Source: Halocalculus aciditolerans
GTDB lineage: Archaea > Halobacteriota > Halobacteria > Halobacteriales > Halobacteriaceae
Direction: 5' to 3'
Assembly: GCF_014647475.1 (NCBI RefSeq)
Contig: NZ_BMPG01000002.1
Coordinates: forward strand, 248,001-312,000
DNA length: 64,000 nucleotides
Position 1 is the first letter of the stretch. Each line of letters starts with the position of its first letter. Both the position numbers and the translations under genes were made by a program. The notes below the pieces were generated by a model that did not search any database, was not told the DNA's origin, and saw only the letters and a list, made by a program, of their open reading frames with translations. Shown here piece after piece: positions 1 to 64,000 of the stretch.

Positions 1-60
1 GGTCGCATCTCCGTCGATAACGGCGGGTTCACCTGTACCCACAGCGGGAGGTCGAACTGA
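1..60 (+). CDS. 3' end of an upstream gene (partial)
   Basis: An open frame runs from base 1 to a TGA at 58-60 and gives the last 19 residues of a protein whose start lies outside the window. The stop overlaps the ATG of the next gene (ATGA), so the two are probably co-transcribed and translationally coupled. In haloarchaea such tight overlaps are typical of clusters of small pilin-like secreted proteins, but the fragment is too short to assign to a family. Confidence 0.5.
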   Translation, partial: GRISVDNGGFTCTHSGRSN

Positions 61-1205
61 TGCGTGACCTGAGCGGCGGGGAGCGCGGGCAGGCGGTCGT
101 GGTGGGCGTCGTGGTGTTCCTCGGGTTCATCGTCGCGCTCGCCGCGCTCTATCAGCTGCAGGTGGTGCCGCTGCAGACGCTGCAGCACGAGTACGCACAC
201 GAGCAGGCGGTGGACGAGGACCTCACGGCGCTGAACGCGCAGCTAGTGCGGGCGGCGACGGAGGGGGAGCCGACGGCGACGACGGTGGCGGTCGGGCAGG
301 ACTACTCGTCGTCGCTGTTGTTCCGGACGCCGCCGCCGCTCTCCGGGCGGCTCACGGCGCAGTCCGCGGGGTCGGTGAGCGTCTCGAACGTCGACGTGAC
401 GGAGGAGGCGCGAAAATCGCCGGCGGGCAACGCGTACGGCCCGTACGAGACGAACACGGTGACGTACACGCCGCAGTACGTGCAGTATTCGAACGCGCCG
501 GACACCGTGCTGTCGGGCGGGCAGGTCCTCGACCGCTACCCGAACGGGGAGACCACGCGGGTGTCGGGGTCGTCGTTCGTGTCCGGGCGGCAGGTGACGC
601 TCGTGACGGTCACGGGCTCGCCGGGCGAGGCGGAGGGACTCCGACAGACGGTGACGGCGGTGCCGGCGAGCGCCGCGACGGACGCCGTTTCGGTGACGAA
701 CACGCCGGACGAGCGGGTGACGATTCGCGTGCCGACGGTGCGCTCGCAGGAAGCCTGGGACGCGACACTCGACGCCCAGACCGTGGCGAACGGCGGCCAC
801 GTCGTCTCCAAGACGGTTTCTGACGGCGTGTTGACGGTGGTGCTCGAACCGGGCGTGACGTACGACCTCCGGCTGGCGCGCGTCGACCTCGGCGGAGGCG
901 AGTCGGCGTCGGAGCCGGCGGTCGACGTCGGCGTCGTGTCCGGGGGCGCGCGGTCGGTGCCGCCGGGCGGGAGTCAACGCGTCGTCGTCGAAGCCTACGA
1001 CCGCTTCGGGAATCCCGTGAGCGGCGTTCGCATCGCCGCGAACACGCCCAGCGGCTGGCCGGGACGCGTGCGTTCGACCGACCGCCTCGGCGGGAGTCGA
1101 ACGGTCGCCGTGACGGGCGAAAACGGACGGGCGTCCTTCGTCGTGAAGTCGTCGGAGACCGACGTCGTGAACACGGGCTCGGTGACGTACACGGTTCAGT
1201 CCTGA
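60..1205 (+). CDS. Secreted pilin-like surface protein with C-terminal Ig-like domain
   Basis: A 381-residue protein with one hydrophobic segment at about residues 12-32, preceded by a short charged stretch containing RGQA. This is the layout of archaeal class III (prepilin-type) or signal-anchor sequences. The rest is a Ser/Thr/Val/Gly-rich extracellular region. The last ~90 residues (YDRFGNPVSGV, then GENGRASF) resemble a Big-1/invasin-type Ig-like domain. It starts inside the stop codon of the preceding gene. Its job is inferred to be a minor pilus subunit or surface-exposed protein; no enzymatic motif is visible. Membrane anchoring is well supported, the Ig-like assignment moderately so. 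Confidence 0.7.
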   Translation: MRDLSGGERGQAVVVGVVVFLGFIVALAALYQLQVVPLQTLQHEYAHEQAVDEDLTALNAQLVRAATEGEPTATTVAVGQDYSSSLLFRTPPPLSGRLTAQSAGSVSVSNVDVTEEARKSPAGNAYGPYETNTVTYTPQYVQYSNAPDTVLSGGQVLDRYPNGETTRVSGSSFVSGRQVTLVTVTGSPGEAEGLRQTVTAVPASAATDAVSVTNTPDERVTIRVPTVRSQEAWDATLDAQTVANGGHVVSKTVSDGVLTVVLEPGVTYDLRLARVDLGGGESASEPAVDVGVVSGGARSVPPGGSQRVVVEAYDRFGNPVSGVRIAANTPSGWPGRVRSTDRLGGSRTVAVTGENGRASFVVKSSETDVVNTGSVTYTVQS

Positions 1206-1278
1206 CGCGGCCACTCGGGCAGAACCACGGACTACCGGTCAGCGCGAGAAGCGGGACGGAGGAGACTTCCTGTGCGTG

Positions 1279-1899
1279 TTAGCTCTCGAGGTCGCGCCAC
1301 GCGCCCCAGAAGCGCTGGAAGGCGGTGAGGTGGCCGACGACGGCGAAGAGGCCGAGGAGCCAGGCGACGACGCTGACGCCGGCGACGGCGGGGACGACGA
1401 GGGAGAGGACGCCGACGGCACCGACGAGCGCGAGGCGGTCGGCGCGGCCGAGCAGGCCGCCGTACTGGCGTTCGAGGCCGACGGCCTGAATCTGCGTGCC
1501 GAGGTAGGAGGTCATGAGGACGCCGGTGACGGCGGCGAAGCCGAGGGCGTACTGGGCGATGCCGGCGGCGAGGCCGGCGAGGATGACGACGTCCGCGTAG
1601 CGGTCGAGGACGTGGTCGAGGAGGTCGCCGCCGGGGCTATCCGCTTCGAGTTCGCGGGCGAGCGCGCCGTCGAGGAGGTCGAGCCACCCATTAAGAAAGA
1701 CGAGGAGCGCGCCGAGCGCGTAGAACCAGACGTCGTCGCCGCCGGCGGGGCCGCCCCAGTAGAACGCGCCGCCGGCGGCGACGGCGAGGAGGAAGGCGAT
1801 GAAGCTCACGCCGTCGGGGGTGAGGCCGAGGCGGGCGCTCGCGGCGACGAACGGGCGGAGGAGGCGGGAGGCGAGCGGGCGGAACTGGTCGAGCGTCAT
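1279..1899 (-). CDS. CDP-alcohol phosphatidyltransferase family membrane enzyme
   Basis: A 206-residue polytopic membrane protein carrying the complete CDP-alcohol phosphotransferase signature: D74, D77-G78, A81-R82, G91, D95 and D99. These residues bind the metal and the CDP-linked lipid. In archaea the family makes polar lipid headgroups (for example archaetidylinositol phosphate or archaetidylglycerol phosphate) from CDP-archaeol at the inner membrane face. Which alcohol is used cannot be told from the sequence. The start ATG overlaps the stop of the adenylate kinase gene upstream (ATGA), so it is the last gene of a three-gene operon with hisC. Confidence 0.88.
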   Translation of the reverse strand: MTLDQFRPLASRLLRPFVAASARLGLTPDGVSFIAFLLAVAAGGAFYWGGPAGGDDVWFYALGALLVFLNGWLDLLDGALARELEADSPGGDLLDHVLDRYADVVILAGLAAGIAQYALGFAAVTGVLMTSYLGTQIQAVGLERQYGGLLGRADRLALVGAVGVLSLVVPAVAGVSVVAWLLGLFAVVGHLTAFQRFWGAWRDLES

Positions 1900-2402
1900 A
1901 GGTACCCCGTGAAGTCGACGTCGCCGGCGCTCGGCTCGCGTTCGCCCGCGACGACGGCGTCGATCTCTCGCGCAACGCCCTCCGGTGTCCGGTCGGTCGT
2001 GTCGACCTCGTAGACGTGCTCGCGGCCGTGGTTCTCGACGGCCTGAATCAGGACGCCGTCGAGCGCTTCGGACTCGGCGTTCTCGCGCGCTTTCGCTTCG
2101 GGTTCGCCGCGCTCCGAGAGGCGGTCTTCGAGCGCGGCGGGCTCGCAGCGGAGGACGACGACGACGTCGACGTCGAGGTAGTGTGCGAGGTGGGATTCGA
2201 CGAGCACGTCGTCCACGCCGTCGAGGTACTCCCGGACGGCGTCCACGTCGACGACGAGGCTATCGCGCGCCTCGTCGCGCTCCGTGTAGAGTTCTTCTTC
2301 CTTGATGACGTCGTTCAGGTGGACGACGTCGAGGGCCGTTTCGAGGTGTTCGGTCGCGGTGGTCTTGCCCGTGCCGGGCGTGCCGGTGACGGCGACTCTC
2401 AC
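1896..2402 (-). CDS. Archaeal AK6/Fap7-type adenylate kinase
   Basis: A 168-residue P-loop kinase. The Walker A motif GTPGTGKT lies at residues 7-14, immediately after a VRVAV beta strand, as in the archaeal adenylate kinase family related to eukaryotic AK6/Fap7. That family phosphorylates AMP and in eukaryotes also acts in small-subunit ribosome maturation. The start chosen is GTG at 2400-2402, whose GTGA overlaps the hisC stop. Longer upstream readings run through hisC in another frame and are not credible. The 3' end overlaps the next gene by 4 nt. Confidence 0.85.
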   Translation of the reverse strand: MRVAVTGTPGTGKTTATEHLETALDVVHLNDVIKEEELYTERDEARDSLVVDVDAVREYLDGVDDVLVESHLAHYLDVDVVVVLRCEPAALEDRLSERGEPEAKARENAESEALDGVLIQAVENHGREHVYEVDTTDRTPEGVAREIDAVVAGEREPSAGDVDFTGYL

Positions 2403-3517
2403 GCGGCCAGCACCTCGTTCAACGCGTCGACGGCGCGCTCGGTCTCCTCGCGCGTCCCGCAGGTGATGCGGACGCAGTCGTCGAGGCCGAAGCTCGTGCA
2501 GTCGCGGACGATGACGCCGCGGTGTTTGAGCGCCTCCGCGACACCGGCGGCGTCGCCGACCTCGACGAGGACGAAGTTCGCGTGGCTCTCGAACACCGGC
2601 GCGTCGAGTTCCGCTCGCATGTACTCGCGGGCCCACGCCGCCGTTTCGACGGTGGCCTCGCGGTGTTCCTCGTCGCCGAGCGCGGCGAGGCCGGCGGCGC
2701 AGGCGAGCGCCGACGCCGCGAACGGCGTGTTCACGCGAGCGTAGGCGTCCGCCCACGCCTCGGGGACGAGCCCGTAGCCGAGGCGGACGCCGGCGAGCCC
2801 GTAGACCTTCGAGAACGTCCGGAGCACGGCGACATCGTCGCGCTTCGCGCGACCGGCAGACGGCCGTGAGCCGTCGACGTCGTCCCGGTCGCGCACGAGG
2901 CCGAGCGCGCTCGGCGCGTCCGTGAACTCGCCGTAGGCTTCGTCCACGACGACGAGCGTCTCCTCGTCCGTCTCCTCGGCGATAGTCTCGACGTCGTCGA
3001 GGCTGAACCGCCCGCCCGTGGGGTTGTGCGGGCTGGTGAGGTGGACGACGCGCTCGCCGTCGTAGGCGTCGAGCACGCAGTCGGCGGTGAGGTCGAAGCC
3101 GTCGTCGCGCGGGATCTCGTACTCGGCGACGCCGCCGTGGTGGAAGCGACTGCTCATCCCGTAGTAGGAGAAGCCCGGCGTCGGCACGAGCACGTCGTCG
3201 CCGGGGGCGAGGGTCGCGCGGTGGAGGTAGTCGAGCACGCCGTCGCCGCCGTTCGCCAGCCAGACCTGCTCGTCCGCGACGCCCCACTCGTCGGCGAGCG
3301 CGGCGGTGAGGTCGGCGTGCGCCGCCGTCGGGTAGTGGTGGACGTCGCTCGCCGCGTCCTCCAGCGCCGCGATTGCGGCCGGCGACGGGCCGAGCGGGTT
3401 CTCGTTCGACGCGAGCTTCACGAACTCCGCCGGGTCGCGCCCCAGTTCGCGCGCGACCTCCTCGATCCCTCGGCCCGCCTGGTACTCGGCGTGGTCCGAG
3501 AGGTCCCGTGGTTGCAT
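2399..3517 (-). CDS. hisC: Histidinol-phosphate aminotransferase
   Basis: A 372-residue fold-type I PLP aminotransferase. SNENPLGPSP near residues 37-46 is the substrate-binding start typical of HisC. SPHNPTG lies at 162-168, the PLP-pyridine aspartate in VVDEAYGEF near 192, and the Schiff-base lysine is K237 in RTFSKVYGLAG, followed by RLGYG. It makes histidinol phosphate from imidazole-acetol phosphate in histidine biosynthesis. A short Arg/Asp-rich insertion sits at about residues 208-228. The ATG at 3517 was chosen because the HisC N-terminal homology begins there; an upstream ATG adds 13 unusual residues. First gene of the hisC-AK-phosphatidyltransferase operon. Confidence 0.93.
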   Translation of the reverse strand: MQPRDLSDHAEYQAGRGIEEVARELGRDPAEFVKLASNENPLGPSPAAIAALEDAASDVHHYPTAAHADLTAALADEWGVADEQVWLANGGDGVLDYLHRATLAPGDDVLVPTPGFSYYGMSSRFHHGGVAEYEIPRDDGFDLTADCVLDAYDGERVVHLTSPHNPTGGRFSLDDVETIAEETDEETLVVVDEAYGEFTDAPSALGLVRDRDDVDGSRPSAGRAKRDDVAVLRTFSKVYGLAGVRLGYGLVPEAWADAYARVNTPFAASALACAAGLAALGDEEHREATVETAAWAREYMRAELDAPVFESHANFVLVEVGDAAGVAEALKHRGVIVRDCTSFGLDDCVRITCGTREETERAVDALNEVLAA

Positions 3518-3605
3518 ATCCGTGGGAAGTCGCCGGCACGCAATAAGCGGTTCCACTGCCGGCGGCGACGACGCCCTGCCGCCTCACATAGATGCAAGGA
3601 GGAAG

Positions 3606-3625
3606 CCCACGGCTTCAGCCGTGGG
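3606..3625. repeat. Left-end hairpin of the IS element
   Basis: Perfect 8-bp stem CCCACGGC/GCCGTGGG with a TTCA loop, about 100 bp upstream of tnpB. It matches the right-end hairpin except for one compensatory base pair. Confidence 0.8.
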
Positions 3626-3693
3626 AAGAATCTGACAGTCCATTCTACCAACCACGAGCGATAGCAGTCCGACTCCCCCACGCCAATCATATA

Positions 3694-3702
3694 ATTTATA
3701 AA
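3694..3702 (+). promoter_or_regulatory. TATA box of tnpB
   Basis: ATTTATAAA lies in an A+T-rich stretch centred about 31 nt before the ATG at 3729. This spacing fits a leaderless haloarchaeal transcript and supports that start over the GTG at 3717. Confidence 0.6.
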
Positions 3703-3728
3703 ACGCTGCTCTATACGTGAAGTTACAG

Positions 3729-5948
<2,220 letters not shown>

Positions 5949-6021
5949 ACCGGGCGTTCGCCCGGGACGCCCAAGAGCGGTTCGGCGGTTTTTAGACGCT
6001 GGCTGGTCCACGCTCTCGCGT

Positions 6022-6471
6022 ATGAACATCCCCTATGTGCTGGCCGTCGTCGTCCACCTCGGGTTCGCCGGGCTCTGGGCCGGCGGCGTCGCGTTCGCCG
6101 CGTGGGCCGTCCTCCCGTCCGCGCTCCGCGGCGACATCGACCCGCAGCCGCTCGCCGCGATTACGAACAAGCTCAGCACGCTCACGCGCGTCAGCGCCGT
6201 CCTCCTCTTGCTCTCCGGCGGCTACATGGCCGTCTTCATCGGCGGCGACGCCTTCCGCGGCACCACGAGGGGAATCCTCGTCGGCCTCATGGTCGTCCTC
6301 TGGCTCGCCCTCACCGGGCTCAGCGAGATGGCGTGCTCGCGCCTCCGCGACGGCACCGACCTCGATAAGGTCCGCGCACCCGCGCGAGAGGCGAAAACCC
6401 GCCTCCAGGCCGCCGCCGTTCTCGCCGTCGCCCTCCTCGTCCTCGGCGGCGTCCTCGCCACCGGCGTCTGA
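6022..6471 (+). CDS. Small polytopic membrane protein, CopD-like
   Basis: A 149-residue protein with about four hydrophobic segments. It opens with VVHLGFAGLWAGGVAF, a His-containing first helix also seen in CopD/DUF2269-like integral membrane proteins of haloarchaea. The middle has RVSAVLLLLSGGYMAVF and a short cytoplasmic Arg/Asp-rich loop before the last helix. A role in copper or heme-linked membrane chemistry is only a possibility. ATG at 6022 directly follows the divergent dehydrogenase promoter region. Confidence 0.65.
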   Translation: MNIPYVLAVVVHLGFAGLWAGGVAFAAWAVLPSALRGDIDPQPLAAITNKLSTLTRVSAVLLLLSGGYMAVFIGGDAFRGTTRGILVGLMVVLWLALTGLSEMACSRLRDGTDLDKVRAPAREAKTRLQAAAVLAVALLVLGGVLATGV

Positions 6472-6558
6472 CCGAACCGACGCGTCCGCGGCGTCGAGCC
6501 GTTCCGCTGACAGCTCGCCACCGGACTTTTCACGCGGGCGAGCGACTCACTGGCCGCT

Positions 6559-6912
6559 ATGGCAACCATCACGAGTTCCGTCGTCCTCTTCGTCATCGGC
6601 CTGCTCGTCGGCGGGTTCGGCGTCTACGTCGGCGCGCGCTTCATCACCGGCACCGACGACTACACGCGCGCCCTCGTCACCGCCGCCGTCGGCGCGCTCG
6701 CCTGGGCGGTCTTCTCCTGGGTCCCCGTCGTCGGCGGCCTCCTCGCGCTCGTCGCGTACGTCTGGGTCATCAAGTGGCGGTACGCGGGCGGCTGGGTGAA
6801 CGCCGCGCTCATCGCGCTCGTCGCTTGGATTGCGACTGTCGTCGTCGTCTTCGTCCTCAGCGCCGTCGCGCCCGGGCTCGTCGGCGACGTCGTCGGCGTC
6901 CCCGGCGTCTGA
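6559..6912 (+). CDS. Hypothetical membrane protein, 117 aa
   Basis: Nearly the whole chain is hydrophobic, with about four transmembrane helices (TSSVVLFVIGLLVGGFG at the start, then AVGALAWAVFSWVPVVGG, ALVAYVWVIKW and a C-terminal helix). Small conserved membrane proteins of this kind are common in haloarchaea and usually have no known role. Codon use matches its neighbours. It lies on the same strand as the CopD-like gene with an 87-nt gap, so co-transcription is possible. Confidence 0.7.
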   Translation: MATITSSVVLFVIGLLVGGFGVYVGARFITGTDDYTRALVTAAVGALAWAVFSWVPVVGGLLALVAYVWVIKWRYAGGWVNAALIALVAWIATVVVVFVLSAVAPGLVGDVVGVPGV

Positions 6913-6976
6913 GCCGACCGACCCCTGCGGCGCAGCAGTCGTTCCGAGAGAAGTGGAAGAAACCGAGCGCGTCGCG

Positions 6977-8569
6977 CTACTCGTCGCCCTCGTTCTTCGT
7001 GTTCCGGTTCTGCGAGGAGATGAGCGTGTCCCCTTCGGCGTTGATTTCGTCGGCTTCGCGGGCGTGCTTGCGGGCGACGCGGTAGGCGGCGAAGAGGATG
7101 ACGAGGAGGAAGAGCGTGAAGGGGAGAGCGAGCGTCGGCGAGAGCGCCTGGATCGCCTCGAACTCGCTAATCTGGAGGGACATCATCCCGAAGAACGCGA
7201 GGAGGCCGCCCCACCACGCGCGGTTGATGGCGTTCGGGTTCTCGTCGCCGAGCGTGATGGCGGAAATCATGAAGACCGCGGAGTCGAGGGAGGTGATGAT
7301 GTAGCCGGTGATGACGAGGACGAACAGGACGGCGAGCACGTTCCCGAGCGGCGTGATGGTGAGCGCGCGGGCGATGGCGGCGGGCGTGCCGCCGGCCGCG
7401 TAGGCGGCGCTCACGGGCTCGAAGTTCCCGGGGGCGAGCACCCAGCCGCCGATGAGGGAGTGTTGAATCCACGTGAGGAACGTCGGGACGAGCACGAGGA
7501 TGACGAACATCTCGCGGATGGTGCGGCCCTTGGAGACGCGGGCGACGAAGCTCCCGACGAAGATACTCCACGCGGCCCACCACGCCCACCAGAAGCCCGT
7601 CCAGTTCGCGGCCCAGTGGCCCGTCGCCGTGGGACCGGTGTAGAGCATCAGGCGGAACATGTTGCTGAGCCAGACGCCGGTCGCGTCGAGCGCGAGCTGG
7701 AAGGTGAAGAGCGTCGGGCCGACGACGACGAGCACCGCCATCGAGACGCCGATGAGGTACATCGTCGCGCGGGCGGCGTTCCGGATGCCCTTCCGGAGGC
7801 CGAGCCAGACGTCGGCGAGGAAGACGACACCGATGACGGCGAACACCCCGTACGTGAGGAAGTTCGCTTTCAGGCCGAAGGTCTGCCCGAGGATGGACGC
7901 CATCGTCTGCGCGCTGAACCCGAGCGTCGTCGCGATGCCGCCGATGGTCGCGACGATGGCGGCGAGGTCCACGATCCAGTAGAGACCGGGAATCCGGTCC
8001 TCGTCGACGAGGCCCGTGAGCATGCTCGAAATCTTGTACTCGCCCACGCCGTGCGTGTAGACGATGATGCCGAACGCAATGGAGACGGGCAGATACCACA
8101 TCGCGAGCCCGGGGAAGACCTCGTGGATGAACATGAAGGCGAGCGCGAGCGACTTCATCGACGCGCCGTCCACGGGCACCGGCGACGGCGGCGGGTTCTG
8201 CACGATGGAGACGGGTTCGCCGACGCCCCAGATGAGGATGGACGCCCCGAACCCGACGGTGAAGACCATCGAGAGCCAGGAGAACACGTCGAACTCCGGC
8301 TCCGCGTTCGGCCCCCCGATGCGCAGGCGGCCGTACCGCGAGAACGTCAACAGGATGACGATGATGAGCAGGACGAACCCGAGGAGGATGAACCACCAGC
8401 CGAAGTACCGGAGCGTCCAGTCGAACGCGCCGTTCAGGATACTCGTGAGCGCCGCCGGTCGCGCGAACCCGAACCCGGCGAGCGCGAGCATCGCCGCCAT
8501 CGACACGAGGAACAACGCACGCTCCGGCCACGACGCCTCACCCAACCCGAAGACGCTCCATCCCTTCAT
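6977..8569 (-). CDS. BCCT-family betaine/choline/carnitine transporter
   Basis: A 530-residue protein with about 12 transmembrane helices. The tryptophan-rich BCCT signature is clear (NWTGFWWAWWAAWSIFVGSF, then RVSKGRTIREM), as is the glycine-rich unwound helix region GFGASILIWGVGEPV. BCCT carriers bring in compatible solutes with Na+ or H+, which suits osmotic adaptation in a halophile. The C-terminal tail is charged (NAEGDTLISSQNRNTKNEGDE end region). The start at 8569 gives MKGWSVFGLG; a longer frame upstream reads Arg-rich non-conserved sequence. Directional substrate specificity cannot be read from sequence. Confidence 0.92.
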   Translation of the reverse strand: MKGWSVFGLGEASWPERALFLVSMAAMLALAGFGFARPAALTSILNGAFDWTLRYFGWWFILLGFVLLIIVILLTFSRYGRLRIGGPNAEPEFDVFSWLSMVFTVGFGASILIWGVGEPVSIVQNPPPSPVPVDGASMKSLALAFMFIHEVFPGLAMWYLPVSIAFGIIVYTHGVGEYKISSMLTGLVDEDRIPGLYWIVDLAAIVATIGGIATTLGFSAQTMASILGQTFGLKANFLTYGVFAVIGVVFLADVWLGLRKGIRNAARATMYLIGVSMAVLVVVGPTLFTFQLALDATGVWLSNMFRLMLYTGPTATGHWAANWTGFWWAWWAAWSIFVGSFVARVSKGRTIREMFVILVLVPTFLTWIQHSLIGGWVLAPGNFEPVSAAYAAGGTPAAIARALTITPLGNVLAVLFVLVITGYIITSLDSAVFMISAITLGDENPNAINRAWWGGLLAFFGMMSLQISEFEAIQALSPTLALPFTLFLLVILFAAYRVARKHAREADEINAEGDTLISSQNRNTKNEGDE

Positions 8570-8818
8570 ACGTGACTCCGGGGGGACCGCGGCAGTCGGT
8601 TGGCGAAGCCGTCCACATCGCCGTCGCTCACGGCGTGAGAGTGCAACATCACGGAAGTACCCGAAGCGCAACACTCCGCCACTGAAAAGCCCTACGTGTC
8701 GGAGTCGAAACCCGCGGCGCGCGGCCCGCTCCGACGCCCGAAAACCGGCGCTTCTCGCCGCATCATTCGACTCTGCGTCTCGCTACGCGCCGACTCACGA
8801 GCCTCCTCGCAGTCCCCA

Positions 8819-8952
8819 CTCCCTCGCTAGCGCTCACTCGCTCCGAACCACGTCGTGCTCCCGTGTCGCTCCCTACCGGTCGCTCCCGCTCGCCTATCCC
8901 GTGGTTCTCGCTCCCTCGCTAGCGCTCACTCGCTCCGAACCACGTCGTGCTC
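8819..8952. repeat. 42-bp perfect direct repeat in intergenic DNA (two copies)
   Basis: The same 42 bases occur at 8819-8860 and 8911-8952, beginning CTCCCTCGCTAGCGCTCACT and ending CACGTCGTGCTC, separated by 50 bp. They lie between the BCCT gene start (8569) and the 3' end of the FAH-family gene. The rest of 8570-8985 contains no convincing gene. Confidence 0.85.
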
Positions 8953-8985
8953 GCGGCTATCGCCGCTCGCACAGCGGCGTTGCTC

Positions 8986-9732
8986 TCAGTCGCGTCGCTC
9001 CTTCCGAGCCACGTCGTGTTCCAGCGTGCCGACCCCCTCCACGGTCACTTCGACGTGGTCGCCGTCTTCGAGCGGCGCGACGCCCTCGGGCGTTCCCGTG
9101 ATGATGACGTCGCCGGGTTCGAGCGTGAGGTACTGCGTGATTTCCTCGATGAGCTCGGGGACGGAGAAGATGAAGTGCTCGATGCTGGAGGACTGGCGGA
9201 GTTCGCCGTTCACGCGGAGTTCGATGTCGGCGTCGTCGGGGACGTGCTCGGGGTCGGCCACGACGGGACCGAAGGGGAGCGCGCCGTCGAACGCCTTTCC
9301 GCGGATCCAGTTCTGCTCTTTTCGCTGGTCGTCGCGGTTCGAGACGTCGTTCGCGACGGTGTAGCCGGCGACGTAGTCCATCGCGTCCGCGGCGTCGACG
9401 TTCCGCGCCTGCGTCCCGATGACGACGCCGAGTTCGGACTCGTGTTCCACCTGCTCTTTCCCGGCGGGCAGTTCGACGGTGTCGCCGTGCGCAGCGTACG
9501 TGTTCGGCGGCTTGAGGAAGAGGAGCGGGCGGTCGGGGACGTCGTTTCCCATCTCCTCGGCGTGCTTCGCGTAGTTCCGGCCGACAGCAATAACTTTCGA
9601 CGGCTCGACCGGCGTCAGAATCTCGACCTCGCTCGGGTCGTAGGTGCGGCCGGCCGCGCGGAGTTCGTCGTCGTCGGTCCACTCGCCTTCGCGCACTGCG
9701 CCCGCGGGGTCTCGGAATCGAACGTGTCGCAT
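8986..9732 (-). CDS. Fumarylacetoacetate hydrolase-family enzyme
   Basis: A 248-residue FAH-superfamily protein with an N-terminal linker domain followed by the catalytic core. The core motif is VGRNYAKHAEEMG, then LFLKPPNTYAAHGD, the metal ligands in EHESELGVVIG and DVSNRDDQ, and the C-terminal PGDVIITGTPEGVAPLEDGD. Members hydrolyse or isomerise/decarboxylate C-C bonds in 2-oxo acid substrates, for example in aromatic catabolism (HpcE type) or acylpyruvate hydrolysis. No aromatic-catabolism genes are nearby, so the substrate is open. Confidence 0.9.
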   Translation of the reverse strand: MRHVRFRDPAGAVREGEWTDDDELRAAGRTYDPSEVEILTPVEPSKVIAVGRNYAKHAEEMGNDVPDRPLLFLKPPNTYAAHGDTVELPAGKEQVEHESELGVVIGTQARNVDAADAMDYVAGYTVANDVSNRDDQRKEQNWIRGKAFDGALPFGPVVADPEHVPDDADIELRVNGELRQSSSIEHFIFSVPELIEEITQYLTLEPGDVIITGTPEGVAPLEDGDHVEVTVEGVGTLEHDVARKERRD

Positions 9733-9794
9733 ACGCTCACTCCCCGCGCCCCGGGGCTAAGGGTTGCGGAAACGGCAATCCGGTGGCGTGACGC

Positions 9795-10778
9795 CTACCA
9801 GCGCTGGTGGACGTGTTCTTCGACGTACTTCTCGTAGACGTCGCGGGCCGCGCCGTGCGCTTCGTGCGTGAGCGGCGCGTGGTCGGCGGCGAGGACGTTG
9901 TCCCGGATGTGCGCCGGCGACGTCGAGCCGGGGATGACCGTGGTGACGCCGGGGTGGTCGAGAATCCACCGGAGCGAGAACTGCGCGAGCGAGAGGTCGT
10001 CGGGGGCCGCCTCGGCGAGTTCGTCCGCCGCGTGCGCGCCGACGTCCTGGGGGACGCCCGCGAACGTCTCGCCGACGTCGAAGGCGTCGCCCTCACGGTT
10101 GAAGTTCCGGTGGTCGTTCTCCGGGAAGTCCGTCTCGGCGTCGACCGCGCCGGTGAGGAGGCCCGAGGCGAGCGGGACGCGAACGATGACGCCGACGTCC
10201 CGCGCCGCCGCGACGTCGAGGAACTCCTCCGCGGGTCGCTGCCGGAACGGATTGAAGATTATCTGGACCGTCTCGACGCCCGGATACTCCACGGCCTTCA
10301 GGCCTTCCTCGACGCGTTCGACGCTCACGCCGTAGTTCGCGAGCTTCCCGTCGGCGCGCAGGTCGTCGAGCGCGTCGAACGTCTCCGGCTGGTAGTAGAC
10401 GTCCGTCGGCGGGCAGTGCAACTGGAGGAGGTCGAGTTCGTCCACGCCGAGGTTCTCCCGGGAGCGGTCGACGAACCGTTCGAGATTTTCCTTCGTGTAC
10501 CGGTCGGCGTCGTGCGGGTCGAGGCGGCGGCCGGCCTTCGTCGCCACCACGGGCTCCTCGTCGCGCTCGTCGAGGACTTCGCGGATGAGGCGCTCGCTCC
10601 GCCCGTCGCCGTAGACGTCGGCGGTGTCGAGGAAGTTCACGCCGGCGTCGAGCGCCGCGTGAACGGCCTCCTTCCCGGTCGCTTCGCTGACGTCGCCCCA
10701 CTCCGCGCCGATCTCCCACGTTCCGAGGCCGACCTCGGTCACGTCGAAGCCGGTGCGGCCGAGCGGTCGCGTATCCAT
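9795..10778 (-). CDS. Aldo/keto reductase
   Basis: A 327-residue (alpha/beta)8 oxidoreductase. The catalytic tetrad is visible: Asp in NFLDTADVYGDG (about residue 51) with Tyr five residues later, Lys in VVATKAG (about 84) and His in LLQLHCPP (about 121). The C-terminal NADP-binding region contains LDHPGVTTVIPGSTSPAHI. It belongs to the general YajO/PhlB-like group; no specific substrate can be named. It ends 62 nt downstream of the FAH gene start on the same strand and is probably transcribed just ahead of it. Confidence 0.9.
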   Translation of the reverse strand: MDTRPLGRTGFDVTEVGLGTWEIGAEWGDVSEATGKEAVHAALDAGVNFLDTADVYGDGRSERLIREVLDERDEEPVVATKAGRRLDPHDADRYTKENLERFVDRSRENLGVDELDLLQLHCPPTDVYYQPETFDALDDLRADGKLANYGVSVERVEEGLKAVEYPGVETVQIIFNPFRQRPAEEFLDVAAARDVGVIVRVPLASGLLTGAVDAETDFPENDHRNFNREGDAFDVGETFAGVPQDVGAHAADELAEAAPDDLSLAQFSLRWILDHPGVTTVIPGSTSPAHIRDNVLAADHAPLTHEAHGAARDVYEKYVEEHVHQRW

Positions 10779-10877
10779 GTTCGGACTTCTGCCGTCACCG
10801 GGAAGTGGGTTCGGGAACCGGCACGCGTCGTTCGGCCTGAACGTTTTAAGTCGATGTCGTGAGTAGTCTCACCCGCA

Positions 10878-11606
10878 ATGGAATTCACTTGGCACGGCCA
10901 CTCCACGTGGTCGCTCGACGTCGACGGCACGAGCCTCCTCATCGACCCGTTCTTCGACAACCCGAAGACCACCCTCGACCCGGAGGAACTCGACCCGGAC
11001 TACGTCCTCATCACGCACGGCCACGCCGACCACATCGCGGACGTCGACCGCTTCCGCGGCGCGCACTTCGTGGCGACGCCCGAAATCGTCGGCTACCTCA
11101 CCGACGAGTACGGCATCGAGGACGCGACCGGCATGAACCTCGGCGGCACCTTCCAGGCGGAGAACGCCTTCGTCACGATGGTGCGCGCCGACCACTCGAA
11201 CGGCCTCGACACCGGCTACGGCACCTCCGGCGGCATGCCCGCGGGCTACGTCGTCAGTGACACGAAGCCCACGCAGGTCGCCGACAGCGAGAGCCAGACG
11301 TTCTACCACGCCGGCGACACCAGCCTCCACACGGAGATGAAGGACGTCATCGGCCCGTTCCTCGAACCCGACGCCGCCGCCGTCCCCATCGGCGACCACT
11401 TCACCATGGGCCCGATGCAGGCCGCCATCGCCGTCGACTGGCTCGACGTCGACTACGCCTTCCCGATGCACTACGACACCTTCCCGCCCATCGAACAGGA
11501 CCCGCAGGACTTCGCGAAGGAAGTCAAAGGCACCGGGAGCGACACCGAAGTCGTCGTCCTCGACGGCGACGAATCCTTCGACCTCGGCGACCAGCTCGAC
11601 TACTGA
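10878..11606 (+). CDS. UPF0173 metal-dependent hydrolase (metallo-beta-lactamase fold)
   Basis: A 242-residue MBL-fold protein. HGHS at residues 7-10 starts the first strands and the metal-binding motif THGHADH sits at 46-52. Later ligands are in [17 protein letters not shown] and PMHYDTF. This is the UPF0173 family, intact in length and motifs; its substrate is unknown. A TTTTAA box lies about 27 nt upstream of the ATG, fitting a leaderless or short-leader transcript divergent from the aldo/keto reductase. Confidence 0.9.
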
Positions 11607-11709
11607 ACCGCCGCCGGTCGCCTCGACAGACCGCTCGATCTCCCGTTCTTTCGACCCGCGTCCGCGCCACCAGCACGCGCCCGGAGACCCCCGCGTTCAG
11701 CGCCCGCTC

Positions 11710-12840
11710 TCAGCGTTCGGACTCGGACGACGACGCCTCCGAACCGGTGCCTTTGACGGCGGCGGCCGCCGCGTCCTCCGGGCGGCGCGCTGGCTCGTAG
11801 ACGTAGGCGAGGTCGTCGACGAGAACCACGTATCGCTCGCCGCCCCGTGTCTCGATCACGCGGCGGTCGCTGTCGATGGCGACGTCCACGAGATCCTCCA
11901 GGGAGTCGACGCGGACGGTCGACCGCTCGACGTCCGGGACGGTCCCCGTGGAGATCCAGTCGTCGTAATCCTCGCGCGCCGCCCGCAACGCCTCCGCCTC
12001 GCGCTCCGCCTCCGACACTGTGAGCGCGCCCCGCCGCCGAGCGACGACGAGCCCCACAGCGCCCGCGAGCGCCAGCACGGCCGCGACGAACGGGACCGCC
12101 ACCGACGTGAACGACGGCTCCACCGGCACGGTCACCGTCCGCGTCACCGTCTCCGAGTCCGCCGGGGCGACGTCCGCCGACACCCGGTAGACGTTACTTC
12201 CCGGGCGGACCACGAGTCGGTCCCGCCGCGTCTTCGTCACCGGCTCCCCCGCCACGGACGCCTGAACCGTCGTCGACGCCACGACGAACACCTGCGCCTC
12301 CCCCGGCGACGCCCCCAACTCCTCCCGAATCTGCCGGATTCGCTGCTCCTCCTGCGGGACGTCAACCGAGAACCCCACCGTCACCGGCTCCCCCGCCGCC
12401 AGCGTCACGTTCCGCGACGCCAACGACCGCACCCGCTGCCAGTACACCGTCTGCTGGCCCCCCTCGCTCGACCCCGACTCCACCGACCGCTCCACCAGCG
12501 ACAGCTCCACGCTCACCCGCGCCGGCTCGTCACCGCCCGACTGCCGGAACGTGTACTCCCCATCGAGTACCGGCGAGACGCGCGTGAAGTAGAGCGACCG
12601 ATTACTCAATCTCGTCCCCTCCGCGAACACCGACGTCCCGTTCTCCACGACCGCCGACTGCTCGTACTCGGCGTCACCGGTCCAGTTCGCGACCTGTTGC
12701 GTCTCAACGCGTGTCTCCTCCGCCGTCGCCGCCGTCGCTCCCAGATAGACGCCGCCGCCGACGACGACGAGACAGACTATGAGGAGGACTGCGAAGTACT
12801 CGTCAAGGAAGGTGCGGAGCGAAAGAGGAAGACGTGACAT
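11710..12840 (-). CDS. DUF5305-type membrane protein of the SipW/TasA-like module
   Basis: A 376-residue bitopic protein with an N-terminal helix at about residues 15-37 (FAVLLIVCLVVVGGGVYLG), a Ser/Thr/Val-rich extracellular domain to about residue 230, a second helix (VAVPFVAAVLALAGAVGLVVA) and an acidic cytoplasmic tail. It matches what I know of the haloarchaeal DUF5305 family. Such genes often sit beside SipW-like signal peptidases and DUF1102 proteins, as here. The function is unknown; assembly or export of the neighbouring secreted beta proteins is the contextual guess. It follows the lectin-tailed gene on the same strand. Confidence 0.75.
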   Translation of the reverse strand: MSRLPLSLRTFLDEYFAVLLIVCLVVVGGGVYLGATAATAEETRVETQQVANWTGDAEYEQSAVVENGTSVFAEGTRLSNRSLYFTRVSPVLDGEYTFRQSGGDEPARVSVELSLVERSVESGSSEGGQQTVYWQRVRSLASRNVTLAAGEPVTVGFSVDVPQEEQRIRQIREELGASPGEAQVFVVASTTVQASVAGEPVTKTRRDRLVVRPGSNVYRVSADVAPADSETVTRTVTVPVEPSFTSVAVPFVAAVLALAGAVGLVVARRRGALTVSEAEREAEALRAAREDYDDWISTGTVPDVERSTVRVDSLEDLVDVAIDSDRRVIETRGGERYVVLVDDLAYVYEPARRPEDAAAAAVKGTGSEASSSESER

Positions 12841-12910
12841 TAGCGTGCGTAGAGTGGGGTTCGCTGAAATCCGTTTGGTTCAGCTTTGGCGAACATTCTT
12901 GAAGTGGATG

Positions 12911-14059
12911 TTATAGCCACTTCGTAGTGAGGTCGTTCGTTACTGAATCTAGTGTGGGTGTCGTGTTACTGTCTAATGACTTATTGTACACTCGAGCCTC
13001 GGCAAGACGACCTATAAAGAAGCCGTTCGTGTCTCCACCGACGACGAAGTTCGCGGAGAACAGCGATCCGGAGATACCAGTTGCCGTATCGAAACTGTTC
13101 GAATTTATCCTTGCTTCCACATCAGTCGTGGAACTATCTGAGTCGTTTTGAGTGACCCGGACAGTGAGAAGGTAGGGCGAATTTTCGCTTGTAGTCGAGG
13201 TCTGAATTGACGTCGACCCGCTTCCTAAGTCTGCGGTTACAGTGCTGTTCGAGCTGTTATATCGGATATACTCACTTCCATTATCGAAACGAAAGAGCGT
13301 CTGATTATTATCGCTCGACTCTGGCTGGAACACGAAAAACAGCGTCGCCTGCTGGTCACCATTACTCGTCAGGTCAGTAGTGGATTCGTTCCCGCTCCCA
13401 TCCCGTAATTCCATCTTATTTGATCCATCGAACTTAACTGTCGGGACGAAGTCCTTCGGGGGCTTCGTCTGGTAGGTCGAGGCTGACGAAGACGTTGTCT
13501 TGAGTCTTCGATTCGACTCACCAGACTCACTTCTCGCATCCCACGAGTTGACTGACCTAGGTTTTGACGTGTTCACGTTCACCGCGCCATCAAACCATAG
13601 GTTGAGGTTATTCACGGAGGGATCTCCGAGCGTGATCGACCGGTCTAAATCGATGTTCAGACCGTTCGTTGCAGAAACAGAAATATTCCCCGTCGTATCG
13701 GTCGACGTACCTGATTCCAGCTGGACCGACGCTACTTTCGTTCCCTCCGAGGAGACGGTAGATGAAGACCCGTCCGAGATGTCGAAGTTGCTCGAGGAAA
13801 TCGTGATGTCGAGCGCTCCGTTCGTCTGATTCGTCACGTAGACGGGGAACGCTGACTCGTAGGTCGTCGAACTATCCAGAACCTGATTGTCTTTATCGAC
13901 GATCTTGAGGTACGCGTTCTTATCGCTCGCGACGTCGACATTCGCGCTCCGATCGGCAGTAATCTGCGTAAACCCCGAGGTCTCACTGACCGCGAACGCT
14001 GCACCGGCACCCATGAGGCCGAGCGCGGCGCGCCGCGTGTACGAGTTCTTATCGGTCAT
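12911..14059 (-). CDS. Secreted SipW-type protein with lectin/LamG-like C-terminal domain
   Basis: A 382-residue protein. The N-terminus has RRAALGLMGAGAAFAV and then SGFTQITADRSANVDVASD, the same layout as the DUF1102 protein at 14878 (GSGAFTSVTADRTASFTVSAD). Two paralogous N-terminal beta domains are therefore present. Residues ~165-382 resemble a concanavalin A/LamG-like jelly roll: LWFDGAVNVNTS, VKFDGSNKMEL, LFFVFQPES and a final FFIGRLAEARVYNKSLDS. Such domains bind polysaccharide. Base composition is clearly more A+T-rich than the flanking genes, suggesting transfer. The ATG overlaps the stop of the regulator gene (ATGA). Confidence 0.75.
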   Translation of the reverse strand: MTDKNSYTRRAALGLMGAGAAFAVSETSGFTQITADRSANVDVASDKNAYLKIVDKDNQVLDSSTTYESAFPVYVTNQTNGALDITISSSNFDISDGSSSTVSSEGTKVASVQLESGTSTDTTGNISVSATNGLNIDLDRSITLGDPSVNNLNLWFDGAVNVNTSKPRSVNSWDARSESGESNRRLKTTSSSASTYQTKPPKDFVPTVKFDGSNKMELRDGSGNESTTDLTSNGDQQATLFFVFQPESSDNNQTLFRFDNGSEYIRYNSSNSTVTADLGSGSTSIQTSTTSENSPYLLTVRVTQNDSDSSTTDVEARINSNSFDTATGISGSLFSANFVVGGDTNGFFIGRLAEARVYNKSLDSNTTPTLDSVTNDLTTKWL

Positions 14060-14598
14060 TCGCCGACCTCCGGGGGTTCGTCGGCGGCACCGATGCGCAT
14101 CGAGCGACTCCGCCAGACGTGGTAGGCGGCGGAGAGCGTGAAGACGACGGCGACGAGCCCGCCCCAGGCGAGGTCGGGAATGAAGCCCGGGTAGATGTCG
14201 ATTGCGACGGTAGAGAGGAGGGCGAGCGAGACGGCGCCGACGCCGAGGTAGTACTCCGCCCACGGGATGGAGTTTCCGGGGACGACGTCGAGGTAGACGT
14301 CGAGGTCGTCGGCGCGCTCGGTGAGCGTGATCTCGTGGTTCTCGAACTCGATCATTCCCGCGTTCGCCATCTTCGGGAGGTGGGACTGCTGGAGGGAAGT
14401 GTAGACGCGCTTGCGCTCCGCGGCGTCGAGTTGCTCGCGCTCTTTCTCGTACTCCCAGGCGGCGACGTGCTCCGCGAGATCACCGAGCTCGATCGGGGTC
14501 TCGTAGCGCTTGCACGCGTGGAGCGCGTACCGCCGCCGCCGGTTACTCAGCAGTCCGAACACCTCGTCGCGACCCGCCGGTGCGTCGTTCCCGATCAT
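14056..14598 (-). CDS. DUF7344-like winged-helix protein with two membrane helices
   Basis: A 180-residue protein. Residues ~10-95 form a winged-helix-like DNA-binding region (VFGLLSNRRRRYALHACKR, then VYTSLQQSHLPKMANAGMIE) of the haloarchaeal DUF7344 type. Two hydrophobic helices follow (about 115-165) and a short acidic tail. It is probably a membrane-anchored transcription regulator. It leads the minus-strand half of the SipW/TasA-like module and overlaps the next gene by 4 nt, so it is a candidate regulator of the locus. ATG at 14598 has a G-rich Shine-Dalgarno-like stretch upstream; a start at 14631 would add 11 residues. Confidence 0.75.
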   Translation of the reverse strand: MIGNDAPAGRDEVFGLLSNRRRRYALHACKRYETPIELGDLAEHVAAWEYEKEREQLDAAERKRVYTSLQQSHLPKMANAGMIEFENHEITLTERADDLDVYLDVVPGNSIPWAEYYLGVGAVSLALLSTVAIDIYPGFIPDLAWGGLVAVVFTLSAAYHVWRSRSMRIGAADEPPEVGE

Positions 14599-14877
14599 GA
14601 GAATCCCCCTTAGGACAACCATACCCAGCACCCCACATAAGTCTTGACGGAATTAACAGTATTCATTCCAGAGAGAAGTGGCAATCCGATATCGATAGAT
14701 AGAGCCGCATCAAACCCCGGAAGCCAGTTAGCAAAACCGTCTTCTGGCCCTGCCTGAACCCACCGAAAGCACCAACTGAACCCATCACAGGCAGGCTCTG
14801 AAACGCATCTGGCAGCCCAATACAAAGGGGATAGCTCTACGAGGCGTAGGTACGCCACGGAGGGCGTGTGAACACCA

Positions 14878-15408
14878 ATGGACATGAACAGACGGAAAGT
14901 CCTGCTCGGCATGGGTACAGCAGCGATAGGGAGCGGCGCCGCCTTCGGCTCCGGCGCATTCACGAGCGTGACGGCAGATCGTACAGCTTCCTTTACCGTG
15001 AGTGCAGATGATAGTGCGTACCTCACATTAAGTGGGGACGGGGATTACGTTTCAGCAAGCGGAAACCCATCTAACACAATTAAGTTCACTTTCGACAACC
15101 TCAACGAAAACGCGACAACGAAAGTGGATGGTGCGCTAACAATTTCCGACAATGGAAGCGATAGCGCGTCAAAGTACGTGTGGGTCACAGGAGGCGATAG
15201 TACGCTGTCATCGGGCGGAACGGTCGATCTTATCGAACAATCTAATAGTGGAAGTATCGTTAGCGATACTAATGCCGTCGACCTTAGCACACAGGATACG
15301 GTGGGAGAGCTAACGGCAGATATCGAGATAGATACTAGTAATGGTGACCCGTCAGGTCTGACCACGATTACTGTTCACGCTCAGGACAGCGACCCCAACG
15401 CTCAGTAA
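14878..15408 (+). CDS. DUF1102/TasA-like secreted protein with SipW-type signal
   Basis: A 176-residue protein beginning MDMNRRKVLLGMGTAAIG, then GSGAFTSVTADRTASFTVSAD. Signal peptides of this type are processed by SipW-like signal peptidases and are found on DUF1102/TasA-family beta-sandwich proteins, which polymerise into biofilm filaments by donor-strand exchange in Bacillus (TasA) and in the archaeal bundling pili of Pyrobaculum. The mature part is all-beta, acidic and Ser/Thr/Gly-rich without cysteine. It is lower in G+C than its neighbours. First gene of the plus-strand arm; the next gene starts 10 nt after its stop. Filament formation is inferred. Confidence 0.78.
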   Translation: MDMNRRKVLLGMGTAAIGSGAAFGSGAFTSVTADRTASFTVSADDSAYLTLSGDGDYVSASGNPSNTIKFTFDNLNENATTKVDGALTISDNGSDSASKYVWVTGGDSTLSSGGTVDLIEQSNSGSIVSDTNAVDLSTQDTVGELTADIEIDTSNGDPSGLTTITVHAQDSDPNAQ

Positions 15409-15417
15409 TCCGCTATA

Positions 15418-16548
15418 ATGCCCTCCCGCCTCGTCGCTCTCGCGCTGGTCGTCCTCGCCGTCGGTGCGGTGTTAGGGACGGCTGGGGCGCCGGGGGGCGG
15501 GGCGGACAAGCTGTCGAAGGGGGTGTATCTCGAGCCGGCGGAGAGCGCGAACGGACAGGCGTACGCGTCGTACAATTCGCAGGGGGAAGTCGAAGTCCAC
15601 GTTAACGGACTGCTTCCGGATTCGACTACAACTATCGACGACTTGGTCGTGATCGGCGTGCAGGGGAACGCGAAGACGCCGCGGGGGGAGAGCGGGGTTC
15701 CGGTGTGGATCGAGGACGGGACACCGCAAGTGACGTTCTATCGGATGGATACGCGGGAGCCGATCGAGTCGGCGGAGAACGCCGTCGAGCTGAAGCGCGG
15801 GGGAACGATGGCGGTCGGCGTGCGCGTCGACGCCGAATCTCCGGGGACGGTTCTCGAACAGGTCACGCTGCACGCGAACGTCGGGAACGCGCGTGAGCGT
15901 TCGAGCGGCGGCGGAGGAGGCGGCGGTGGCGGTGGGTCGCCGCCGGCGCTCTCGCCGTCCGGGGAGCTCGATGAGGGGGGATCGGTGTCGCTCCGGATGA
16001 GCGACGGGAGCACGGTGCAGCGGGTCAACGTCACGATGGACGGGCAGAGCGGCCGAGTGGAGGTCCGTGACCTCGGCGGGCGGCCGTCGGGGACGCCGGC
16101 GACGCACGGCTCGCTCGTGTCCGTCGTCGAAGTCGACGCGCCGGACCCGAAGGCGGGGAACGCGACGGTGACGTTCCGTGTCTCGAAGGAGGTGACGGAG
16201 CGGGGTGTGGCCCCCGATAATCTCGTCGTTGAGCACTACGTGAACGGCACGTGGCGGGTGCTCGAGACGACCGTGACGGAGACGAAACGGGGCTATCAGC
16301 TCACCGTCGAGACGAGCGGCTTCTCGCCGTTCGCCGTCACGGAACTCGAACAAGCGGGGACGACGACATCGACGACGAGCACGCCGACCACGACGACGGC
16401 GACATCGACGACGTCGTCGACCGCGACGGCCACGACGGCGGCGTCGAGCACCACCAGCACGCGCTCGCCCGGCTTCGGCGTCGGCGTCGGCCTCGTCGCG
16501 CTCCTCACCGCCGCGGTGCTTGCGCTCCGCTGCGACCGCCGCGACTGA
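15418..16548 (+). CDS. Surface protein with Gly/Thr-rich linkers and PGF-type C-terminal anchor
   Basis: A 376-residue protein: signal peptide (residues 1-23), a first beta domain to about 160, a run of glycines at about 165-174, a second beta domain resembling PGF-pre-PGF modules (NATVTFRVSKEVTERGVAPDNL, then GFSPFAVTEL near 310), a Thr/Ser-rich stalk and a tail SPGFGVGVGLVALLTAAVLAL followed by Arg/Asp. That tail is a PGF-CTERM-type sorting signal, cut by archaeosortase A and replaced by a lipid in haloarchaea. It starts 10 nt after the DUF1102 gene and is likely translated from the same mRNA. It may anchor filaments to the cell. Confidence 0.8.
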   Translation: MPSRLVALALVVLAVGAVLGTAGAPGGGADKLSKGVYLEPAESANGQAYASYNSQGEVEVHVNGLLPDSTTTIDDLVVIGVQGNAKTPRGESGVPVWIEDGTPQVTFYRMDTREPIESAENAVELKRGGTMAVGVRVDAESPGTVLEQVTLHANVGNARERSSGGGGGGGGGGSPPALSPSGELDEGGSVSLRMSDGSTVQRVNVTMDGQSGRVEVRDLGGRPSGTPATHGSLVSVVEVDAPDPKAGNATVTFRVSKEVTERGVAPDNLVVEHYVNGTWRVLETTVTETKRGYQLTVETSGFSPFAVTELEQAGTTTSTTSTPTTTTATSTTSSTATATTAASSTTSTRSPGFGVGVGLVALLTAAVLALRCDRRD

Positions 16549-16662
16549 TCACCTTTCTCTTCGTCGTCCTCGTCTCGCCGAGCCGACGCCTCGGCCGCTG
16601 TATCGGATGTTGTTGCTGCGACAGGATTATGCCGGTCGGCGGGAGAGATAGGAGCGAACGAG

Positions 16663-17811
16663 ATGGTCCGGGAGTACGCGGAATCCGCGGTGACAGTCGT
16701 GCTCGTCGCGGTGGTGGTGGCCCTCGTCGTCGGGCAGGCGCTCGGCCAGCCGGTACTGCTCGGGTACGTGACGACGGACAGCATGTCCGGGACCATCGAC
16801 CCGGGAGACGGGTTCGTCGCGATTCCCTCACAGCTCACGGGTCCGCCGGACGTCGGCGACGTCGTCACGTATCGCGCGGTCCGCCTCCACGACGGCGGCC
16901 TGACGACCCACCGAGTCGTCGGGACGACCGACGGCGGCTACGTCACGAAGGGTGACGCGAACCCCTTCACGGACCAGGACGGGGCGGAACCGCCCGTTCC
17001 GCGAGATCGAATCGTCGCGGAAGCGCTTCAGGTGAACGGTCACGTCGTCGTCATCCCGGACCTCGGAACGGGAGTGATGGCGGTGAAGGGCGGTGTCGTC
17101 GACGGGCAGCGCTGGCTCGCGAACGCGCTCGGCCTGCGCGCCGGGCTCAGCTCACAGGGCGCGGGCTTCCTCCTCTTCGCGTTCGGCCTCGTGCTCTTCG
17201 TCCTATCAGTTCTCGACGACCTCCGCGCCGGCGATGACCGCGACCGTTCGCGCTCTCGAGCGCGGGACGTACTCGACGGGCGGTGGGTCGCGCTCGCCTT
17301 CCTCGTCATCGTGCTCGCGCCGGCGAACCTCGCGATGGTCGGCGGGAGTACGACTCATCACGTCCAGGCGAGCGGCGACGCCGTGGCTGCGTCGGGCGCG
17401 ACCCCCGGCGAGCCCGTCGAGAGCACGTTCGACGTCCGGAACAACGGCGTCGTCTCCATGCTCGTCGTCGTCGACTCGCGCTCGCAGACGGCGTCGGTCG
17501 ACCGTCGCGCGCTCGCGCTTCCACCGGGAGAGCGAGCCACTGCGACGCTCTCCATGCCGGCACCCCCTCGCGGCGAGACGTCGACCGCGACCGTCTCCGA
17601 ACACCGCTACTTCCTCCTCCTCCCGGAGTCAACGCTCCTCGCGCTCCACGACGCCGACCCGCGCTACGCGTGGGCGGTGATTAACCTCCTTCTCGCCTGC
17701 AGCGTTCTCGGACTCGTCGGCGGCGTCGTCGGTTTCGCTCCGACGCGCGTCCGGGACACCAGCCGTGACGTCCCGCTCCGCACGCGACTCCGCCGGCTCG
17801 TGCGTCCCTGA
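16663..17811 (+). CDS. SipW/Sec11-like signal peptidase I with extended C-terminal domain
   Basis: A 382-residue membrane protein. The catalytic serine is in TTDSMSGTIDPGD (about residue 44) and the archaeal/ER-type histidine is in LTTHRVVG (about 84), followed by the aspartate-containing TKGDANPFTD. A second helix at ~165-185 and a last one near the C-terminus flank a beta-rich extracellular domain (STFDVRNNGVVSMLVVV). Ser-His rather than Ser-Lys chemistry is known for Sec11/SipW enzymes. Sitting directly after the DUF1102 and PGF-anchored genes, it is probably their dedicated processing enzyme. The extra C-terminal domain is longer than a minimal signal peptidase. Confidence 0.85.
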   Translation: MVREYAESAVTVVLVAVVVALVVGQALGQPVLLGYVTTDSMSGTIDPGDGFVAIPSQLTGPPDVGDVVTYRAVRLHDGGLTTHRVVGTTDGGYVTKGDANPFTDQDGAEPPVPRDRIVAEALQVNGHVVVIPDLGTGVMAVKGGVVDGQRWLANALGLRAGLSSQGAGFLLFAFGLVLFVLSVLDDLRAGDDRDRSRSRARDVLDGRWVALAFLVIVLAPANLAMVGGSTTHHVQASGDAVAASGATPGEPVESTFDVRNNGVVSMLVVVDSRSQTASVDRRALALPPGERATATLSMPAPPRGETSTATVSEHRYFLLLPESTLLALHDADPRYAWAVINLLLACSVLGLVGGVVGFAPTRVRDTSRDVPLRTRLRRLVRP

Positions 17812-17937
17812 ATCATTGCTCGGACGCGGCGCTCGACCCGGGACCTTCGGCGGTCAGTCGACGCGGCAAGAAAACGCGTGGTGGGTGGCGACGGCGAGAC
17901 CGTCGACCGAGAGCGACCGGCGGCGAAATCCGTTCCG

Positions 17938-18336
17938 TTAGAACGCGTTCGTCTCGACGCTGACGTCCGCGCGGAGTTCGTCGCGGAGCGCGGCGTCGAC
18001 GTGGCAGATCTCGTGACCGCGGTCGACGAGGTCGTCGACGTCGTCGTCGTCGACGTCGGCTTCCACGGCGATGTTGAAGCGGATGGCTTCGACGTCGTCG
18101 TCGTCGTTCAGGTCGGCTTCGACGTCGATTTCGACTTTCCCGAGGTCGTCGTAGTCGCGCTGTCGGCCGGCGACGCGGAACGCGGGGATGTAACAGGAAG
18201 CGTAGTTGGCGACGAGGACGGAGTTCGGGTCGGGGCCGTCCTCACCGGTCGCGTCGACGGTGAGTTTGAAGTCGCCGACGCGGCTCTGCGTGACGAATCC
18301 TTCGTCGGACGTGCTGGTGACTTCGATGTCTGTCAT
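17938..18336 (-). CDS. OsmC-family protein
   Basis: A 132-residue protein with the two OsmC/Ohr cysteines, one in VANYASCYIPAFRVAG (C48) and one in GHEICHVDAALRDEL (about 112). Members reduce organic hydroperoxides using this cysteine pair; some act on other thiol chemistry. Aspartate-rich loops (DDDDVEAI, DVDDDDVDDL) are halophilic adaptations. ATG at 18336 is preferred over one five codons upstream because the conserved part begins with MTDIEV. Divergent from the DUF5799-like gene. Confidence 0.85.
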   Translation of the reverse strand: MTDIEVTSTSDEGFVTQSRVGDFKLTVDATGEDGPDPNSVLVANYASCYIPAFRVAGRQRDYDDLGKVEIDVEADLNDDDDVEAIRFNIAVEADVDDDDVDDLVDRGHEICHVDAALRDELRADVSVETNAF

Positions 18337-18434
18337 TGCACGTGGATGCACTCACGCCGGCGGTATATTCGTTGTCGTTGCGGCGGGCAGGTGTCTCGGA
18401 AGGGCTTATGCGGCGGGTGGTCGAAGGGAGGGGT

Positions 18435-18908
18435 ATGACACAGAGTGGCTGGCAGGACCGAATCGTGGGCGTGCGGATGCGCGTGGACGGCGAGTTCCAG
18501 AGCGAAGTGGAGGCGTCGGGGTTCTCCCGCCAGCAGTGGGGGCTCGTGATGACGGCCGTCGAGTTCGACCTGGAGAACCCGGAGGACCCGGAGAGCGCGC
18601 GACTCGTCGCGGACACGAGCAAGGTGAAGCACGTCGTGCCCGAGTTGGAGAACGTCGACCAGCAGATGGCGGCGATGGGCGGCGGGAGCGGGGGCGGTTC
18701 TTCGTCCGGGGGCGGCTTCCTCGCGTCGGTGAAGTCCGCGCTCGGGCTGGGCGGCGGCGGCGACGACGCGGACGCGGCGCGCGAACGGGAGGCCGTCGAC
18801 CTCGCCGAGGAGTACGCGCGGATGCTGGAGACGGAACTCAAGGAGAACGGGCGGTGGGATGAAGTCTGTGAGGCGGCGGCCCGGGACGCCGCCGACGCCG
18901 CGGAGTAA
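18435..18908 (+). CDS. DUF5799-like haloarchaeal protein
   Basis: A 157-residue soluble acidic protein conserved in haloarchaea as far as I recall (DUF5799). The N-terminal half is a compact alpha/beta region (RVDGEFQSEVEASGFSRQQ, then VMTAVEFDLENPED). A Gly/Ser linker follows at about 78-95 and the C-terminal half is a charged helix likely to be a coiled coil. No catalytic motif is visible. ATG at 18435 follows GGGAGGGG, a Shine-Dalgarno-like stretch. Function unknown. Confidence 0.75.
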   Translation: MTQSGWQDRIVGVRMRVDGEFQSEVEASGFSRQQWGLVMTAVEFDLENPEDPESARLVADTSKVKHVVPELENVDQQMAAMGGGSGGGSSSGGGFLASVKSALGLGGGGDDADAAREREAVDLAEEYARMLETELKENGRWDEVCEAAARDAADAAE

Positions 18909-18911
18909 CCG

Positions 18912-19058
18912 TTAGAGGTCGCCGGAGTGGAAGAGCGTGAGCTCCTCGGATTCGTAGATGTTCACGAGTTCGTTGACGATGTCGTCGTAGGACTCCTCGT
19001 CCTGGCGGAGGCCGTCGAGGCGAGCGATGGTCTCTTCGTCGAGGTGGATTTTCGGCAT
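18912..19058 (-). CDS. Small VapB/ribbon-helix-helix-like protein (48 aa)
   Basis: The frame from ATG at 19058 to TAA at 18912 encodes MPKIHLDEETIARLDGL, then RQDEESYDDIVNELVNIYES. A short strand followed by two helices with the ESYDDIVNEL pattern is typical of archaeal VapB-type antitoxins and of haloarchaeal DUF7557 proteins. No PIN-domain toxin is beside it, so it is either an orphan antitoxin-like DNA-binding protein or a small regulator. It converges with the DUF5799-like gene, 3 nt apart. Confidence 0.7.
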   Translation of the reverse strand: MPKIHLDEETIARLDGLRQDEESYDDIVNELVNIYESEELTLFHSGDL

Positions 19059-19176
19059 ACTCGCACTGTCGCTCGCGGCGGTGATAAAGCATCGTGTCGG
19101 CCGCCGCCGCGCGACGCGGAGACGATAGGTGGCTCACACGTCCGCGCAGGGGCGTCTCGGCGGGAGACACCGGCCA

Positions 19177-19183
19177 GGTTTAT
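19177..19183 (+). promoter_or_regulatory. TATA box for the gene at 19210
   Basis: TTTATAT centred about 30 nt before the ATG, consistent with a leaderless or near-leaderless transcript. Confidence 0.6.
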
Positions 19184-19209
19184 ATGTTCGTGTCGCGGAG
19201 TGCGCCCAC

Positions 19210-19509
19210 ATGGGAGATGACGGGTTCAGTCTCGACCTCCGCGACGCGGAGACGGCGCTCGACCGGGTTCCGTCCGAGTACCAGGGGTCGGTCGTGCTGG
19301 GCGTGCTCGACGGGACGACGCCCGCCGACGAGTGGCTCGACGAAGTGTTCGCCGGGAAGGTCCTCGTGCTCGCTATCGAGGGCGACCTCCAGGAGCTCGC
19401 GGCGGGGTTCGCGAGCGACGTGAAGCAGGCGGACGGCTCGCTGATGCGCTTCCGCGAGTTCCTCCTCGTCGCGCCGCCGGACGTCTCGCTCGATACCTCA
19501 CGGCTCTGA
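19210..19509 (+). CDS. DUF5779-like haloarchaeal protein
   Basis: A 99-residue acidic protein with no membrane segment (FSLDLRDAETALDRVPSEY, then SVVLGVLDGTTPADEWLDEV, then VLVLAIEGDLQELAAGFASD). I recognise it as similar to the haloarchaeal DUF5779 family, whose function is not known. The start is fixed by a TATA box about 30 nt upstream and by the absence of other in-frame ATGs nearby. Confidence 0.75.
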   Translation: MGDDGFSLDLRDAETALDRVPSEYQGSVVLGVLDGTTPADEWLDEVFAGKVLVLAIEGDLQELAAGFASDVKQADGSLMRFREFLLVAPPDVSLDTSRL

Positions 19510-19530
19510 ACGCCGCGGACACACGGGTTT

Positions 19531-20010
19531 CTACGCGGAGAACCGGTCGGTCTCCGCGCCGCAGGCCGCACACCGGAGGACGTACGTCTCGTCGGCGCGC
19601 TCCGACTCGCGGTCGGTCACCGCGCCGCAGTGCGGGCATTCCTCTTCGATTATCGCGTCGTCGCGGTCTTTCGGCGCGCCGACGGCGACGAACCGACACG
19701 CCGCCTGTTCCGATTCGTCGACGAACGCCTCGTTGAGCGCGTCCGCGGGGACGAAGAACGCCTCGCCCTCCTCGACGGCGTACTCGCCGTCCGGCGTGGC
19801 CACCGTGAGCGACCCGGAGAGGACGAAGAAGAGCTCCTCGTGGTCGGGGTGGCGGTGGCGGCCCCACGGCACGCGCTCGCCGGGCGCGGCCTCGTAGACG
19901 TTGAAACCGAACGCGCTCGCGCCGACCGCTTCGTCGACTTCCCTCTTCGCCGTCGTCGGGTTCGGCGCGTTCGGGAGCGACCAGACGTCGACCTTCTCGT
20001 AGCCAGCCAT
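19531..20010 (-). CDS. Cupin protein with C-terminal zinc ribbon
   Basis: A 159-residue protein. The cupin barrel spans about residues 25-110, with motif 1 GRHRHPDHEELFFVLSG (two His, one Glu metal ligands) and motif 2 in YAVEEGEAFFVPADAL. The last ~35 residues form a zinc ribbon, EECPHCGAV...LRCAACGAE. Cupins with a ribbon can be metal-dependent isomerases, oxygenases or binding proteins; no substrate can be named. ATG at 20010 fits the family N-terminus; longer frames upstream are Arg-rich shadow sequence. Confidence 0.85.
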   Translation of the reverse strand: MAGYEKVDVWSLPNAPNPTTAKREVDEAVGASAFGFNVYEAAPGERVPWGRHRHPDHEELFFVLSGSLTVATPDGEYAVEEGEAFFVPADALNEAFVDESEQAACRFVAVGAPKDRDDAIIEEECPHCGAVTDRESERADETYVLRCAACGAETDRFSA

Positions 20011-20154
20011 ACCCGCCTTTCTCCCCCAGCCCTCCTGAATGGTGCGGCGATGCAGCGGAGAGTGCGATACGAGCGCGCGGCACGGGCGCGAGGCGAACGC
20101 GGCACGCCCCGCGGCGGGCGGTGGTTTTTGGTCGTCCGGGCCCTGAGTGAGCGT

Positions 20155-20814
20155 ATGTCGTTCAAGCAGTCGGGGTCCGGCGACCTCACCATCATCGACG
20201 AGTTCGACGGCGGGTTCGGCTGGCTCGCGTACCCGGAGGAGGAGATGCAGCGCGCGAGTCACGCCCTCCACACCGACGCGGGGACGTTCCTCGTCGACCC
20301 GCTCGACGCCGACGGCCTCGACGACGAACTCGACGCGCGCGACGCCGACGTCGCGGGTATCGTCGTCCTCCTCGACCGCCACGAACGCGACGCGAAAGCG
20401 CTCGCCGACCGATACAGCGTCCCCATCTTCGCGCCCGACGGCATCACGCGGGACTTCGGGACGCGCGCCCGCCCGTTCACCGGCACGCTCCCCGGGACGG
20501 AGTACGACGTCGTCGACGTCCTCGACTGGCCGGGCTGGTACGAGGCCGCGCTCGACGACGGCGAGACGCTCGTCGTCCCCGAGAGCCTCGGCACCGCGGA
20601 CTTCTTCCGCGCACCCACCGAGCGCCTCGGCGTCCACCCGATGGTCCGCATCGCCCCGCCGAAATCACTCCTCGACTGCCGCCCCGACCGCCTCCTCGTC
20701 GGCCACGGCGACGGCATCGTGGACGGCGCGACCGGCGCGATTCGAACCGCTATCGGCGGCGCGCGCTCGAACGCCCCGAGCGCGTGGCTGAAAGCCCTCC
20801 GATCGGCCCTTTAG
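20155..20814 (+). CDS. Uncharacterised protein, possibly MBL-fold-derived
   Basis: A 219-residue soluble acidic protein. Short beta strands and small loops (GTFLVDPLDADGLDDEL, VAGIVVLLDRHERDAKALAD, VPIFAPDG, TLVVPESLGTADFF, and late RLLVGHGDGIVDG) recall a metallo-beta-lactamase fold. The full HxHxDH motif is not present, only HERDA, so metal catalysis is doubtful. The stop overlaps the aglJ stop region by 4 nt in convergent orientation. Its role is unknown. Confidence 0.7.
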   Translation: MSFKQSGSGDLTIIDEFDGGFGWLAYPEEEMQRASHALHTDAGTFLVDPLDADGLDDELDARDADVAGIVVLLDRHERDAKALADRYSVPIFAPDGITRDFGTRARPFTGTLPGTEYDVVDVLDWPGWYEAALDDGETLVVPESLGTADFFRAPTERLGVHPMVRIAPPKSLLDCRPDRLLVGHGDGIVDGATGAIRTAIGGARSNAPSAWLKALRSAL

Positions 20815-21740
20815 TTCTCCTCTTCTTTCGCTTCGAGGCGCTCGAGCCGGCGGAGCTGCTCGCGGTGTAAGGTCACGATGAGGTCGGAGAGCACGCCGAA
20901 AATCAGCAGTTGGACGCCGAAGAGGATGCCCGCCGCGCCGAGGAGCGCGATGACCTCGTGCGAGACGCGGAGGACGAACCACTCGTAGGCGACGTACCCG
21001 CCGAGGAGGAGGCCGGCGAGCGTCGACGCGACGCCGACGCTCCCGAAGTAGAAGAGCGGGTTGTTCGTCTTCGTGAGCTGGTAGAGCGTGAGGATGATGC
21101 GCCCGCCGTCCTTCAGCGGGTGGAGGTTCGTCTCCGACTCGTCGGGTCGCGCCCGATACGTCGTCGGCACGACCTCGACGGTGTAGCCGTGGCGCGCACA
21201 CTCCACCGCCATCTCCGTCTCGATGCCGAACCCGTCCGCGGTCAGGTGGCTCTTCTCGAAGGACTCGCGGGTGAACGCCCGATACCCGGAGAGGATGTCG
21301 ACGTAGTCGTGCCCGTGGATGTAGCGGAACGCTCCGTTGATGAGGCGGTTCCCCACCTGGTTCAGCGCCGTCATCGCGTTCTCCTCCATCTCGGCCGTCC
21401 GGTCGCCGATAACGTGGTCGGCGTCGCCGGCGAGGAGCGGATCAAGGAGGCGACCCGCCTGCTCCGGCGGGTTCGTCCCGTCCGCGTCGAGGAGGAGCAC
21501 GTAGGGGTTCTCGATGGCGTCGACGCCCTCGCGGACCGCCTGTCCCTTCCCCGACCCCGACTGCACGATGACGCGCGCGCCGTGTTCCTCCGCGACCGCC
21601 ACGGTCTCGTCCGCCGACCCGCCGTCGACCACGAGGACGTCCTCGATACCCTCGTCGTGGAGGCCGTCGACGACGCTCCCGACCGTCGCCGCCTCGTTGT
21701 ACGCGGGAACGAGCGCCGTCACGTCCGCCGTGGATACCAT
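20811..21740 (-). CDS. aglJ: Dolichol-phosphate hexosyltransferase, AglJ-like
   Basis: A 309-residue GT2 enzyme. The catalytic domain has VTALVPAYNEAATVG, VVDGGSADET, the DxD-type LLLDADGTN near residue 84 and later ILSGYRAF with GFGIETEM. Two C-terminal membrane helices follow (about 230-285) and then a charged coiled tail rich in RLERLEAK. This is the layout of haloarchaeal AglJ, which adds the first sugar to dolichol phosphate in N-glycosylation of surface proteins. It fits the abundance of secreted glycoprotein candidates here. Identification as AglJ rather than another Dol-P glycosyltransferase is good but not certain. Confidence 0.8.
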   Translation of the reverse strand: MVSTADVTALVPAYNEAATVGSVVDGLHDEGIEDVLVVDGGSADETVAVAEEHGARVIVQSGSGKGQAVREGVDAIENPYVLLLDADGTNPPEQAGRLLDPLLAGDADHVIGDRTAEMEENAMTALNQVGNRLINGAFRYIHGHDYVDILSGYRAFTRESFEKSHLTADGFGIETEMAVECARHGYTVEVVPTTYRARPDESETNLHPLKDGGRIILTLYQLTKTNNPLFYFGSVGVASTLAGLLLGGYVAYEWFVLRVSHEVIALLGAAGILFGVQLLIFGVLSDLIVTLHREQLRRLERLEAKEEEN

Positions 21741-21832
21741 ACCGCTAACTCCCGGTAGCCGCGCTGAAAAAGGCTCGTATTCGCTCGACCGCGCTCTCCC
21801 GCCGTCGACGCCCCGCCCTCTCGCGGTCGCGT

Positions 21833-21958
21833 TCAGCTCTCGGCGTCGTCGCGGTCCGCACTGAGCGTCTCCCAGATCTCCGTGCAGCCAGCGCCGTCCT
21901 CGACGTCCGCGAGGTGTGCGTCGTCGCGCTCCCCAGCCCCGCCCGATTGGTTACTCAT
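21833..21958 (-). CDS. Small acidic conserved protein (41 aa)
   Basis: The frame begins at ATG 21956-21958 and ends with TGA at 21833-21835. It reads MSNQSGGAGERDDAHLADVE, then DGAGCTEIWETLSADRDD, an acidic small protein with one Cys and a Trp. The segment DGAGCTEIWE resembles small conserved haloarchaeal proteins I have seen, but I cannot name a family. A TTAA-containing box about 27 nt upstream on the minus strand (near 21985) implies leaderless transcription, and a perfect palindrome overlaps its start codon. Confidence 0.6.
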   Translation of the reverse strand: MSNQSGGAGERDDAHLADVEDGAGCTEIWETLSADRDDAES

Positions 21959-21970
21959 GTTCTGAGTAAC
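21950..21970. promoter_or_regulatory. Palindromic operator candidate over the start codon of the 41-aa gene
   Basis: GTTACTCA, 5-nt spacer, TGAGTAAC: a perfect 8-bp inverted repeat located exactly at the predicted transcription/translation start. A regulator bound here would block initiation. Which protein binds is unknown. Confidence 0.5.
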
Positions 21971-22161
21971 TACCCAGGTGCTCTTAACCCTTGCGGGCCC
22001 ACCAGCCGTCGACGAACCTCAGATACACCAAATCCACTCGCTCCCCTTCCGAAACACACCCAGCCGTCGACCCCCGGGGGGTTCAGGGACTACTGACGGT
22101 CGACGGAAACACCCAAGACAAACCCCACAGTACAAGCCCCATATGCCCCGAACCGGGCATG
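21971..22161 (+). promoter_or_regulatory. Presumed CRISPR leader
   Basis: About 190 nt between the small gene and the first repeat, without an ORF and with A- and C-rich runs (GGAAACACCCAAGACAAACC near 22110-22130). The intact repeats lie at this end and the degenerate ones at the far end, so this is the leader side. A 6-bp hairpin ATGCCC/GGGCAT (22143-22160) ends two bases before repeat 1. No clear TATA box was identified. Confidence 0.5.
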
Positions 22162-22767
22162 GTTACAGACGAACGCTTGAGCGGTTGAAGCGAGCGGGCG
22201 ATGCGGAAGATGGAGATAGACCGCGAGTTACAGACGAACGCTTGAGCGGTTGAAGCATCTCTTCGAGGCGCTCAATGGCCGCGCGGAACTCGGTTACAGA
22301 CGAACGCTTGAGCGGTTGAAGCGACGCCATCGACCGACTCGTCGAGGCCGCCGACGGTTACAGACGAACGCTTGAGCGGTTGAAGCGCAACCAACACAAA
22401 CCATGAGTGAAGCAGTCGCCGTTACAGACGAACGCTTGAGCGGTTGAAGCGACAGCGACGTCATGGTCAACTGGTACCGCGTCCTCGTTACAGACGAACG
22501 CTTGAGCGGTTGAAGCGACAGCGACGTCATGGTCAACTGGTACCGCGTCCTCGTTACAGACGAACGCTTGAGCGGTTGAAGCGCCGTCGTGGCCCCGAAG
22601 CTCGCCGAGGACCGGGAGTTACAGACGAACGCTTGAGCGGTTGAAGCCACGGCCTGCTGAAGGAGGTCCCGAAGTCGGCGCGTTACAGATGAACGCTTGA
22701 GCGGTTGAAGATGGATGCGGAAGTCCGGGTTCTTCCAGGGCTCGATGGGTTACAGACGAACGCTTGA
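22162..22767 (+). CRISPR. CRISPR array: 9 full 30-bp repeats plus a truncated terminal repeat, 9 spacers
   Basis: The repeat begins GTTACAGACGAACGC and ends GAGCGGTTGAAGC, close to the haloarchaeal type I-B repeat pattern that also ends in TTGAAGC. Repeats start at 22162, 22227, 22293, 22357, 22421, 22487, 22553, 22618 and 22682; spacers are 34-37 bp. Repeat 9 has two changes (one internal, one at the last base). Repeat 10 (22749-22767) keeps only its first 19 bases, marking the trailer end on the right. Spacers 5 and 6 (22451-22486 and 22517-22552) are identical. No cas gene lies in the window, so Cas proteins would have to come from elsewhere. Confidence 0.97.
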
Positions 22768-22869
22768 TGAGGGTGAGCCAATTTCGCATCTCTGTATCGC
22801 GTAGGGTCGGTGCCAGTTTCGGGGGGCGGCGGTGCGGTCTCGTTCGTTTCGCTCGGCGTGTGGGCGGAA

Positions 22870-22876
22870 GGTTTTA
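22870..22876 (+). promoter_or_regulatory. TATA box of the pilB operon
   Basis: GTTTTATT about 30 nt before the ATG at 22903, giving a leaderless pilB mRNA. Confidence 0.6.
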
Positions 22877-22902
22877 TTCCACTTCGACGTGAACTGGGGT
22901 CC

Positions 22903-25461
22903 ATGTCTACGGACGGGGCCGATGGTGGTGCGTCCCAGTCGCTGGAGGGCGAGGACGTGGAGCCGGCGGTCGTGAAGGGTGAGTATTCGTGGGAGGATTT
23001 CAAGGCGGAGTATTATTACGACGAGGAGGGTGAGCCGCCGACGGACGACGAGGGGGAGGTGGTGCCGTTCGAGCCGGCGGAGTATCTCGGGTTCGAGCCG
23101 TCGGCGCTGCCGGGGTTGTTGTCGGGCGGGGATGATGGAGCGGAGGCGTTGGATGGGGTGGTGGACGAGCGGACGCTGGATGTGGATCCGGAGATCGACG
23201 AGGACGCGTTCTTCTCGGAGGTGGACGGGCGGACGACGATTGCGAATCGGTACGATTTGGAGAAGGCGGTCGGGATGGAGGAGAAGAAGTATTTCGAGGA
23301 GATCGAGCGGTACTGGGTGAATAAGCCGTACGCGTTCGTGGTGTTGTTCCATTCGACGCGGGGGAACGAGAAGAAGTACTATCTCGTGGAGCCGTATCGG
23401 AACGAGCTCGAGCGGGAGCTCGAGGAGTTCTTGACGGAGAAGCTGCGGGCGTCGATTAAGTACGCGAGCGAGGACGTCGCGGCGGAGGGGTCGGAGGCGG
23501 AGCGGCGGTCGGTTATCGAGGAGGAGACGCGGAACCTCCTGAATCGGTACGACCTCTACTCGGGGCCGGTGGAGGGGAGTCGGTCGTTCGTGTCGGAGTT
23601 GAAGTCGCTCGTGGGGATGCTCGATGCGGAGGAGGACGTGGAGGAGGGCGTCGAGGAGATCGAGGGGATTGCGGCGCGGCCGGAGCCGGTGGTGTTGGCG
23701 GAGGACTCGAAGACGCTGACGCAGTACCAGGTGGAGAAGCTGCTCTACGAGTTGAATCGGGACTTCATCGGGTACGAGCGCATCGACGGCATCAAACACG
23801 ACATCAACGTCGAGGACATCTCCTGCGACGGCTACAACAGCCCGGTGTTCGTCTACCACACGGACTACGAGCAGATCATCTCGAACGTGGTGCACGGGGA
23901 AGGCCAGTTGGACGATTTCGTGGTGAAGCTCGCGCAGCGCTCGGGGAAGGGCATCAGTAAGCGCCAGCCGCAGGTGGACGCGACGCTGCCGGACGGGTCG
24001 CGCGCGCAGTTGACGCTGGGGAAGGAGGTGTCCGACCACGGGACGAACTACACGATCCGCCAGTTCAAGGACGTCCCCTTCACGCCCGTCGACCTCATCA
24101 ACTGGAAGACGTTCAGCCTGAACGAGATGGCGTTCCTCTGGTTGGCCATCGAGAACAACAAGAGCCTGATCTTCGCGGGCGGGACGGCGTCGGGGAAGAC
24201 GACGTCGCTGAACGCGGTCTCGCTCTTCATTCCGAGTAACGCGAAGATCGTGAGTATCGAGGACACGCGGGAGGTCGAGTTGCCGCAGCGGAACTGGATT
24301 GCGAGCGTGACGCGGCCGTCGTTCGGCGAGGACGAGAAGGGCGACATCGACGAGTTCGACCTGCTGGAGGCCGCGCTCCGCCAGCGGCCGGACTACATCG
24401 TGATGGGCGAGGTGCGCGGGGAGGAGGGCCGGACGCTCTTCCAGGTGATGAGCACGGGGCATACGACGTACACGACGTTCCACGCGGACAACGTGAGCGA
24501 GGTGCTGAAGCGGTTCACGACCGCGCCGATCAACGTCTCGAAGACGCTCTTCACGGCGCTCGACCTCGTCTCCATTCAGTCGTCAACGCGCGTGCGGGGG
24601 AACAAGGTCCGGCGGAACCGGGCGCTGACGGAGATCAACGCGTACGACGCGGAGAACGACGAGATCAACGTCGGCGACGTCTTCCAGTGGGAGCCGGAGC
24701 GCGACGAGTTCCGGCAGATCGCGGACTCGAACACGCTGGAGGAGATTCGGTTCGACCGCGGGTGGACGCACGCTGAACTGGAGCGGGAGATCTTCGAGCG
24801 CCGCGTGGTGCTCGCCTACCTCATCCGGAACGGGCTGAACGAGTACACGCAGGTCGCGGCGACGCTGCAGGCGTACATCGCGGATTCGGATACGATTCTG
24901 ACGCTCATCGCGCGCGACGAACTGGAGGACTCCTTGCAGGACCTCCGCGCGATGGAGAGCGTGCTCATCGACGTCGATCCGGAGAAGGAGGAGATGGTGC
25001 CGCGGCCCGACCCCGTCGAGGAGGTCTACGAGGAAGCCGGGGAAATCCTCGAGGAGGCGGACGACGACCTCCTCGCGGAGTACCGCGGCGAGGACGCGCC
25101 CGAAATCTCGTTCGCGATCGGCGCGACCGAGGAGCGCGACGTCGTCGTGGACGAACACGATCCGGACAGCGACCTCCGTCCCGAACCCAGCGACGAGGAC
25201 GACACGACGCCCGAGTCGGGCGAGGACGGCGCGACGCTCGAATCCGACGACGATGTCGGGACACCGGAAGCCGATGAGGACGCGGCGTTCGGTACTGGGG
25301 CGGATTCCGTGGAGGATTCGACGGGGGGCGTCGAGGGAGACGAGGCGGAGTCGGGGGATGCGGGCGCGTCGGAGGCGGACGAAGGCGGGTTCGTCGTCGA
25401 GGACGCGGACGGTGAGTCGGGCGAGTCGAGTCAGGGCGGGACTGACGGGGAGGAGGAATGA
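22903..25461 (+). CDS. pilB: Type IV pilus assembly ATPase PilB (VirB11/GspE family)
   Basis: An 852-residue secretion ATPase. An acidic N-terminal domain is followed by the archaeal PilB core, with Walker A GGTASGKTT near residue 427, the Asp box around IEDTREVELPQRN, Walker B DYIVMGEVRGEEG near 497 and the His box MSTGHTTYTTFHADN. It powers pilus assembly at the cytoplasmic membrane with PilC. The last ~120 residues are a low-complexity acidic tail (Asp/Glu/Ser/Gly), longer than the core family needs. The ATG at 22903 lies 30 nt after a TATA box. The stop overlaps the pilC start (ATGA). Its likely counterpart in Haloferax is PilB3. Confidence 0.93.
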   Translation: MSTDGADGGASQSLEGEDVEPAVVKGEYSWEDFKAEYYYDEEGEPPTDDEGEVVPFEPAEYLGFEPSALPGLLSGGDDGAEALDGVVDERTLDVDPEIDEDAFFSEVDGRTTIANRYDLEKAVGMEEKKYFEEIERYWVNKPYAFVVLFHSTRGNEKKYYLVEPYRNELERELEEFLTEKLRASIKYASEDVAAEGSEAERRSVIEEETRNLLNRYDLYSGPVEGSRSFVSELKSLVGMLDAEEDVEEGVEEIEGIAARPEPVVLAEDSKTLTQYQVEKLLYELNRDFIGYERIDGIKHDINVEDISCDGYNSPVFVYHTDYEQIISNVVHGEGQLDDFVVKLAQRSGKGISKRQPQVDATLPDGSRAQLTLGKEVSDHGTNYTIRQFKDVPFTPVDLINWKTFSLNEMAFLWLAIENNKSLIFAGGTASGKTTSLNAVSLFIPSNAKIVSIEDTREVELPQRNWIASVTRPSFGEDEKGDIDEFDLLEAALRQRPDYIVMGEVRGEEGRTLFQVMSTGHTTYTTFHADNVSEVLKRFTTAPINVSKTLFTALDLVSIQSSTRVRGNKVRRNRALTEINAYDAENDEINVGDVFQWEPERDEFRQIADSNTLEEIRFDRGWTHAELEREIFERRVVLAYLIRNGLNEYTQVAATLQAYIADSDTILTLIARDELEDSLQDLRAMESVLIDVDPEKEEMVPRPDPVEEVYEEAGEILEEADDDLLAEYRGEDAPEISFAIGATEERDVVVDEHDPDSDLRPEPSDEDDTTPESGEDGATLESDDDVGTPEADEDAAFGTGADSVEDSTGGVEGDEAESGDAGASEADEGGFVVEDADGESGESSQGGTDGEEE

Positions 25462-27479
25462 GCGCGGAGGGGTCGTTCGGGTCGAATGACCTGCTCGGGG
25501 ATACGTTCTACCCGGTCTTCCAGTGGGTGTTCGGGGAGCGGAGCGACTTCGTGGCGGACGTCGAGACGAAGCTGTCGGAGGCGCGGATGGACGACACGGT
25601 CGAGATGTATCTCTCGCGCGCCATCGGCGTCGGCGTGCTCGTCGGCCTCCTCCTGTGGTTCATCGGTATCTTCCTCGGCTGGCTGCTCTTCGTGACGGGG
25701 ATTGTGAACACGGAGAACCTCATCGGCCTCCCGATTCCGAGCGAAACCGTGTTGAGCGCCATCGAGGCGATCAAGGTGCCGGCGCTCGTCCTCGTCACCG
25801 GCTTGTTCTTCGGGAGTCTCGGGTTCGCGCTCGGGTTCGGGTCGCTCGTCGCGGTCCCGTACTCGAAGTCGAGCTCGCGGAAGCGCGAGATAAACATGCT
25901 CCTGCCGGACGCCGTCTCCTTCATGTACGCGCTCTCCATCGGCGGCCTGAACCAGCTCGAAATCATCGAGGCCGTCGCGAGAGCCGACGACACCTACGGC
26001 GAGGTCGCGATGGAGTTCCGGACCGTCGAACAGGAGACCACGTACTTCGACACGGACTACCGGACGGCCCTGCGGAAGCGCTCGATGGAGACGCCGAGCG
26101 ACGAGCTCGGCCAGTTCCTCACCGACATGCTCTCCATCATCAACTCCGGCGGGGACATGACGGACTTCCTCTCCGATAAGAAGGACAAACACATGCGGAC
26201 GGCGAAGCAGCAACAGGAGCTGACGCTCGACACGCTCGAACTCTTCGGGGAGATGTACATGACGCTCTCGCTCTTCCCGCTCCTCCTCATCATCATCCTC
26301 GTCATCATGAGCATGCTCGGGCAGGGCCAAGACTTCCTGCTCTTCGGGACGGTCTACGTCCTCATTCCCATCGTCGGCGTCGGCTTCCTCGTCCTCGTCT
26401 CGACGGTGAAGGAGGACGAGCCCGGCGACGGCTACCTCAGCGTCGAGGGCGAGGAACCGGGGAGCAAGGAGCCGGGTCTCCGCCACCTCGGTCTCATCGA
26501 GCAGTACGTCGGCGACTACGAGGTGTTCGACCGCGTGAAGAGCCGGGAGGGCACGTACACCATCCTCACGATCGCTCGGCATCCGGGCGATTTCCTGCGT
26601 CGGAACCCGTCGTACACGCTCGCTATCACGGTGCCGCTGGCGTTCGTCGCGCTCGGCTACGGCGTCGCGTCCGGGGCCGCGCCGACGACCTATCAGGGGA
26701 TGCTCGCGAACCCCATCGGCGGGACGTTCGTCTGGGTCTACCTCCCGCTCTACCTCGTCTTCATCCCGCTCACGGCGTTCCGCGAGTGGAACGTCCGGTC
26801 GCGACGCCGCATCACGAACAAGCTCTCCGACAACCTCCGGAAGCTCTCCAGCGCGAACGACACCGGTCTCACGCTCCTCGAGTCCATCAACACCGTCGCG
26901 GACACGAGCCCCGGGAAGCTCGGCGAGGAGTTCGAGATCATGTTCGCGAAAGTGAACTACGGGACGAGCCTGCGGGAGGCGCTCGTCGAGTTCAACAACA
27001 AGTACCACATCCCGCGGCTCGCACGCACAGTGAAACTCATCTCGAAGGCGCAGGAGGCGTCGAGTCAGATTTCCGCCGTCCTCACCACCGCGGCGCAGGC
27101 CTCCGAGAACCAAGACGACATCGAGCGCGAGCGCAAGAGCCGCTCGCGGATGCAGGTCGTCATCATCATCATGACTTACATCACGCTCCTCGCGGTCATG
27201 GCCATCCTGAAGGTGAAGTTCCTCGACGTGATGGCGAGCCTCGTCTCCCAGTCGGGCGGTGGCGGACTCGGCGGCGGGGGCGGCGCGGGCGGCGGCATGA
27301 GCTTCGGCGGGAACATCAACGTCGACCAGCTCAACATGCTGTTCTTCCACGCCGTCACCATCCAGGGCGTCCTCGCCGGCTTCATCGCCGGCTACATCCG
27401 CGACGCCGACATCCTCTCCGGCGTCAAGTTCGCCGTCATCCTCCCCACCATCGCCCTCGTCGTCTTCGCCTTCATCTAA
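25458..27479 (+). CDS. pilC: Type IV pilus assembly membrane protein PilC (two T2SSF domains)
   Basis: A 673-residue polytopic protein with two T2SSF domains, one around residues 150-285 (KREINMLLPDAVSFMYALS...) and one around 440-570 (RRRITNKLSDNLRKLSSAN...). Helices separate them and a Gly-rich linker near 600 (SQSGGGGLGGGGGAGGGMSF) precedes the final helices. It forms the platform on which PilB acts. It overlaps pilB by 4 nt, a translationally coupled pair conserved in haloarchaea. Confidence 0.92.
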   Translation: MSAEGSFGSNDLLGDTFYPVFQWVFGERSDFVADVETKLSEARMDDTVEMYLSRAIGVGVLVGLLLWFIGIFLGWLLFVTGIVNTENLIGLPIPSETVLSAIEAIKVPALVLVTGLFFGSLGFALGFGSLVAVPYSKSSSRKREINMLLPDAVSFMYALSIGGLNQLEIIEAVARADDTYGEVAMEFRTVEQETTYFDTDYRTALRKRSMETPSDELGQFLTDMLSIINSGGDMTDFLSDKKDKHMRTAKQQQELTLDTLELFGEMYMTLSLFPLLLIIILVIMSMLGQGQDFLLFGTVYVLIPIVGVGFLVLVSTVKEDEPGDGYLSVEGEEPGSKEPGLRHLGLIEQYVGDYEVFDRVKSREGTYTILTIARHPGDFLRRNPSYTLAITVPLAFVALGYGVASGAAPTTYQGMLANPIGGTFVWVYLPLYLVFIPLTAFREWNVRSRRRITNKLSDNLRKLSSANDTGLTLLESINTVADTSPGKLGEEFEIMFAKVNYGTSLREALVEFNNKYHIPRLARTVKLISKAQEASSQISAVLTTAAQASENQDDIERERKSRSRMQVVIIIMTYITLLAVMAILKVKFLDVMASLVSQSGGGGLGGGGGAGGGMSFGGNINVDQLNMLFFHAVTIQGVLAGFIAGYIRDADILSGVKFAVILPTIALVVFAFI

Positions 27480-27762
27480 CACGCGCTCTTCTCCCGGCGT
27501 CCCTCGCCGTCGACGCCCACCGACGACGGCCCGAACCACGCCGAACGCATGTCTCCCCCCGCTGCTCGCTGGTCTCGCTACTCTCTATCCGCTCCTCTCT
27601 GCTCCTTCTTCCACACCGCCGCCGTCGACGACAGACGAAGAGAGACGGAGGGCAGGCGAGAACACACAGACGAGGGCGACGGCAGAGGTAAGCGAGCGAC
27701 GAGGGAACGGGAGGAACGGATACAGTCGGCGAAGGGCCCGAGAGAGCGGGCGGAACGTTCGG

Positions 27763-29808
27763 TCAGTTCGAGGAGGTGACGTTCACGGGGTTCGTGGAGA
27801 CGTGGAGGTAGGTGACTTCGGGGAGGCTCGCGTACTCGGGGAAGGTGTTCGCCTCGAGGAGCGCTTCGTCGAAGTAGATCTGCTGGCCGCCGTTGATGCC
27901 GGCTTGGGAGGTGAGGACCGCGCCGTAGACGTTCGTGCCGCCGCCGAGATCGACGCTGGACTGCGAGTAGACGACGCCGTAGTAGCTGCTGCCCTTGATG
28001 GTCGTGCCCGCGTTGTCGGCGGCGGTGTAGAGCCAGAAGAGGTCGCCGCGGCCCGCGTCGTTCGTGACGGACCCGCCGCTCCCGACCGTGCCGGTGCCGT
28101 TCGCGTAGACGGAGACCTTGTGGCACGACCCGGGCTTGCAGGTGACGTCGACGTCGGTGCTCGACGTGGTGAAGCTCCCGTTGACGATGAGGCGGATGGG
28201 GCCGCCGGTCGTGTTGAGGGTCATGTCCGCGTCGCCCTCGATGGAGAAGTCGCCGTCGACGGCGAGCGTCGTCGGCCCCGTCGTGGAGTTAATCGTCAGA
28301 GAGGGGTCGCCGCTGTACGAGAGGTCGCCGTCGTGGTAGTACGACCCCGAGGTGAGCGTCTCCCGGGCGTTTTCACCGCCGCTGAGCCCGGGCGCGGGGT
28401 CGCTCTCGTCCATGTAGGTCGCGACCGCCTGCTCGACGCGGTCTTTCGGGCTCTGCCGGAGGGTCGTCGTCCGGTCGAGTGCGCGGAGGTTCGGCGGCGA
28501 CGCGCCCTCGTTGACCGTCCCGTGCCTCCGGTCGAGACCGCTCACGGTCCCGGTGGCCTCGATACTGCCCGTGTCTTCGAGGACGCTCCAGCCGTTCGAC
28601 GCCCGGAAGTCCCCGCCGGTGTGGACGGTTCCGGCGAGCTCGCCGCCCCCCATGCTGAAGTTCCCGCCGGCGCGGATGGTCGACCCCTCGCTCTGTGAGA
28701 GATAGCTCGTCGCGGTGACGTCCCCGCCGGCGACGACGTCCCCGTCGAAGTTGGTCACGCCGATGTCGACGTCACCGGTCGCGTAAATGGTTCCCTGCAC
28801 GTCCGATTCGCCGTCTATCGTGTAGTTCCCTTTCACGAAGATATCGCCGTTGACCGTGCCGCTCCCGGAGCTCGACGTGTCGCCGGTGACGTAGACGTCG
28901 CCGGAGGACGTCTCTTCGTAGTTCCCGACGCCGACGCTCCCGGCCCCGGGCGTGCTGGTGGAGTTGTAGCTGCTGACGCTCGCGCCGCCGCCGAACCCGG
29001 CGTTCCCCTGAATCATGAAGGCGTAGTCGACGCCGGTGTCCATCGGGACGGCGAGCGTGACGGTCACCGTGTTACGCGCGTGGTCGTAAGCGACCGACGT
29101 CTCCGTTCGCTCCTCGAAGAACCGCCCCCACGCCTGGTAGTAGTCGCTGTGGACAGTGATAGAGACCGTGCCGCTGCGAATCGGGTTCTCGAGGTTATCG
29201 ACCGCGTTCGCGGACGTGCCGTCGTCGCGGACGATGACGGTGGAGTCGAGCGAGCTGCTGCTGTTCACGGTGACGAGCGGGAGGGTGAGCGTCGTCCCCT
29301 GATAGTGGGCCTCCGGCGGGGAGACCATGACGCTCCCGTTCCCGGATTTCTGCCATACGCCGCCGCCCTGATAGGCGATGGTGGTGTCGCCGACTTCGTA
29401 GACGAGCGCGCCGAGCGACTGGTTCATCACGACCTGCTTCGCCGCGCCCGTCTCCCGGTCGTTCACGGAGATGTTCATCCAGCCGGCGTCGTCGGTGGCG
29501 TAGACGCGTTCGCCGTCGCGGACCGCGCCGAGGTCGACGCGCTGGCTGTTCGACCAGCCGAGCGCGACGCGACTCGCCTTCGAGTCGAACTGCGTCATCG
29601 AGTCCGTGGTCGAGCTGACGCGGACCGCGTGCTGGCTGTCGTCGATGGCCGACCCGCCGAGCGCGACGACGCTCGTCACGCCGAGAATCGTGATACCGAG
29701 GAGGAGGACGACGCCGAGGACTTCCGACTGCCCTCGGTCGCGTGGCGCGCCGCCGTTCGAACTCTCGCCGGCCCCCGACCCTCCGTGGCTTCCGGCAGCG
29801 CGGCTCAT
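27763..29808 (-). CDS. Large pilin-like secreted protein with beta-helical repeats
   Basis: A 681-residue protein with a class III-like signal: RDRGQSEVLGVVLLLGITIL at about residues 22-41, followed by an extracellular chain. The first third is a DUF7289-like beta domain. Residues ~290-560 contain repeated GDVYVTGDTS, GDIFVKGNYTIDG, GTIYATGDVDIG and GGDFRAS units, resembling polymer-forming/bactofilin-like beta-helix repeats. A C-terminal domain with two Cys (CKPGSC) follows. It is divergent from the minor pilin operon with a shared 85-bp promoter region. It is probably an adhesin or tip protein of this pilus; that role is inferred. Confidence 0.72.
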   Translation of the reverse strand: MSRAAGSHGGSGAGESSNGGAPRDRGQSEVLGVVLLLGITILGVTSVVALGGSAIDDSQHAVRVSSTTDSMTQFDSKASRVALGWSNSQRVDLGAVRDGERVYATDDAGWMNISVNDRETGAAKQVVMNQSLGALVYEVGDTTIAYQGGGVWQKSGNGSVMVSPPEAHYQGTTLTLPLVTVNSSSSLDSTVIVRDDGTSANAVDNLENPIRSGTVSITVHSDYYQAWGRFFEERTETSVAYDHARNTVTVTLAVPMDTGVDYAFMIQGNAGFGGGASVSSYNSTSTPGAGSVGVGNYEETSSGDVYVTGDTSSSGSGTVNGDIFVKGNYTIDGESDVQGTIYATGDVDIGVTNFDGDVVAGGDVTATSYLSQSEGSTIRAGGNFSMGGGELAGTVHTGGDFRASNGWSVLEDTGSIEATGTVSGLDRRHGTVNEGASPPNLRALDRTTTLRQSPKDRVEQAVATYMDESDPAPGLSGGENARETLTSGSYYHDGDLSYSGDPSLTINSTTGPTTLAVDGDFSIEGDADMTLNTTGGPIRLIVNGSFTTSSTDVDVTCKPGSCHKVSVYANGTGTVGSGGSVTNDAGRGDLFWLYTAADNAGTTIKGSSYYGVVYSQSSVDLGGGTNVYGAVLTSQAGINGGQQIYFDEALLEANTFPEYASLPEVTYLHVSTNPVNVTSSN

Positions 29809-29893
29809 TGACAGGTAGTTTTACGGTCCACGACCTTTAAACTATGTCGTGTATCCCGTGGCGGAACGAGAGCCCCGCTCGCGGCCCACCCCC

Positions 29894-30313
29894 ATGTCCC
29901 GCGCACAGACGACCCTCGATTTCGCCATCGGAATCAGCGTCTTCCTCGTCGCTATCGCGCTCATCTTCACGTTCACGCCGACGCTCTTCACGCCGTTCAC
30001 GGGCGGCGGGAGCGCGGAGACCGTCGCCGCCGACCGCGCCGCCGACCAGCTCGCGATGGAGACGCTCGCCGACCCCGACCACCCCTACCTGCTCGACGAG
30101 TCGGCGACGCAGTCGTTCTTTAGCGGGAGCGCGGCCAACGCGAGAACCGTGCTCGCCGTCGACCGTGGGCTGAACGTGACGCTGGCGCGCGCGAGCGGGC
30201 CGCTCATCGCGAGCGTGGGGCCGAAACCCTCGAACACGGCGTCGGTCGCGGTCGCGGTGCGCGTCGTCTCCTACGACGGGAAGCGCGCGGACCTGGAGGT
30301 GCGTGTCTGGTGA
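29894..30313 (+). CDS. Minor pilin-like protein (DUF7287 type)
   Basis: A 139-residue protein beginning MSRAQTTLDFAIGISVFLVAI, a short charged N-terminus followed by one hydrophobic helix, as in archaeal prepilins and haloarchaeal DUF7287 proteins. The rest is a small extracellular domain. ATG at 29894 was selected because the helix pattern begins there; an upstream ATG would add 15 residues before the signal. Its stop overlaps the next start (GTGA), the first of a chain of four coupled genes. Confidence 0.75.
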   Translation: MSRAQTTLDFAIGISVFLVAIALIFTFTPTLFTPFTGGGSAETVAADRAADQLAMETLADPDHPYLLDESATQSFFSGSAANARTVLAVDRGLNVTLARASGPLIASVGPKPSNTASVAVAVRVVSYDGKRADLEVRVW

Positions 30314-30894
30314 CGCGCGGGCAGGCTCACACGCTCGAAGGCGTCGCCGCGGCGCTCCTCGTCGTCATGAGCGTTCTCTTCGCCATCCAGATGACCGCAG
30401 TGACGCCCCTGACGGGGAGCACGGCGAATCAGCACATCGAGAACCAGGAGGAAGCGGTGGCGCGCGGCGTGCTCGCCGTCACGGCCGAGAACGACTCGCT
30501 CCGCCCGGCCGTGCTCCGCTGGGACACGGAGACGAACCGCTTCCCGAACACCAGCCGCGGCGAGCCGTACTACGGGTCGAACTCGTCGTCGACGGAGCTG
30601 GAGGACACGCTCAAAGCGACGTTCTCCGGGAACGGTATCGCGTTCAACGTGAACTTCTACTACGTCACGCCGAGCGGCGAGCGCCGTCAGGAGCGGTTCT
30701 ACTACACCGGCGCGCCGACGAGTAACGCGGTGACCGCGTCGCGGTCGGTGACGCTCTACGACGACGACCGGCTCTACGACGACGGATGGACGGCCGCGAC
30801 GGTGAGTTCCGCGCGGTACTTCGCGCCGGACGCCGCGCCGAACAGCCACCTCTACAACGTCGTGGACGTGGAGGTGGTCGTGTGGCGGATGTGA
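30310..30894 (+). CDS. Minor pilin-like protein (DUF7288 type)
   Basis: A 194-residue protein read from GTG at 30310, overlapping the previous stop. RGQAHTLEGVAAALLVVMSV gives the prepilin-like signal plus one helix, then an extracellular domain containing TPLTGSTANQHIENQE. This pattern is characteristic of a family found next to haloarchaeal pilB/pilC genes. It is probably a pilus subunit or priming protein. The GTG start is supported by the four-base overlap, repeated at the next junction. Confidence 0.75.
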   Translation: MTRGQAHTLEGVAAALLVVMSVLFAIQMTAVTPLTGSTANQHIENQEEAVARGVLAVTAENDSLRPAVLRWDTETNRFPNTSRGEPYYGSNSSSTELEDTLKATFSGNGIAFNVNFYYVTPSGERRQERFYYTGAPTSNAVTASRSVTLYDDDRLYDDGWTAATVSSARYFAPDAAPNSHLYNVVDVEVVVWRM

Positions 30895-31325
30895 CCCGAA
30901 CCCCGGACCGCCGCGCGGTCTCGACGACCGTCGGCTACGTCCTCAACCTCGCCGTCGCGCTCCTCCTCGTCACCGGCCTCCTCACGGCCGCGGGAACGTT
31001 CGTCGAGGACCAACGGCAGCTCGCGACGCAGGACGAACTCGGCGTCGTCGGCGAGCGGTTCACCGCCGGGCTCGCCACCGCCGACCGCCTCGCGACCACG
31101 GGGGACAGCGGTCACGTCGACCTCCGCCTCCCCACCACGGTCGCCGGCCATCCCTACCAGATACGGGTGTTCGCGAACCACACCGTCGTCCTCGCCACGG
31201 ACACCGCCGACATCTCCGTGACGACGACGTACCCCGACGCCATCGACGGGCTGTCCGGAACCGTCGACGGCGGCACGGTGCGAATCAGCTTCGACGCGAG
31301 CGGCGTGGAGGTCACGAATGCGTGA
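30891..31325 (+). CDS. Minor pilin-like protein (DUF7266 type)
   Basis: A 144-residue protein read from GTG at 30891, which overlaps the TGA at 30892-30894. Its N-terminal RRAVSTTVGYVLNLAVALLL, then TGLLTAAGTFVEDQRQ, is a prepilin-like signal and helix seen in pilus-linked haloarchaeal proteins. A small beta-rich extracellular part follows. An alternative GTG at 30882 would add three residues. Upstream extension of the frame is Arg-rich shadow sequence. Confidence 0.72.
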   Translation: MTRTPDRRAVSTTVGYVLNLAVALLLVTGLLTAAGTFVEDQRQLATQDELGVVGERFTAGLATADRLATTGDSGHVDLRLPTTVAGHPYQIRVFANHTVVLATDTADISVTTTYPDAIDGLSGTVDGGTVRISFDASGVEVTNA

Positions 31326-32061
31326 ACGCGAACGCGGCGTGAGCGAAGTCGTCTCGTTCGTCATCGTCTTCTCGCTCATCATCCTCGCCGTCGGCACGAC
31401 GTACGTCGCGGGGCTGAGCGGGATTCAGGACGCGCGCGAGAACGAGCAGGTGACGAACGCACAGCGGGCGTTCGACGTGCTCGCCGACAACGTCGACGAC
31501 CTCGTCGACTCGGGCGCGCCGTCGCGCGCGACCTCCCTCAAGCTGACCGAGGCGAGCATCGGATACGGCGACCCCGTCACCGTCAACCTCACCGCCGGCC
31601 CGGACGCGAACGTCAGCTACGAGACGCGGCCGCTCGTCTATCGAGCGAACGGCGGTGGCGAAATCGTCTACGTCAACGGGGCCGTCATCCGGAGCGAGTC
31701 CGGCGGGTCGGTGATGACGAATCCGCCCGAAGTCCTCTTCGGCGACCGGACGCTCGCCACGCTCATCGTCGCGCAGCCGAACGGCCGTCAGTCGGTCGGC
31801 GGGTCGACGCAGGTTCTCGTCCGGACGACGCGCACGAACCGGACTGTCACCACCTACGACACGGGCGGGAGCGTCACGATGAACGTCACGACGCCGCGAC
31901 CGACCGCGTGGCGGAACGCCATCGAGAGCCGACCGGAAACCCAATCCTGCACCGTCACTGACCGCGACGCGACCGCGCCCGAAGTCACCGTCTCCTGCAC
32001 GGTCGAGACCGACTCGCTCGTGGTCCGCGTCGTCACACTCGACGTCACCCTCACGTCCTGA
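31318..32061 (+). CDS. Pilin-like protein (DUF7289 type)
   Basis: A 247-residue protein whose ATG overlaps the preceding gene by 8 nt. RGVSEVVSFVIVFSLIILAV is the signal/helix, followed by GLSGIQDARENEQVTNAQRA and SGAPSRATSLKL, motifs I associate with haloarchaeal DUF7289 proteins. The remainder is extracellular, with two Cys (ETQSCTVTD, VTVSCTV) that could form a disulfide. Last gene of the pilB-linked chain. Confidence 0.75.
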   Translation: MRERERGVSEVVSFVIVFSLIILAVGTTYVAGLSGIQDARENEQVTNAQRAFDVLADNVDDLVDSGAPSRATSLKLTEASIGYGDPVTVNLTAGPDANVSYETRPLVYRANGGGEIVYVNGAVIRSESGGSVMTNPPEVLFGDRTLATLIVAQPNGRQSVGGSTQVLVRTTRTNRTVTTYDTGGSVTMNVTTPRPTAWRNAIESRPETQSCTVTDRDATAPEVTVSCTVETDSLVVRVVTLDVTLTS

Positions 32062-32382
32062 CGGCGGCCGACCCGTCGGCCGCATATTGACAGACTTCCT
32101 ACTACGGTACGCCGTGGAGTGACGAGACCCGGGGGAGCCGTCGTATCGCCCGCCCGGAGATACTCACACGAATAGGTATATATGGGTGGATTCCCAGGAT
32201 TCACACGCCGGGCCCGACGTGCCGGTCGAAGGCCCACCTTCTGGGGGGAAGGGGACGCCGTGGGACTCCGCCGCACGAAACGGGTCTGGCATATCTACAC
32301 CGCGAGCGACGCGACCGCCGGCCGCGCGAGAACGACTCAGGTGACTGTGTGAGAACGAGTGAGTCGACCGGGTGAGAACGAA
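32062..32382 (+). other. Intergenic region with TATA box and possible small structured RNA
   Basis: A 321-bp gap between convergent genes. GGTATATATG at 32176-32185 is a good TATA box, implying a transcript starting near 32205. That transcript would contain a nested stem: CCCAC (32229 area) pairing with GTGGG (32262 area) around CCTTC/GAAGG. A basic 56-codon frame (32182-32352) exists but its start lies inside the TATA box and its composition is unlike halophilic proteins, so I do not call it a gene. RNA identity unknown. Confidence 0.3.
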
Positions 32383-33021
32383 TCAGTTGGTCGCGCGGAA
32401 CACGCGCAGCACGTCGCGGTCGAGCGCCCGCGATGCCGCCTCTTCGAAGCCGTACACCGTGAAGACGTCCCGCCAGTTCCGACAGTAGAGCGGGATGCCG
32501 TCGTCGACGTACGTCACGCCCGAGTCGGTCGTATCTCCCGATTCGTCGGTCGGTGCGGCGGATTCCGTCTCCTCTATCTCGACCGTCACGAGCGCGTCAC
32601 CGGCGACGCGCGCGATCTCCTCGAACACCCACTCGTCGTCGCGGTGGATGTGCTGGAGGGTCTCGACCGAGTAGACCGCGTCGAACGCGCCGTCTTCGAA
32701 CTCGGCGACGACGTCCTCAATCGCGCCGACGTGGAACTCGCCGTCCTCCGCGAGGTCCGGGTAGGCGTCCGCCATCACGTCGAACGCGTCCGCGTTGATG
32801 TCCACGCCCGCGACCGACTCGTAGCCGTTCTCGTGGAGGTGCGCGAGGTGTCGCCCCGAACTACACCCGAGTTCGAGGACCGACGCGCCCCGCCCCACCG
32901 ACTCGTCCAGCGCGTCCAGCACGGCTTCGCTCACCTCGTCCGGTCCGTAGTACGCGTAGTAATCCGGCGAGTACTCCCCCGACCGCTCCGACCACGCCTC
33001 CCGCACCGAATCGCCGCCCAT
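32383..33021 (-). CDS. Class I SAM-dependent methyltransferase
   Basis: A 212-residue Rossmann methyltransferase. Motif I is SVLELGCSSGRHLAHL (about residues 47-62), motif II SVAGVDINADAFDV, and motif IV AVYSVETLQHIHRDDEWVF. It starts with MGGDSVREAWSERSGEY. The SAM-binding core is complete; the acceptor is unknown. It converges with the pilin cluster. Family assignment is firm, substrate is not. Confidence 0.88.
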   Translation of the reverse strand: MGGDSVREAWSERSGEYSPDYYAYYGPDEVSEAVLDALDESVGRGASVLELGCSSGRHLAHLHENGYESVAGVDINADAFDVMADAYPDLAEDGEFHVGAIEDVVAEFEDGAFDAVYSVETLQHIHRDDEWVFEEIARVAGDALVTVEIEETESAAPTDESGDTTDSGVTYVDDGIPLYCRNWRDVFTVYGFEEAASRALDRDVLRVFRATN

Positions 33022-33406
33022 CTACGCCCCGACGACGCACTCCCGGCGCGAACCCGCCCCAGGGAGCGTTCGTTCACCGCACTGCACACACGCCTCCAGC
33101 GAGGAGGCAGGAGACTCGAAGAACCGACGAAGTAGACTACTCACACCGGCTAGAGACGGCCGAGACGTAATACTCCCCCGATACGCGAACTCGCCGCTGA
33201 CGCCTCCGAAAGCGCGCGTGACTGCGGTCTCACGAGCAAGCCGGGTTCGCGTGAGTCGAAGACGAACGCGTCGCTGTACGCCTCACCCGTCCCAGAACAG
33301 CGAGCGTGACGGGACTCTCGCGACCGCGAGCGATCGAGAGCCAGCGGGACGCTCTGCGCCCCGCGGAGCACCGCCGCTTTCACGACGCGCTTCGCTCCTC
33401 GGAAAG
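33022..33406. other. Gene-poor stretch before the tRNA
   Basis: A 385-bp region without a credible frame. It holds an imperfect copy (14 of 16 bases) of the tRNA 3' end at 33299-33314 and several G+C-rich half-palindromes. Possibly a scar of past integration next to the tRNA, but the match is short. Confidence 0.4.
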
Positions 33407-33479
33407 CGGGCGTGACGGGGTTCGAACCCGCGATCTAGAGGTTAGGAACCTCTCGCCGTATCCGCTTGGCCACACGCCC
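33407..33479 (-). tRNA. tRNA-Arg (anticodon CCT)
   Basis: Read on the minus strand, a full cloverleaf forms: 7-bp acceptor GGGCGTG/CACGCCC, D arm GCC/GGC, anticodon stem AGAGG/CCTCT with loop TTCCTAA (anticodon CCT, codon AGG) and T arm GCGGG-TTCGAAC-CCCGT. The discriminator is G and CCA is not encoded, as is common in archaea. No intron is needed for folding. Confidence 0.95.
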
Positions 33480-33500
33480 CGCTCTCGGTGTTGCGTGCGC

Positions 33501-33511
33501 GAGAAGAAAAA
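33501..33511 (-). terminator. T-rich terminator after tatA
   Basis: Just downstream of the tatA stop the minus strand reads TTTTTCTTCTC, a U-rich archaeal-type termination signal between tatA and the tRNA. Confidence 0.45.
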
Positions 33512-33519
33512 CCGGTCGT

Positions 33520-33777
33520 TTACTCGTTCTTCGACGTGGTGTCGGCGTCGGCGTCGACGCTGGACGCCTCGGTGTCGGCGTTGTCCGGGTCCTTCATCTC
33601 GTCAATCTCCTGTTCGAGCTCCTGACGGCCTTTCTGGAACTCGCCCATGGCTTGCCCCGTGGAGCGGGCGAGCTTCGGGATCTTATTCGCGCCGAAGAGC
33701 AACACGGCGATCAGGAGAATGACGGCGAGCTCCATCCCCCCAGGGAGGCCGGCGAACAGTGGTGCGGTAGTGAACAT
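33520..33777 (-). CDS. tatA: Twin-arginine translocase subunit TatA
   Basis: An 85-residue protein: one N-terminal membrane helix (MELAVILLIAVLLFGANKIP), the conserved FG of the hinge, then the amphipathic helix KLARSTGQAMGEFQKGRQEL and an acidic tail. TatA forms the channel for folded proteins. Haloarchaea rely heavily on Tat, and several twin-arginine substrates (for example the proteins at 36306 and 51993) are encoded here. The ATG at 33777 gives the usual short N-terminus; one nine codons upstream is possible. Confidence 0.92.
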   Translation of the reverse strand: MFTTAPLFAGLPGGMELAVILLIAVLLFGANKIPKLARSTGQAMGEFQKGRQELEQEIDEMKDPDNADTEASSVDADADTTSKNE

Positions 33778-34596
33778 CGCTACTCGTTGGTAGCCAGCAG
33801 TCATTTATAGGCCTTTTGCCTCACCCAGTATTCCGAGCGTAGACGACTTCACGACACCGAAAACGGAGAGATCAGCTGTCACCACTCTATCCGACACAGC
33901 CCTCTCGCGTAACTGTGTCGGCGAGGGGTTTGTCGTATCTGTCGGTTCGACGTCTCCGGCGTGACGACCGAGCAGGGCTGCGGGCAGATCGCGCTCTCCC
34001 TCGTGAATCGACTGAGCGACCCCGTCGCCGGGCGCTCTAACTACGCACTATCGAGCAGACCCCCGCAGGCAGTCGTCCAACTCGCGTCGACGACGTTCGC
34101 ATATCAGCTATCGGGGTGAAACGACCGATGCTACTCGGGTTAGAGGTGTGTACGCCGCTCCCGCGCGTGAACAGAAACGAGTACTCACACCGGCCGGGGG
34201 TGGCCCCGATCTGACAGGGACAAAAGCCGTCCCGGAACGACGCCCCAGAGCCCAGTAGAATAGCCGGAATGCACGAGGAGAAACCCCATCTCAGAAAAGC
34301 GCGGAATCTATGAATCGGAAAAGAACCGCTGCCGGCGTGGGGATCGGTAGCGCGATTCTTTTCCTGACGCGTTAGGAGCTAACCGACCCGTTACGACCTT
34401 TCACTCTCCCGGGGGTCGTCGACGGACCGGTAGAGGTCGGTGGGTTGATGTACGCGTTCGGTACAGTCGGCCTCACCGAGGACAGGGGGCGTTGCCGGCG
34501 TCGGGGGTGATATGTCGATTGTCGCCGTCGGCGAGTAGTCCCCGCAGTCGTGTCGTTGGGATGAGGTTTATACGGGCGCGTGTTAGAGACTTCGTC
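33778..34596. other. Long intergenic region without a convincing gene
   Basis: About 820 bp. Codon use in all frames is unlike the neighbours and frames are short. A 52-codon GTG frame at 33961-34119 and a 21-codon frame near 34310 (MNRKRTAAGVGIGSAILFLT) could be gene remnants. A TATA-like GTTTATAC near 34566 serves the next gene. Base composition is lower in G+C than average, which suggests decayed or acquired DNA. Confidence 0.5.
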
Positions 34597-35052
34597 ATGG
34601 CCATCACCGACGTCGTACTCGGCTGGAAGGCCGGAAGCACCGGACGGAACGTCGTCGTCGCACTCCTCCACGTCGCCTTCCTCCCGCTCGTCATCGGCCT
34701 CATCCCCTTCTGGTTCGCCTACATCGTCTACGCGAACCGAGGCGGCGCCGCACAGAAACTCCACCACCTCCCGGGAATCGGAGCGAGCGGCGGTGTGCAA
34801 GCCGGGGCTGCCGCCTTCGTCTATATCGTCGTCCTCTTCGCCGTGCTCGGCACCGCGGCCGCGGGAAGCCGACCGAGCGTGACCACCGACGTCGCCACGA
34901 CGACGACGACGGCGGAAAGCGGGAGTATCGCCGCAGGAGCGACACACTTTGACGTCCCGGCGACCACGACGGTCTCGGTTGACCGTCCGCACGGGTCGTT
35001 TGGTTCTGCTAACTCTCCGTTTCAGATGACCCGTGCTCCTCCAACTCGGTAG
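34597..35052 (+). CDS. Hypothetical membrane protein with Thr-rich tail, possibly truncated
   Basis: A 151-residue frame from ATG 34597, about 30 nt after TTTATAC. Two or three hydrophobic segments (VVVALLHVAFLPLVIGLIPF, GVQAGAAAFVYIVVLFAVLG) are followed by a Thr/Ala-rich stretch (TTTTTAESGSIAAG). The final ~30 residues (RPHGSFGSANSPFQMTRAPP) look unrelated and may be read-through into degraded DNA. The N-terminal part resembles haloarchaeal small membrane proteins; function unknown. Confidence 0.5.
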   Translation: MAITDVVLGWKAGSTGRNVVVALLHVAFLPLVIGLIPFWFAYIVYANRGGAAQKLHHLPGIGASGGVQAGAAAFVYIVVLFAVLGTAAAGSRPSVTTDVATTTTTAESGSIAAGATHFDVPATTTVSVDRPHGSFGSANSPFQMTRAPPTR

Positions 35053-35774
35053 CGGATTCGGAGGAGATAGCGGCCGCGTCGAAGAGCCGTCATATGGAAC
35101 ATTCCGGACGCGGTGTGTCGTCAGGCGCTGCTCGAGGGGTTTGATGTCGTATTCGACGTTCGCGATACATCTCTGGGAGAGCTCCTCCGTCCCGTCAGGA
35201 GAAGAACTGCTTCCGCCACCGGTTCGCTGCCGGGTCGCGATGTGCGGCGATCGGACGTCCGCACGTTTCTCGCATCCATCGATAACACGGGGCGCTCATC
35301 GAAGGGGGCGAGATAGCATCGTGGCTCACGGCACCTGATCGGGTCTAACCCATCTGAGTGATATGCGTGCACAACGTGTCGCTTACCAGGTTTCTCGTGA
35401 GTCGGATTCCGCTCGTCATCGGCGCGCTGTGTATGGTTCCGTAGCAGTTCGGCGTGGAGAGCTAAGATCCGGTCGCGTCGGTCGCGGTAGTTCGCGTACG
35501 GCCGTTCTATTCCGACGACCCCCAGGGCCTCCCGCACCGACGAGAACCGAGAGTGAGTCAATCGAAACCACTCGTCTTCACCGCGGTCCTCGACGAACCG
35601 GCAGAGGTCGGTGACCGTCCTATCGTTACTCGCCAGCGGCGGACGGCCACCGCAAGAGACGGCGCGGTGTACCAGCATCAGACTGTGGGTCCGCGGGACG
35701 GCTGGAGAGCGGGAACGGTGAGTCCTGAGTGAGGCACGGGAAGGATTATGCGGGCGGGCGTCGTCGTATGGAGT
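35053..35774. other. Degraded intergenic region
   Basis: About 720 bp with only broken frames. On the plus strand 35122-35200 reads ALLEGFDVVFDVRDTSLGEL, protein-like but without a start or continuation. The minus strand carries the fragment described at 35400-35678. The stretch looks like remains of two or more genes. Confidence 0.4.
35400..35678 (-). pseudogene. Possible remnant of a protein-coding gene
   Basis: From an ATG at 35678 the minus strand reads TVTDLCRFVEDRGEDEWFRL, then THSRFSSVREALGVVGIERP and YRDRRDRILALHAELLRNH. The helical, charged pattern is protein-like and acidic-basic balanced like real haloarchaeal genes, but the frame lacks a recognised N-terminus and degenerates after about 95 codons. 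It could be the tail of a regulator or helicase-like protein. The assignment is tentative. Confidence 0.3.
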
Positions 35775-36254
35775 ATGGTACGCACCGGGGATGCCGCGCC
35801 GGATTTCACCGCACCGCTCGCCGACGGGGACGTGTCGCCGTTCACGCTCTCGGAGAACCTCGACGACGCGCCGCTCGTGCTCGCGTTCTTCCCGGGGGCG
35901 TTCACGGGAACGTGTACGACGGAGATGTGTACGTTCCAGGACCAGCTCGCGGGCTTCGAGGACGTCGGCGCGACGGTCTACGGGGTGAGCGTCGACCTGC
36001 CGTTCGCGCAGAACGCGTTCCGGAGCGCGGAGGGGTTGACGTTCGGACTGCTGAGCGACCACGAGAAGGAACTCGTCGACGCCTACGACGTGCGGATGGA
36101 CTTCGACGGCCTCGGAGTCCACGGCGTGGCGAAGCGCTCGGTGTTCGTCATCGACGCCGACGGCGACGTCACCTACGACTGGGTGAGCGACGACCCGAGC
36201 GTCGAGCCGGACTACGAGGAAGTCGCGGACGCGGCGCGCGAAGCGGCCGAATAA
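35775..36254 (+). CDS. Peroxiredoxin (AhpE/BCP-like)
   Basis: A 159-residue thioredoxin-fold peroxidase. The active-site motif FFPGAFTGTCTTEMC places the peroxidatic cysteine at C47 and a second cysteine at C52; the conserved Pro, Thr and later Arg of the family are present. It reduces H2O2 or organic peroxides using thioredoxin-like donors. The ATG at 35775 gives the standard MVRTGDAAPDF start; an upstream ATG adds nine residues. Confidence 0.92.
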   Translation: MVRTGDAAPDFTAPLADGDVSPFTLSENLDDAPLVLAFFPGAFTGTCTTEMCTFQDQLAGFEDVGATVYGVSVDLPFAQNAFRSAEGLTFGLLSDHEKELVDAYDVRMDFDGLGVHGVAKRSVFVIDADGDVTYDWVSDDPSVEPDYEEVADAAREAAE

Positions 36255-36305
36255 CGCGTTTTCTCGCGGCCCAAGACGTTTATTCGCGCGGCGGCGAACT
36301 ATCGT

Positions 36306-37097
36306 ATGAACCGACGTTCGTTCCTCGGCGCGGTGGCTGCGGGCGGGGCCGCGGCCGCCGCGGGGTGTTCGACGTCGAGCGGGCCTGACTCGTCGGGGGC
36401 AGCGTCCGACTATCCGCTGCCGTCGGTGGACGAGAGCGCCGTCGACGGGTGGGCGGCGACGGGGACGCAGTCGTCGACGTTCACGTTTTCGGCGGGCCCA
36501 GTCACAGTCGAGGGGTACGGCCGGACGCGGCTCTACGAGGACGCGGCGCTCCGCGAGACCGTTCGGGCGGAGACGCTCGGGCAGTTCGACCGGCCGCTGG
36601 CGATGTTCTTCGCGACTCGCGTGAGCCTCGAGGGCTACCTGAACGCGGCTATCGAGCCGATGGTGGTCGCGGACCGGGTCGCGCCGCGGATCCGCGCGAA
36701 GTTCGAAGCGCGCGGCATCCGGCGCGTCGAACGCACCGACACTCGGTCGCCGACCCCGGATATCGACGGCGCACAGCACCTCGCCTTCGACGGCGTCTAC
36801 CCGACGCCGACTATCGAGCGCGAGGTCGAGATTCCCGACGTGGGAACGCGAACGCTCGAACTCGCCGGCGGCCTCCTCCCCATCCACGCGTTCACGTCGG
36901 TCTGGAAGCCCGACCGGAACGCGCTCCTGCTCGCCGGCGGCGCGTACCCCGCCGCCGACTACGCGAAACGCGACACCGTCTCCGTCAGCGGGGACGGCGT
37001 CGGCGACGGCGTCGACGTCACCGCCTCCGTCTCCCTCGACCTCGAAACCGAACGCACGCGGACGGAACTCGTCGCGCTCGCCGAAACCGTCTCCTAG
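36306..37097 (+). CDS. Tat-exported lipoprotein, DUF6517-like
   Basis: A 263-residue protein. The twin-arginine signal MNRRSFLGAVAAGG ends in a lipobox AAAGC, so it is exported by Tat and lipid-anchored outside. The mature part (VEGYGRTRLYEDAALRETVR, AMFFATRVSLEGY, LLPIHAFTSVWKPD) matches the haloarchaeal DUF6517 family as I recall. Function unknown. It starts 51 nt after the peroxiredoxin gene on the same strand. Confidence 0.82.
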   Translation: MNRRSFLGAVAAGGAAAAAGCSTSSGPDSSGAASDYPLPSVDESAVDGWAATGTQSSTFTFSAGPVTVEGYGRTRLYEDAALRETVRAETLGQFDRPLAMFFATRVSLEGYLNAAIEPMVVADRVAPRIRAKFEARGIRRVERTDTRSPTPDIDGAQHLAFDGVYPTPTIEREVEIPDVGTRTLELAGGLLPIHAFTSVWKPDRNALLLAGGAYPAADYAKRDTVSVSGDGVGDGVDVTASVSLDLETERTRTELVALAETVS

Positions 37098-37150
37098 CTC
37101 GTCCGTGTGGTCCCAGTGGGTTTTTGCTCGCGCCCCTCGGACGAAACAGC

Positions 37151-37945
37151 ATGAGCGGCACGCACGAGTACGACCCCAGCGAGGCGCACGCCTACCCCGA
37201 CAGCCGCGTGAACGACGTCCTCGACTTCCTCCGCGGCGACGACGAAATCACCACGCTCCTCGAAGCGCAGAACGTCAACCCCGTCGTCCGCAAGGGCTAC
37301 AACGACCACGGCACGAAACACATCGAAATCGTCCGGAACCGCGCCCTCCGACTCTACGACCTCCTCAAGGCCGGCGACGTCGAATTCAACGGCGCGGCCG
37401 ACGAAGGCCTCGACGAAGCCGACGAACCCGTCATCATCGCGCTCGCCGCCACCCTCCACGACATCGGCCACATCGTCCACCGCGACGACCACTCCTACTA
37501 CTCCATCCCCCTCGCCGCCGACCTCCTCGACCGCATCCTCCCCGAGTTCTACGACACCGCCAACGCCGTCCGCGTGAAAGCCGAAGTCCTCCACGCCATC
37601 CTCTGCCACCACACCGAGGAAACCCCGCTCACCACCGAAGCCGGCGTCGTCCGCGTCGCCGACGGCCTCGACATGGAACGCGGCCGCTCTCGCATCCCCT
37701 ACGAACGCGGCGGCCGCGGCATCAACACCCTCTCCAGCCAGGCCATCGAACAAGTCACCCTCCAAGACGGCGACGACACCCCCGTCCTCGTCGAGATCAC
37801 CATGCGGAACGCCGCCGGCGTCTACCAAGTCGACAACCTCCTCAAAGAGAAACTCCACGACTCCCGTCTCGAACGCCACATCAAAATCGTCGCCCTCAAC
37901 ACTAGCGGCGACGAGAACCAACTCGTCGAACGCATCGAGCTCTAA
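37151..37945 (+). CDS. HD-domain phosphohydrolase
   Basis: A 264-residue protein. The HD-type metal site is complete: H53 and H57 in NDHGTKH, the HD pair in TLHDIGH (103-104), a following HRDDH, HAILCHHTEE and a final Asp in VADGLDMERGRS. HD proteins hydrolyse nucleotides or phosphoesters; RNA-binding and (p)ppGpp activities occur in the family but no specific substrate is evident. ATG at 37151. Confidence 0.87.
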   Translation: MSGTHEYDPSEAHAYPDSRVNDVLDFLRGDDEITTLLEAQNVNPVVRKGYNDHGTKHIEIVRNRALRLYDLLKAGDVEFNGAADEGLDEADEPVIIALAATLHDIGHIVHRDDHSYYSIPLAADLLDRILPEFYDTANAVRVKAEVLHAILCHHTEETPLTTEAGVVRVADGLDMERGRSRIPYERGGRGINTLSSQAIEQVTLQDGDDTPVLVEITMRNAAGVYQVDNLLKEKLHDSRLERHIKIVALNTSGDENQLVERIEL

Positions 37946-37953
37946 CAACGCAC

Positions 37954-38101
37954 GTTTTGCGCTGCGCGCGCTCTCCGGGCGCGCTCGGCAAAACCTGCAC
38001 TAAAAGCCCTCCTCCTTCGGTCCTTGCAGTCCCTCAGTCGTCGGCCCGAGCGCTCCTACGGTCGCGCTCGGTGAACCGCTCACTACCGGGTCCTTCGGAC
38101 C
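37954..38101. repeat. Cluster of small intergenic palindromes
   Basis: GTTTTGC (37954-37960) pairs with GCAAAAC (37988-37994) around an inner GCGCGC/GCGCGC stem, directly after the HD gene. GGTCC-TTC-GGACC lies at 38089-38101. No gene is seen in 37946-38220. The first stem may act as a transcription terminator; the triplet-loop hairpin resembles those at 46641-46711. Confidence 0.6.
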
Positions 38102-38220
38102 GCTCGTTCGCGGATGCTCGTCACGTCGTTTGTTTCGCTCGAAACTCGATTTGAAATCGGTGTTAGGTAGGTGTGCTATCTGCCCACTCCTCTCCCAGAG
38201 TTGGTCGTCCCAGCAATGAA

Positions 38221-38628
38221 CTAATCCGTCGTTAGTTGGGCCTCAAAGGTTGACGTGGCGGGTGAGTGAATGATGGTGGCGCATTGGCTTACGAAAGCCG
38301 TCAGTCGTCGTGCCGCTTCCCGGTCGAGCGAGATGATGATTCCTCGCTGGTCTCCTTGCGGGAAGTGGAGGATGACGCCTGACTCGTGGACTTCGGTCGT
38401 CGCGGTTTTCTCCCCAAGCTCCTCGTAATCCTCCTCTCTCACGAGTGCCCGCGCCTCCCGCGTTCGCTCGATTATGTCCGCCACCGTGTCTCGCAGGCGT
38501 TCAGTCGCTACGTCATTCCGGATGTAGAGGGCGCTCCAGTCGTCTTCTTCGTAGGAGAACATCGACCGATACGCGTCGCCCGCGTGCTCCGTGACGAACT
38601 GATGTAACTCCCTATGGGATTCTCTCAC
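38221..38628 (-). CDS. DUF7522-like haloarchaeal protein
   Basis: A 135-residue frame read from GTG at 38628. HRELHQFVTEHAGDAYRSMF, YEEDDWSALYIRNDVATERL and VILHFPQGDQRGIIISLDRE match the general pattern of haloarchaeal DUF7522 proteins (DUF name from memory). Function unknown. There is no ATG start near the conserved beginning; GTG after AATCCTCT is the best candidate. The upstream 38629-38788 stretch carries further frame continuation of uncertain meaning. Confidence 0.6.
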   Translation of the reverse strand: MRESHRELHQFVTEHAGDAYRSMFSYEEDDWSALYIRNDVATERLRDTVADIIERTREARALVREEDYEELGEKTATTEVHESGVILHFPQGDQRGIIISLDREAARRLTAFVSQCATIIHSPATSTFEAQLTTD

Positions 38629-38788
38629 AGAGGATTGTTCACACGACTCACGGTTCAGTGTGGTGGCTACACGAAACGCTATTGAGTACCGGAAATCTGC
38701 GAAGCGGCGTTTGGTTCTACCCACAACGTCGGGTGAGACGGGCGCAGTACAACGCGTGGACCCGAGGTTGGGGTCGCGGCCGACGGCT

Positions 38789-40129
38789 CTACTCGCTGCC
38801 GCCGGGCGTCCAGTCGCCGTCGAAGTCGCGGTGGGTGAAGGGTGTGGCGTCCTCGCCCGAGTAGGTGGCGACGAGGTGGCCGTCGCCCTCGAGGTAGTAT
38901 TTGTAGGTGGTGAGGCCGTCGAGGCCGACGGGGCCGCGGGCGTGAATCTTCCCGGTGCTGATGCCGACTTCCGCGCCGAGGCCGTAGCGGTAGCCGTCGG
39001 CGAAGCGGGTCGACGCGTTGTGGAAGACGCTGGCGGCGTCGATGCCCTGCATGAAGACGGCGGCGTGGTCGTCGTCTTCGGTGAGGATGGATTCGGTGTG
39101 CTTGGAGCCGTGGGTGTTGGCGTGGTCGACGGCGGCGTAGACGTCGTCGACGATTCTGATGCTGAGTTCGAGGTCGCCGTACTCGGTGTCCCAGTCGTCG
39201 TCTCGCACTTCGTCAACGTCGACGATGTCGCGAGTGCGCTCGCAGCCGCGGAGGGTGACGCCGGCGTCCTCGTAGCGCTCGACCATTCCAGGGAGGAAGT
39301 CGTCGGCGACGGCGTCGTGGACGAGGAGGGTTTCGACGGCGTTGCAGACGGCGGGGTACTGGACTTTCGCGTCGAACGCGACGTCTTCGGCCACGTCGAG
39401 GTCGGCGGCGTCGTCGACGAAGACGTGGCAGACGCCCTCGGTGTGGCCGAGCACGGGAATCTGCGTGTTGTCCTGGATGTAGGAGACGAACTCGCTGGAG
39501 CCGCGCGGCATCACGAGGTCGACGGCGTCGTCCATGTCGAGGAGGCGGTCGACGTCCTCGCGCGCCTCGACGAGCTGCGCCCAACCCCCGGGAAGATCGC
39601 TCGTGGCCTCTCGGATGAGGTCGTAGAGGACGCGGTTCGACTCGCTCGCCTCGCTCCCGCCTTTGAGGATGACGGCGTTCCCGGACTTCGCGGCGAGCGC
39701 GGCGATCTGGACGAGCGCGTCCGGCCGCGACTCGAAGACCGTCGCGACGACGCCGATAGGGACGGAGACCTTGTAGAGGTCGAGGCCGTCGTCGAGTTCG
39801 CGGGCGTCGAGCGTGTCCCCGAGCGGGTCGTCCTGCTCGGCGACGGACTCGACCATCTCCGCGATGTCCTCGACCTTCCCCGCGTCGAGGCGGAGGCGGT
39901 CGACGAGCGCCGCGGGGTACTCGCCCTGCTCCAGTCGCTCCTCGGCGGCCGCGACGTCCTCGCGGTTCGCGTCGAGGATTTCGTCCGTGTGTTCGCGGAG
40001 CGCGGCCGCGATGCTCCGGAGCGCGTCGTTCCGCGCGGCCTCGTCGACGTTCGCGAGGTCGAGCGCGGCGCGCGCCGCCGCGTCCACCTGCCGCCGCGTC
40101 TCGCTCTCGCCGTGCTCGCTCTCACGCAT
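38789..40129 (-). CDS. proA: Gamma-glutamyl phosphate reductase
   Basis: A 446-residue aldehyde-dehydrogenase-like enzyme. It reduces gamma-glutamyl phosphate to glutamate semialdehyde in proline synthesis. Typical ProA motifs are [41 protein letters not shown], the catalytic Cys in [14 protein letters not shown] and the C-terminal [20 protein letters not shown]. The ATG at 40129 overlaps the proB stop by 8 nt; one three codons upstream is also possible. Third gene of proC-proB-proA. Confidence 0.95.
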
Positions 40130-40985
40130 CGGAATCACCCGTGGGAACGAAGAGCGTACCCGTAGGTCTACCGGTGGCGACGCGTTCGAGCACGTCCGGC
40201 TCTGCGGACCCGGCGATGACGGCGGGAATGCCGTGCTCGCTCGTCTTCCGCGCGCCCTCGACTTTCGTCTGCACGCCGCCGAACGCCTCGTGCGTGCTCT
40301 CGGCGACGTACCGCTGCACGGCGTCGTAGTTCTCTCGCACCGCTTCGATGCGCTCGACGCCGGGGTCGGCCTTCGGGTTCCCCGTGTAGACGCCGTCGAC
40401 GTCCGTGAGCGTGACGAGGAGGTCGACGTCGACGCCGACCGCGAGCGACGCGGAGAGCATGTCGTTGTCGCCGATGTGGAGTTCTTCCGTGGCGACGGCG
40501 TCGTTCTCGTTCACGACCGGGACGACGCCCCAGTCGAGCAGCGTCTCGACGGTGTTCTGGAGGTTCGTGAACCGCTCGGGGTTCGAGAGGTCGTGGTCGG
40601 TGAGGAGGAGCTGGGCGATTTTCTGGTCGTAGCGCTCGAAGCTCGCCGTGTAGTGACGCATCAGGTGGCTCTGCCCGACGGTCGAGAGCGCCTGTTGCTC
40701 TTCGAGCGTCCGGCCGGCGCGCGTCGTCTCCTCGATGGCCTCGATGCGGCCCATGCCCGCGCCGACCGCCCCTGAGGAGACGAGGAGGACGTCCTTGCCG
40801 CGCTCGCGGAGCGCCATGATGTCGTCGACGAGCTTATCCAGTTTTCCGCGGTCGAGCCGGGATTCGTCGTCTGTGAGGGAGTTCGTCCCGGCCTTGACGA
40901 CGACGCGGTCGGCGTTCGCGGCCTGCTCGCGCGCTCGCTCGACGGCCGCGTCGTCGACGGCGTCCGCCGCGACGCCCTCACTCAT
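40122..40985 (-). CDS. proB: Glutamate 5-kinase (no PUA domain)
   Basis: A 287-residue amino-acid kinase. [12 protein letters not shown] forms the phosphate-binding start; [15 protein letters not shown] and [13 protein letters not shown] and [13 protein letters not shown] are the substrate and nucleotide motifs. It phosphorylates glutamate. The usual bacterial C-terminal PUA domain is absent, as is common in archaeal ProB. It overlaps proC by 8 nt and proA by 8 nt, so the three are translated as a unit. Confidence 0.95.
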
Positions 40986-41751
40986 CGTAGTCCTCCGCGA
41001 GTTCGCGCGAGCGCTCGGCGGCCGCCGACACGGCGTCTTCGACGGCGTCGTCGGCGTCGCTCTCCCAGAGCACCTCCATCCCCTCGATAGTCGTGCCGTT
41101 CGGCGAGCAGACCGCGTCCACGAGCTCGTCGACGCTCCGGCCGTCTCGCAGCACCGTCTCCGCCGCGCCCTTGAACGTCTGTGCGGCGAGCACTTCCGCC
41201 TGCTCGGGGTCGAGGCCGCCCTCGACGCCCGCCTGCTTCACGGCGTCGATGAGGTGGAAGGCGAACGCCGGGCCGCTCCCGTTCACGGCCGTCGCGACGT
41301 CCATCTCCGACTCTTCGACTTCGACGAACTCGCCGACGGCGTCGAGGAGGTCGCGCACTTCGTCCGTCGACCCCTCTTCGACCGCGGCGGCCGCCATGTT
41401 CCCGTTCGCGGCGGCGAGGTTCGGCATTACGCGAACCACGCGCGCGTCCGTTCGCTCGGCGACGAACGCCCGCGGGACGCCCGCCGCGACCGTGACGAGC
41501 GTCTGGTCGCCCCTGAGGTCGAGGTCGTCGAGCACGGCCGGAACCGCGTCCGGCTTCACCGCGACGACGACGAGCGGCGTCTCCCGCGTCACGCCGATGT
41601 CCGTCGTGGTCTCAGCCGCGAAGTCCGCCACTGATTCGAGAGCGGCGTCGTCGAGGTCGATGGCCGTCACGTCGTACGCGTCGGCCCGGGAGAGCCCCTC
41701 GACGAGCGCACCCCCCATGTTCCCACAGCCGATAACGCTCACGCGTGTCAT
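40978..41751 (-). CDS. proC: Pyrroline-5-carboxylate reductase
   Basis: A 257-residue enzyme. The Rossmann motif [13 protein letters not shown] opens the chain, [10 protein letters not shown] is the nucleotide strand, [14 protein letters not shown] and the C-terminal signature [20 protein letters not shown] are those of ProC. It reduces pyrroline-5-carboxylate to proline with NAD(P)H. First gene of the operon; proline is both a building block and a compatible solute. Confidence 0.95.
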
Positions 41752-41835
41752 CTCTACCCCGGTAGAAGACAGGGAGGACTAAACGTACCACGCTTGCCGC
41801 GGTATTTGGGTGGCGTTCACGCAGGACGAGGAGGC

Positions 41836-42237
41836 CTACTCCGTGCCGCGGTCGTAGGCGTCGAAGAGCCGGCGGGCGTACTCGCTCTCCCCGCGCTCGC
41901 GGCGGACGACCTCCGCGTCGTCGACGGCCTCCCAGTCCGCCTCGTCGAGTCCGACTTCGTCCTGCGCCGCCCGCCCGGCCTCGTCGACGAGCGCGTTCGA
42001 CTCGCTCGGCTCCTCGTAGGTCTCGCGGTAGACGACGTCCCAGCCGTCGGCCTCGACGTCGTAGTAGACGCCGAAGACGACGCCGTCGCGCACGGCGACG
42101 AGCGCGGAGACGAGTTCGTCGTCGCTCTCCGCGCGCGTCGACACCGACGCGGGCGTCACCATCCGGAACGCGTCGCTCTGGTGGAGCGCGAACCCCTCGG
42201 CGGTCGTCAGCGGTCGTGACGGCAGTGACTCCAACAT
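41836..42237 (-). CDS. Conserved hypothetical protein, 133 aa
   Basis: A soluble acidic protein (FRMVTPASVSTRAESDDELV, GVVFGVYYDVEADGWDVVY, then NALVDEAGRAAQDEVGLDEA). The N-terminal half looks like a beta-sheet domain and the C-terminal part is helical and charged. It lies downstream of proC on the opposite side of a short gap. I cannot name a family. ATG at 42237 is preferred over longer frames, which are Arg-rich shadows. Confidence 0.65.
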   Translation of the reverse strand: MLESLPSRPLTTAEGFALHQSDAFRMVTPASVSTRAESDDELVSALVAVRDGVVFGVYYDVEADGWDVVYRETYEEPSESNALVDEAGRAAQDEVGLDEADWEAVDDAEVVRRERGESEYARRLFDAYDRGTE

Positions 42238-42429
42238 ACCCGGAGAGAGTCGGCCCACCGGGATGTGCGTAACGGGACGGGCCGAGCGACAGCCGGTGAG
42301 ATATCGGGACGAGCCGACAGCCGAGGGACGTGCTGGCTGAGTGCGTCGGGCGGGTCGTCGCAGTCCGGCGGCCGCGCGCGAAGCCCTGGGCAGTAGATAC
42401 TTACTACGCGGTAAATTACCTGAGGCCAC

Positions 42430-42657
42430 ATGGTTGCCGATGGGGTGTACGTGGCCGTCGTCGACTGCGTCGAGAGCGGGCGGAGCCGACTCTCCGTCGA
42501 GGAGGGGACGGCGGCGACGGACGAACTGGAAGTGCGCTCGGGCGACCTCCCGGCGGAGGCCGGGCCGAACGCCGTCGTCCACGTCCGCGTGGAGGACGGC
42601 GACGTCGTGGACGCGGTCTACGACGAGACAGAGACCGAGGCGCGGCGGAAAGCGTAG
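42430..42657 (+). CDS. DUF3006-like small protein
   Basis: A 75-residue acidic beta-rich protein (DGVYVAVVDCVESGRSRLSV, then VVHVRVEDGDVVDAVYDETE). It resembles the DUF3006 family, small proteins with an OB-like or barrel fold of unknown function. A TACTTA box about 30 nt upstream fits leaderless expression. Confidence 0.7.
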   Translation: MVADGVYVAVVDCVESGRSRLSVEEGTAATDELEVRSGDLPAEAGPNAVVHVRVEDGDVVDAVYDETETEARRKA

Positions 42658-42769
42658 TCGCGCACAGACAGGCGGCTCTTCTCTCTCGACTCGGAGCGCG
42701 GGAGCGACGCGAGTGAGAAACCGGCGTTATTGAGGCTTTCGACGACGCGATCAGCAGCCGTTAGAGCGT

Positions 42770-43528
42770 TCAGACGGCGTCTCTCGCGGCTTCGACGCGA
42801 TCGGCGTAGGCGGCCGTGATTCGGTCGAGGATGGCGTCGCCGGCGTCCCGCGTCGCCTCCCGCGGGTCGCCGAGCACGCCCGACTCCGTGATCGCTTCGA
42901 ACCCCTCGCTCAGGAGGCGGGCCGTCGAAATCTCGCCTTCCACGCCGCGTTCGAGGCGGTCGCGGTCGACGAGGCCGTCGTCGATAGCGAGGAGCATCGC
43001 GGTCTCGATCGCGCCGGCGTGCACGACGGGTTCTCCGTAGTCGACGTCCGCGTCCGCGAGCCCCTCGTTCTGGAGGTCCATGTACTCGTGGAGGTCGGCG
43101 AGAGCGACGACGTTCGCGTCGACGTCGCGTGCGATTTCGGGCGCGACGGTGTTCACCGGCGCGAAGTTCCCGCCGTGCGTCGGCACGAGGACGACGTGCG
43201 CGAACCCGTGGTCGTCGAGCGAGCGGCAGTACGCCCGTATGAGGTCCATGAGCGTCTCCGCCGGAACCGTAATCGTCCCGGGGAACTCCATGTGGTGGCC
43301 GGAGCAGCCGGGGCGAATCGTCGGCGCGGCGAACGCGTCGCCCAACTCCTCGGCGAGCCGCTCGGCGAGCGCGTCCCCGATGGTCGCGTCGACGGAGAGC
43401 GGGAGGTGCGGCCCGTGTTGTTCGATTGCGCCGACCGCGACGACGACCGTGTCCACGCCGTCTTCGAGCGCCGATTCGACGTCCGTCCAGGAACACGCCG
43501 CTAAGCGCGTGGGATACTGAGAAACCAT
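42770..43528 (-). CDS. Creatininase-family metal amidohydrolase
   Basis: A 252-residue enzyme of the creatininase fold. Metal ligands are recognisable in VGAIEQHGPHLPLSVDATIG (Glu, His, Asp), CSGHHMEFPGTITV and LVPTHGGNFAPVN, and the second metal site in VVHAGAIETAMLL. Members include creatinine amidohydrolase and the mycofactocin MftE-type peptidase; the substrate here is not evident. An ATG six codons upstream is possible. Divergent from the trpS leader. Confidence 0.87.
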   Translation of the reverse strand: MVSQYPTRLAACSWTDVESALEDGVDTVVVAVGAIEQHGPHLPLSVDATIGDALAERLAEELGDAFAAPTIRPGCSGHHMEFPGTITVPAETLMDLIRAYCRSLDDHGFAHVVLVPTHGGNFAPVNTVAPEIARDVDANVVALADLHEYMDLQNEGLADADVDYGEPVVHAGAIETAMLLAIDDGLVDRDRLERGVEGEISTARLLSEGFEAITESGVLGDPREATRDAGDAILDRITAAYADRVEAARDAV

Positions 43529-43597
43529 CCGCGACCGAACCGTCACCCAGACGGCTGATAAACCTTCGCACGGCTCGGCGTGCTCGTCGAGAGTAAC

Positions 43598-43823
43598 ACC
43601 TAACTAGGCGTCCCCCCACAGGAGCGAGTATGGAGTCCACTCTCCGCGAATCCCGCTCGTCGCGTCGGGATTCGGCCGTCGCGGGCTGGCGCTGGCAGCG
43701 TCCGGGAGTGGACAGTGCTGCGGCGTCGACGCGGCGGGCGTAACTCGCTCGGGTCGGGGCGCGGCGCTCCCTCGCTTCTCTCGCACGCCTCGCCCCCAGA
43801 CCACCAGCGACACCCGATCACCG
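43598..43823 (+). promoter_or_regulatory. Structured 5' leader of trpS (possible attenuator)
   Basis: A TAACTA box (43601-43606) lies about 27 nt before the ATG of the Trp-containing short frame at 43630. The RNA from there can form an 8-bp outer helix GTCCACTC (43635-43642) with GAGTGGAC (43706-43713). Inside it are hairpin GAATCCCG (43648-43655)/CGGGATTC (43666-43673) and a CGCT-GGC-AGCG hairpin (43690-43700) whose loop overlaps the second TGG codon. Both Trp codons are within the outer helix. An attenuation role is inferred. Confidence 0.45.
43630..43743 (+). CDS. Short leader peptide with two near-adjacent Trp codons (37 aa)
   Basis: The frame ATG 43630 to TAA 43741 reads MESTLRESRSSRRDSAVAGW, then RWQRPGVDSAAASTRRA. 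Tryptophans at residues 20 and 22 (codons 43687-43689 and 43693-43695) are the only unusual residues. Its Arg-rich composition is atypical for a haloarchaeal protein, as expected for a peptide whose translation, not product, matters. It ends 80 nt before trpS. The chance of two Trp codons arising in such a G+C-rich frame by accident is not negligible. Confidence 0.4.
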   Translation: MESTLRESRSSRRDSAVAGWRWQRPGVDSAAASTRRA

Positions 43824-45038
43824 ATGCCAACACCCACCGACACCGACAGCACCGATAGCGATAGTCCCGACGCCGACTACACCGTGACGCCGTACGACGT
43901 CGAGGGAGACATCGACTACGCGCACCTCGTGGAGTCGTTCGGCGCGGACGCGCTGACCGACGCGCAGGTTCGTGCGTTCCCGGTCGACCACCCGCTCGTG
44001 CGGCGACGAATCTTCTACGCCGGTCGGGACATCGACGCCTTCACCGCGGCGGCGAGAGCAGACGAAACCCACTCCCTCGTCACGGGGCGCGGCCCGTCCG
44101 GGCCGATGCATCTCGGGAACGTCCTCCCGTTCTACTTCGCGAAAGCCGTCCAGGACGCGACCGGCGCGCACGTCTACATCCCGTTCTCCGACGACGAGAA
44201 GCACCTCCTCAAAGACCAGTCGCTCGAGAGCATCGCCGGCCACACGCGGGAGAACCTCCGGGACGTCCTCGCGGTCGGCTTCGACCCCGCGAAGACGAAG
44301 GTCGTGGTCGACACCGCCGACGCCGACGTCGTCTACCCGCTCGCCGCCGCGTTCTCGAAGGCCATCACGCAGTCCACGGTCGACGCGACCTACGGCGACC
44401 CCGAAACAGTCGGGCTCTCCTTCTACCCCGCCGTCCAGACCGCCCACCTCCTCCTCCCCCAGCTCGTCCACGGCCGCCACGCGACGCTCGTCCCCATCGC
44501 CGTCGACCAAGACCCACACGTCCGCGTCTCCAGGGACGTCGCCGCGAAAGCACGCTACGAGGTGAACAAGCCCGGCGCATTGCTCTCGGAGTTCCTCTCG
44601 AGCCTCGACGGCCCCGGAAAGATGTCCTCGTCCAGTGACGCGCCGAGCATCGGACTCTCCGACGACCCCGACACGGTTCGCGAGAAACTCCACCAGCACG
44701 CGTACTCGGGCGGCCGGTCGAGCCTCGAAGAACACCGCGAGCACGGCGGCGACCCGAGCGTCGACGTCGCCTTCCAGTACCTCCGGTTCTTCTTCGAACC
44801 CGACGACGACCGCCTCCGCGACCTCGCCGCGGGCTACGAGGCCGGCGACCTGCTCAGCGGCGAGCTGAAGGACGCCGCCGCCGACCGAATCAGCGACTTC
44901 CTCGAACGCCACCAGGAACGACGAGCCGCGCTCGGCGACCTCGGCGACGAACTCGACGCCTACCGACTCACGGACGGAGAACGAGACGCCGCGCTCTCAC
45001 GGGCCGGCTACCCGATGGACGCGGTAGTGAGAGGGTAA
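43824..45038 (+). CDS. trpS: Tryptophanyl-tRNA synthetase
   Basis: A 404-residue class I synthetase. The HIGH-equivalent is GPSGPMHLGN (about 90-99) and the KMSKS-equivalent GKMSSSS lies near residue 267; VPIAVDQDPHVRVSRDVA and YPAVQTAHLL are tryptophanyl-specific neighbours of the archaeal/eukaryal type. It charges tRNA-Trp. An acidic Asp/Ser-rich N-terminal extension is present. The length is shorter than some haloarchaeal TrpRS, so a second, longer copy elsewhere is possible. Confidence 0.92.
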   Translation: MPTPTDTDSTDSDSPDADYTVTPYDVEGDIDYAHLVESFGADALTDAQVRAFPVDHPLVRRRIFYAGRDIDAFTAAARADETHSLVTGRGPSGPMHLGNVLPFYFAKAVQDATGAHVYIPFSDDEKHLLKDQSLESIAGHTRENLRDVLAVGFDPAKTKVVVDTADADVVYPLAAAFSKAITQSTVDATYGDPETVGLSFYPAVQTAHLLLPQLVHGRHATLVPIAVDQDPHVRVSRDVAAKARYEVNKPGALLSEFLSSLDGPGKMSSSSDAPSIGLSDDPDTVREKLHQHAYSGGRSSLEEHREHGGDPSVDVAFQYLRFFFEPDDDRLRDLAAGYEAGDLLSGELKDAAADRISDFLERHQERRAALGDLGDELDAYRLTDGERDAALSRAGYPMDAVVRG

Positions 45039-45055
45039 CGAGACGGGGTGCGACG

Positions 45056-45063
45056 AAAAAGGA
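45056..45063 (-). terminator. T-rich terminator after the GIY-YIG gene
   Basis: On the minus strand TTTTTCGTCG begins 3 nt after the stop codon. On the plus strand it also lies just after trpS, so it falls between two convergent genes. Confidence 0.4.
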
Positions 45064-45435
45064 TTATCGCGTGTTGTATCGTGGGTTAAGTTCGTCGATG
45101 AGCGCGGATTCGACGCGCATCCGGCCGGCTTTCCCGTCCTCGATACCGTCGACGTACTTCACGGCGGTTCGCTCCCAGACGTCGGTGGCGTCGATGTCGA
45201 TGCTGTCGTCGTTTTCGACGAACGCCTTAATTTGGCTCCCCGTCCGCGTGTTGTAGTGGTCGTTGAGGCGGCTGACCAGCCACTTCGCCTCGCCGACGTA
45301 GAGACACTCACCGGATTCCGTGTCGTAGATTCCGTAGACGACGCTTCGGGCGTGCTCCTGTGGGTCTTTCTCGATGAATTCGTCGACGGCATCTCGGAGG
45401 TCCGTGCTCGACCCGCCGAAGTCGTCCAACGTCAT
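45064..45435 (-). CDS. GIY-YIG nuclease-domain protein
   Basis: A 123-residue protein with YGIYDTESGECLYVGEAKWL (GIY and YVG strands), Arg in VSRLNDHYN and Glu in RVESALIDELNPRYN. These are the GIY-YIG catalytic Tyr, Arg and Glu positions. The domain stands alone, with about 35 residues in front. It may be a small nuclease or DNA-repair protein; no partner gene is near. It converges with trpS. Confidence 0.85.
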   Translation of the reverse strand: MTLDDFGGSSTDLRDAVDEFIEKDPQEHARSVVYGIYDTESGECLYVGEAKWLVSRLNDHYNTRTGSQIKAFVENDDSIDIDATDVWERTAVKYVDGIEDGKAGRMRVESALIDELNPRYNTR

Positions 45436-45492
45436 TGGTGAACGCCACGACCGGTGGTGACTACAACGTTCCGGGGACGAGTCGCTTCCCAG

Positions 45493-46422
45493 TCAGTCGG
45501 CGCTGGGGGGGCCGGTGCCGTCGATTCGCTGGCGGAGGTAGCGCTGGACGTGTCGCCATTTGACGAGGAGGAAGCCGGCGAGGATGGCGGCGAAGCCGTA
45601 GACGGTGGAGGGCGCGAGGGATTCGTCGAGGACGAGCCAGCCGAAGACGGCGGCGAACGGCGGGATGACGTATTCGATGAGGCCCATCTCTATCGGTCCG
45701 AGGCGGTGGAGGAGGCGGAAGTAGACGAGGAAGCCGAAGGCTCCGGGGATGACGGCGAGGTAGCCCACCCAGAGGAGGCTCTCCGTGGTGGGGGTGGCGG
45801 CGGCGAGGCCCTGACCGGGGAGGAGGAGTGAGACGGCGTCGAGGGCGAGCGCGCCGACGGCGAGCATCCAGGCTTGGAGGCTGAGGCCGGGGAGGGCGGC
45901 GGCGTCCTCGCGGGTGAAGACCGCGCCGGCGACCCAGGCGACGGCGGAGGCGAGGACGAGCCAGACGCCGACGTCGCGGAGGAGGTTATCGGGGTCGGGG
46001 TTGGCGATGAGGACGACGCCGAGGAATCCGAGGAGGACGCCGGCGACGCCGCGCGCGGAGATGGATTCGTCGGGGCGGAAGACGGCGGTGACGGCGGGGG
46101 TGAGGACGGGGACGAGGCCGAGGAGGGTGGAGGCGACGGCGCTCGTGACGTAGTCCTGGCCGGCGAAGAGGAGGGCGTGGTGCGCGCCGATGTTGAAGAC
46201 GCCGCCGACGAGGATGGGCGTCCAGTCACCGGGGCCGCGGGGGCGGAGCGAGCGGCCGGTGGCGGCGGCGACGGCGAAGAGGAGGACGGCGGCGAGCGTG
46301 AACCGGAGGCCGCCGAGGAGGACGGGCGGGAAGTCCGCGAGCGCGGCTTTCGTCGCCGGGAACGCCGTCCCCCAGACGGCGGCGAGAGCGAGGTAGAGGA
46401 GCGCGTCGCGACGGCTAGCCAT
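45493..46422 (-). CDS. DMT-superfamily (EamA) transporter
   Basis: A 309-residue protein with ten predicted membrane helices in two EamA repeats: the first opens LYLALAAVWGTAFPATKAAL, the second starts around LASAVAWVAGAVFTRED and ends GFAAILAGFLLVKWRH. DMT carriers export or import amino acids, nucleotide sugars or drugs; the substrate is unknown. The ATG at 46422 gives MASRRDALLY; longer frames upstream are not conserved. Confidence 0.9.
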   Translation of the reverse strand: MASRRDALLYLALAAVWGTAFPATKAALADFPPVLLGGLRFTLAAVLLFAVAAATGRSLRPRGPGDWTPILVGGVFNIGAHHALLFAGQDYVTSAVASTLLGLVPVLTPAVTAVFRPDESISARGVAGVLLGFLGVVLIANPDPDNLLRDVGVWLVLASAVAWVAGAVFTREDAAALPGLSLQAWMLAVGALALDAVSLLLPGQGLAAATPTTESLLWVGYLAVIPGAFGFLVYFRLLHRLGPIEMGLIEYVIPPFAAVFGWLVLDESLAPSTVYGFAAILAGFLLVKWRHVQRYLRQRIDGTGPPSAD

Positions 46423-46830
46423 TACCGAGAGGAGCACACGCCGGTATACGTGGGTTTCGAAGCGAAACGATCTACGGCCGCTGCCACAGGCCACACGAAC
46501 TGAGGCCCGCGGTACGGAAACCGGAGAGTGCGAGCGCCTCCCGGGGCGCTCGCACTCCACGGTTCAATCTACACCGACCACGAAGCGAACGGCAGTGAGC
46601 GACCCTGGTGGTCTCGAAAATCGGAGGTTTTCCGGACTGAGCGAACCGAAGGTTCGCGATGGCCGCGGGACCGTAGGTCCCGCTCGCCCCCGAGAGAGCG
46701 AAGCTCTCTCGTAGGGACGCTGCAAGGGCGAGCGCGAGCGTCTCGTGGGACGCTCACGGCTACGCCGTTCGCTTTTTTCGTGCCTTCACTTCGTTCAGGT
46801 ACGTGGCGCTCGCGCGAGGGCGTGCTAGTG
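46423..46830. repeat. Intergenic cluster of perfect hairpins
   Basis: The 408-bp gap carries no gene but at least five perfect palindromes: GAGTGCGAGCGCC/GGCGCTCGCACTC (46526-46557, 13 bp), GCGAACC-gaa-GGTTCGC (46641-46657), GCGGGACC-gta-GGTCCCGC (46665-46683), CGAGAGAGC-gaa-GCTCTCTCG (46691-46711) and GAGCGTC/GACGCTC (46736-46755). Three have 3-nt loops. A T6 run follows near 46775. These look like a family of short inverted repeats seen in haloarchaeal intergenic DNA. Confidence 0.75.
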
Positions 46831-48204
46831 CTAGAGGTAGTCGAAGGCGGTGTCGCCGCCGGTGAAGCCGGCGCGTTGGTGGGACCATTCGAAGGGTTCC
46901 ACGTCGCGGCGGTCGTCGAGGAAGTCGACGATTTCGCGGCCGACGTGCTGGCCGTAGAGTTCGGGGGCGTCGGCGAGGTGGTCGCGGACGCGGTCGGTCT
47001 CGTAGACGTACTCGATCATTGCTTGGACGGTTTCGCCGTCGGTGGGGGGGACGAGGAGGTTGGAGCCGGCGTCGGCGACGGTTTCTGGTCGGTCGGTGTT
47101 GAAGCGGGCGGTGAGGCAGAGGGCGTCGTCGATGACGTTGAGTTCTTCCTGCATGCTGCCGGAGTCGGTGAATTCGGCGAAGCACTGCCCGGAGTCGAGG
47201 AACTCGTAGACGTGGGCGTGCTTCTTCCAGAGGCCAGTGAAGAGGAAGTTCTCGCGTTCGTCGTCGAGGTCGAGGAGTGTCTCGCGGTAGCCGTATTCTT
47301 CGAGGGCTTGGCGGGTGGCGTGGAGTTCGAGGAAGTTGACGTTGTAGCCGTTCTCGACGAGGCCGATGACGGCGTCGACGATAGCGCTGAACCGCTCGGG
47401 GAGGAGGTTGGCGCGGCGGTGGATGTCGACGCGGATCCAGTCGTCGCGTTCTTCGAGGACGGGGTAGATGTCGAAGACGGATTCGTCGAGTTCCTCGGTG
47501 CGTTTGGTTTCGATGGCGTCGACGATGGAGTTGCCGACGACGGGGATGCGTTCGTCGCCGCGGACGGATTCGGGGTAGCCCTCGTTCAGGAGGTGTTGGC
47601 GGTTGCGTTCGACGGGCGCGAAGTGGTAGAGGGCGGCGGCGGAGCCGACGAAGGTGTCGTACTGCTCGGGGAAGGGCTCGGTGCGGTCGAGCGTCCAGTC
47701 GCCTTCCCACTGGTCGCGGACGAAGGCTTCGGGGTCGCCGAGGTTGTCGAAGCTCGGGGCCATGCCGCGCAGGCCGGCTTCGTTGTGCGCGACGAACTGG
47801 TTGGTGGCGAACGCCCACGCCTGCGGGAAGACGCCGGCGGCGTGCGTGTCGCCGTGGACGAGCGGGAGGATGGTGGTGTCAGGATACTCCTCGTCGAGGT
47901 AGTCGGCGAACGCCTTCGTCCGCGTCATCAGGTCGGCGGTCTTCTCGCTGAGCCCGCCGCGGATGCCCATGTCGACGCCGATCTGGTCCTCGATGCCGTA
48001 TTCGGCGAGGCCGTGGCCGAGCACGTCGTCGTAGTGCTGGCCCGTGTGGAGGACGAAGCACGGCAGGCCGCGTTCCTGCGCCGCCGTGACGACGGGGGCC
48101 TGCTTGTAGAAGTCGGGTTTCGTCGCCGTCACCACGGCGACGGCGAACTCCTCGCCCTCCAGCTGGCGGGCGAGGCGGTCCTCGTAGAGGTCGAAGTCGG
48201 CCAT
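46831..48204 (-). CDS. UDP-N-acetylglucosamine 2-epimerase-like enzyme (WecB fold)
   Basis: A 457-residue protein. The nucleotide-sugar site FVLHTGQHYDDVLGHGLAEY, the motif PLVHGDTHAAG, HRRANLLPERF and FTDSGSMQEELN match non-hydrolysing UDP-GlcNAc 2-epimerases, but the usual GTRPE motif near the N-terminus is replaced by TATKPDFYKQAPVV. It may act on a different UDP-sugar or be a divergent branch. It could supply sugars for surface glycans together with AglJ. The ATG at 48204 (MADFDL) is chosen; one two codons upstream is possible. Confidence 0.8.
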   Translation of the reverse strand: MADFDLYEDRLARQLEGEEFAVAVVTATKPDFYKQAPVVTAAQERGLPCFVLHTGQHYDDVLGHGLAEYGIEDQIGVDMGIRGGLSEKTADLMTRTKAFADYLDEEYPDTTILPLVHGDTHAAGVFPQAWAFATNQFVAHNEAGLRGMAPSFDNLGDPEAFVRDQWEGDWTLDRTEPFPEQYDTFVGSAAALYHFAPVERNRQHLLNEGYPESVRGDERIPVVGNSIVDAIETKRTEELDESVFDIYPVLEERDDWIRVDIHRRANLLPERFSAIVDAVIGLVENGYNVNFLELHATRQALEEYGYRETLLDLDDERENFLFTGLWKKHAHVYEFLDSGQCFAEFTDSGSMQEELNVIDDALCLTARFNTDRPETVADAGSNLLVPPTDGETVQAMIEYVYETDRVRDHLADAPELYGQHVGREIVDFLDDRRDVEPFEWSHQRAGFTGGDTAFDYL

Positions 48205-48270
48205 TACCACCGGCTTCCCGGCGGACGCGCTTAGGGATTGGGTTGTCGCGTCCCCACCGGCTCTGCGATC

Positions 48271-48699
48271 CTACTCGTCGTCCTCGAAGTCGAGCGCGCA
48301 GGAGTTGATGCAGAACCGTTTTCCCGTTTCCGTCGGCCCGTCGTCGAAGACGTGGCCGAGGTGGCCGCCACAGTTCGCACAGACGACTTCCGTTCTCGTC
48401 ATCCCGTGGCTGCGGTCCTCGCGGAGCTCCACCGCGCCGTCGACGGCGTCGTCGAAACTCGGCCACCCCGACCCCTCCGAGTCGAACTTCGTCTCCGACT
48501 CGAAGAGCACCGCATCACACCCCGCACACGTGTACGCGCCGTCGTCGTCCTTCCCGATGAACTCGCCCGTGAACTTCCGCTCTGTGCCTTGCTCGCGGAG
48601 CACCCGATACTCCTCCTCAGTCAAGATTTCCCGCCACTCCGCCTCGGTCTGCGGGAGGTCGCGCGTCTCCCCGTCGCCGTCGCGGTCTGTCTCGCTCAT
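48271..48699 (-). CDS. msrB: Methionine-R-sulfoxide reductase B
   Basis: A 142-residue protein. The catalytic Cys is in KRFCINSCAL near the end; the structural zinc site is CAGC (about 58-61) with CANC (about 107-110). GWPSFDDAV and HGMTRTEVVC, GGHLGHVFDDGP are standard MsrB motifs. It repairs oxidised methionines using thioredoxin. It lies 25 nt downstream of the helicase stop-start region in the same orientation. Confidence 0.95.
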   Translation of the reverse strand: MSETDRDGDGETRDLPQTEAEWREILTEEEYRVLREQGTERKFTGEFIGKDDDGAYTCAGCDAVLFESETKFDSEGSGWPSFDDAVDGAVELREDRSHGMTRTEVVCANCGGHLGHVFDDGPTETGKRFCINSCALDFEDDE

Positions 48700-48724
48700 A
48701 CTCCGCCAAACGTCTGCCAGCCGG

Positions 48725-50623
48725 TTAGCGGTTCCCCTCCGACTCCTCAGCAGGCGGCTCGACAGCGTCTCCGTCGGTAGCGTCCTCGCCACCGACGGCT
48801 TCGTCCTCCTCCTCCCGGAAGGCTGGCGCTTGCGCGTCCTGCTCGGTGACGCGAACGCCCTTCCGGGCGAGGTGCTGGGTCTGGCGCTGCGCGAAGTCCT
48901 CCTCGCCGGTCCCGCGGGTGGCGAGCACGAAGACAAGCGCGCGGCCGGCGGGCCGCATCGTCCGCCCGGCGCGCTGGGAGCCCTGTCGTCGGGAGCCGCC
49001 GAGGCCGGACGCGAGAATCGCGAGCTCGGCGTCGGGGAGGTCGATGCCTTCGTCACCGACGCGCGAGATGACGAGCGTGTCCCGCTCGCCGGCGCGGAAC
49101 TGGCTGAACAGCCGCTCGCGGCGGGGGTGCGGCGTCTCCCCGGAGACGAACGGCACGCCCAACTCCTCTGCGAGCCGGTTCCCCTGGTCGAGGTAGTCGA
49201 CGAAGACGAGCGTCTTCGCGCGCGGGTACGCCCGCCGAATCTGGCGGATTTCCTCGGTCTTCGCGGGGTTCGACGCCGCGAGCTGTCGGCGCTTGTGGCC
49301 GTCGGCGTCCGCCCACTCGTAGCGGTCGAGGTCGTCGCCCCACGGGACGTAGCGGATTTCGACCTCGGGCTCCTGCACGAACCCCGCCTCGAAGAGCGCG
49401 TCCCAGTCAGTGCCGATGGGCGGCCCGATGAGCGTGTAGATGTCCGTCTCTCGGTCGTCCTCCCGCACGGGCGTCGCCGACAGGCCGAGGCGCGAAACCG
49501 CCTGGAGGTCCGCCGTCCGCCGGTGGACATCGCTCGGGATGTGGTGGACTTCGTCGTAGACGATGAGCCCCCACTTCCGGCCGTCGAAGAGGTGTCTATG
49601 CCTATCCATCGCCGCCGTTCGGTAGGTCGCGATGGTGACCGGGCGAATGTTCTTCTCGCCGCCGTGGTACTCGCCGATCTGCTCGCGCGTCAACGTGGTG
49701 TGGTCGAGGAGGGCCTGTCGCCACTGCCGCGCGAGGTCCCGGCTGGGGACGAGGATGAGGGTTTCGCCCTCCAGCGCGTCCATGACGCCCATCGCCGCGA
49801 CGGTCTTCCCGCTCCCCGGCGGCCCCACCAGCACGCCCGACTCCGACGTGACGAAGCGGTTCACCCACTCCTGCTGGTAGTCGCGGAGGTCGAGCGTGAG
49901 GTCCATCGGGAGCGGGTCGCCCTCCTCGAGGTGGCGTTCGTCCTGCACCGGATAGCCTGCCTCGTAGAGCGTACGCTTGACCGACGCGACCTCGTCTTCG
50001 TTCACCCACGCCGTCCGGTCGTCGATACGCGCGCGCAGCTGGCCGTCGTCGAGCTTCTGCCGCCCGACGTTCCCCATCAGGTCGTCGCTCCGCGCCGTGA
50101 GAACCACGTAGCCGTCCTCGTGCGTTTCGAGTCTAAACGCGTGCGAGCGCCGCCACTGCGACTCCACGAACTCCTCTAATCCGTTATCGCGCTTCCCCGT
50201 CACCTCCCGCAGCGTCGACAGGAGCGCGTCCAGCGTCTCGTGCGGGGCCGCCCAGATGTCCTCCTTCCGTATTCGGTACCTGTAGGCTCCCTCGTGCGTC
50301 GTGTCTTCGAGGTGCGCGATGTTCGAGAGCCGGGCGCGCGTCCACTGACTCGGCTGGTCCGCGACGATTTCGCGGTTGTCCGCGAACAGGACGACGCGCT
50401 CTCGGTCCTGCGTGTCCGCCCAGTCGCTCGGATAGAACACGACCGGGTCGGCGGAGACGTCCACGCGCTCGACGCCCTCGCCCACGAGCGCCTCCAGGCG
50501 GTCCTCGGCTTCGGCGTGCGTCACGTCCAGCCGCGCCGCCAGCCGCGCCGCCGTCGTCAGCGGATGGCCCTGTTCGTCCAGCGTGTCGTAGAAATCCGCC
50601 AGCGAGAACTCCTCGTCAGTCAC
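48725..50623 (-). CDS. XPB/Rad25-like DNA helicase
   Basis: A 632-residue superfamily 2 helicase. Walker A is GPPGSGKTVAAMG, motif II is DEVHH, motif III SATP appears in LGLSATPVRED, and motif VI is QRAGRTMRP. A damage-recognition-like N-terminal part precedes the core, as in archaeal XPB. Archaeal XPB with Bax1 unwinds DNA in repair; no Bax1 gene is seen here. The acidic C-terminal 40 residues are low complexity. It is read in the same direction as msrB with a 25-nt gap. Confidence 0.9.
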   Translation of the reverse strand: MTDEEFSLADFYDTLDEQGHPLTTAARLAARLDVTHAEAEDRLEALVGEGVERVDVSADPVVFYPSDWADTQDRERVVLFADNREIVADQPSQWTRARLSNIAHLEDTTHEGAYRYRIRKEDIWAAPHETLDALLSTLREVTGKRDNGLEEFVESQWRRSHAFRLETHEDGYVVLTARSDDLMGNVGRQKLDDGQLRARIDDRTAWVNEDEVASVKRTLYEAGYPVQDERHLEEGDPLPMDLTLDLRDYQQEWVNRFVTSESGVLVGPPGSGKTVAAMGVMDALEGETLILVPSRDLARQWRQALLDHTTLTREQIGEYHGGEKNIRPVTIATYRTAAMDRHRHLFDGRKWGLIVYDEVHHIPSDVHRRTADLQAVSRLGLSATPVREDDRETDIYTLIGPPIGTDWDALFEAGFVQEPEVEIRYVPWGDDLDRYEWADADGHKRRQLAASNPAKTEEIRQIRRAYPRAKTLVFVDYLDQGNRLAEELGVPFVSGETPHPRRERLFSQFRAGERDTLVISRVGDEGIDLPDAELAILASGLGGSRRQGSQRAGRTMRPAGRALVFVLATRGTGEEDFAQRQTQHLARKGVRVTEQDAQAPAFREEEDEAVGGEDATDGDAVEPPAEESEGNR

Positions 50624-50918
50624 TACCCGCGACTTGGACGCACACCCTCAAACGGGTTTCGCGTTCGCGGACACGGCGTCGAGCGCGACCGAGCGCCGGG
50701 AGACGACCGGCGTACCGGAGGGGTTTTCCGACGTGGACGCACAGAACTACTCGGACGGCACGGTCAGCCGGCTCCTTTCGGCAATACGTGGTTCGCCACG
50801 TGTGGTCACACGCCGACTGCCCTACCCCGTCTTCTCAACTACTCGCGAGCGACGGCGCTCGCCGCGCGGACACCGAACGAACCGGGAGCGGCGGCGACGC
50901 CGCGGCGGCGTTTTCGGG

Positions 50919-51857
50919 CTATCTGAAGAGGCTCTCCGGGAGGTAGGCGGAGACGGTCCAGTTGGGGGCGTCGACGACCTGATTGATCTTGAGGTCGACG
51001 GCGGCGGACGCGAGGACGTACGCGTTCGGCCTACTGAGCCCGCGTTCGGCTTCGAGGTGGTCGAGCATCCGGGAGAGCGCGACCTTCGAGGCGTCCATGA
51101 GGTCGTCGCGGACGCCCGAGGTGGCGAACATCGGTTCGTCCGCGCCGGTCGGCGTGAAGGGGCCGGTGGTCTCGAAGCTCGGGGCGTCGACGTCGCGGTC
51201 GGCGATGCGGAGCCTGGCTGTGACGTCCATCGGGGCTTCGATGCCGGTGAGGCAGACCTCGCCGTCGCCCTGCGCGGCGTGACAGTCGCCCGTGGAGAAC
51301 GATCCTCCCGGAACCTCGACCGGGAGGTAGAGCGTACTGCCAGCAGACAGGTGTTTGATGTCGAGGTTGCCGCCGACGGCGCGGGGCGGGATCGTGGAGT
51401 GCGCGCCATTCTCGCCGGGGGCGACGCCCGCGCAGCCGGGGAAGGCGTCGATGGGGACGGCGACGTCATCGTCGAAGCGTGCGGTGTCGCCGTCGAGGTC
51501 CCAGGTGTGGACGTAGGCGTCGGGGAACTCCTCGGGGAGGAGGCCGGACTCCTGCTCGCCGGGGACGACGTAGGAAACGCCCCAGCCGTGGTGGTCGAAG
51601 TCGAGGAAGTCGACGGCGAGCGTGTCCCCGGGCTCCGCCCCGTCGACGGCGACGGGACCGGTGAGCGCGTGGCCTTCGACGGTCATCGAGCGGAGGTCGT
51701 CGACGGTGGCGCTCGGACCGAGTTGGCCATCGGTGGCGTCCCGGCACTCGAACGTCACGACGTCGCCGGGGTCGACTTCGAGGACGGGGTCCAGGGAGTT
51801 GTCCCACGCGTAGTGGACGGTCTCCTCGGTGGCGTCGATGGTGTGGTCGGCGTGCAC
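50919..51857 (-). CDS. Acetamidase/formamidase-family protein
   Basis: A 312-residue protein (AGSTLYLPVEVPGGSFSTGD, then CHAAQGDGEVCLTGIEAPMD) showing the FmdA/AmdA fold signature GDCHAAQGDGE. It hydrolyses formamide or acetamide to ammonia and acid. The family is usually metal dependent. ATG at 51857. The 295-bp region 50624-50918 upstream of its 3' end contains no other gene. Confidence 0.9.
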   Translation of the reverse strand: MHADHTIDATEETVHYAWDNSLDPVLEVDPGDVVTFECRDATDGQLGPSATVDDLRSMTVEGHALTGPVAVDGAEPGDTLAVDFLDFDHHGWGVSYVVPGEQESGLLPEEFPDAYVHTWDLDGDTARFDDDVAVPIDAFPGCAGVAPGENGAHSTIPPRAVGGNLDIKHLSAGSTLYLPVEVPGGSFSTGDCHAAQGDGEVCLTGIEAPMDVTARLRIADRDVDAPSFETTGPFTPTGADEPMFATSGVRDDLMDASKVALSRMLDHLEAERGLSRPNAYVLASAAVDLKINQVVDAPNWTVSAYLPESLFR

Positions 51858-51992
51858 ACTCCCTGGTTCGCGGGGAGCGGGAAAACGACTCGGATGGCGG
51901 CGGTGTGGACGAGGGACGAGCGGGGAGACACAACGCGCAGACGGCGAGAGAGAGGGCGCGATTGAGCGAGAGTGAGCGAGTAGGTGGGTGCG

Positions 51993-53204
51993 TTAGACGT
52001 CGCCGTCGATGGCGGCGGAGACGTCGGCGCGGCTGAAGAGGCGTTCGTCCTCGGGAATCTGGGGGTAGTCGCCGCCCGTGTAGCCCGGCCACTCGCCGAA
52101 GACGTCGGGGTAGAGCTGTTTCGCGGTCATTTCGAGCTGGAAGAGGTTCATGACGGGGCCCTGGTAGCGCATCCCCTGAGCGTAGACGCGGTCGTTCTGA
52201 ACGGCGGAGAGCTGGCTGCCGACGTCGTGGGACTCGAGTTGGCTGCGGACCTGCGCCATGTCGTAGTTCGGCGTCATGCCCCAGAGGTGGAGGATGACGT
52301 CGGGGTCGGCTTCGGCCATGGCCTCCATGCCGACCTGACCCCAGAGCTGCCCCCAGTCCTCGTCGGCGAAGGCGTCGTGCGCGCCGAGCGGGCGGGTGTC
52401 GGCCTGCCAGTAGCCCGGCCAGTTGATGTGGTAGGTCCAGAAGGAGCCGTCGCTGTAAGTGACGCGGACGGCGGTGGGGCGTTCGTCCTCGGGGGGCAGG
52501 CCGTCCTCGATGGTCGTCATGAGGTCGGCGTGGACCGAGGCGAGGGCCTCGTAGCGCGCGCGTTCCCGGAAGACGTCGGCGACGTGTCCGAAGAGCTCCC
52601 AGAGCGTGTAGTACTCGTAGGCGTCGGCGTAGCCGTCGGGGGCGTCGGCGTTCGTGCCGCTGTAGAAGTTCCCGAACCAGGGCGCGAGCGTGTCACGGAT
52701 CTCCTCGACGTCGCTCTGACTCCAGTTCTGCTGCGTGGACGCCCACGCGGGGTCGGTGAGGTGGACGTCGCTGTCGAGGCTGTAGAGGAACTCCTTGGAG
52801 AGCCCGTCGGAGAGCGGGTCCGGGAGGCCCTCCCAGTCGAAGGAGACGTCGTCGAGGCGCGCGTAGTACTGGTTCATCGTCGTCCCGGACATCTTCGGGA
52901 CGTAGACGCTGTTGATGGCGTCGCCGTGTCCGAGCGCGACCGCCATGTCGGCGTACTGGGGGAAGACGGTGAAAACCGATTCGGGGACGCTGTCGAACTC
53001 GACGTCGCCCACGGGGGCCACCGAGGCGGTGTACGACTGGCTCTGCGTGGTCGTGTCCGCGTCGGTCGTCGTGTCGGTCGAACTGGTCGTCGTCCCGTCG
53101 CTCCCGCCGCCGCTGCAGCCGGCGAGGAGCGCGCCGCCGAGCGCCGCTCCCGTCCCGAGGTAGCGCCGCCGCGACATCGGCTCGTCGTCCGTCCTACGGT
53201 CCAT
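51993..53204 (-). CDS. Substrate-binding lipoprotein of an ABC transporter (iron/cobalamin type)
   Basis: A 403-residue protein. A Tat-type signal RRRYLGTGAALGG ends in a lipobox LAGC, followed by a Thr/Asp/Ser linker. The BtuF/FepB-like fold has the domain VFTVFPQYADMAVALGHGDA and a late DVILHLWGMTPNYDMAQV with an iron-uptake-like pattern. The ligand is probably a ferric siderophore or corrinoid. No permease is adjacent. A start at 53204 or 53177 is possible. It is preceded by two DtxR-type palindromes and a CTATAGG box that fits a leaderless start at 53204. Confidence 0.83.
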   Translation of the reverse strand: MDRRTDDEPMSRRRYLGTGAALGGALLAGCSGGGSDGTTTSSTDTTTDADTTTQSQSYTASVAPVGDVEFDSVPESVFTVFPQYADMAVALGHGDAINSVYVPKMSGTTMNQYYARLDDVSFDWEGLPDPLSDGLSKEFLYSLDSDVHLTDPAWASTQQNWSQSDVEEIRDTLAPWFGNFYSGTNADAPDGYADAYEYYTLWELFGHVADVFRERARYEALASVHADLMTTIEDGLPPEDERPTAVRVTYSDGSFWTYHINWPGYWQADTRPLGAHDAFADEDWGQLWGQVGMEAMAEADPDVILHLWGMTPNYDMAQVRSQLESHDVGSQLSAVQNDRVYAQGMRYQGPVMNLFQLEMTAKQLYPDVFGEWPGYTGGDYPQIPEDERLFSRADVSAAIDGDV

Positions 53205-53209
53205 ACTCT

Positions 53210-53259
53210 TTAGGGTTGCCTAAGCACCTATAGTCGTTTCGAGTTTTAGGCGGCCCTAA
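53210..53259. promoter_or_regulatory. Twin DtxR/SirR-type operators (TTAGG-N4-CCTAA)
   Basis: Two perfect palindromes TTAGG-GTTG-CCTAA (53210-53223) and TTAGG-CGGC-CCTAA (53246-53259) flank the TATA box CTATAGG (near 53230) of the binding-lipoprotein gene. TTAGG/CCTAA half-sites are those of the DtxR family of iron- or manganese-dependent repressors, including the haloarchaeal Idr proteins. The second site overlaps the stop of the oxidase gene. It indicates metal-dependent repression. Confidence 0.7.
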
Positions 53260-54632
53260 TCGTCCGGGAGGACCTTTCCCGGGTTCAGAATCCCCTTCGG
53301 GTCGAAGGTCTCTTTCACCGAGCGCATGAGGTCGATGCCGGCCGGGCCGTGCTCGCGCGCCATGAACTTCCGCTTCCCCGTGCCGACGCCGTGCTCGCCC
53401 GTCGACGTCCCGCCGAGGTCGATTGCCGTCTCCACGACGCGCTCGTTCAGTTCGTGCGCGCGCTCCATCGCGTCCGGGTCGTCGAAATCCGCGAGCGGCG
53501 TGTAGTGGAGGTTCCCGTCGCCCGCGTGCCCCACGGAGGGCGTCGGCACGCCGAGGTCCGCCGCGGCGTCCGCGACCGCCGTCACGATGTCCGGGTACTT
53601 CGAAATCGGCACGACCACGTCGCCGATGACGACCACGTCCTTCTCCGCGTCGTAGGCGCGCGCGGCCGGAAGGGCGTCCCGTCGCGCCTGCCAGATCTCG
53701 TCCATCTCCCCGTCGCTCGCGTCCTCCCAGCGCTCCGCGCCGTGCTCCTCGCAGATGCCGCGCGCGAACGCCAAGTCCTCGTCCACGCCGGCGTTGTTGG
53801 CGTGGAGTTCGAGGATGAGCGTCGGCGACTCCGGGAGCGCGACGTCGGCGTACGCGCGGAGCTGTTCGACGGTGAACGCGTCGAGGAACTCTATCGCGCC
53901 CGGTTGGAGGCCCGCGCCGACGACGTCCGCGACCGTCCGCGCTGCCGCTCCCACGTCCGGGAAGGAGACGATGGCCGCGCGCTTCTCCGCCGGAATCCCG
54001 GAGAGCGCGAGCGTCACCTCGGTCACGATTCCCAGCGTCCCCTCGCTCCCGACGAAGAGGTCCTTCAGGCTGTACCCCGAGGAGGACTTCACGACGTCGC
54101 TCCCGCACTCGACGACGCGGCCGTCCGCGAGCACGACCTCCAGCGCCCGCACGTGGTCGCGCGTCTCCCCGTACCGCACCGCGTTGAACCCGCTCGCGTT
54201 GTTCGCCACCATCCCGCCGACCGTCGCGACGTCGCTGCTGGAGATGCCCGGCGGGAACCGGAGGCCGTGGCGCGCGAGCCGGTCGTTCAGGTCGTCGTAG
54301 ACGACGCCCGCGCCCACCGTCGCGGAGAGGTCGTCCGGCCGGACGTCGACCGACGTGAGGTCCGCGGTGCTGAGGACGAGGCCGCCAGCGACCGGGATGG
54401 CGTTCCCTTCGAGGCTCGACCCGCCCGACCGCGGCGTCACCGGAATCCCTCGGTCGTTCGCCGCGGCGAGCACGCGCGACACCTCCGCCGTGCTCGCGGG
54501 CCACGCGACGGCGTCCGGCCGCCGCGGCTCGTGCGGGCTCGCGTCGCCCGCGACCTGCTCGCGGTCGGCCGCCCGCGTGCTGTACCGACCGGCGTCGAGG
54601 CAGTCGTCGAGGAAGTCGAAATCGTATGCCAC
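53256..54632 (-). CDS. FAD-binding 2-hydroxyacid oxidase (GlcD/D-lactate dehydrogenase type)
   Basis: A 458-residue flavoprotein of the PCMH family. The FAD-binding half has VLAAANDRGIPVTPRSGGSS, then GLRFPPGISSSDVATVGGMV and YSLKDLFVGSEGTLGIVTEV. The C-terminal half (GHAGDGNLHYTP, STGEHGVGTGKRKF) carries the catalytic histidines typical of GlcD-like enzymes. It oxidises a 2-hydroxyacid such as D-lactate or glycolate. It is followed by the binding-lipoprotein gene on the same strand. No Fe-S partner subunit (GlcF) is next to it. Confidence 0.9.
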   Translation of the reverse strand: MAYDFDFLDDCLDAGRYSTRAADREQVAGDASPHEPRRPDAVAWPASTAEVSRVLAAANDRGIPVTPRSGGSSLEGNAIPVAGGLVLSTADLTSVDVRPDDLSATVGAGVVYDDLNDRLARHGLRFPPGISSSDVATVGGMVANNASGFNAVRYGETRDHVRALEVVLADGRVVECGSDVVKSSSGYSLKDLFVGSEGTLGIVTEVTLALSGIPAEKRAAIVSFPDVGAAARTVADVVGAGLQPGAIEFLDAFTVEQLRAYADVALPESPTLILELHANNAGVDEDLAFARGICEEHGAERWEDASDGEMDEIWQARRDALPAARAYDAEKDVVVIGDVVVPISKYPDIVTAVADAAADLGVPTPSVGHAGDGNLHYTPLADFDDPDAMERAHELNERVVETAIDLGGTSTGEHGVGTGKRKFMAREHGPAGIDLMRSVKETFDPKGILNPGKVLPDD

Positions 54633-54966
54633 GCTGTCCGCTCCTTCGCGCCGAAGCCCTTAGCCGTTCGCCATATCGTGCCACTGACTCCCACCCCAGG
54701 GTAACGATTATTATCCCGGCGGGAACAGGTAGGAGTGAGTACCGATGACCCGCGAGACCCCATACATGCTCTTCGCCTCCCCGAAGAGTGGGGTCTCCGG
54801 CATCGGGACGCGCCCCACTGTCGCGAACGCGTAATCCGACGCGACCACCCTTGGTACGCGACGCGGGGCGCGCTTCTCCTGATTCATCGCGAGTAGCCGT
54901 CCCTGTGTCGCGTGCCGCTCCCGCGTGAGCCGGCACGCCACCGAGTTCGAGCCTCGGCGGGAGCCT
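54633..54966 (+). other. Gap with TATA box, strong hairpins and a 29-codon frame
   Basis: A GATTATTAT box (54709-54717) lies about 30 nt before an ATG at 54745; the frame 54745-54834 reads MTRETPYMLFASPKSGVSGI and ends TAA, preceded by AGGAG. The same DNA folds as GAGACCCCA/TGGGGTCTC (54754 and 54788 areas) with inner CTCTTCG/CGAAGAG. A second stem CGTGCCG/CGGCACG lies near 54919-54945. It may be a small protein, a leader for the gene at 54967, or a regulatory RNA; I cannot decide. Confidence 0.35.
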
Positions 54967-55251
54967 ATGGCAGCAGCCAACGCCGACAGACTGATCGCAG
55001 AGCTCACGGTCGAAATCTCGCGCAACGGTCGACAGGGCCTGGTCGAAGGCACGGAGGCCGTCCTCGCCGGCGTCGACGGCGTCCACGAGGTCGCGGACGT
55101 CCGCGTCCACCGGATTCGACCCGACCTGAACGCGCTCAGCGCCGAGGTCACCGTCGACCTCGTCGTCGACGCGGCGGACGAACGCGACCTCGCCGACGCG
55201 CTCGGCGAACGCTACGCCGTCCGCGCCGTCCGCGACATCGACCGCGGTTGA
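54967..55251 (+). CDS. Conserved hypothetical protein, 94 aa
   Basis: A small acidic alpha/beta protein (DRLIAELTVEISRNGRQGLV, DGVHEVADVRVHRIRPDLNA, EVTVDLVVDAADERDLADAL). The pattern suggests a ferredoxin-like fold. No family name can be given. ATG at 54967 was chosen because upstream codons lack acidic bias. It lies downstream of a structured leader and may be governed by it. Confidence 0.65.
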   Translation: MAAANADRLIAELTVEISRNGRQGLVEGTEAVLAGVDGVHEVADVRVHRIRPDLNALSAEVTVDLVVDAADERDLADALGERYAVRAVRDIDRG

Positions 55252-55330
55252 CGAACCGCACGCAGACCACACGCCAACACCTAATCCGATGACTCGACCG
55301 AACCCCCGACACGAACCGCACGCAGACCAC
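55251..55330. repeat. 20-bp perfect direct repeat
   Basis: ACGAACCGCACGCAGACCAC occurs at 55251-55270 and 55311-55330, exactly 60 bp apart. The first copy overlaps the end of the 94-aa gene and the second lies within the start of the small membrane gene. It may reflect a short duplication. Confidence 0.8.
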
Positions 55331-55489
55331 CCGACACGCACCGCACCGCCCGTGGTTGTCTCGCTCGGCCTCGCGCTCGCCGTCCCCGCGGTCGTCCTCG
55401 TGGCCCTCCTCCCGACTGCGGCGACGGCGGCGGCCGGCGCGGCGTTCACCGCCGGCACGGCCCTCGGCTTCGCCGCCGCCCGCCGATAG
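55289..55489 (+). CDS. Small membrane protein, 66 aa (tentative)
   Basis: Residues ~20-60 form two hydrophobic segments (VVVSLGLALAVPAVVLVALL, TAATAAAGAAFTAGTALGFA) after a Pro/His-rich N-terminus, ending AAARR. The frame is open from an ATG with normal codon use, but the N-terminal part is duplicated DNA. It may be a real small membrane protein or an artefact. Confidence 0.45.
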   Translation: MTRPNPRHEPHADHPTRTAPPVVVSLGLALAVPAVVLVALLPTAATAAAGAAFTAGTALGFAAARR

Positions 55490-55613
55490 CCTGACCGTCA
55501 CGCCCCGTGACGCGGGCCGCCCAGTGGCCACCGTTCTTTTATGACAGTAGAAATGAGTATATACTGCACTGACAACTCGGCGCGTCCGAGTCGTCACAGC
55601 CGTTTCCCCCCGA

Positions 55614-58600
55614 ATGCACGCACCCAACGCTTCACGGCGCGGAGCCCGCTCGCTCCGCGCGCTGGCCGTCGTCGCGTTGCTCGTCGCCACCGCCTTCGCG
55701 AGTGGCGCCGCGGTCGACACCACCACCGCCGCCGGGAGCACGTCGCCACCGGTCGCCGTCTACGAGGACGACTCGGGGACGCTCACGGCCGTCTACGGGA
55801 ACGGCACGACGCAGTCGCTCGGCGTCTCCCCGACCGTCGTCGGGCCGATGCGGAACCTCGACGACGACGGCGCGCTCGAAATCCCGTACACGACGTCGAA
55901 CGGCGAGCTCCGCGTCGTCGACACCGCGGGAGACACGGCGACGCTGGCGAGCGACGCGTCGTCGTCCGTGAAAACCCGACTCGGCGTCGGTGACTGGGAC
56001 GGAGACGGCACGCCGTCAGTCTTCTACACGACGTCGAACGGCAAGCTCGGGCGCGTCACACCGGGCGAGAGCGCGACGGTCGTCACCGGCCCGGACGGGA
56101 AGACGCTCGCGACGAACAGCCCCGTCGGCGTCGCGGACTTCGACGGCGACGGCGACGCGGACCTCGTCTACCTCGGAAGTTCGAGCACGGTGAAATACTA
56201 CGACGGACAGACGGTCGAGAGCACCGGGAACTCGAACCTCGGGTCGAACAACGGCATCGGCATCGGGCCGCCCGTCGACGTCGACGGCGACGGAACGGCC
56301 CGCGTGCCGCTCGCCACCGGGAGCAATAATATCGGCCTGATGGCGGCCGATGGCACGGTGACGACGCTCACGTCGAACGGCCCGGCCGCGAAGGCCGGCG
56401 TCGCCGGCGGGAACTGGACGGGCGATAGCGCGCCCGAGGTGCTCTTCGTCGGGACGAACGAGCGACTCCGCTGGGCGACGCTCGACGGCGAGACCGGCAC
56501 GGTCGACGACGCGAGCGGGACGCCGATCACGGTCACGGGAGCGCCGGGCGTCTCGCCCGCGACGCCCCCGCCCGAACCGCGCATCTCGAACTACGCCGTG
56601 ACGAACCCCGACGGCCGGACCATCCAGATGGCCTTCGATTCGAGCGACTCGCTCGCGAACGTCTCCGTCGCGGTCACGGACCCGGAGACGGACACGACGG
56701 TCGCGACCCTCACGGAGCGCGACTTCACGGCGAGCGGGAGCGCGCCGACTCACTACGAAGGGACCTACACGGCCGCGAGCGACGGCACCTACGCGGCGAC
56801 GCTCCAAACCGCCGCCGACGCCGACGGCGCTGACGGCGCAGACGGCGAGCGCGGAACCGTCGAAATTGCCACGCCGACCCCGACCGTCTCGAACGTGACG
56901 CTCACCGCCGTGAACGACGACGACGGCATCGTCGGCGACGGCGACGAACTCCGCGTGACCGCCACCGTCGCGAACGAGAGCGCGCTCGACAGCGTCGTCG
57001 CCACGGCGTCGTCGTTCGGCGTGGACTCCATCACACTCGACGACGCCAGCGGCGAGTACCGCGGGACGCTCGTCGTCGACGGGTCGAAGGCGACCAGCGG
57101 GAGTCACGCGGTCACGATCCGCGCGACGAACGAGTACGACCACACCGACCGCGCGACCTCGACCACCGTCAGAGTGGACGTGACCCCGCCGCGCGCGGAC
57201 GCCGGCCCGAATCGAACCGTCGAAGCGGGCACGTCCGTCGGCTTCGACGGCGACGGCTCCACGGACAACACCAACGTCGAGACCTACCGCTGGTCGTTCG
57301 GCGACGGCACGTCGGCGACCGGCCGAACCGCCACGCACACCTACGAGAACGCCGGGACCTACACGGCCACACTCACCGCAGTCGACGCCGTCGGCCAGAC
57401 GGACACGGACACCCGCACAATCACCGTCACCGACTCATCGACGACCACCACAACCACGACTACCGAACCCACAACGACTACCGAACCTACAACGACGACC
57501 ACAACGACTACCGAACCCACAACGACGTCTACGACGACCACCGAACCCACAACCACGACCACCGAACCCACAACCACGACCACCGAACCCACAACGACCA
57601 CGACGACCTCAACGACTACCGAACCCACAACGACCACGACGACCTCAACGACTACCGAACCCACAACGACCACGACGACCTCAACGACTACCGAACCCAC
57701 AACCACGACCACTGAACCCACAACCACGACCTCGACGACCACCGAACCGACGACGACCGCAACCGCTGAACCGACGACTACGACGCCCTCCACGACTACC
57801 GAGTCGACGACGACCACGACAACAACTCTAACCACCGACCCAACGACGACCGCTGAACCGACGCCAACCACGATAACGGAACCGACAGCGACCACGACGA
57901 CCGCCGAACCGACAGCGACCCCGACTACGGCTTCCGAACCAACGACGTCCACGACTACGACCGAGTCGACGACGACGACGACCGCCGAACCGACCACGAC
58001 GACCGAATCGACGACACCGGACGAGACCGGTTCCGATGGGTCGGATTCGAGCGGAACGGACTCGGGCGGAACGGACTCGGGCGGAACGGACTCGGGCGGA
58101 ACGGACTCGGGCGGGGCGCGTTCGACGAGTGAGACGGCTGATGGCGGGGCGGAGGACGTGGAGACGTCGGTCGTCGTGACGGAACGCGTTCGCGTGAACG
58201 TGACGCGGGCGAACGCCGGTGAGGCGGTCGCGGTGGACGTGCCGGCGAACGCGAGCGAGCGGGCGGGCGTCTCGCGGCTCGTGGTGACGCCGGAGCGGAA
58301 CGGGTCGTTCTCGCTCACCGCTCGGCGGCTCGCCGACGCGCCGGAGGACGCGGTGTCACTGGAAGCGCGCGCGGGTGTCGAGCCGGTGCGGTACGTCTCG
58401 GTTCGAAGTTCGCTCGACGCGGCGAACGTGTCCGGGACGACGCTCACACTCGACGCGAACGCGAGCGCGCTCGACGGCCGACAGGGGAACGTGGCGCTCT
58501 ACCGGCTGGAGAACGGGTCGTGGAGCCGATACGCCACCGAGCGAGTCGTCGCCGAGAACGGGACGGTGACGGTCAGGAGTCGCGTCCCCGCAACGGGTGT

Positions 58601-59015
58601 GTTCGCGCTCGCTTCGCGCGCCGCCGTCGTGAGCGTCACGGACGCGACGGTCGCGGATAGAACGGGCGACGAGGTCCTCGTCGCGGCGACGGTCCGGAAC
58701 ACCGGTCGCGTGATGGGCACGCGGTCGCTCGCGCTAACGGTGAACGGGACGGCCGTCGCGCGGGCGAACGTGACGGTCCCACCGGGAGAGACGCGCACCG
58801 TCCGGTTCAGCCGCGACGTCGCGGGGACCGGGCGGTACGCGTTCGCCGTGAACGACACGCGGGCCGGCGCGTTCAGCGTCACGAGAACCCCGGGGACGGC
58901 GACACCGACGCAGACGCCGGTGCGGAAGTCGGAAGGCGGGCTGTCCGCGGCGTTCTTCGGGACCGTGGCGATACTCGCGGGCGGTGCGCTCCTCGTCGCT
59001 CGCCGTCTGCGCTGA
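55614..59015 (+). CDS. Giant Thr-rich surface adhesin with FG-GAP-like and PKD domains
   Basis: A 1133-residue secreted protein. A signal peptide (residues ~15-35) precedes repeated FG-GAP/VCBS-like units rich in DGDG motifs (VGDWDGDGTPSVFYTTSNGK, VGVADFDGDGDADLVY, about 60-270) that suggest calcium binding. Two Ig-like regions follow, then a PKD domain (PRADAGPNRTVEAGTSVGFD, WSFGDGT, about 523-605). A Thr/Pro/Glu stalk (607-810), Gly/Asp/Ser repeats, a further beta domain and a C-terminal helix LSAAFFGTVAILAGGALLVA with Arg complete it. It is probably a cell-wall-anchored adhesin. The ATG at 55614 follows CCGTTTCCCCCCGA. O-glycosylation of the stalk is inferred. Confidence 0.85.
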   Translation: MHAPNASRRGARSLRALAVVALLVATAFASGAAVDTTTAAGSTSPPVAVYEDDSGTLTAVYGNGTTQSLGVSPTVVGPMRNLDDDGALEIPYTTSNGELRVVDTAGDTATLASDASSSVKTRLGVGDWDGDGTPSVFYTTSNGKLGRVTPGESATVVTGPDGKTLATNSPVGVADFDGDGDADLVYLGSSSTVKYYDGQTVESTGNSNLGSNNGIGIGPPVDVDGDGTARVPLATGSNNIGLMAADGTVTTLTSNGPAAKAGVAGGNWTGDSAPEVLFVGTNERLRWATLDGETGTVDDASGTPITVTGAPGVSPATPPPEPRISNYAVTNPDGRTIQMAFDSSDSLANVSVAVTDPETDTTVATLTERDFTASGSAPTHYEGTYTAASDGTYAATLQTAADADGADGADGERGTVEIATPTPTVSNVTLTAVNDDDGIVGDGDELRVTATVANESALDSVVATASSFGVDSITLDDASGEYRGTLVVDGSKATSGSHAVTIRATNEYDHTDRATSTTVRVDVTPPRADAGPNRTVEAGTSVGFDGDGSTDNTNVETYRWSFGDGTSATGRTATHTYENAGTYTATLTAVDAVGQTDTDTRTITVTDSSTTTTTTTTEPTTTTEPTTTTTTTTEPTTTSTTTTEPTTTTTEPTTTTTEPTTTTTTSTTTEPTTTTTTSTTTEPTTTTTTSTTTEPTTTTTEPTTTTSTTTEPTTTATAEPTTTTPSTTTESTTTTTTTLTTDPTTTAEPTPTTITEPTATTTTAEPTATPTTASEPTTSTTTTESTTTTTAEPTTTTESTTPDETGSDGSDSSGTDSGGTDSGGTDSGGTDSGGARSTSETADGGAEDVETSVVVTERVRVNVTRANAGEAVAVDVPANASERAGVSRLVVTPERNGSFSLTARRLADAPEDAVSLEARAGVEPVRYVSVRSSLDAANVSGTTLTLDANASALDGRQGNVALYRLENGSWSRYATERVVAENGTVTVRSRVPATGVFALASRAAVVSVTDATVADRTGDEVLVAATVRNTGRVMGTRSLALTVNGTAVARANVTVPPGETRTVRFSRDVAGTGRYAFAVNDTRAGAFSVTRTPGTATPTQTPVRKSEGGLSAAFFGTVAILAGGALLVARRLR
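57437..58110. repeat. Tandem repeats encoding the Thr-rich stalk and GTDSGG units
   Basis: The DNA is built of ACGAC/ACCGA-type words; a 36-nt unit (ACGACTACCGAACCCACAAC and following) is repeated three times near 57610-57700. A 15-nt unit GCGGAACGGACTCGG is repeated four times perfectly at 58051-58110, encoding GTDSG. Such tandems allow length variation by slippage or recombination. Confidence 0.8.
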
Positions 59016-59025
59016 CTCGGCGCGC

Positions 59026-59988
59026 TCACTCCCAGGTCGCGGCGACGTCGACGGCGACGGCGTCGAGAGCGTCGTCGGCGATGGTGACGTCGTCGGTGAG
59101 GCTGAGGAAGCCGTGCGCCATCTCCGGATAGTGGCGGTGCGTGACGTCCACGCCGGCGTCGACGAGGGCGTCGGCGTACGCGATGCCTTCGTCGCGGAGC
59201 GGGTCCGCGCCCGCCGTGACGACGGTCGCGGGCGGCAGCCCCGCGTAGTCGGGCGCGGCGAGCAGGTCCGCGTAGGGGTTGGCGGCGTCCACCGGGCTTC
59301 GGAGGTACTGCTCCCAGAACCACGCGACGTCGGCGCGGGTGAGGAGCGGGCCGTCCGCGTTCTCGACGTAGGACGCGCGGTCGAGGTCGGTCGACACCAT
59401 CGGGTAGAGGAGGAGCTGTCTGTCGACGGTCGGGCCATCCTCGCGGGCGCTCCGGCGGGCGACGGCGGCGGCGAGGTTCCCGCCGGCGCTCGTCCCCGCG
59501 ACCGCGAGCCGCGAGCCGTCCCCGCCGAAGGCGTCGGCGTTCTCGGCGACCCACTCCAGCGCCGCGTACGCGTCGTCGAGCGGCGTCGGGAACGGGTGTT
59601 CGGGCGCGAGTCGGTAGTCGACGGACGCGACGAGACACCCCGTCCGCGCGGCGAGTCGGCGGCAGACGCCGTCGATTGAGTCGAGCGTGCCGAGCGTCCA
59701 CCCGCCCCCGTGGTAGAAGACGAGGACGGGGACCGGCGTCTCCGCCGTGTCGCGGTAGAGGCGAACGGACACGTCGTCTTCGAGGGCTGCCGCGTCATCC
59801 GGGCGGCTCGCCTCGGTTTCGAAGGCGAGCGTGCGCGTGAACGCGACCTCGGGGTCGGTCTCCTCGGGCGTGAAGACGTCGTCTTCGACGCGCCGCGCGC
59901 ACTCCACGGAGAGCGCGTGCCACTCGGGGACGCCCGCGGCTTCGATGTCCGCGACGACCGCGGCGAGTTCGGAGTCGAGTTCGGCCAT
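59026..59988 (-). CDS. Alpha/beta hydrolase of the HSL/acetyl-esterase group
   Basis: A 320-residue esterase. VLVFYHGGGWTLG is the oxyanion HGGGW motif (about 87-91), GTSAGGNLAAAVA carries the nucleophile serine, and the aspartate and histidine lie in AGADPLRDEG and MAHGFLSL. The HSL family hydrolyses short-chain esters. ATG at 59988 gives MAELDSELAA. It lies convergent to the adhesin with a 10-bp gap. Confidence 0.92.
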   Translation of the reverse strand: MAELDSELAAVVADIEAAGVPEWHALSVECARRVEDDVFTPEETDPEVAFTRTLAFETEASRPDDAAALEDDVSVRLYRDTAETPVPVLVFYHGGGWTLGTLDSIDGVCRRLAARTGCLVASVDYRLAPEHPFPTPLDDAYAALEWVAENADAFGGDGSRLAVAGTSAGGNLAAAVARRSAREDGPTVDRQLLLYPMVSTDLDRASYVENADGPLLTRADVAWFWEQYLRSPVDAANPYADLLAAPDYAGLPPATVVTAGADPLRDEGIAYADALVDAGVDVTHRHYPEMAHGFLSLTDDVTIADDALDAVAVDVAATWE

Positions 59989-60012
59989 ACCGCCGGCGAC
60001 GGCGAGGAACCC

Positions 60013-60603
60013 CTAATAGACGCCGGGGACGAGGCGGTCGGGGACGCGCTCGCAGTAGTCGGCGTAGCCGTCGAGTTCCGCGCGGAGCGCGCGCTCTTCG
60101 ACGCGGATTCGGTAGCCGTAGGCGAGGCCGCCGGCGGCGACGGCGACGAGGAGCGCGGGCCACGTCCCGAACGCGAGCCCGAAGCCGACGAGCGCGAGCA
60201 GCCCGCCCGCGTAGGTCGGGTGGCGGACGACGCCGTACGGACCGTCGTCGACGACTCCCTGCCCGTCCCGGACGGTCACGACCCGCGAGAAGGCGTCGCC
60301 GAGAATCGCGACGCTGTACCAGCGGAGCGCGACCCCGCAGACCACGCAGGCGAGACCGACCGCGAAGAGCGGGACGGCGAGCGCGCCGAACGTCGCCCAC
60401 GCCGGCGCGCGCGGCCCGAGCGCGAATCCGACTGCGACGGACGCGGCGACGGCGGCGTAGATGCCGTGCTTCGAGCGCGCGTCGAGGTCCGGCCCGAGAC
60501 CGTCGTCGCGACGTACGGCGTCGGCGATTTCCGGAAGCGCGTAGAGCGCGTACGCGGCGTAGAAGGCGAACTGCGTCGGCGGACGGAAGGCGGGGAGGGT
60601 CAC
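60013..60603 (-). CDS. Isoprenylcysteine methyltransferase-like membrane protein
   Basis: A 196-residue protein with several membrane helices. The C-terminal signature DGPYGVVRHPTYAGGLL and RVEERALRAELDGYADYCE is that of ICMT/PEMT-like methyltransferases (SAM-dependent). In prokaryotes the substrate is usually unknown. The gene ends 24 nt before the esterase start on the same strand, so the two may be one transcription unit. Confidence 0.85.
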   Translation of the reverse strand: MTLPAFRPPTQFAFYAAYALYALPEIADAVRRDDGLGPDLDARSKHGIYAAVAASVAVGFALGPRAPAWATFGALAVPLFAVGLACVVCGVALRWYSVAILGDAFSRVVTVRDGQGVVDDGPYGVVRHPTYAGGLLALVGFGLAFGTWPALLVAVAAGGLAYGYRIRVEERALRAELDGYADYCERVPDRLVPGVY

Positions 60604-60649
60604 GGGTGTCCCGGGAAATCTGGTTCGCGTGACTTAGTGGTTCGGCCGG

Positions 60650-60772
60650 TTACGCGTCGTCTTCGGCCATCGCGGGCGTCCCGAAGGGGAGGCTGCCGAA
60701 GAGCGCGTAGTGGACGGCGGAGGCGATGAAGACGAGCAGTACGAGGAGCTTGAGTGCGCGTTTGACTCCCAT
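60650..60772 (-). CDS. Small membrane protein, 40 aa
   Basis: ATG at 60772 to TAA at 60650 encodes MGVKRALKLLVLLVFIASAV followed by HYALFGSLPFGTPAMAEDDA: one hydrophobic helix and an acidic end. A tiny membrane gene of this type is plausible next to the ICMT-like gene. No family can be named. Confidence 0.55.
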   Translation of the reverse strand: MGVKRALKLLVLLVFIASAVHYALFGSLPFGTPAMAEDDA

Positions 60773-60870
60773 GGGAAAGAGTTGGATAACGGAGCACTTA
60801 GGGACTGCGGCTTACGCGTCCGTCGACGCGTCCCGCAATCGGTTTGTGAGTGCCGCGCCGACCGCTGGAC

Positions 60871-62187
60871 ATGGCCGACGACTCCGACGGGAACGCGAAC
60901 GGCGACGCGGGCGACCCGAACCTCGACCTCGCCGACGCGCGCGACCGCGACGCGGAGCGCGCGCTCGCCGGCGTCGCGCGAGAGTTCACGACGCCGCCGG
61001 ACACCTACTACGTGGACGGGAACAGCCTCGGGCCGCTCTCGGACGGCGCGGCGGCGGGCATCGAGCGCGTGGTCGAGGAGTGGCGGACGCTCGGCATCGA
61101 CGGGTGGACGGCGGGCGAGCCGCCGTGGGTCGAGTTCGGCGAGCGCATCGGCGACCGGCTCGCCCCGCTCCTCGGCGCGCAGGGGCGCGAAGTCGTCGCC
61201 GCGAACTCGACGACGGTGAACATCCACGCGCTCGTCGGTACCTTCCTCGACGCCTGCGACGCCGACGAACCCACGGTGCTCGTGGACGAACTGAACTTCC
61301 CGACCGACCGGTACGCCGTCGTCGGCCAGCTCGAAGCCCGCGGCCTCGACCCCGCGGACTGCCTGAAGGTCGTCGCCTCGCCCGACCAGCGCATCGTCGG
61401 CGAGAACGACATCGAGGCCGCCATCGACGTCGAAGACCCCGACCTCGTCTTCCTCCCCAGCGTGCTCTACAAGAGCGGCCAGCGCCTCGACGTCGAGCGC
61501 ATCACGAGCTACGCGAAGGACGCCGGCGCGTACGTCGGCTGGGACCTCGCGCACTCCGTCGGCATCGTCCCCCACCACCTCGACGAGCACGGCGTCGACT
61601 TCGCCGTCTGGTGCGGCTACAAGTACCTCAACGGCGGCCCCGGCACGCTCGCGGGCCTCTACGTGAACGAACGCCACTTCGACCTCTCTCCCGCTCTGCC
61701 GGGCTGGTGGGGGAACGACCCCGACACGCGCTTCGACCTCGAACCGGTCCACGACCCCGCGCCGGGCGCGGCCCGCCACCAGATCGGCACCGTCCCCGTC
61801 CTCTCCGCCGCGTCGCTCCACGGCGCGCTCTCGGTCTACGACGACGTGGAGATGCGGGACGTCCGCGCGGACTCGCTCGCGCTCACGGACTACCTCGTCG
61901 ACCTCGTGGACGCCTACTTCGAGGACGTGACGGTCGGCACGCCCCGCGAGCACTCGCGGCGCGGCGGCCACGTCGCCCTCGAACACCCCGACGCCGACCG
62001 CGTGAGTCAGGCGTTGAAGGACCGCGGCGTCGTCGTCGACTACCGCCCGCCGAACGTGATTCGCGTCTGCCCCAACCCGTTCTACGTCACGCACGAGGAC
62101 GTCTGGCACGTCGCCGCAGAACTCCACGACATCCTCGACTCGGACGCCCACGAGGCGTACACGGCGCGGTCGGGCGGCGTCACGTAG
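60871..62187 (+). CDS. kynU: Kynureninase
   Basis: A 438-residue PLP enzyme. TYYVDGNSLGPLSDGA, ANSTTVNIHALVGTFLDACD, the PLP aspartate in YVGWDLAHSVG and the Schiff-base lysine in WCGYKYLNGGPG followed by RHQIGTVPVLSAA match kynureninase. It splits kynurenine or 3-hydroxykynurenine into (3-hydroxy)anthranilate and alanine in tryptophan breakdown. ATG at 60871 gives MADDSD; an upstream ATG adds seven residues. No kynurenine formamidase or dioxygenase is nearby. Confidence 0.93.
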   Translation: MADDSDGNANGDAGDPNLDLADARDRDAERALAGVAREFTTPPDTYYVDGNSLGPLSDGAAAGIERVVEEWRTLGIDGWTAGEPPWVEFGERIGDRLAPLLGAQGREVVAANSTTVNIHALVGTFLDACDADEPTVLVDELNFPTDRYAVVGQLEARGLDPADCLKVVASPDQRIVGENDIEAAIDVEDPDLVFLPSVLYKSGQRLDVERITSYAKDAGAYVGWDLAHSVGIVPHHLDEHGVDFAVWCGYKYLNGGPGTLAGLYVNERHFDLSPALPGWWGNDPDTRFDLEPVHDPAPGAARHQIGTVPVLSAASLHGALSVYDDVEMRDVRADSLALTDYLVDLVDAYFEDVTVGTPREHSRRGGHVALEHPDADRVSQALKDRGVVVDYRPPNVIRVCPNPFYVTHEDVWHVAAELHDILDSDAHEAYTARSGGVT

Positions 62188-62220
62188 TTGAGTCGATTAC
62201 GTCACCGGTCACGTCGCCGA

Positions 62221-63609
62221 TCACGTCGACGGCACCGGGAGCCGCACGGTGATCTCGTTTCCTGACTCCGTTCTGTCGAGCGAGACGCTGCCGTCGGAGA
62301 GTTCGACGGCCCAGCGCACGAGCCAGAACCCGAGGCCGCTCCCGTGGGAGAGCGCGTCCGCCTCGCGGTCCCCGAGCAGGACATCGATATCCTCGGAGGG
62401 GATCGGCGGCCCGCGGTCGGCGACCGTCAACGCGGCCATCTGTTCCTCGATGCGAACCGAGACGTCGACGGAGGGCTCGGCCCCGGTGGCGTGTGCGGCC
62501 GCGTTCTCGATGAACTCGACCGCGGCGAGGTCGAACCCCGCGACGCCGACGACGAGCGCCTCCTCGGGCGCGCACACGGCGACGTTCGCGTTCGGGTACT
62601 CCTGTTCGACTGACGCGACCGCCGCGTGCACGGTGTCCACGAGGTCGAAGGTCACTCGCGTCCCCGCCTGCGAGAGGAGGTTGACGATGTCGCGTTCTTT
62701 CTCCGCGGTCGCGAGGATGCTCCGGCAGATGCGCTCGATGGCGGTGGTGTGCTCGCGGACGTCGGGCGACCCGTTCTCGGCGGCGAGCTCCGCGCGCCCG
62801 ATGACGACGTTGAGTTCGTTCCGGAGGTTGTGCCGGAGGAGGCGATCCATCACTTGGAGCTGGCGCTCGCGCCGCCGCCGGTCCGTGATGTCGCGCGAGA
62901 ATCCGGTGACGCGCGCGACGTCGCCGTGCTCGACGACCGGCACGCCGCGCACCCACACCCACCGGGAGTAGTCTTGGGCCTCGTTCACGCGGTACTCGAT
63001 GTCCACCGTCTCGCCCGCGGAGAGGCGCGCCATCGCGGTGCGGACGCGCTCGCGGTCGTCCGGGTGGACGGCGTCGAGGAACGCCTCCGGGTCGTCATCG
63101 AGCGCCGACGGCGACAGCCCGTAGAGCGATTCGAACGCGTCGTTCAGGAACAGGACCTCGCCCCAGTCGGCGGTGAACATCCAGAGGACCTCGGACGTGT
63201 TCGCGGCGATTTCCTCCAGCCGGGTCTCGGTCTCGCGACGCGCGAACTCCGCTTCCTTCCGTTCCGTGATGTCGCGCGAGCTGACGACGTACCCGCCGAT
63301 TTCGGAGTTCGAGTGGTCGGCCATCCGGCTCTCCAGCCAGCGCCACCCGCCGTCGGCCGTCCGGTGGCGGTACTCGATGCCGGCGGGTTCCACGCTACCG
63401 TCGGCGGTGGCGAAGAACGCCGTTCGGACGCGCTCGCGGTCTCGGGGGTGGATGTAGTCGAAGGTGGCGTCGCCGACGAGGTCGTCGGGGTCGTAGCCCA
63501 GGATGCGTCGGACCGCACCGTTGACGTACTGGTAGGTCCCGGTATCGTCGAGAACGACGATTTTGTCCTGCGCCTCGTCGAGGAGGGCGCAGTGCTGGGC
63601 GCAATCCAT
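62221..63609 (-). CDS. PAS-domain sensor histidine kinase
   Basis: A 462-residue soluble kinase. Two PAS domains span about residues 5-120 ([20 protein letters not shown]) and 135-250 ([20 protein letters not shown]). The H box is [20 protein letters not shown] with phosphoacceptor histidine, and the ATPase has [15 protein letters not shown] (N box), [13 protein letters not shown] and [13 protein letters not shown] (G boxes). It has no membrane segment, so it senses an internal signal. No response regulator is adjacent, as is common in haloarchaea. The ATG at 63609 (MDCAQH) is chosen; longer frames upstream overlap the divergent gene. Confidence 0.88.
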
Positions 63610-63717
63610 AGGCGGTTCTACACCCCCATTGTCCACCACCCGCAAAGAGTTTGCCGCCGGATACGTGTGAGGAAACGAACCGGTACTGCTTACTCGGTGG
63701 CGAGTACGCCTCGAACT

Positions 63718-64000
63718 ATGGAGATAGTCGACTACGACCTCTACCGGGTGCCGCCGCGCTGGCTCTTCCTCCGCGTCGAGACGAGCGACGGCACGGTCGG
63801 CTGGGGCGAGCCCGTCGTCGAGGGGCGCGCGCACACCGTCGAGGCCGCCGTCGAGGAGCTCATGGAGGGCTACTTGCTCGGCGAGGACCCGCTCCCGGTC
63901 GCGGACCACTGGCAGACGATGTACCGCGGCGGGTTCTACCGCGGCGGTCCCGTGCTCATGTCCGCCATCGCGGGCGTCGACCAGGCGCTCTGGGACATCC
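63718..64000 (+). CDS. Galactonate dehydratase-like enolase-superfamily enzyme (5' part)
   Basis: The frame from ATG 63718 runs to the end of the window (94 residues). [20 protein letters not shown], then [15 protein letters not shown] and [13 protein letters not shown] are typical of the mandelate racemase/galactonate dehydratase (DgoD) N-terminal capping domain. Such enzymes dehydrate aldonic acids in sugar catabolism. The catalytic barrel is outside the window, so substrate identity is tentative. Confidence 0.8.

Follow-up and report, generated by a model that had tools for sequence, protein, structure and literature searches.

The window analysed here, a 64,000-nucleotide stretch of the Halocalculus aciditolerans genome, carries at positions 11710-17811 six real ORFs which constitute one module with two divergent arms. 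Genes 11710, 12911 and 14056 (named by their leftmost coordinate) lie on the minus strand and genes 14878, 15418 and 16663 on the plus strand, as the initial annotation had described. The arms are separated by an intergenic region (14599-14877, unstranded) presumed from its sequence to be the promoter region for both; a prediction covering bacterial-type promoters, not archaeal ones, found no bacterial-type promoter there. As a control, the six module profiles were searched against the remaining ~56 kb of the window, with no match, and no relation of the module proteins to viral proteins was found in PHROGs. We examined conservation in 55 DUF5305 loci of haloarchaea whose flanks were complete, counting genes within 9 kb. 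A signal peptidase, a TafE-like pilin and a TafC-like protein were each found in 53 of the 55 loci, a TafF-like protein in 49 and a DUF7344 regulator in 45, confirming that the gene set is conserved in other haloarchaea, with each partner at 45-53 of 55 loci. The earlier interpretation was supported in part, a conserved filament-assembly module with a signal peptidase of its own being the part that held. The distance between the TafE-like gene and DUF5305 was 2-9 kb in most genomes with both, and the window cluster is syntenic with the related clusters L063, L077 and L079 in the DUF7344, DUF5305 and signal peptidase neighbourhood. Judged from sequence, the six genes most likely form a filament-assembly module that would produce a thin surface fibre made of protein.

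Gene 14878 (14878-15408, plus strand) encodes a TafE-like pilin of 176 aa, a probable rod subunit, which matched the NCBIfam TafE model (NF052522) at 3.5e-32 with 111 bits (cut-off 155), and PDB entry 9p0a, 'Pilin', at 1.2e-9 alone and 1.9e-37 with a family profile, over 160 profile positions. The PDB protein (215 aa) belongs to the family of the window pilin and has the same Tat signal, but is ~40 residues longer; it is TafE-like across nearly its full length and TafA-like at the N-terminus only. In the 3.38 Mb genome, the pilin profile matched at three places only, all inside the module, and 14878 was the only full pilin gene. Although 14878 had been annotated as a DUF1102-type protein, no Pfam family matched it at E≤0.1 and the gathering score of PF06510 was not reached, so that it is better described as a TafE-type fimbrial protein. 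A search for DUF1102 (PF06510) across the whole genome also gave no match; since this search found nothing in control genomes either, more weight falls on the protein scan. The sole trace of DUF1102 was a sub-threshold match in the pilin-like domain of a related TafF (17.5 bits, cut-off 22.2).

The signals of 14878 and 12911, previously taken to be SipW-type, are both twin-arginine signals of the Tat type. In 14878, the signal peptide (MDMNRRKVLLG...GSG; 14878-14955, plus strand) would be cleaved before AFTSV, and RR occurs within the first 20 residues in 84 of 88 homologues. Residues R6, G26, A27 and R35 were invariant in a 52-row alignment of the pilin, the latter two lying in the conserved N-terminal segment of the mature protein, AFTSVTADRTASFTVSA (14956-15006, plus strand). 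No regular structure was predicted ahead of strand 34-42 in the pilin model, and this segment is a candidate donor strand. In a Foldseek search with the model (pLDDT 76), the leading matches were almost all donor-strand pilins, including FimA, the Saci_0406 thread (7pnb) and AbpA (7ueg), with modest scores obtained from a monomer only (best E 8e-4, TM-scores 0.3-0.45). This suggests that the predicted fold of 14878 belongs with the donor-strand pilins. TasA was not among the 50 matches listed.

Gene 12911 (12911-14059, minus strand) encodes a TafC-like exported protein, a probable tip or cap subunit, which matched the NCBIfam TafC model at 3.1e-11 with 43 bits (cut-off 410). The gene most likely starts at 14059, giving 382 aa and an overlap of 4 bp with the stop of the upstream DUF7344 gene, to which tafC is translationally coupled; a 450 aa version of the ORF was not supported. 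The protein consists of a Tat signal with twin arginines (SYTRRAALGL), an Ig-like domain at about residues 51-144, and a C-terminal tail. Its N-terminal part matched the pilin family at 99.2% in a profile-profile comparison, and this domain was modelled with a pLDDT of mostly 80-94, its best matches being Ig/PapD/MSP-like, the remainder being of low confidence. The tail (residues 145-382; 12914-13627, minus strand), which takes the position of LamG in related TafC proteins, is predicted to be beta-rich and is an orphan, with no Pfam domain and no relatives in 295 genomes, plasmids or PDB. Only a short LamG-like motif was seen at its end, and the lectin-like tail assigned earlier to this protein could not be shown. 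The TafC proteins of L063, L064 and L077 carry a C-terminal Laminin_G_3 domain (E 1e-18 to 1e-24), and tails are swapped among the clusters, being LamG, bactofilin-like, FG-GAP-like or orphan.

Gene 15418 (15418-16548, plus strand) encodes a TafF-like surface protein, a probable fibre base, composed of a Sec-type signal, a pilin-like domain, a second domain of the PGF-pre-PGF type, a Thr-rich linker and a PGF-CTERM anchor. Its NCBIfam matches were TafF (1e-24, 87 bits, cut-off 420), PGF-pre-PGF (2.9e-11) and PGF-CTERM (9.2e-7). The anchor signal (16468-16530, plus strand), a predicted archaeosortase A substrate, exceeded the cut-offs of both libraries (PF18204, 19.6 bits against 18.8; TIGR04126, 28.4 bits against 24.5), in agreement with the earlier description of the protein as PGF-anchored, and the genome encodes archaeosortase A (274.9 bits, cut-off 75). 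The pilin-like domain (15505-15906, plus strand) lacks the donor segment, as it matched the pilin profile only over positions 55-175 (1.3e-6 in the whole-genome search). Profile-profile comparison gave 99.4% for this domain, against 17% for the DUF5305 control. Such a domain was found in 37 of 46 TafF loci, with the profile start at position 36 or later in 36 of the 37.

The product of gene 16663 (16663-17811, plus strand) has four TM segments and is a cluster-specific, probable archaeal type I signal peptidase, matching TIGR02228 at 5.9e-12 (45.7 bits, cut-off 51.85). Its catalytic residues Ser40, His83 and Asp98 were each conserved at 95% or more across 90 homologues. The protein is a signal peptidase with an extra domain, as had been noted, this domain lying between TM3 and TM4 and being probably extracytoplasmic from hydropathy. 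The SipW assignment was rejected, however, as the protein reached 26.4 bits with the SipW model (NF046067; cut-off 190) and the archaeal type I model fits better. Three further signal peptidase matches, all partial, were found elsewhere in the genome. The two remaining assignments held. Gene 11710 (11710-12840, minus strand) encodes a DUF5305 membrane protein (PF17231, 9.1e-56), probably part of an assembly platform, for which hydropathy predicts a TM segment at 6-40, an extracytoplasmic domain, a second TM segment at 240-269 and a cytoplasmic tail; that it might be a further pilin was not supported, because the profile comparison reached 17% and the overlap was signal-like only. Gene 14056 (14056-14598, minus strand) encodes a membrane-tethered winged-helix protein of the DUF7344 family (PF24035, 1.4e-27) with a C-terminal hydrophobic segment, a probable regulator.

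On the sequence evidence, this gene neighbourhood is that of the haloarchaeal Tat-fimbriae ('tafi'), not that of DUF1102 or of a Bacillus TasA/SipW operon, and the filament system is one that is already known (Galeva et al. 2025, iScience 28:111793, as cited and described in PMC12687288). The Tat-fimbriae were first described in 2025, with TafA, their usual main building block, as core component. The window has the gene set and the neighbouring genes of the Tat-fimbriae, and its TafC, TafE and TafF are homologous to theirs; Tat signals and the signal peptidase lineage are likewise shared. It differs in that tafA is absent and in its TafC tail, for which no relationship to the LamG tail of the canonical members can be recognised. 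Moreover, among the NCBIfam models for TafA, TafC, TafE and TafF (NF052520-NF052523), the window proteins gave significant E-values but bit scores under the curated cut-offs (TafC 43/410, TafE 111/155, TafF 87/420). The syntenic L063 cluster exceeded all four cut-offs.

We found no tafA, including distant versions, in the cluster or the whole genome; the sole genome-wide match to the TafA model was the N-terminal part of the TafE-like gene (48 bits, cut-off 190). A regular-expression motif search for Tat-fimbrillins was dropped as too loose. In five related clusters (L063, L064, L076, L077 and L079), tafA sits between the DUF7344 gene and tafE, a stretch that is empty in the window. The signal peptidase tree placed the window within the L063 lineage (support 100/99), in a 99/90 clade whose other five members all have tafA. 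In the DUF7344 tree, the window joined two further tafA-less clusters whose gene order is identical or almost so (support 98/87), suggesting that the absence of tafA may be ancestral. Since the two trees place the window differently, a loss of tafA is not clear-cut. Because the usual main building block is absent, the 'adapter' TafE probably forms the fibre itself.

We consider it rather probable that the module specifies a thin extracellular fimbria of a compact, tafA-less type within the Tat-fimbria lineage. In the mechanism that we propose, the TafE pilin would be exported by Tat and then held at the membrane until the signal peptidase 16663 frees its N-terminal strand and polymerisation starts, the freed strand completing the sheet of the next subunit by donor-strand assembly. 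TafF would be the anchored base, a strand acceptor with no strand to give, and TafE the rod. TafC, giving a strand and carrying the variable tail, would cap the distal end as an adhesive tip, although a position at the fibre base, or a function resembling that of a chaperone, would be just as plausible. The assembly site may consist of DUF5305 together with the extra domain of the peptidase, and the DUF7344 protein may control expression. As the structure model is a monomer only, we infer donor-strand exchange, polarity and the base and tip roles.

A cluster without tafA may make no fibre at all. The locus would then be a decayed one, from which tafA was lost and whose remaining proteins are surface-displayed adapters; in favour of this reading, every one of the five other members of the 99/90 clade has tafA. 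We regard this as unlikely, since all six genes are intact, the catalytic residues are conserved, many clusters (27 of 70) have a single pilin-type gene, and the DUF7344 tree is consistent with an ancestral absence. It is also improbable, in our view, that a fibre is made as proposed but with TafC as an assembly chaperone or terminator, kept by its tail at the membrane or S-layer. The Ig-like domain does best match PapD-like chaperones and MSP domains, and for the archaeal thread the proposed cap is a partner that lacks an acceptor site (PMC9715654). However, matches to Ig folds are promiscuous, TafC outside this domain was modelled at low confidence, and the lectin-type tails of three related members suit surface binding.

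We attach very little probability to a biofilm-matrix operon of the TasA/SipW type as in Bacillus, in which the peptidase would process a TasA homologue to give matrix fibres. The type I signal peptidase does adjoin its substrate genes, and AbpA, a fold-level match of the pilin model, was reportedly found by Wang et al., in PNAS in 2022, to be TasA-related. The AbpA archaeal bundling pili and the Saci_0406 Sulfolobus threads consist of donor-strand subunits (PMC9715654) and resemble the window pilin at the fold level, but we found no significant sequence similarity to it. Bacillus subtilis TasA-SipW-TapA likewise combines a donor-strand fibre protein, such as is predicted for the window, with an archaeal-like signal peptidase (PMC9674648, PMC10151520 and PMC10269814). 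Nevertheless, no sequence homology to that system was detected, the pilin having no match to the TasA/camelysin family in Pfam at E≤0.1 and its PDB profile search returning 9p0a only, and the low SipW score, the Tat signals in place of Sec signals and the lack of any TapA homologue seen here are at variance with it. That the anchored partner has this pilin domain as well points instead to cell-attached fibres, and we know of no Bacillus counterpart of this pilin-domain TafF. We found no sequence link to TasA or DUF1102.

Two features are new: the PGF-CTERM-anchored TafF includes a pilin-like domain that lacks the donor segment, and the TafC tails differ from one species to another. We tentatively propose, at somewhat less than even confidence, that in haloarchaea a single pilin family builds self-contained, three-part donor-strand fimbriae, with TafF, on a lipid anchor, as base, TafE alone as rod and TafC as a tip with an exchangeable, species-specific tail, which are exported by Tat, probably prefolded, and whose polymerisation is triggered by a dedicated peptidase, with no chaperone or usher. 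To judge from the window and other single-pilin haloarchaeal clusters, the 'adapter' TafE may be able to form the fibre on its own, and the pilin domain of TafF offers a concrete proposal for the attachment of the fibres to the cell. Should the pilins be exported by Tat prefolded, the fibres would need some other trigger than that of the chaperone-usher route, and the signal peptidase of the module would be a direct candidate for it.

Six ORFs on two divergent arms lie between a metallo-beta-lactamase-fold-like gene (10878-11606) and, on the other side, an OsmC-like gene (17938-18351), both named by eye from sequence; this arrangement agrees with the initial annotation, whose observation holds overall with some corrections. 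The left arm encodes a DUF5305 protein (11710-12840), a TafC-like protein (12911-14059) and a DUF7344 protein (14056-14598), and the right arm a TafE-like protein (14878-15408), a TafF-like protein (15418-16548) and a signal peptidase (16663-17811). Pfam matches in the module were limited to DUF5305, DUF7344 and, in the TafF-like protein, PGF-CTERM; the TafE-like protein matched no Pfam family. The decisive source for naming was NCBIfam, with matches to TafE (3.5e-32), TafF (1e-24) and TafC (3.1e-11), which we take to indicate haloarchaeal Tat-fimbria proteins (original work, as cited in PMC12687288: Galeva et al. 2025, iScience 28:111793). Since every Taf score falls under its curated cut-off, the window represents a divergent relative. 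The genes 14878-15408 and 12911-14059 showed GC3 values of 0.53 and 0.63, respectively, as compared with 0.86-0.90 in the remaining four. Among 66 related clusters, 47 have a signal peptidase gene whose GC3 exceeds that of the cluster's lowest-GC3 pilin gene by more than 0.1. One possible reason is that surface proteins are replaced or exchanged repeatedly.

The TafE-like protein matched the PDB pilin chain 9p0a at 1.2e-9 as a single sequence and at 1.9e-37 with a family profile; the portion of 9p0a displayed by the search is nearer to TafE than to TafA. Its AlphaFold2 model (pLDDT 76) has eight beta strands and an N-terminus of low confidence, and the leading Foldseek matches, with modest E-values, were forms of FimA and the subunits of the Sulfolobus thread (7pnb) and of the Pyrobaculum bundling pilus (7ueg). 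Across the whole genome, the pilin profile matched only three places: 14878, 12911 and, unexpectedly, the TafF-like gene 15418 (1.3e-6, profile positions 55-175). A pilin-like domain was found in 37 of the 46 loci with TafF, and in 36 of these 37 it starts after profile position 35, beyond the Tat signal and the larger part of the candidate donor segment. In profile-profile comparison, this domain matched the pilin at 99.4% over nearly the full length of the latter, as compared with 17% for the DUF5305 control. TafF also carries a Sec-type signal and a PGF-CTERM motif, and archaeosortase A is encoded in the genome; with the pilin-like domain, these features make it a surface-anchored protein that could receive a strand but has none to donate.

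The TafC-like protein has its signal and first strands in common with the pilin (profile-profile 99.2%), and its model is good in the N-domain and poor in the tail, for which no relative was found among 295 genomes. The C-terminal domain is exchanged between relatives, being Laminin_G_3 in L063:4983-6269, bactofilin-like in L076:11953-13125 and, below cut-off, FG-GAP-like in L082:8461-9909. An RR motif was present in 54 of 79 TafC-type ORFs, some with uncertain starts; some signals at the TafC position (L072, L073, L091, L149 and others) look Sec-type and lack RR, while the pilins there keep it.

Public genomes scanned with a DUF5305 alignment yielded 80 named haloarchaeal loci. A DUF5305 match at L134:10001-10864 (contig PXRX01000031.1) falls inside a very long open frame of ~1270 aa. 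Counts were restricted to the 55 loci with at least 8 kb on each side. Profiles detected the signal peptidase, TafE-like and TafC-like genes in 53 loci each, TafF-like in 49 and DUF7344 in 45; direct BLAST without iterated profiles gave 53, 38, 8, 19 and 45, respectively, and these are the conservative counts, because the profiles were iterated on the very loci counted. The six profiles had no match in the remainder of the window. Two main gene-order layouts occur; L089 has exactly the order of the window, and L063, L079, L082, L084 and L087 have it in slightly altered form. Of 70 clusters having DUF5305, DUF7344 and the signal peptidase, 27 have one TafE-type gene. In L063, the same cluster clears the TafA, TafC, TafE and TafF cut-offs and thereby establishes what the neighbourhood is. 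The initial annotation had proposed a SipW/TasA-like biofilm-matrix filament module; the type of machine stands, the family does not, and a matrix operon of the Bacillus type now seems improbable.

Five related clusters (L063, L064, L076, L077 and L079) have a TafA gene between the DUF7344 gene and tafE, the calls in L077 and L079 coming from a profile made from L063, L077 and L079 themselves. The same interval in the window is short and empty, and searches of the 99.96% complete genome with the TafA model and with a pilin profile of 52 sequences found no second pilin. TafA, if present, would probably have been seen, because the pilin profile detects TafA proteins of other loci at 50-77 bits. 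Because TafA was looked for and not found, and the Taf scores fell short of the curated cut-offs, we did not file the cluster as canonical taf. The signal peptidase tree places the window within the TafA-bearing clade (support 99/90, exact position weak), whereas in the DUF7344 tree it groups with two clusters also without tafA (98/87); the absence may thus be either a loss or ancestral. A decayed locus, for which the missing gene might be taken as a sign, is unlikely, all six genes being intact. In both trees the cluster (11710-17811) stands away from the other clusters of the same family, which suggests either that it was transferred from one haloarchaeal family to another or that it belongs to a second, old lineage.

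The sequences show the parts, their conservation, the signals, the anchor and the catalytic residues of the signal peptidase (Ser40/His83/Asp98). We infer an assembly in which TafE and TafC would be exported by Tat and cleaved by the module's own signal peptidase, freeing the donor strand; a strand would be inserted first into the TafF base, after which TafE would add to TafE in the same way. TafC would be the final subunit, bearing the tail; that it is instead a chaperone or terminator is a minor alternative. DUF5305 and the extra domain of the signal peptidase may form a membrane platform, with DUF7344 as a putative regulator. Taken together, the module is probably a tafA-less relative of the taf clusters with the same mode of working.
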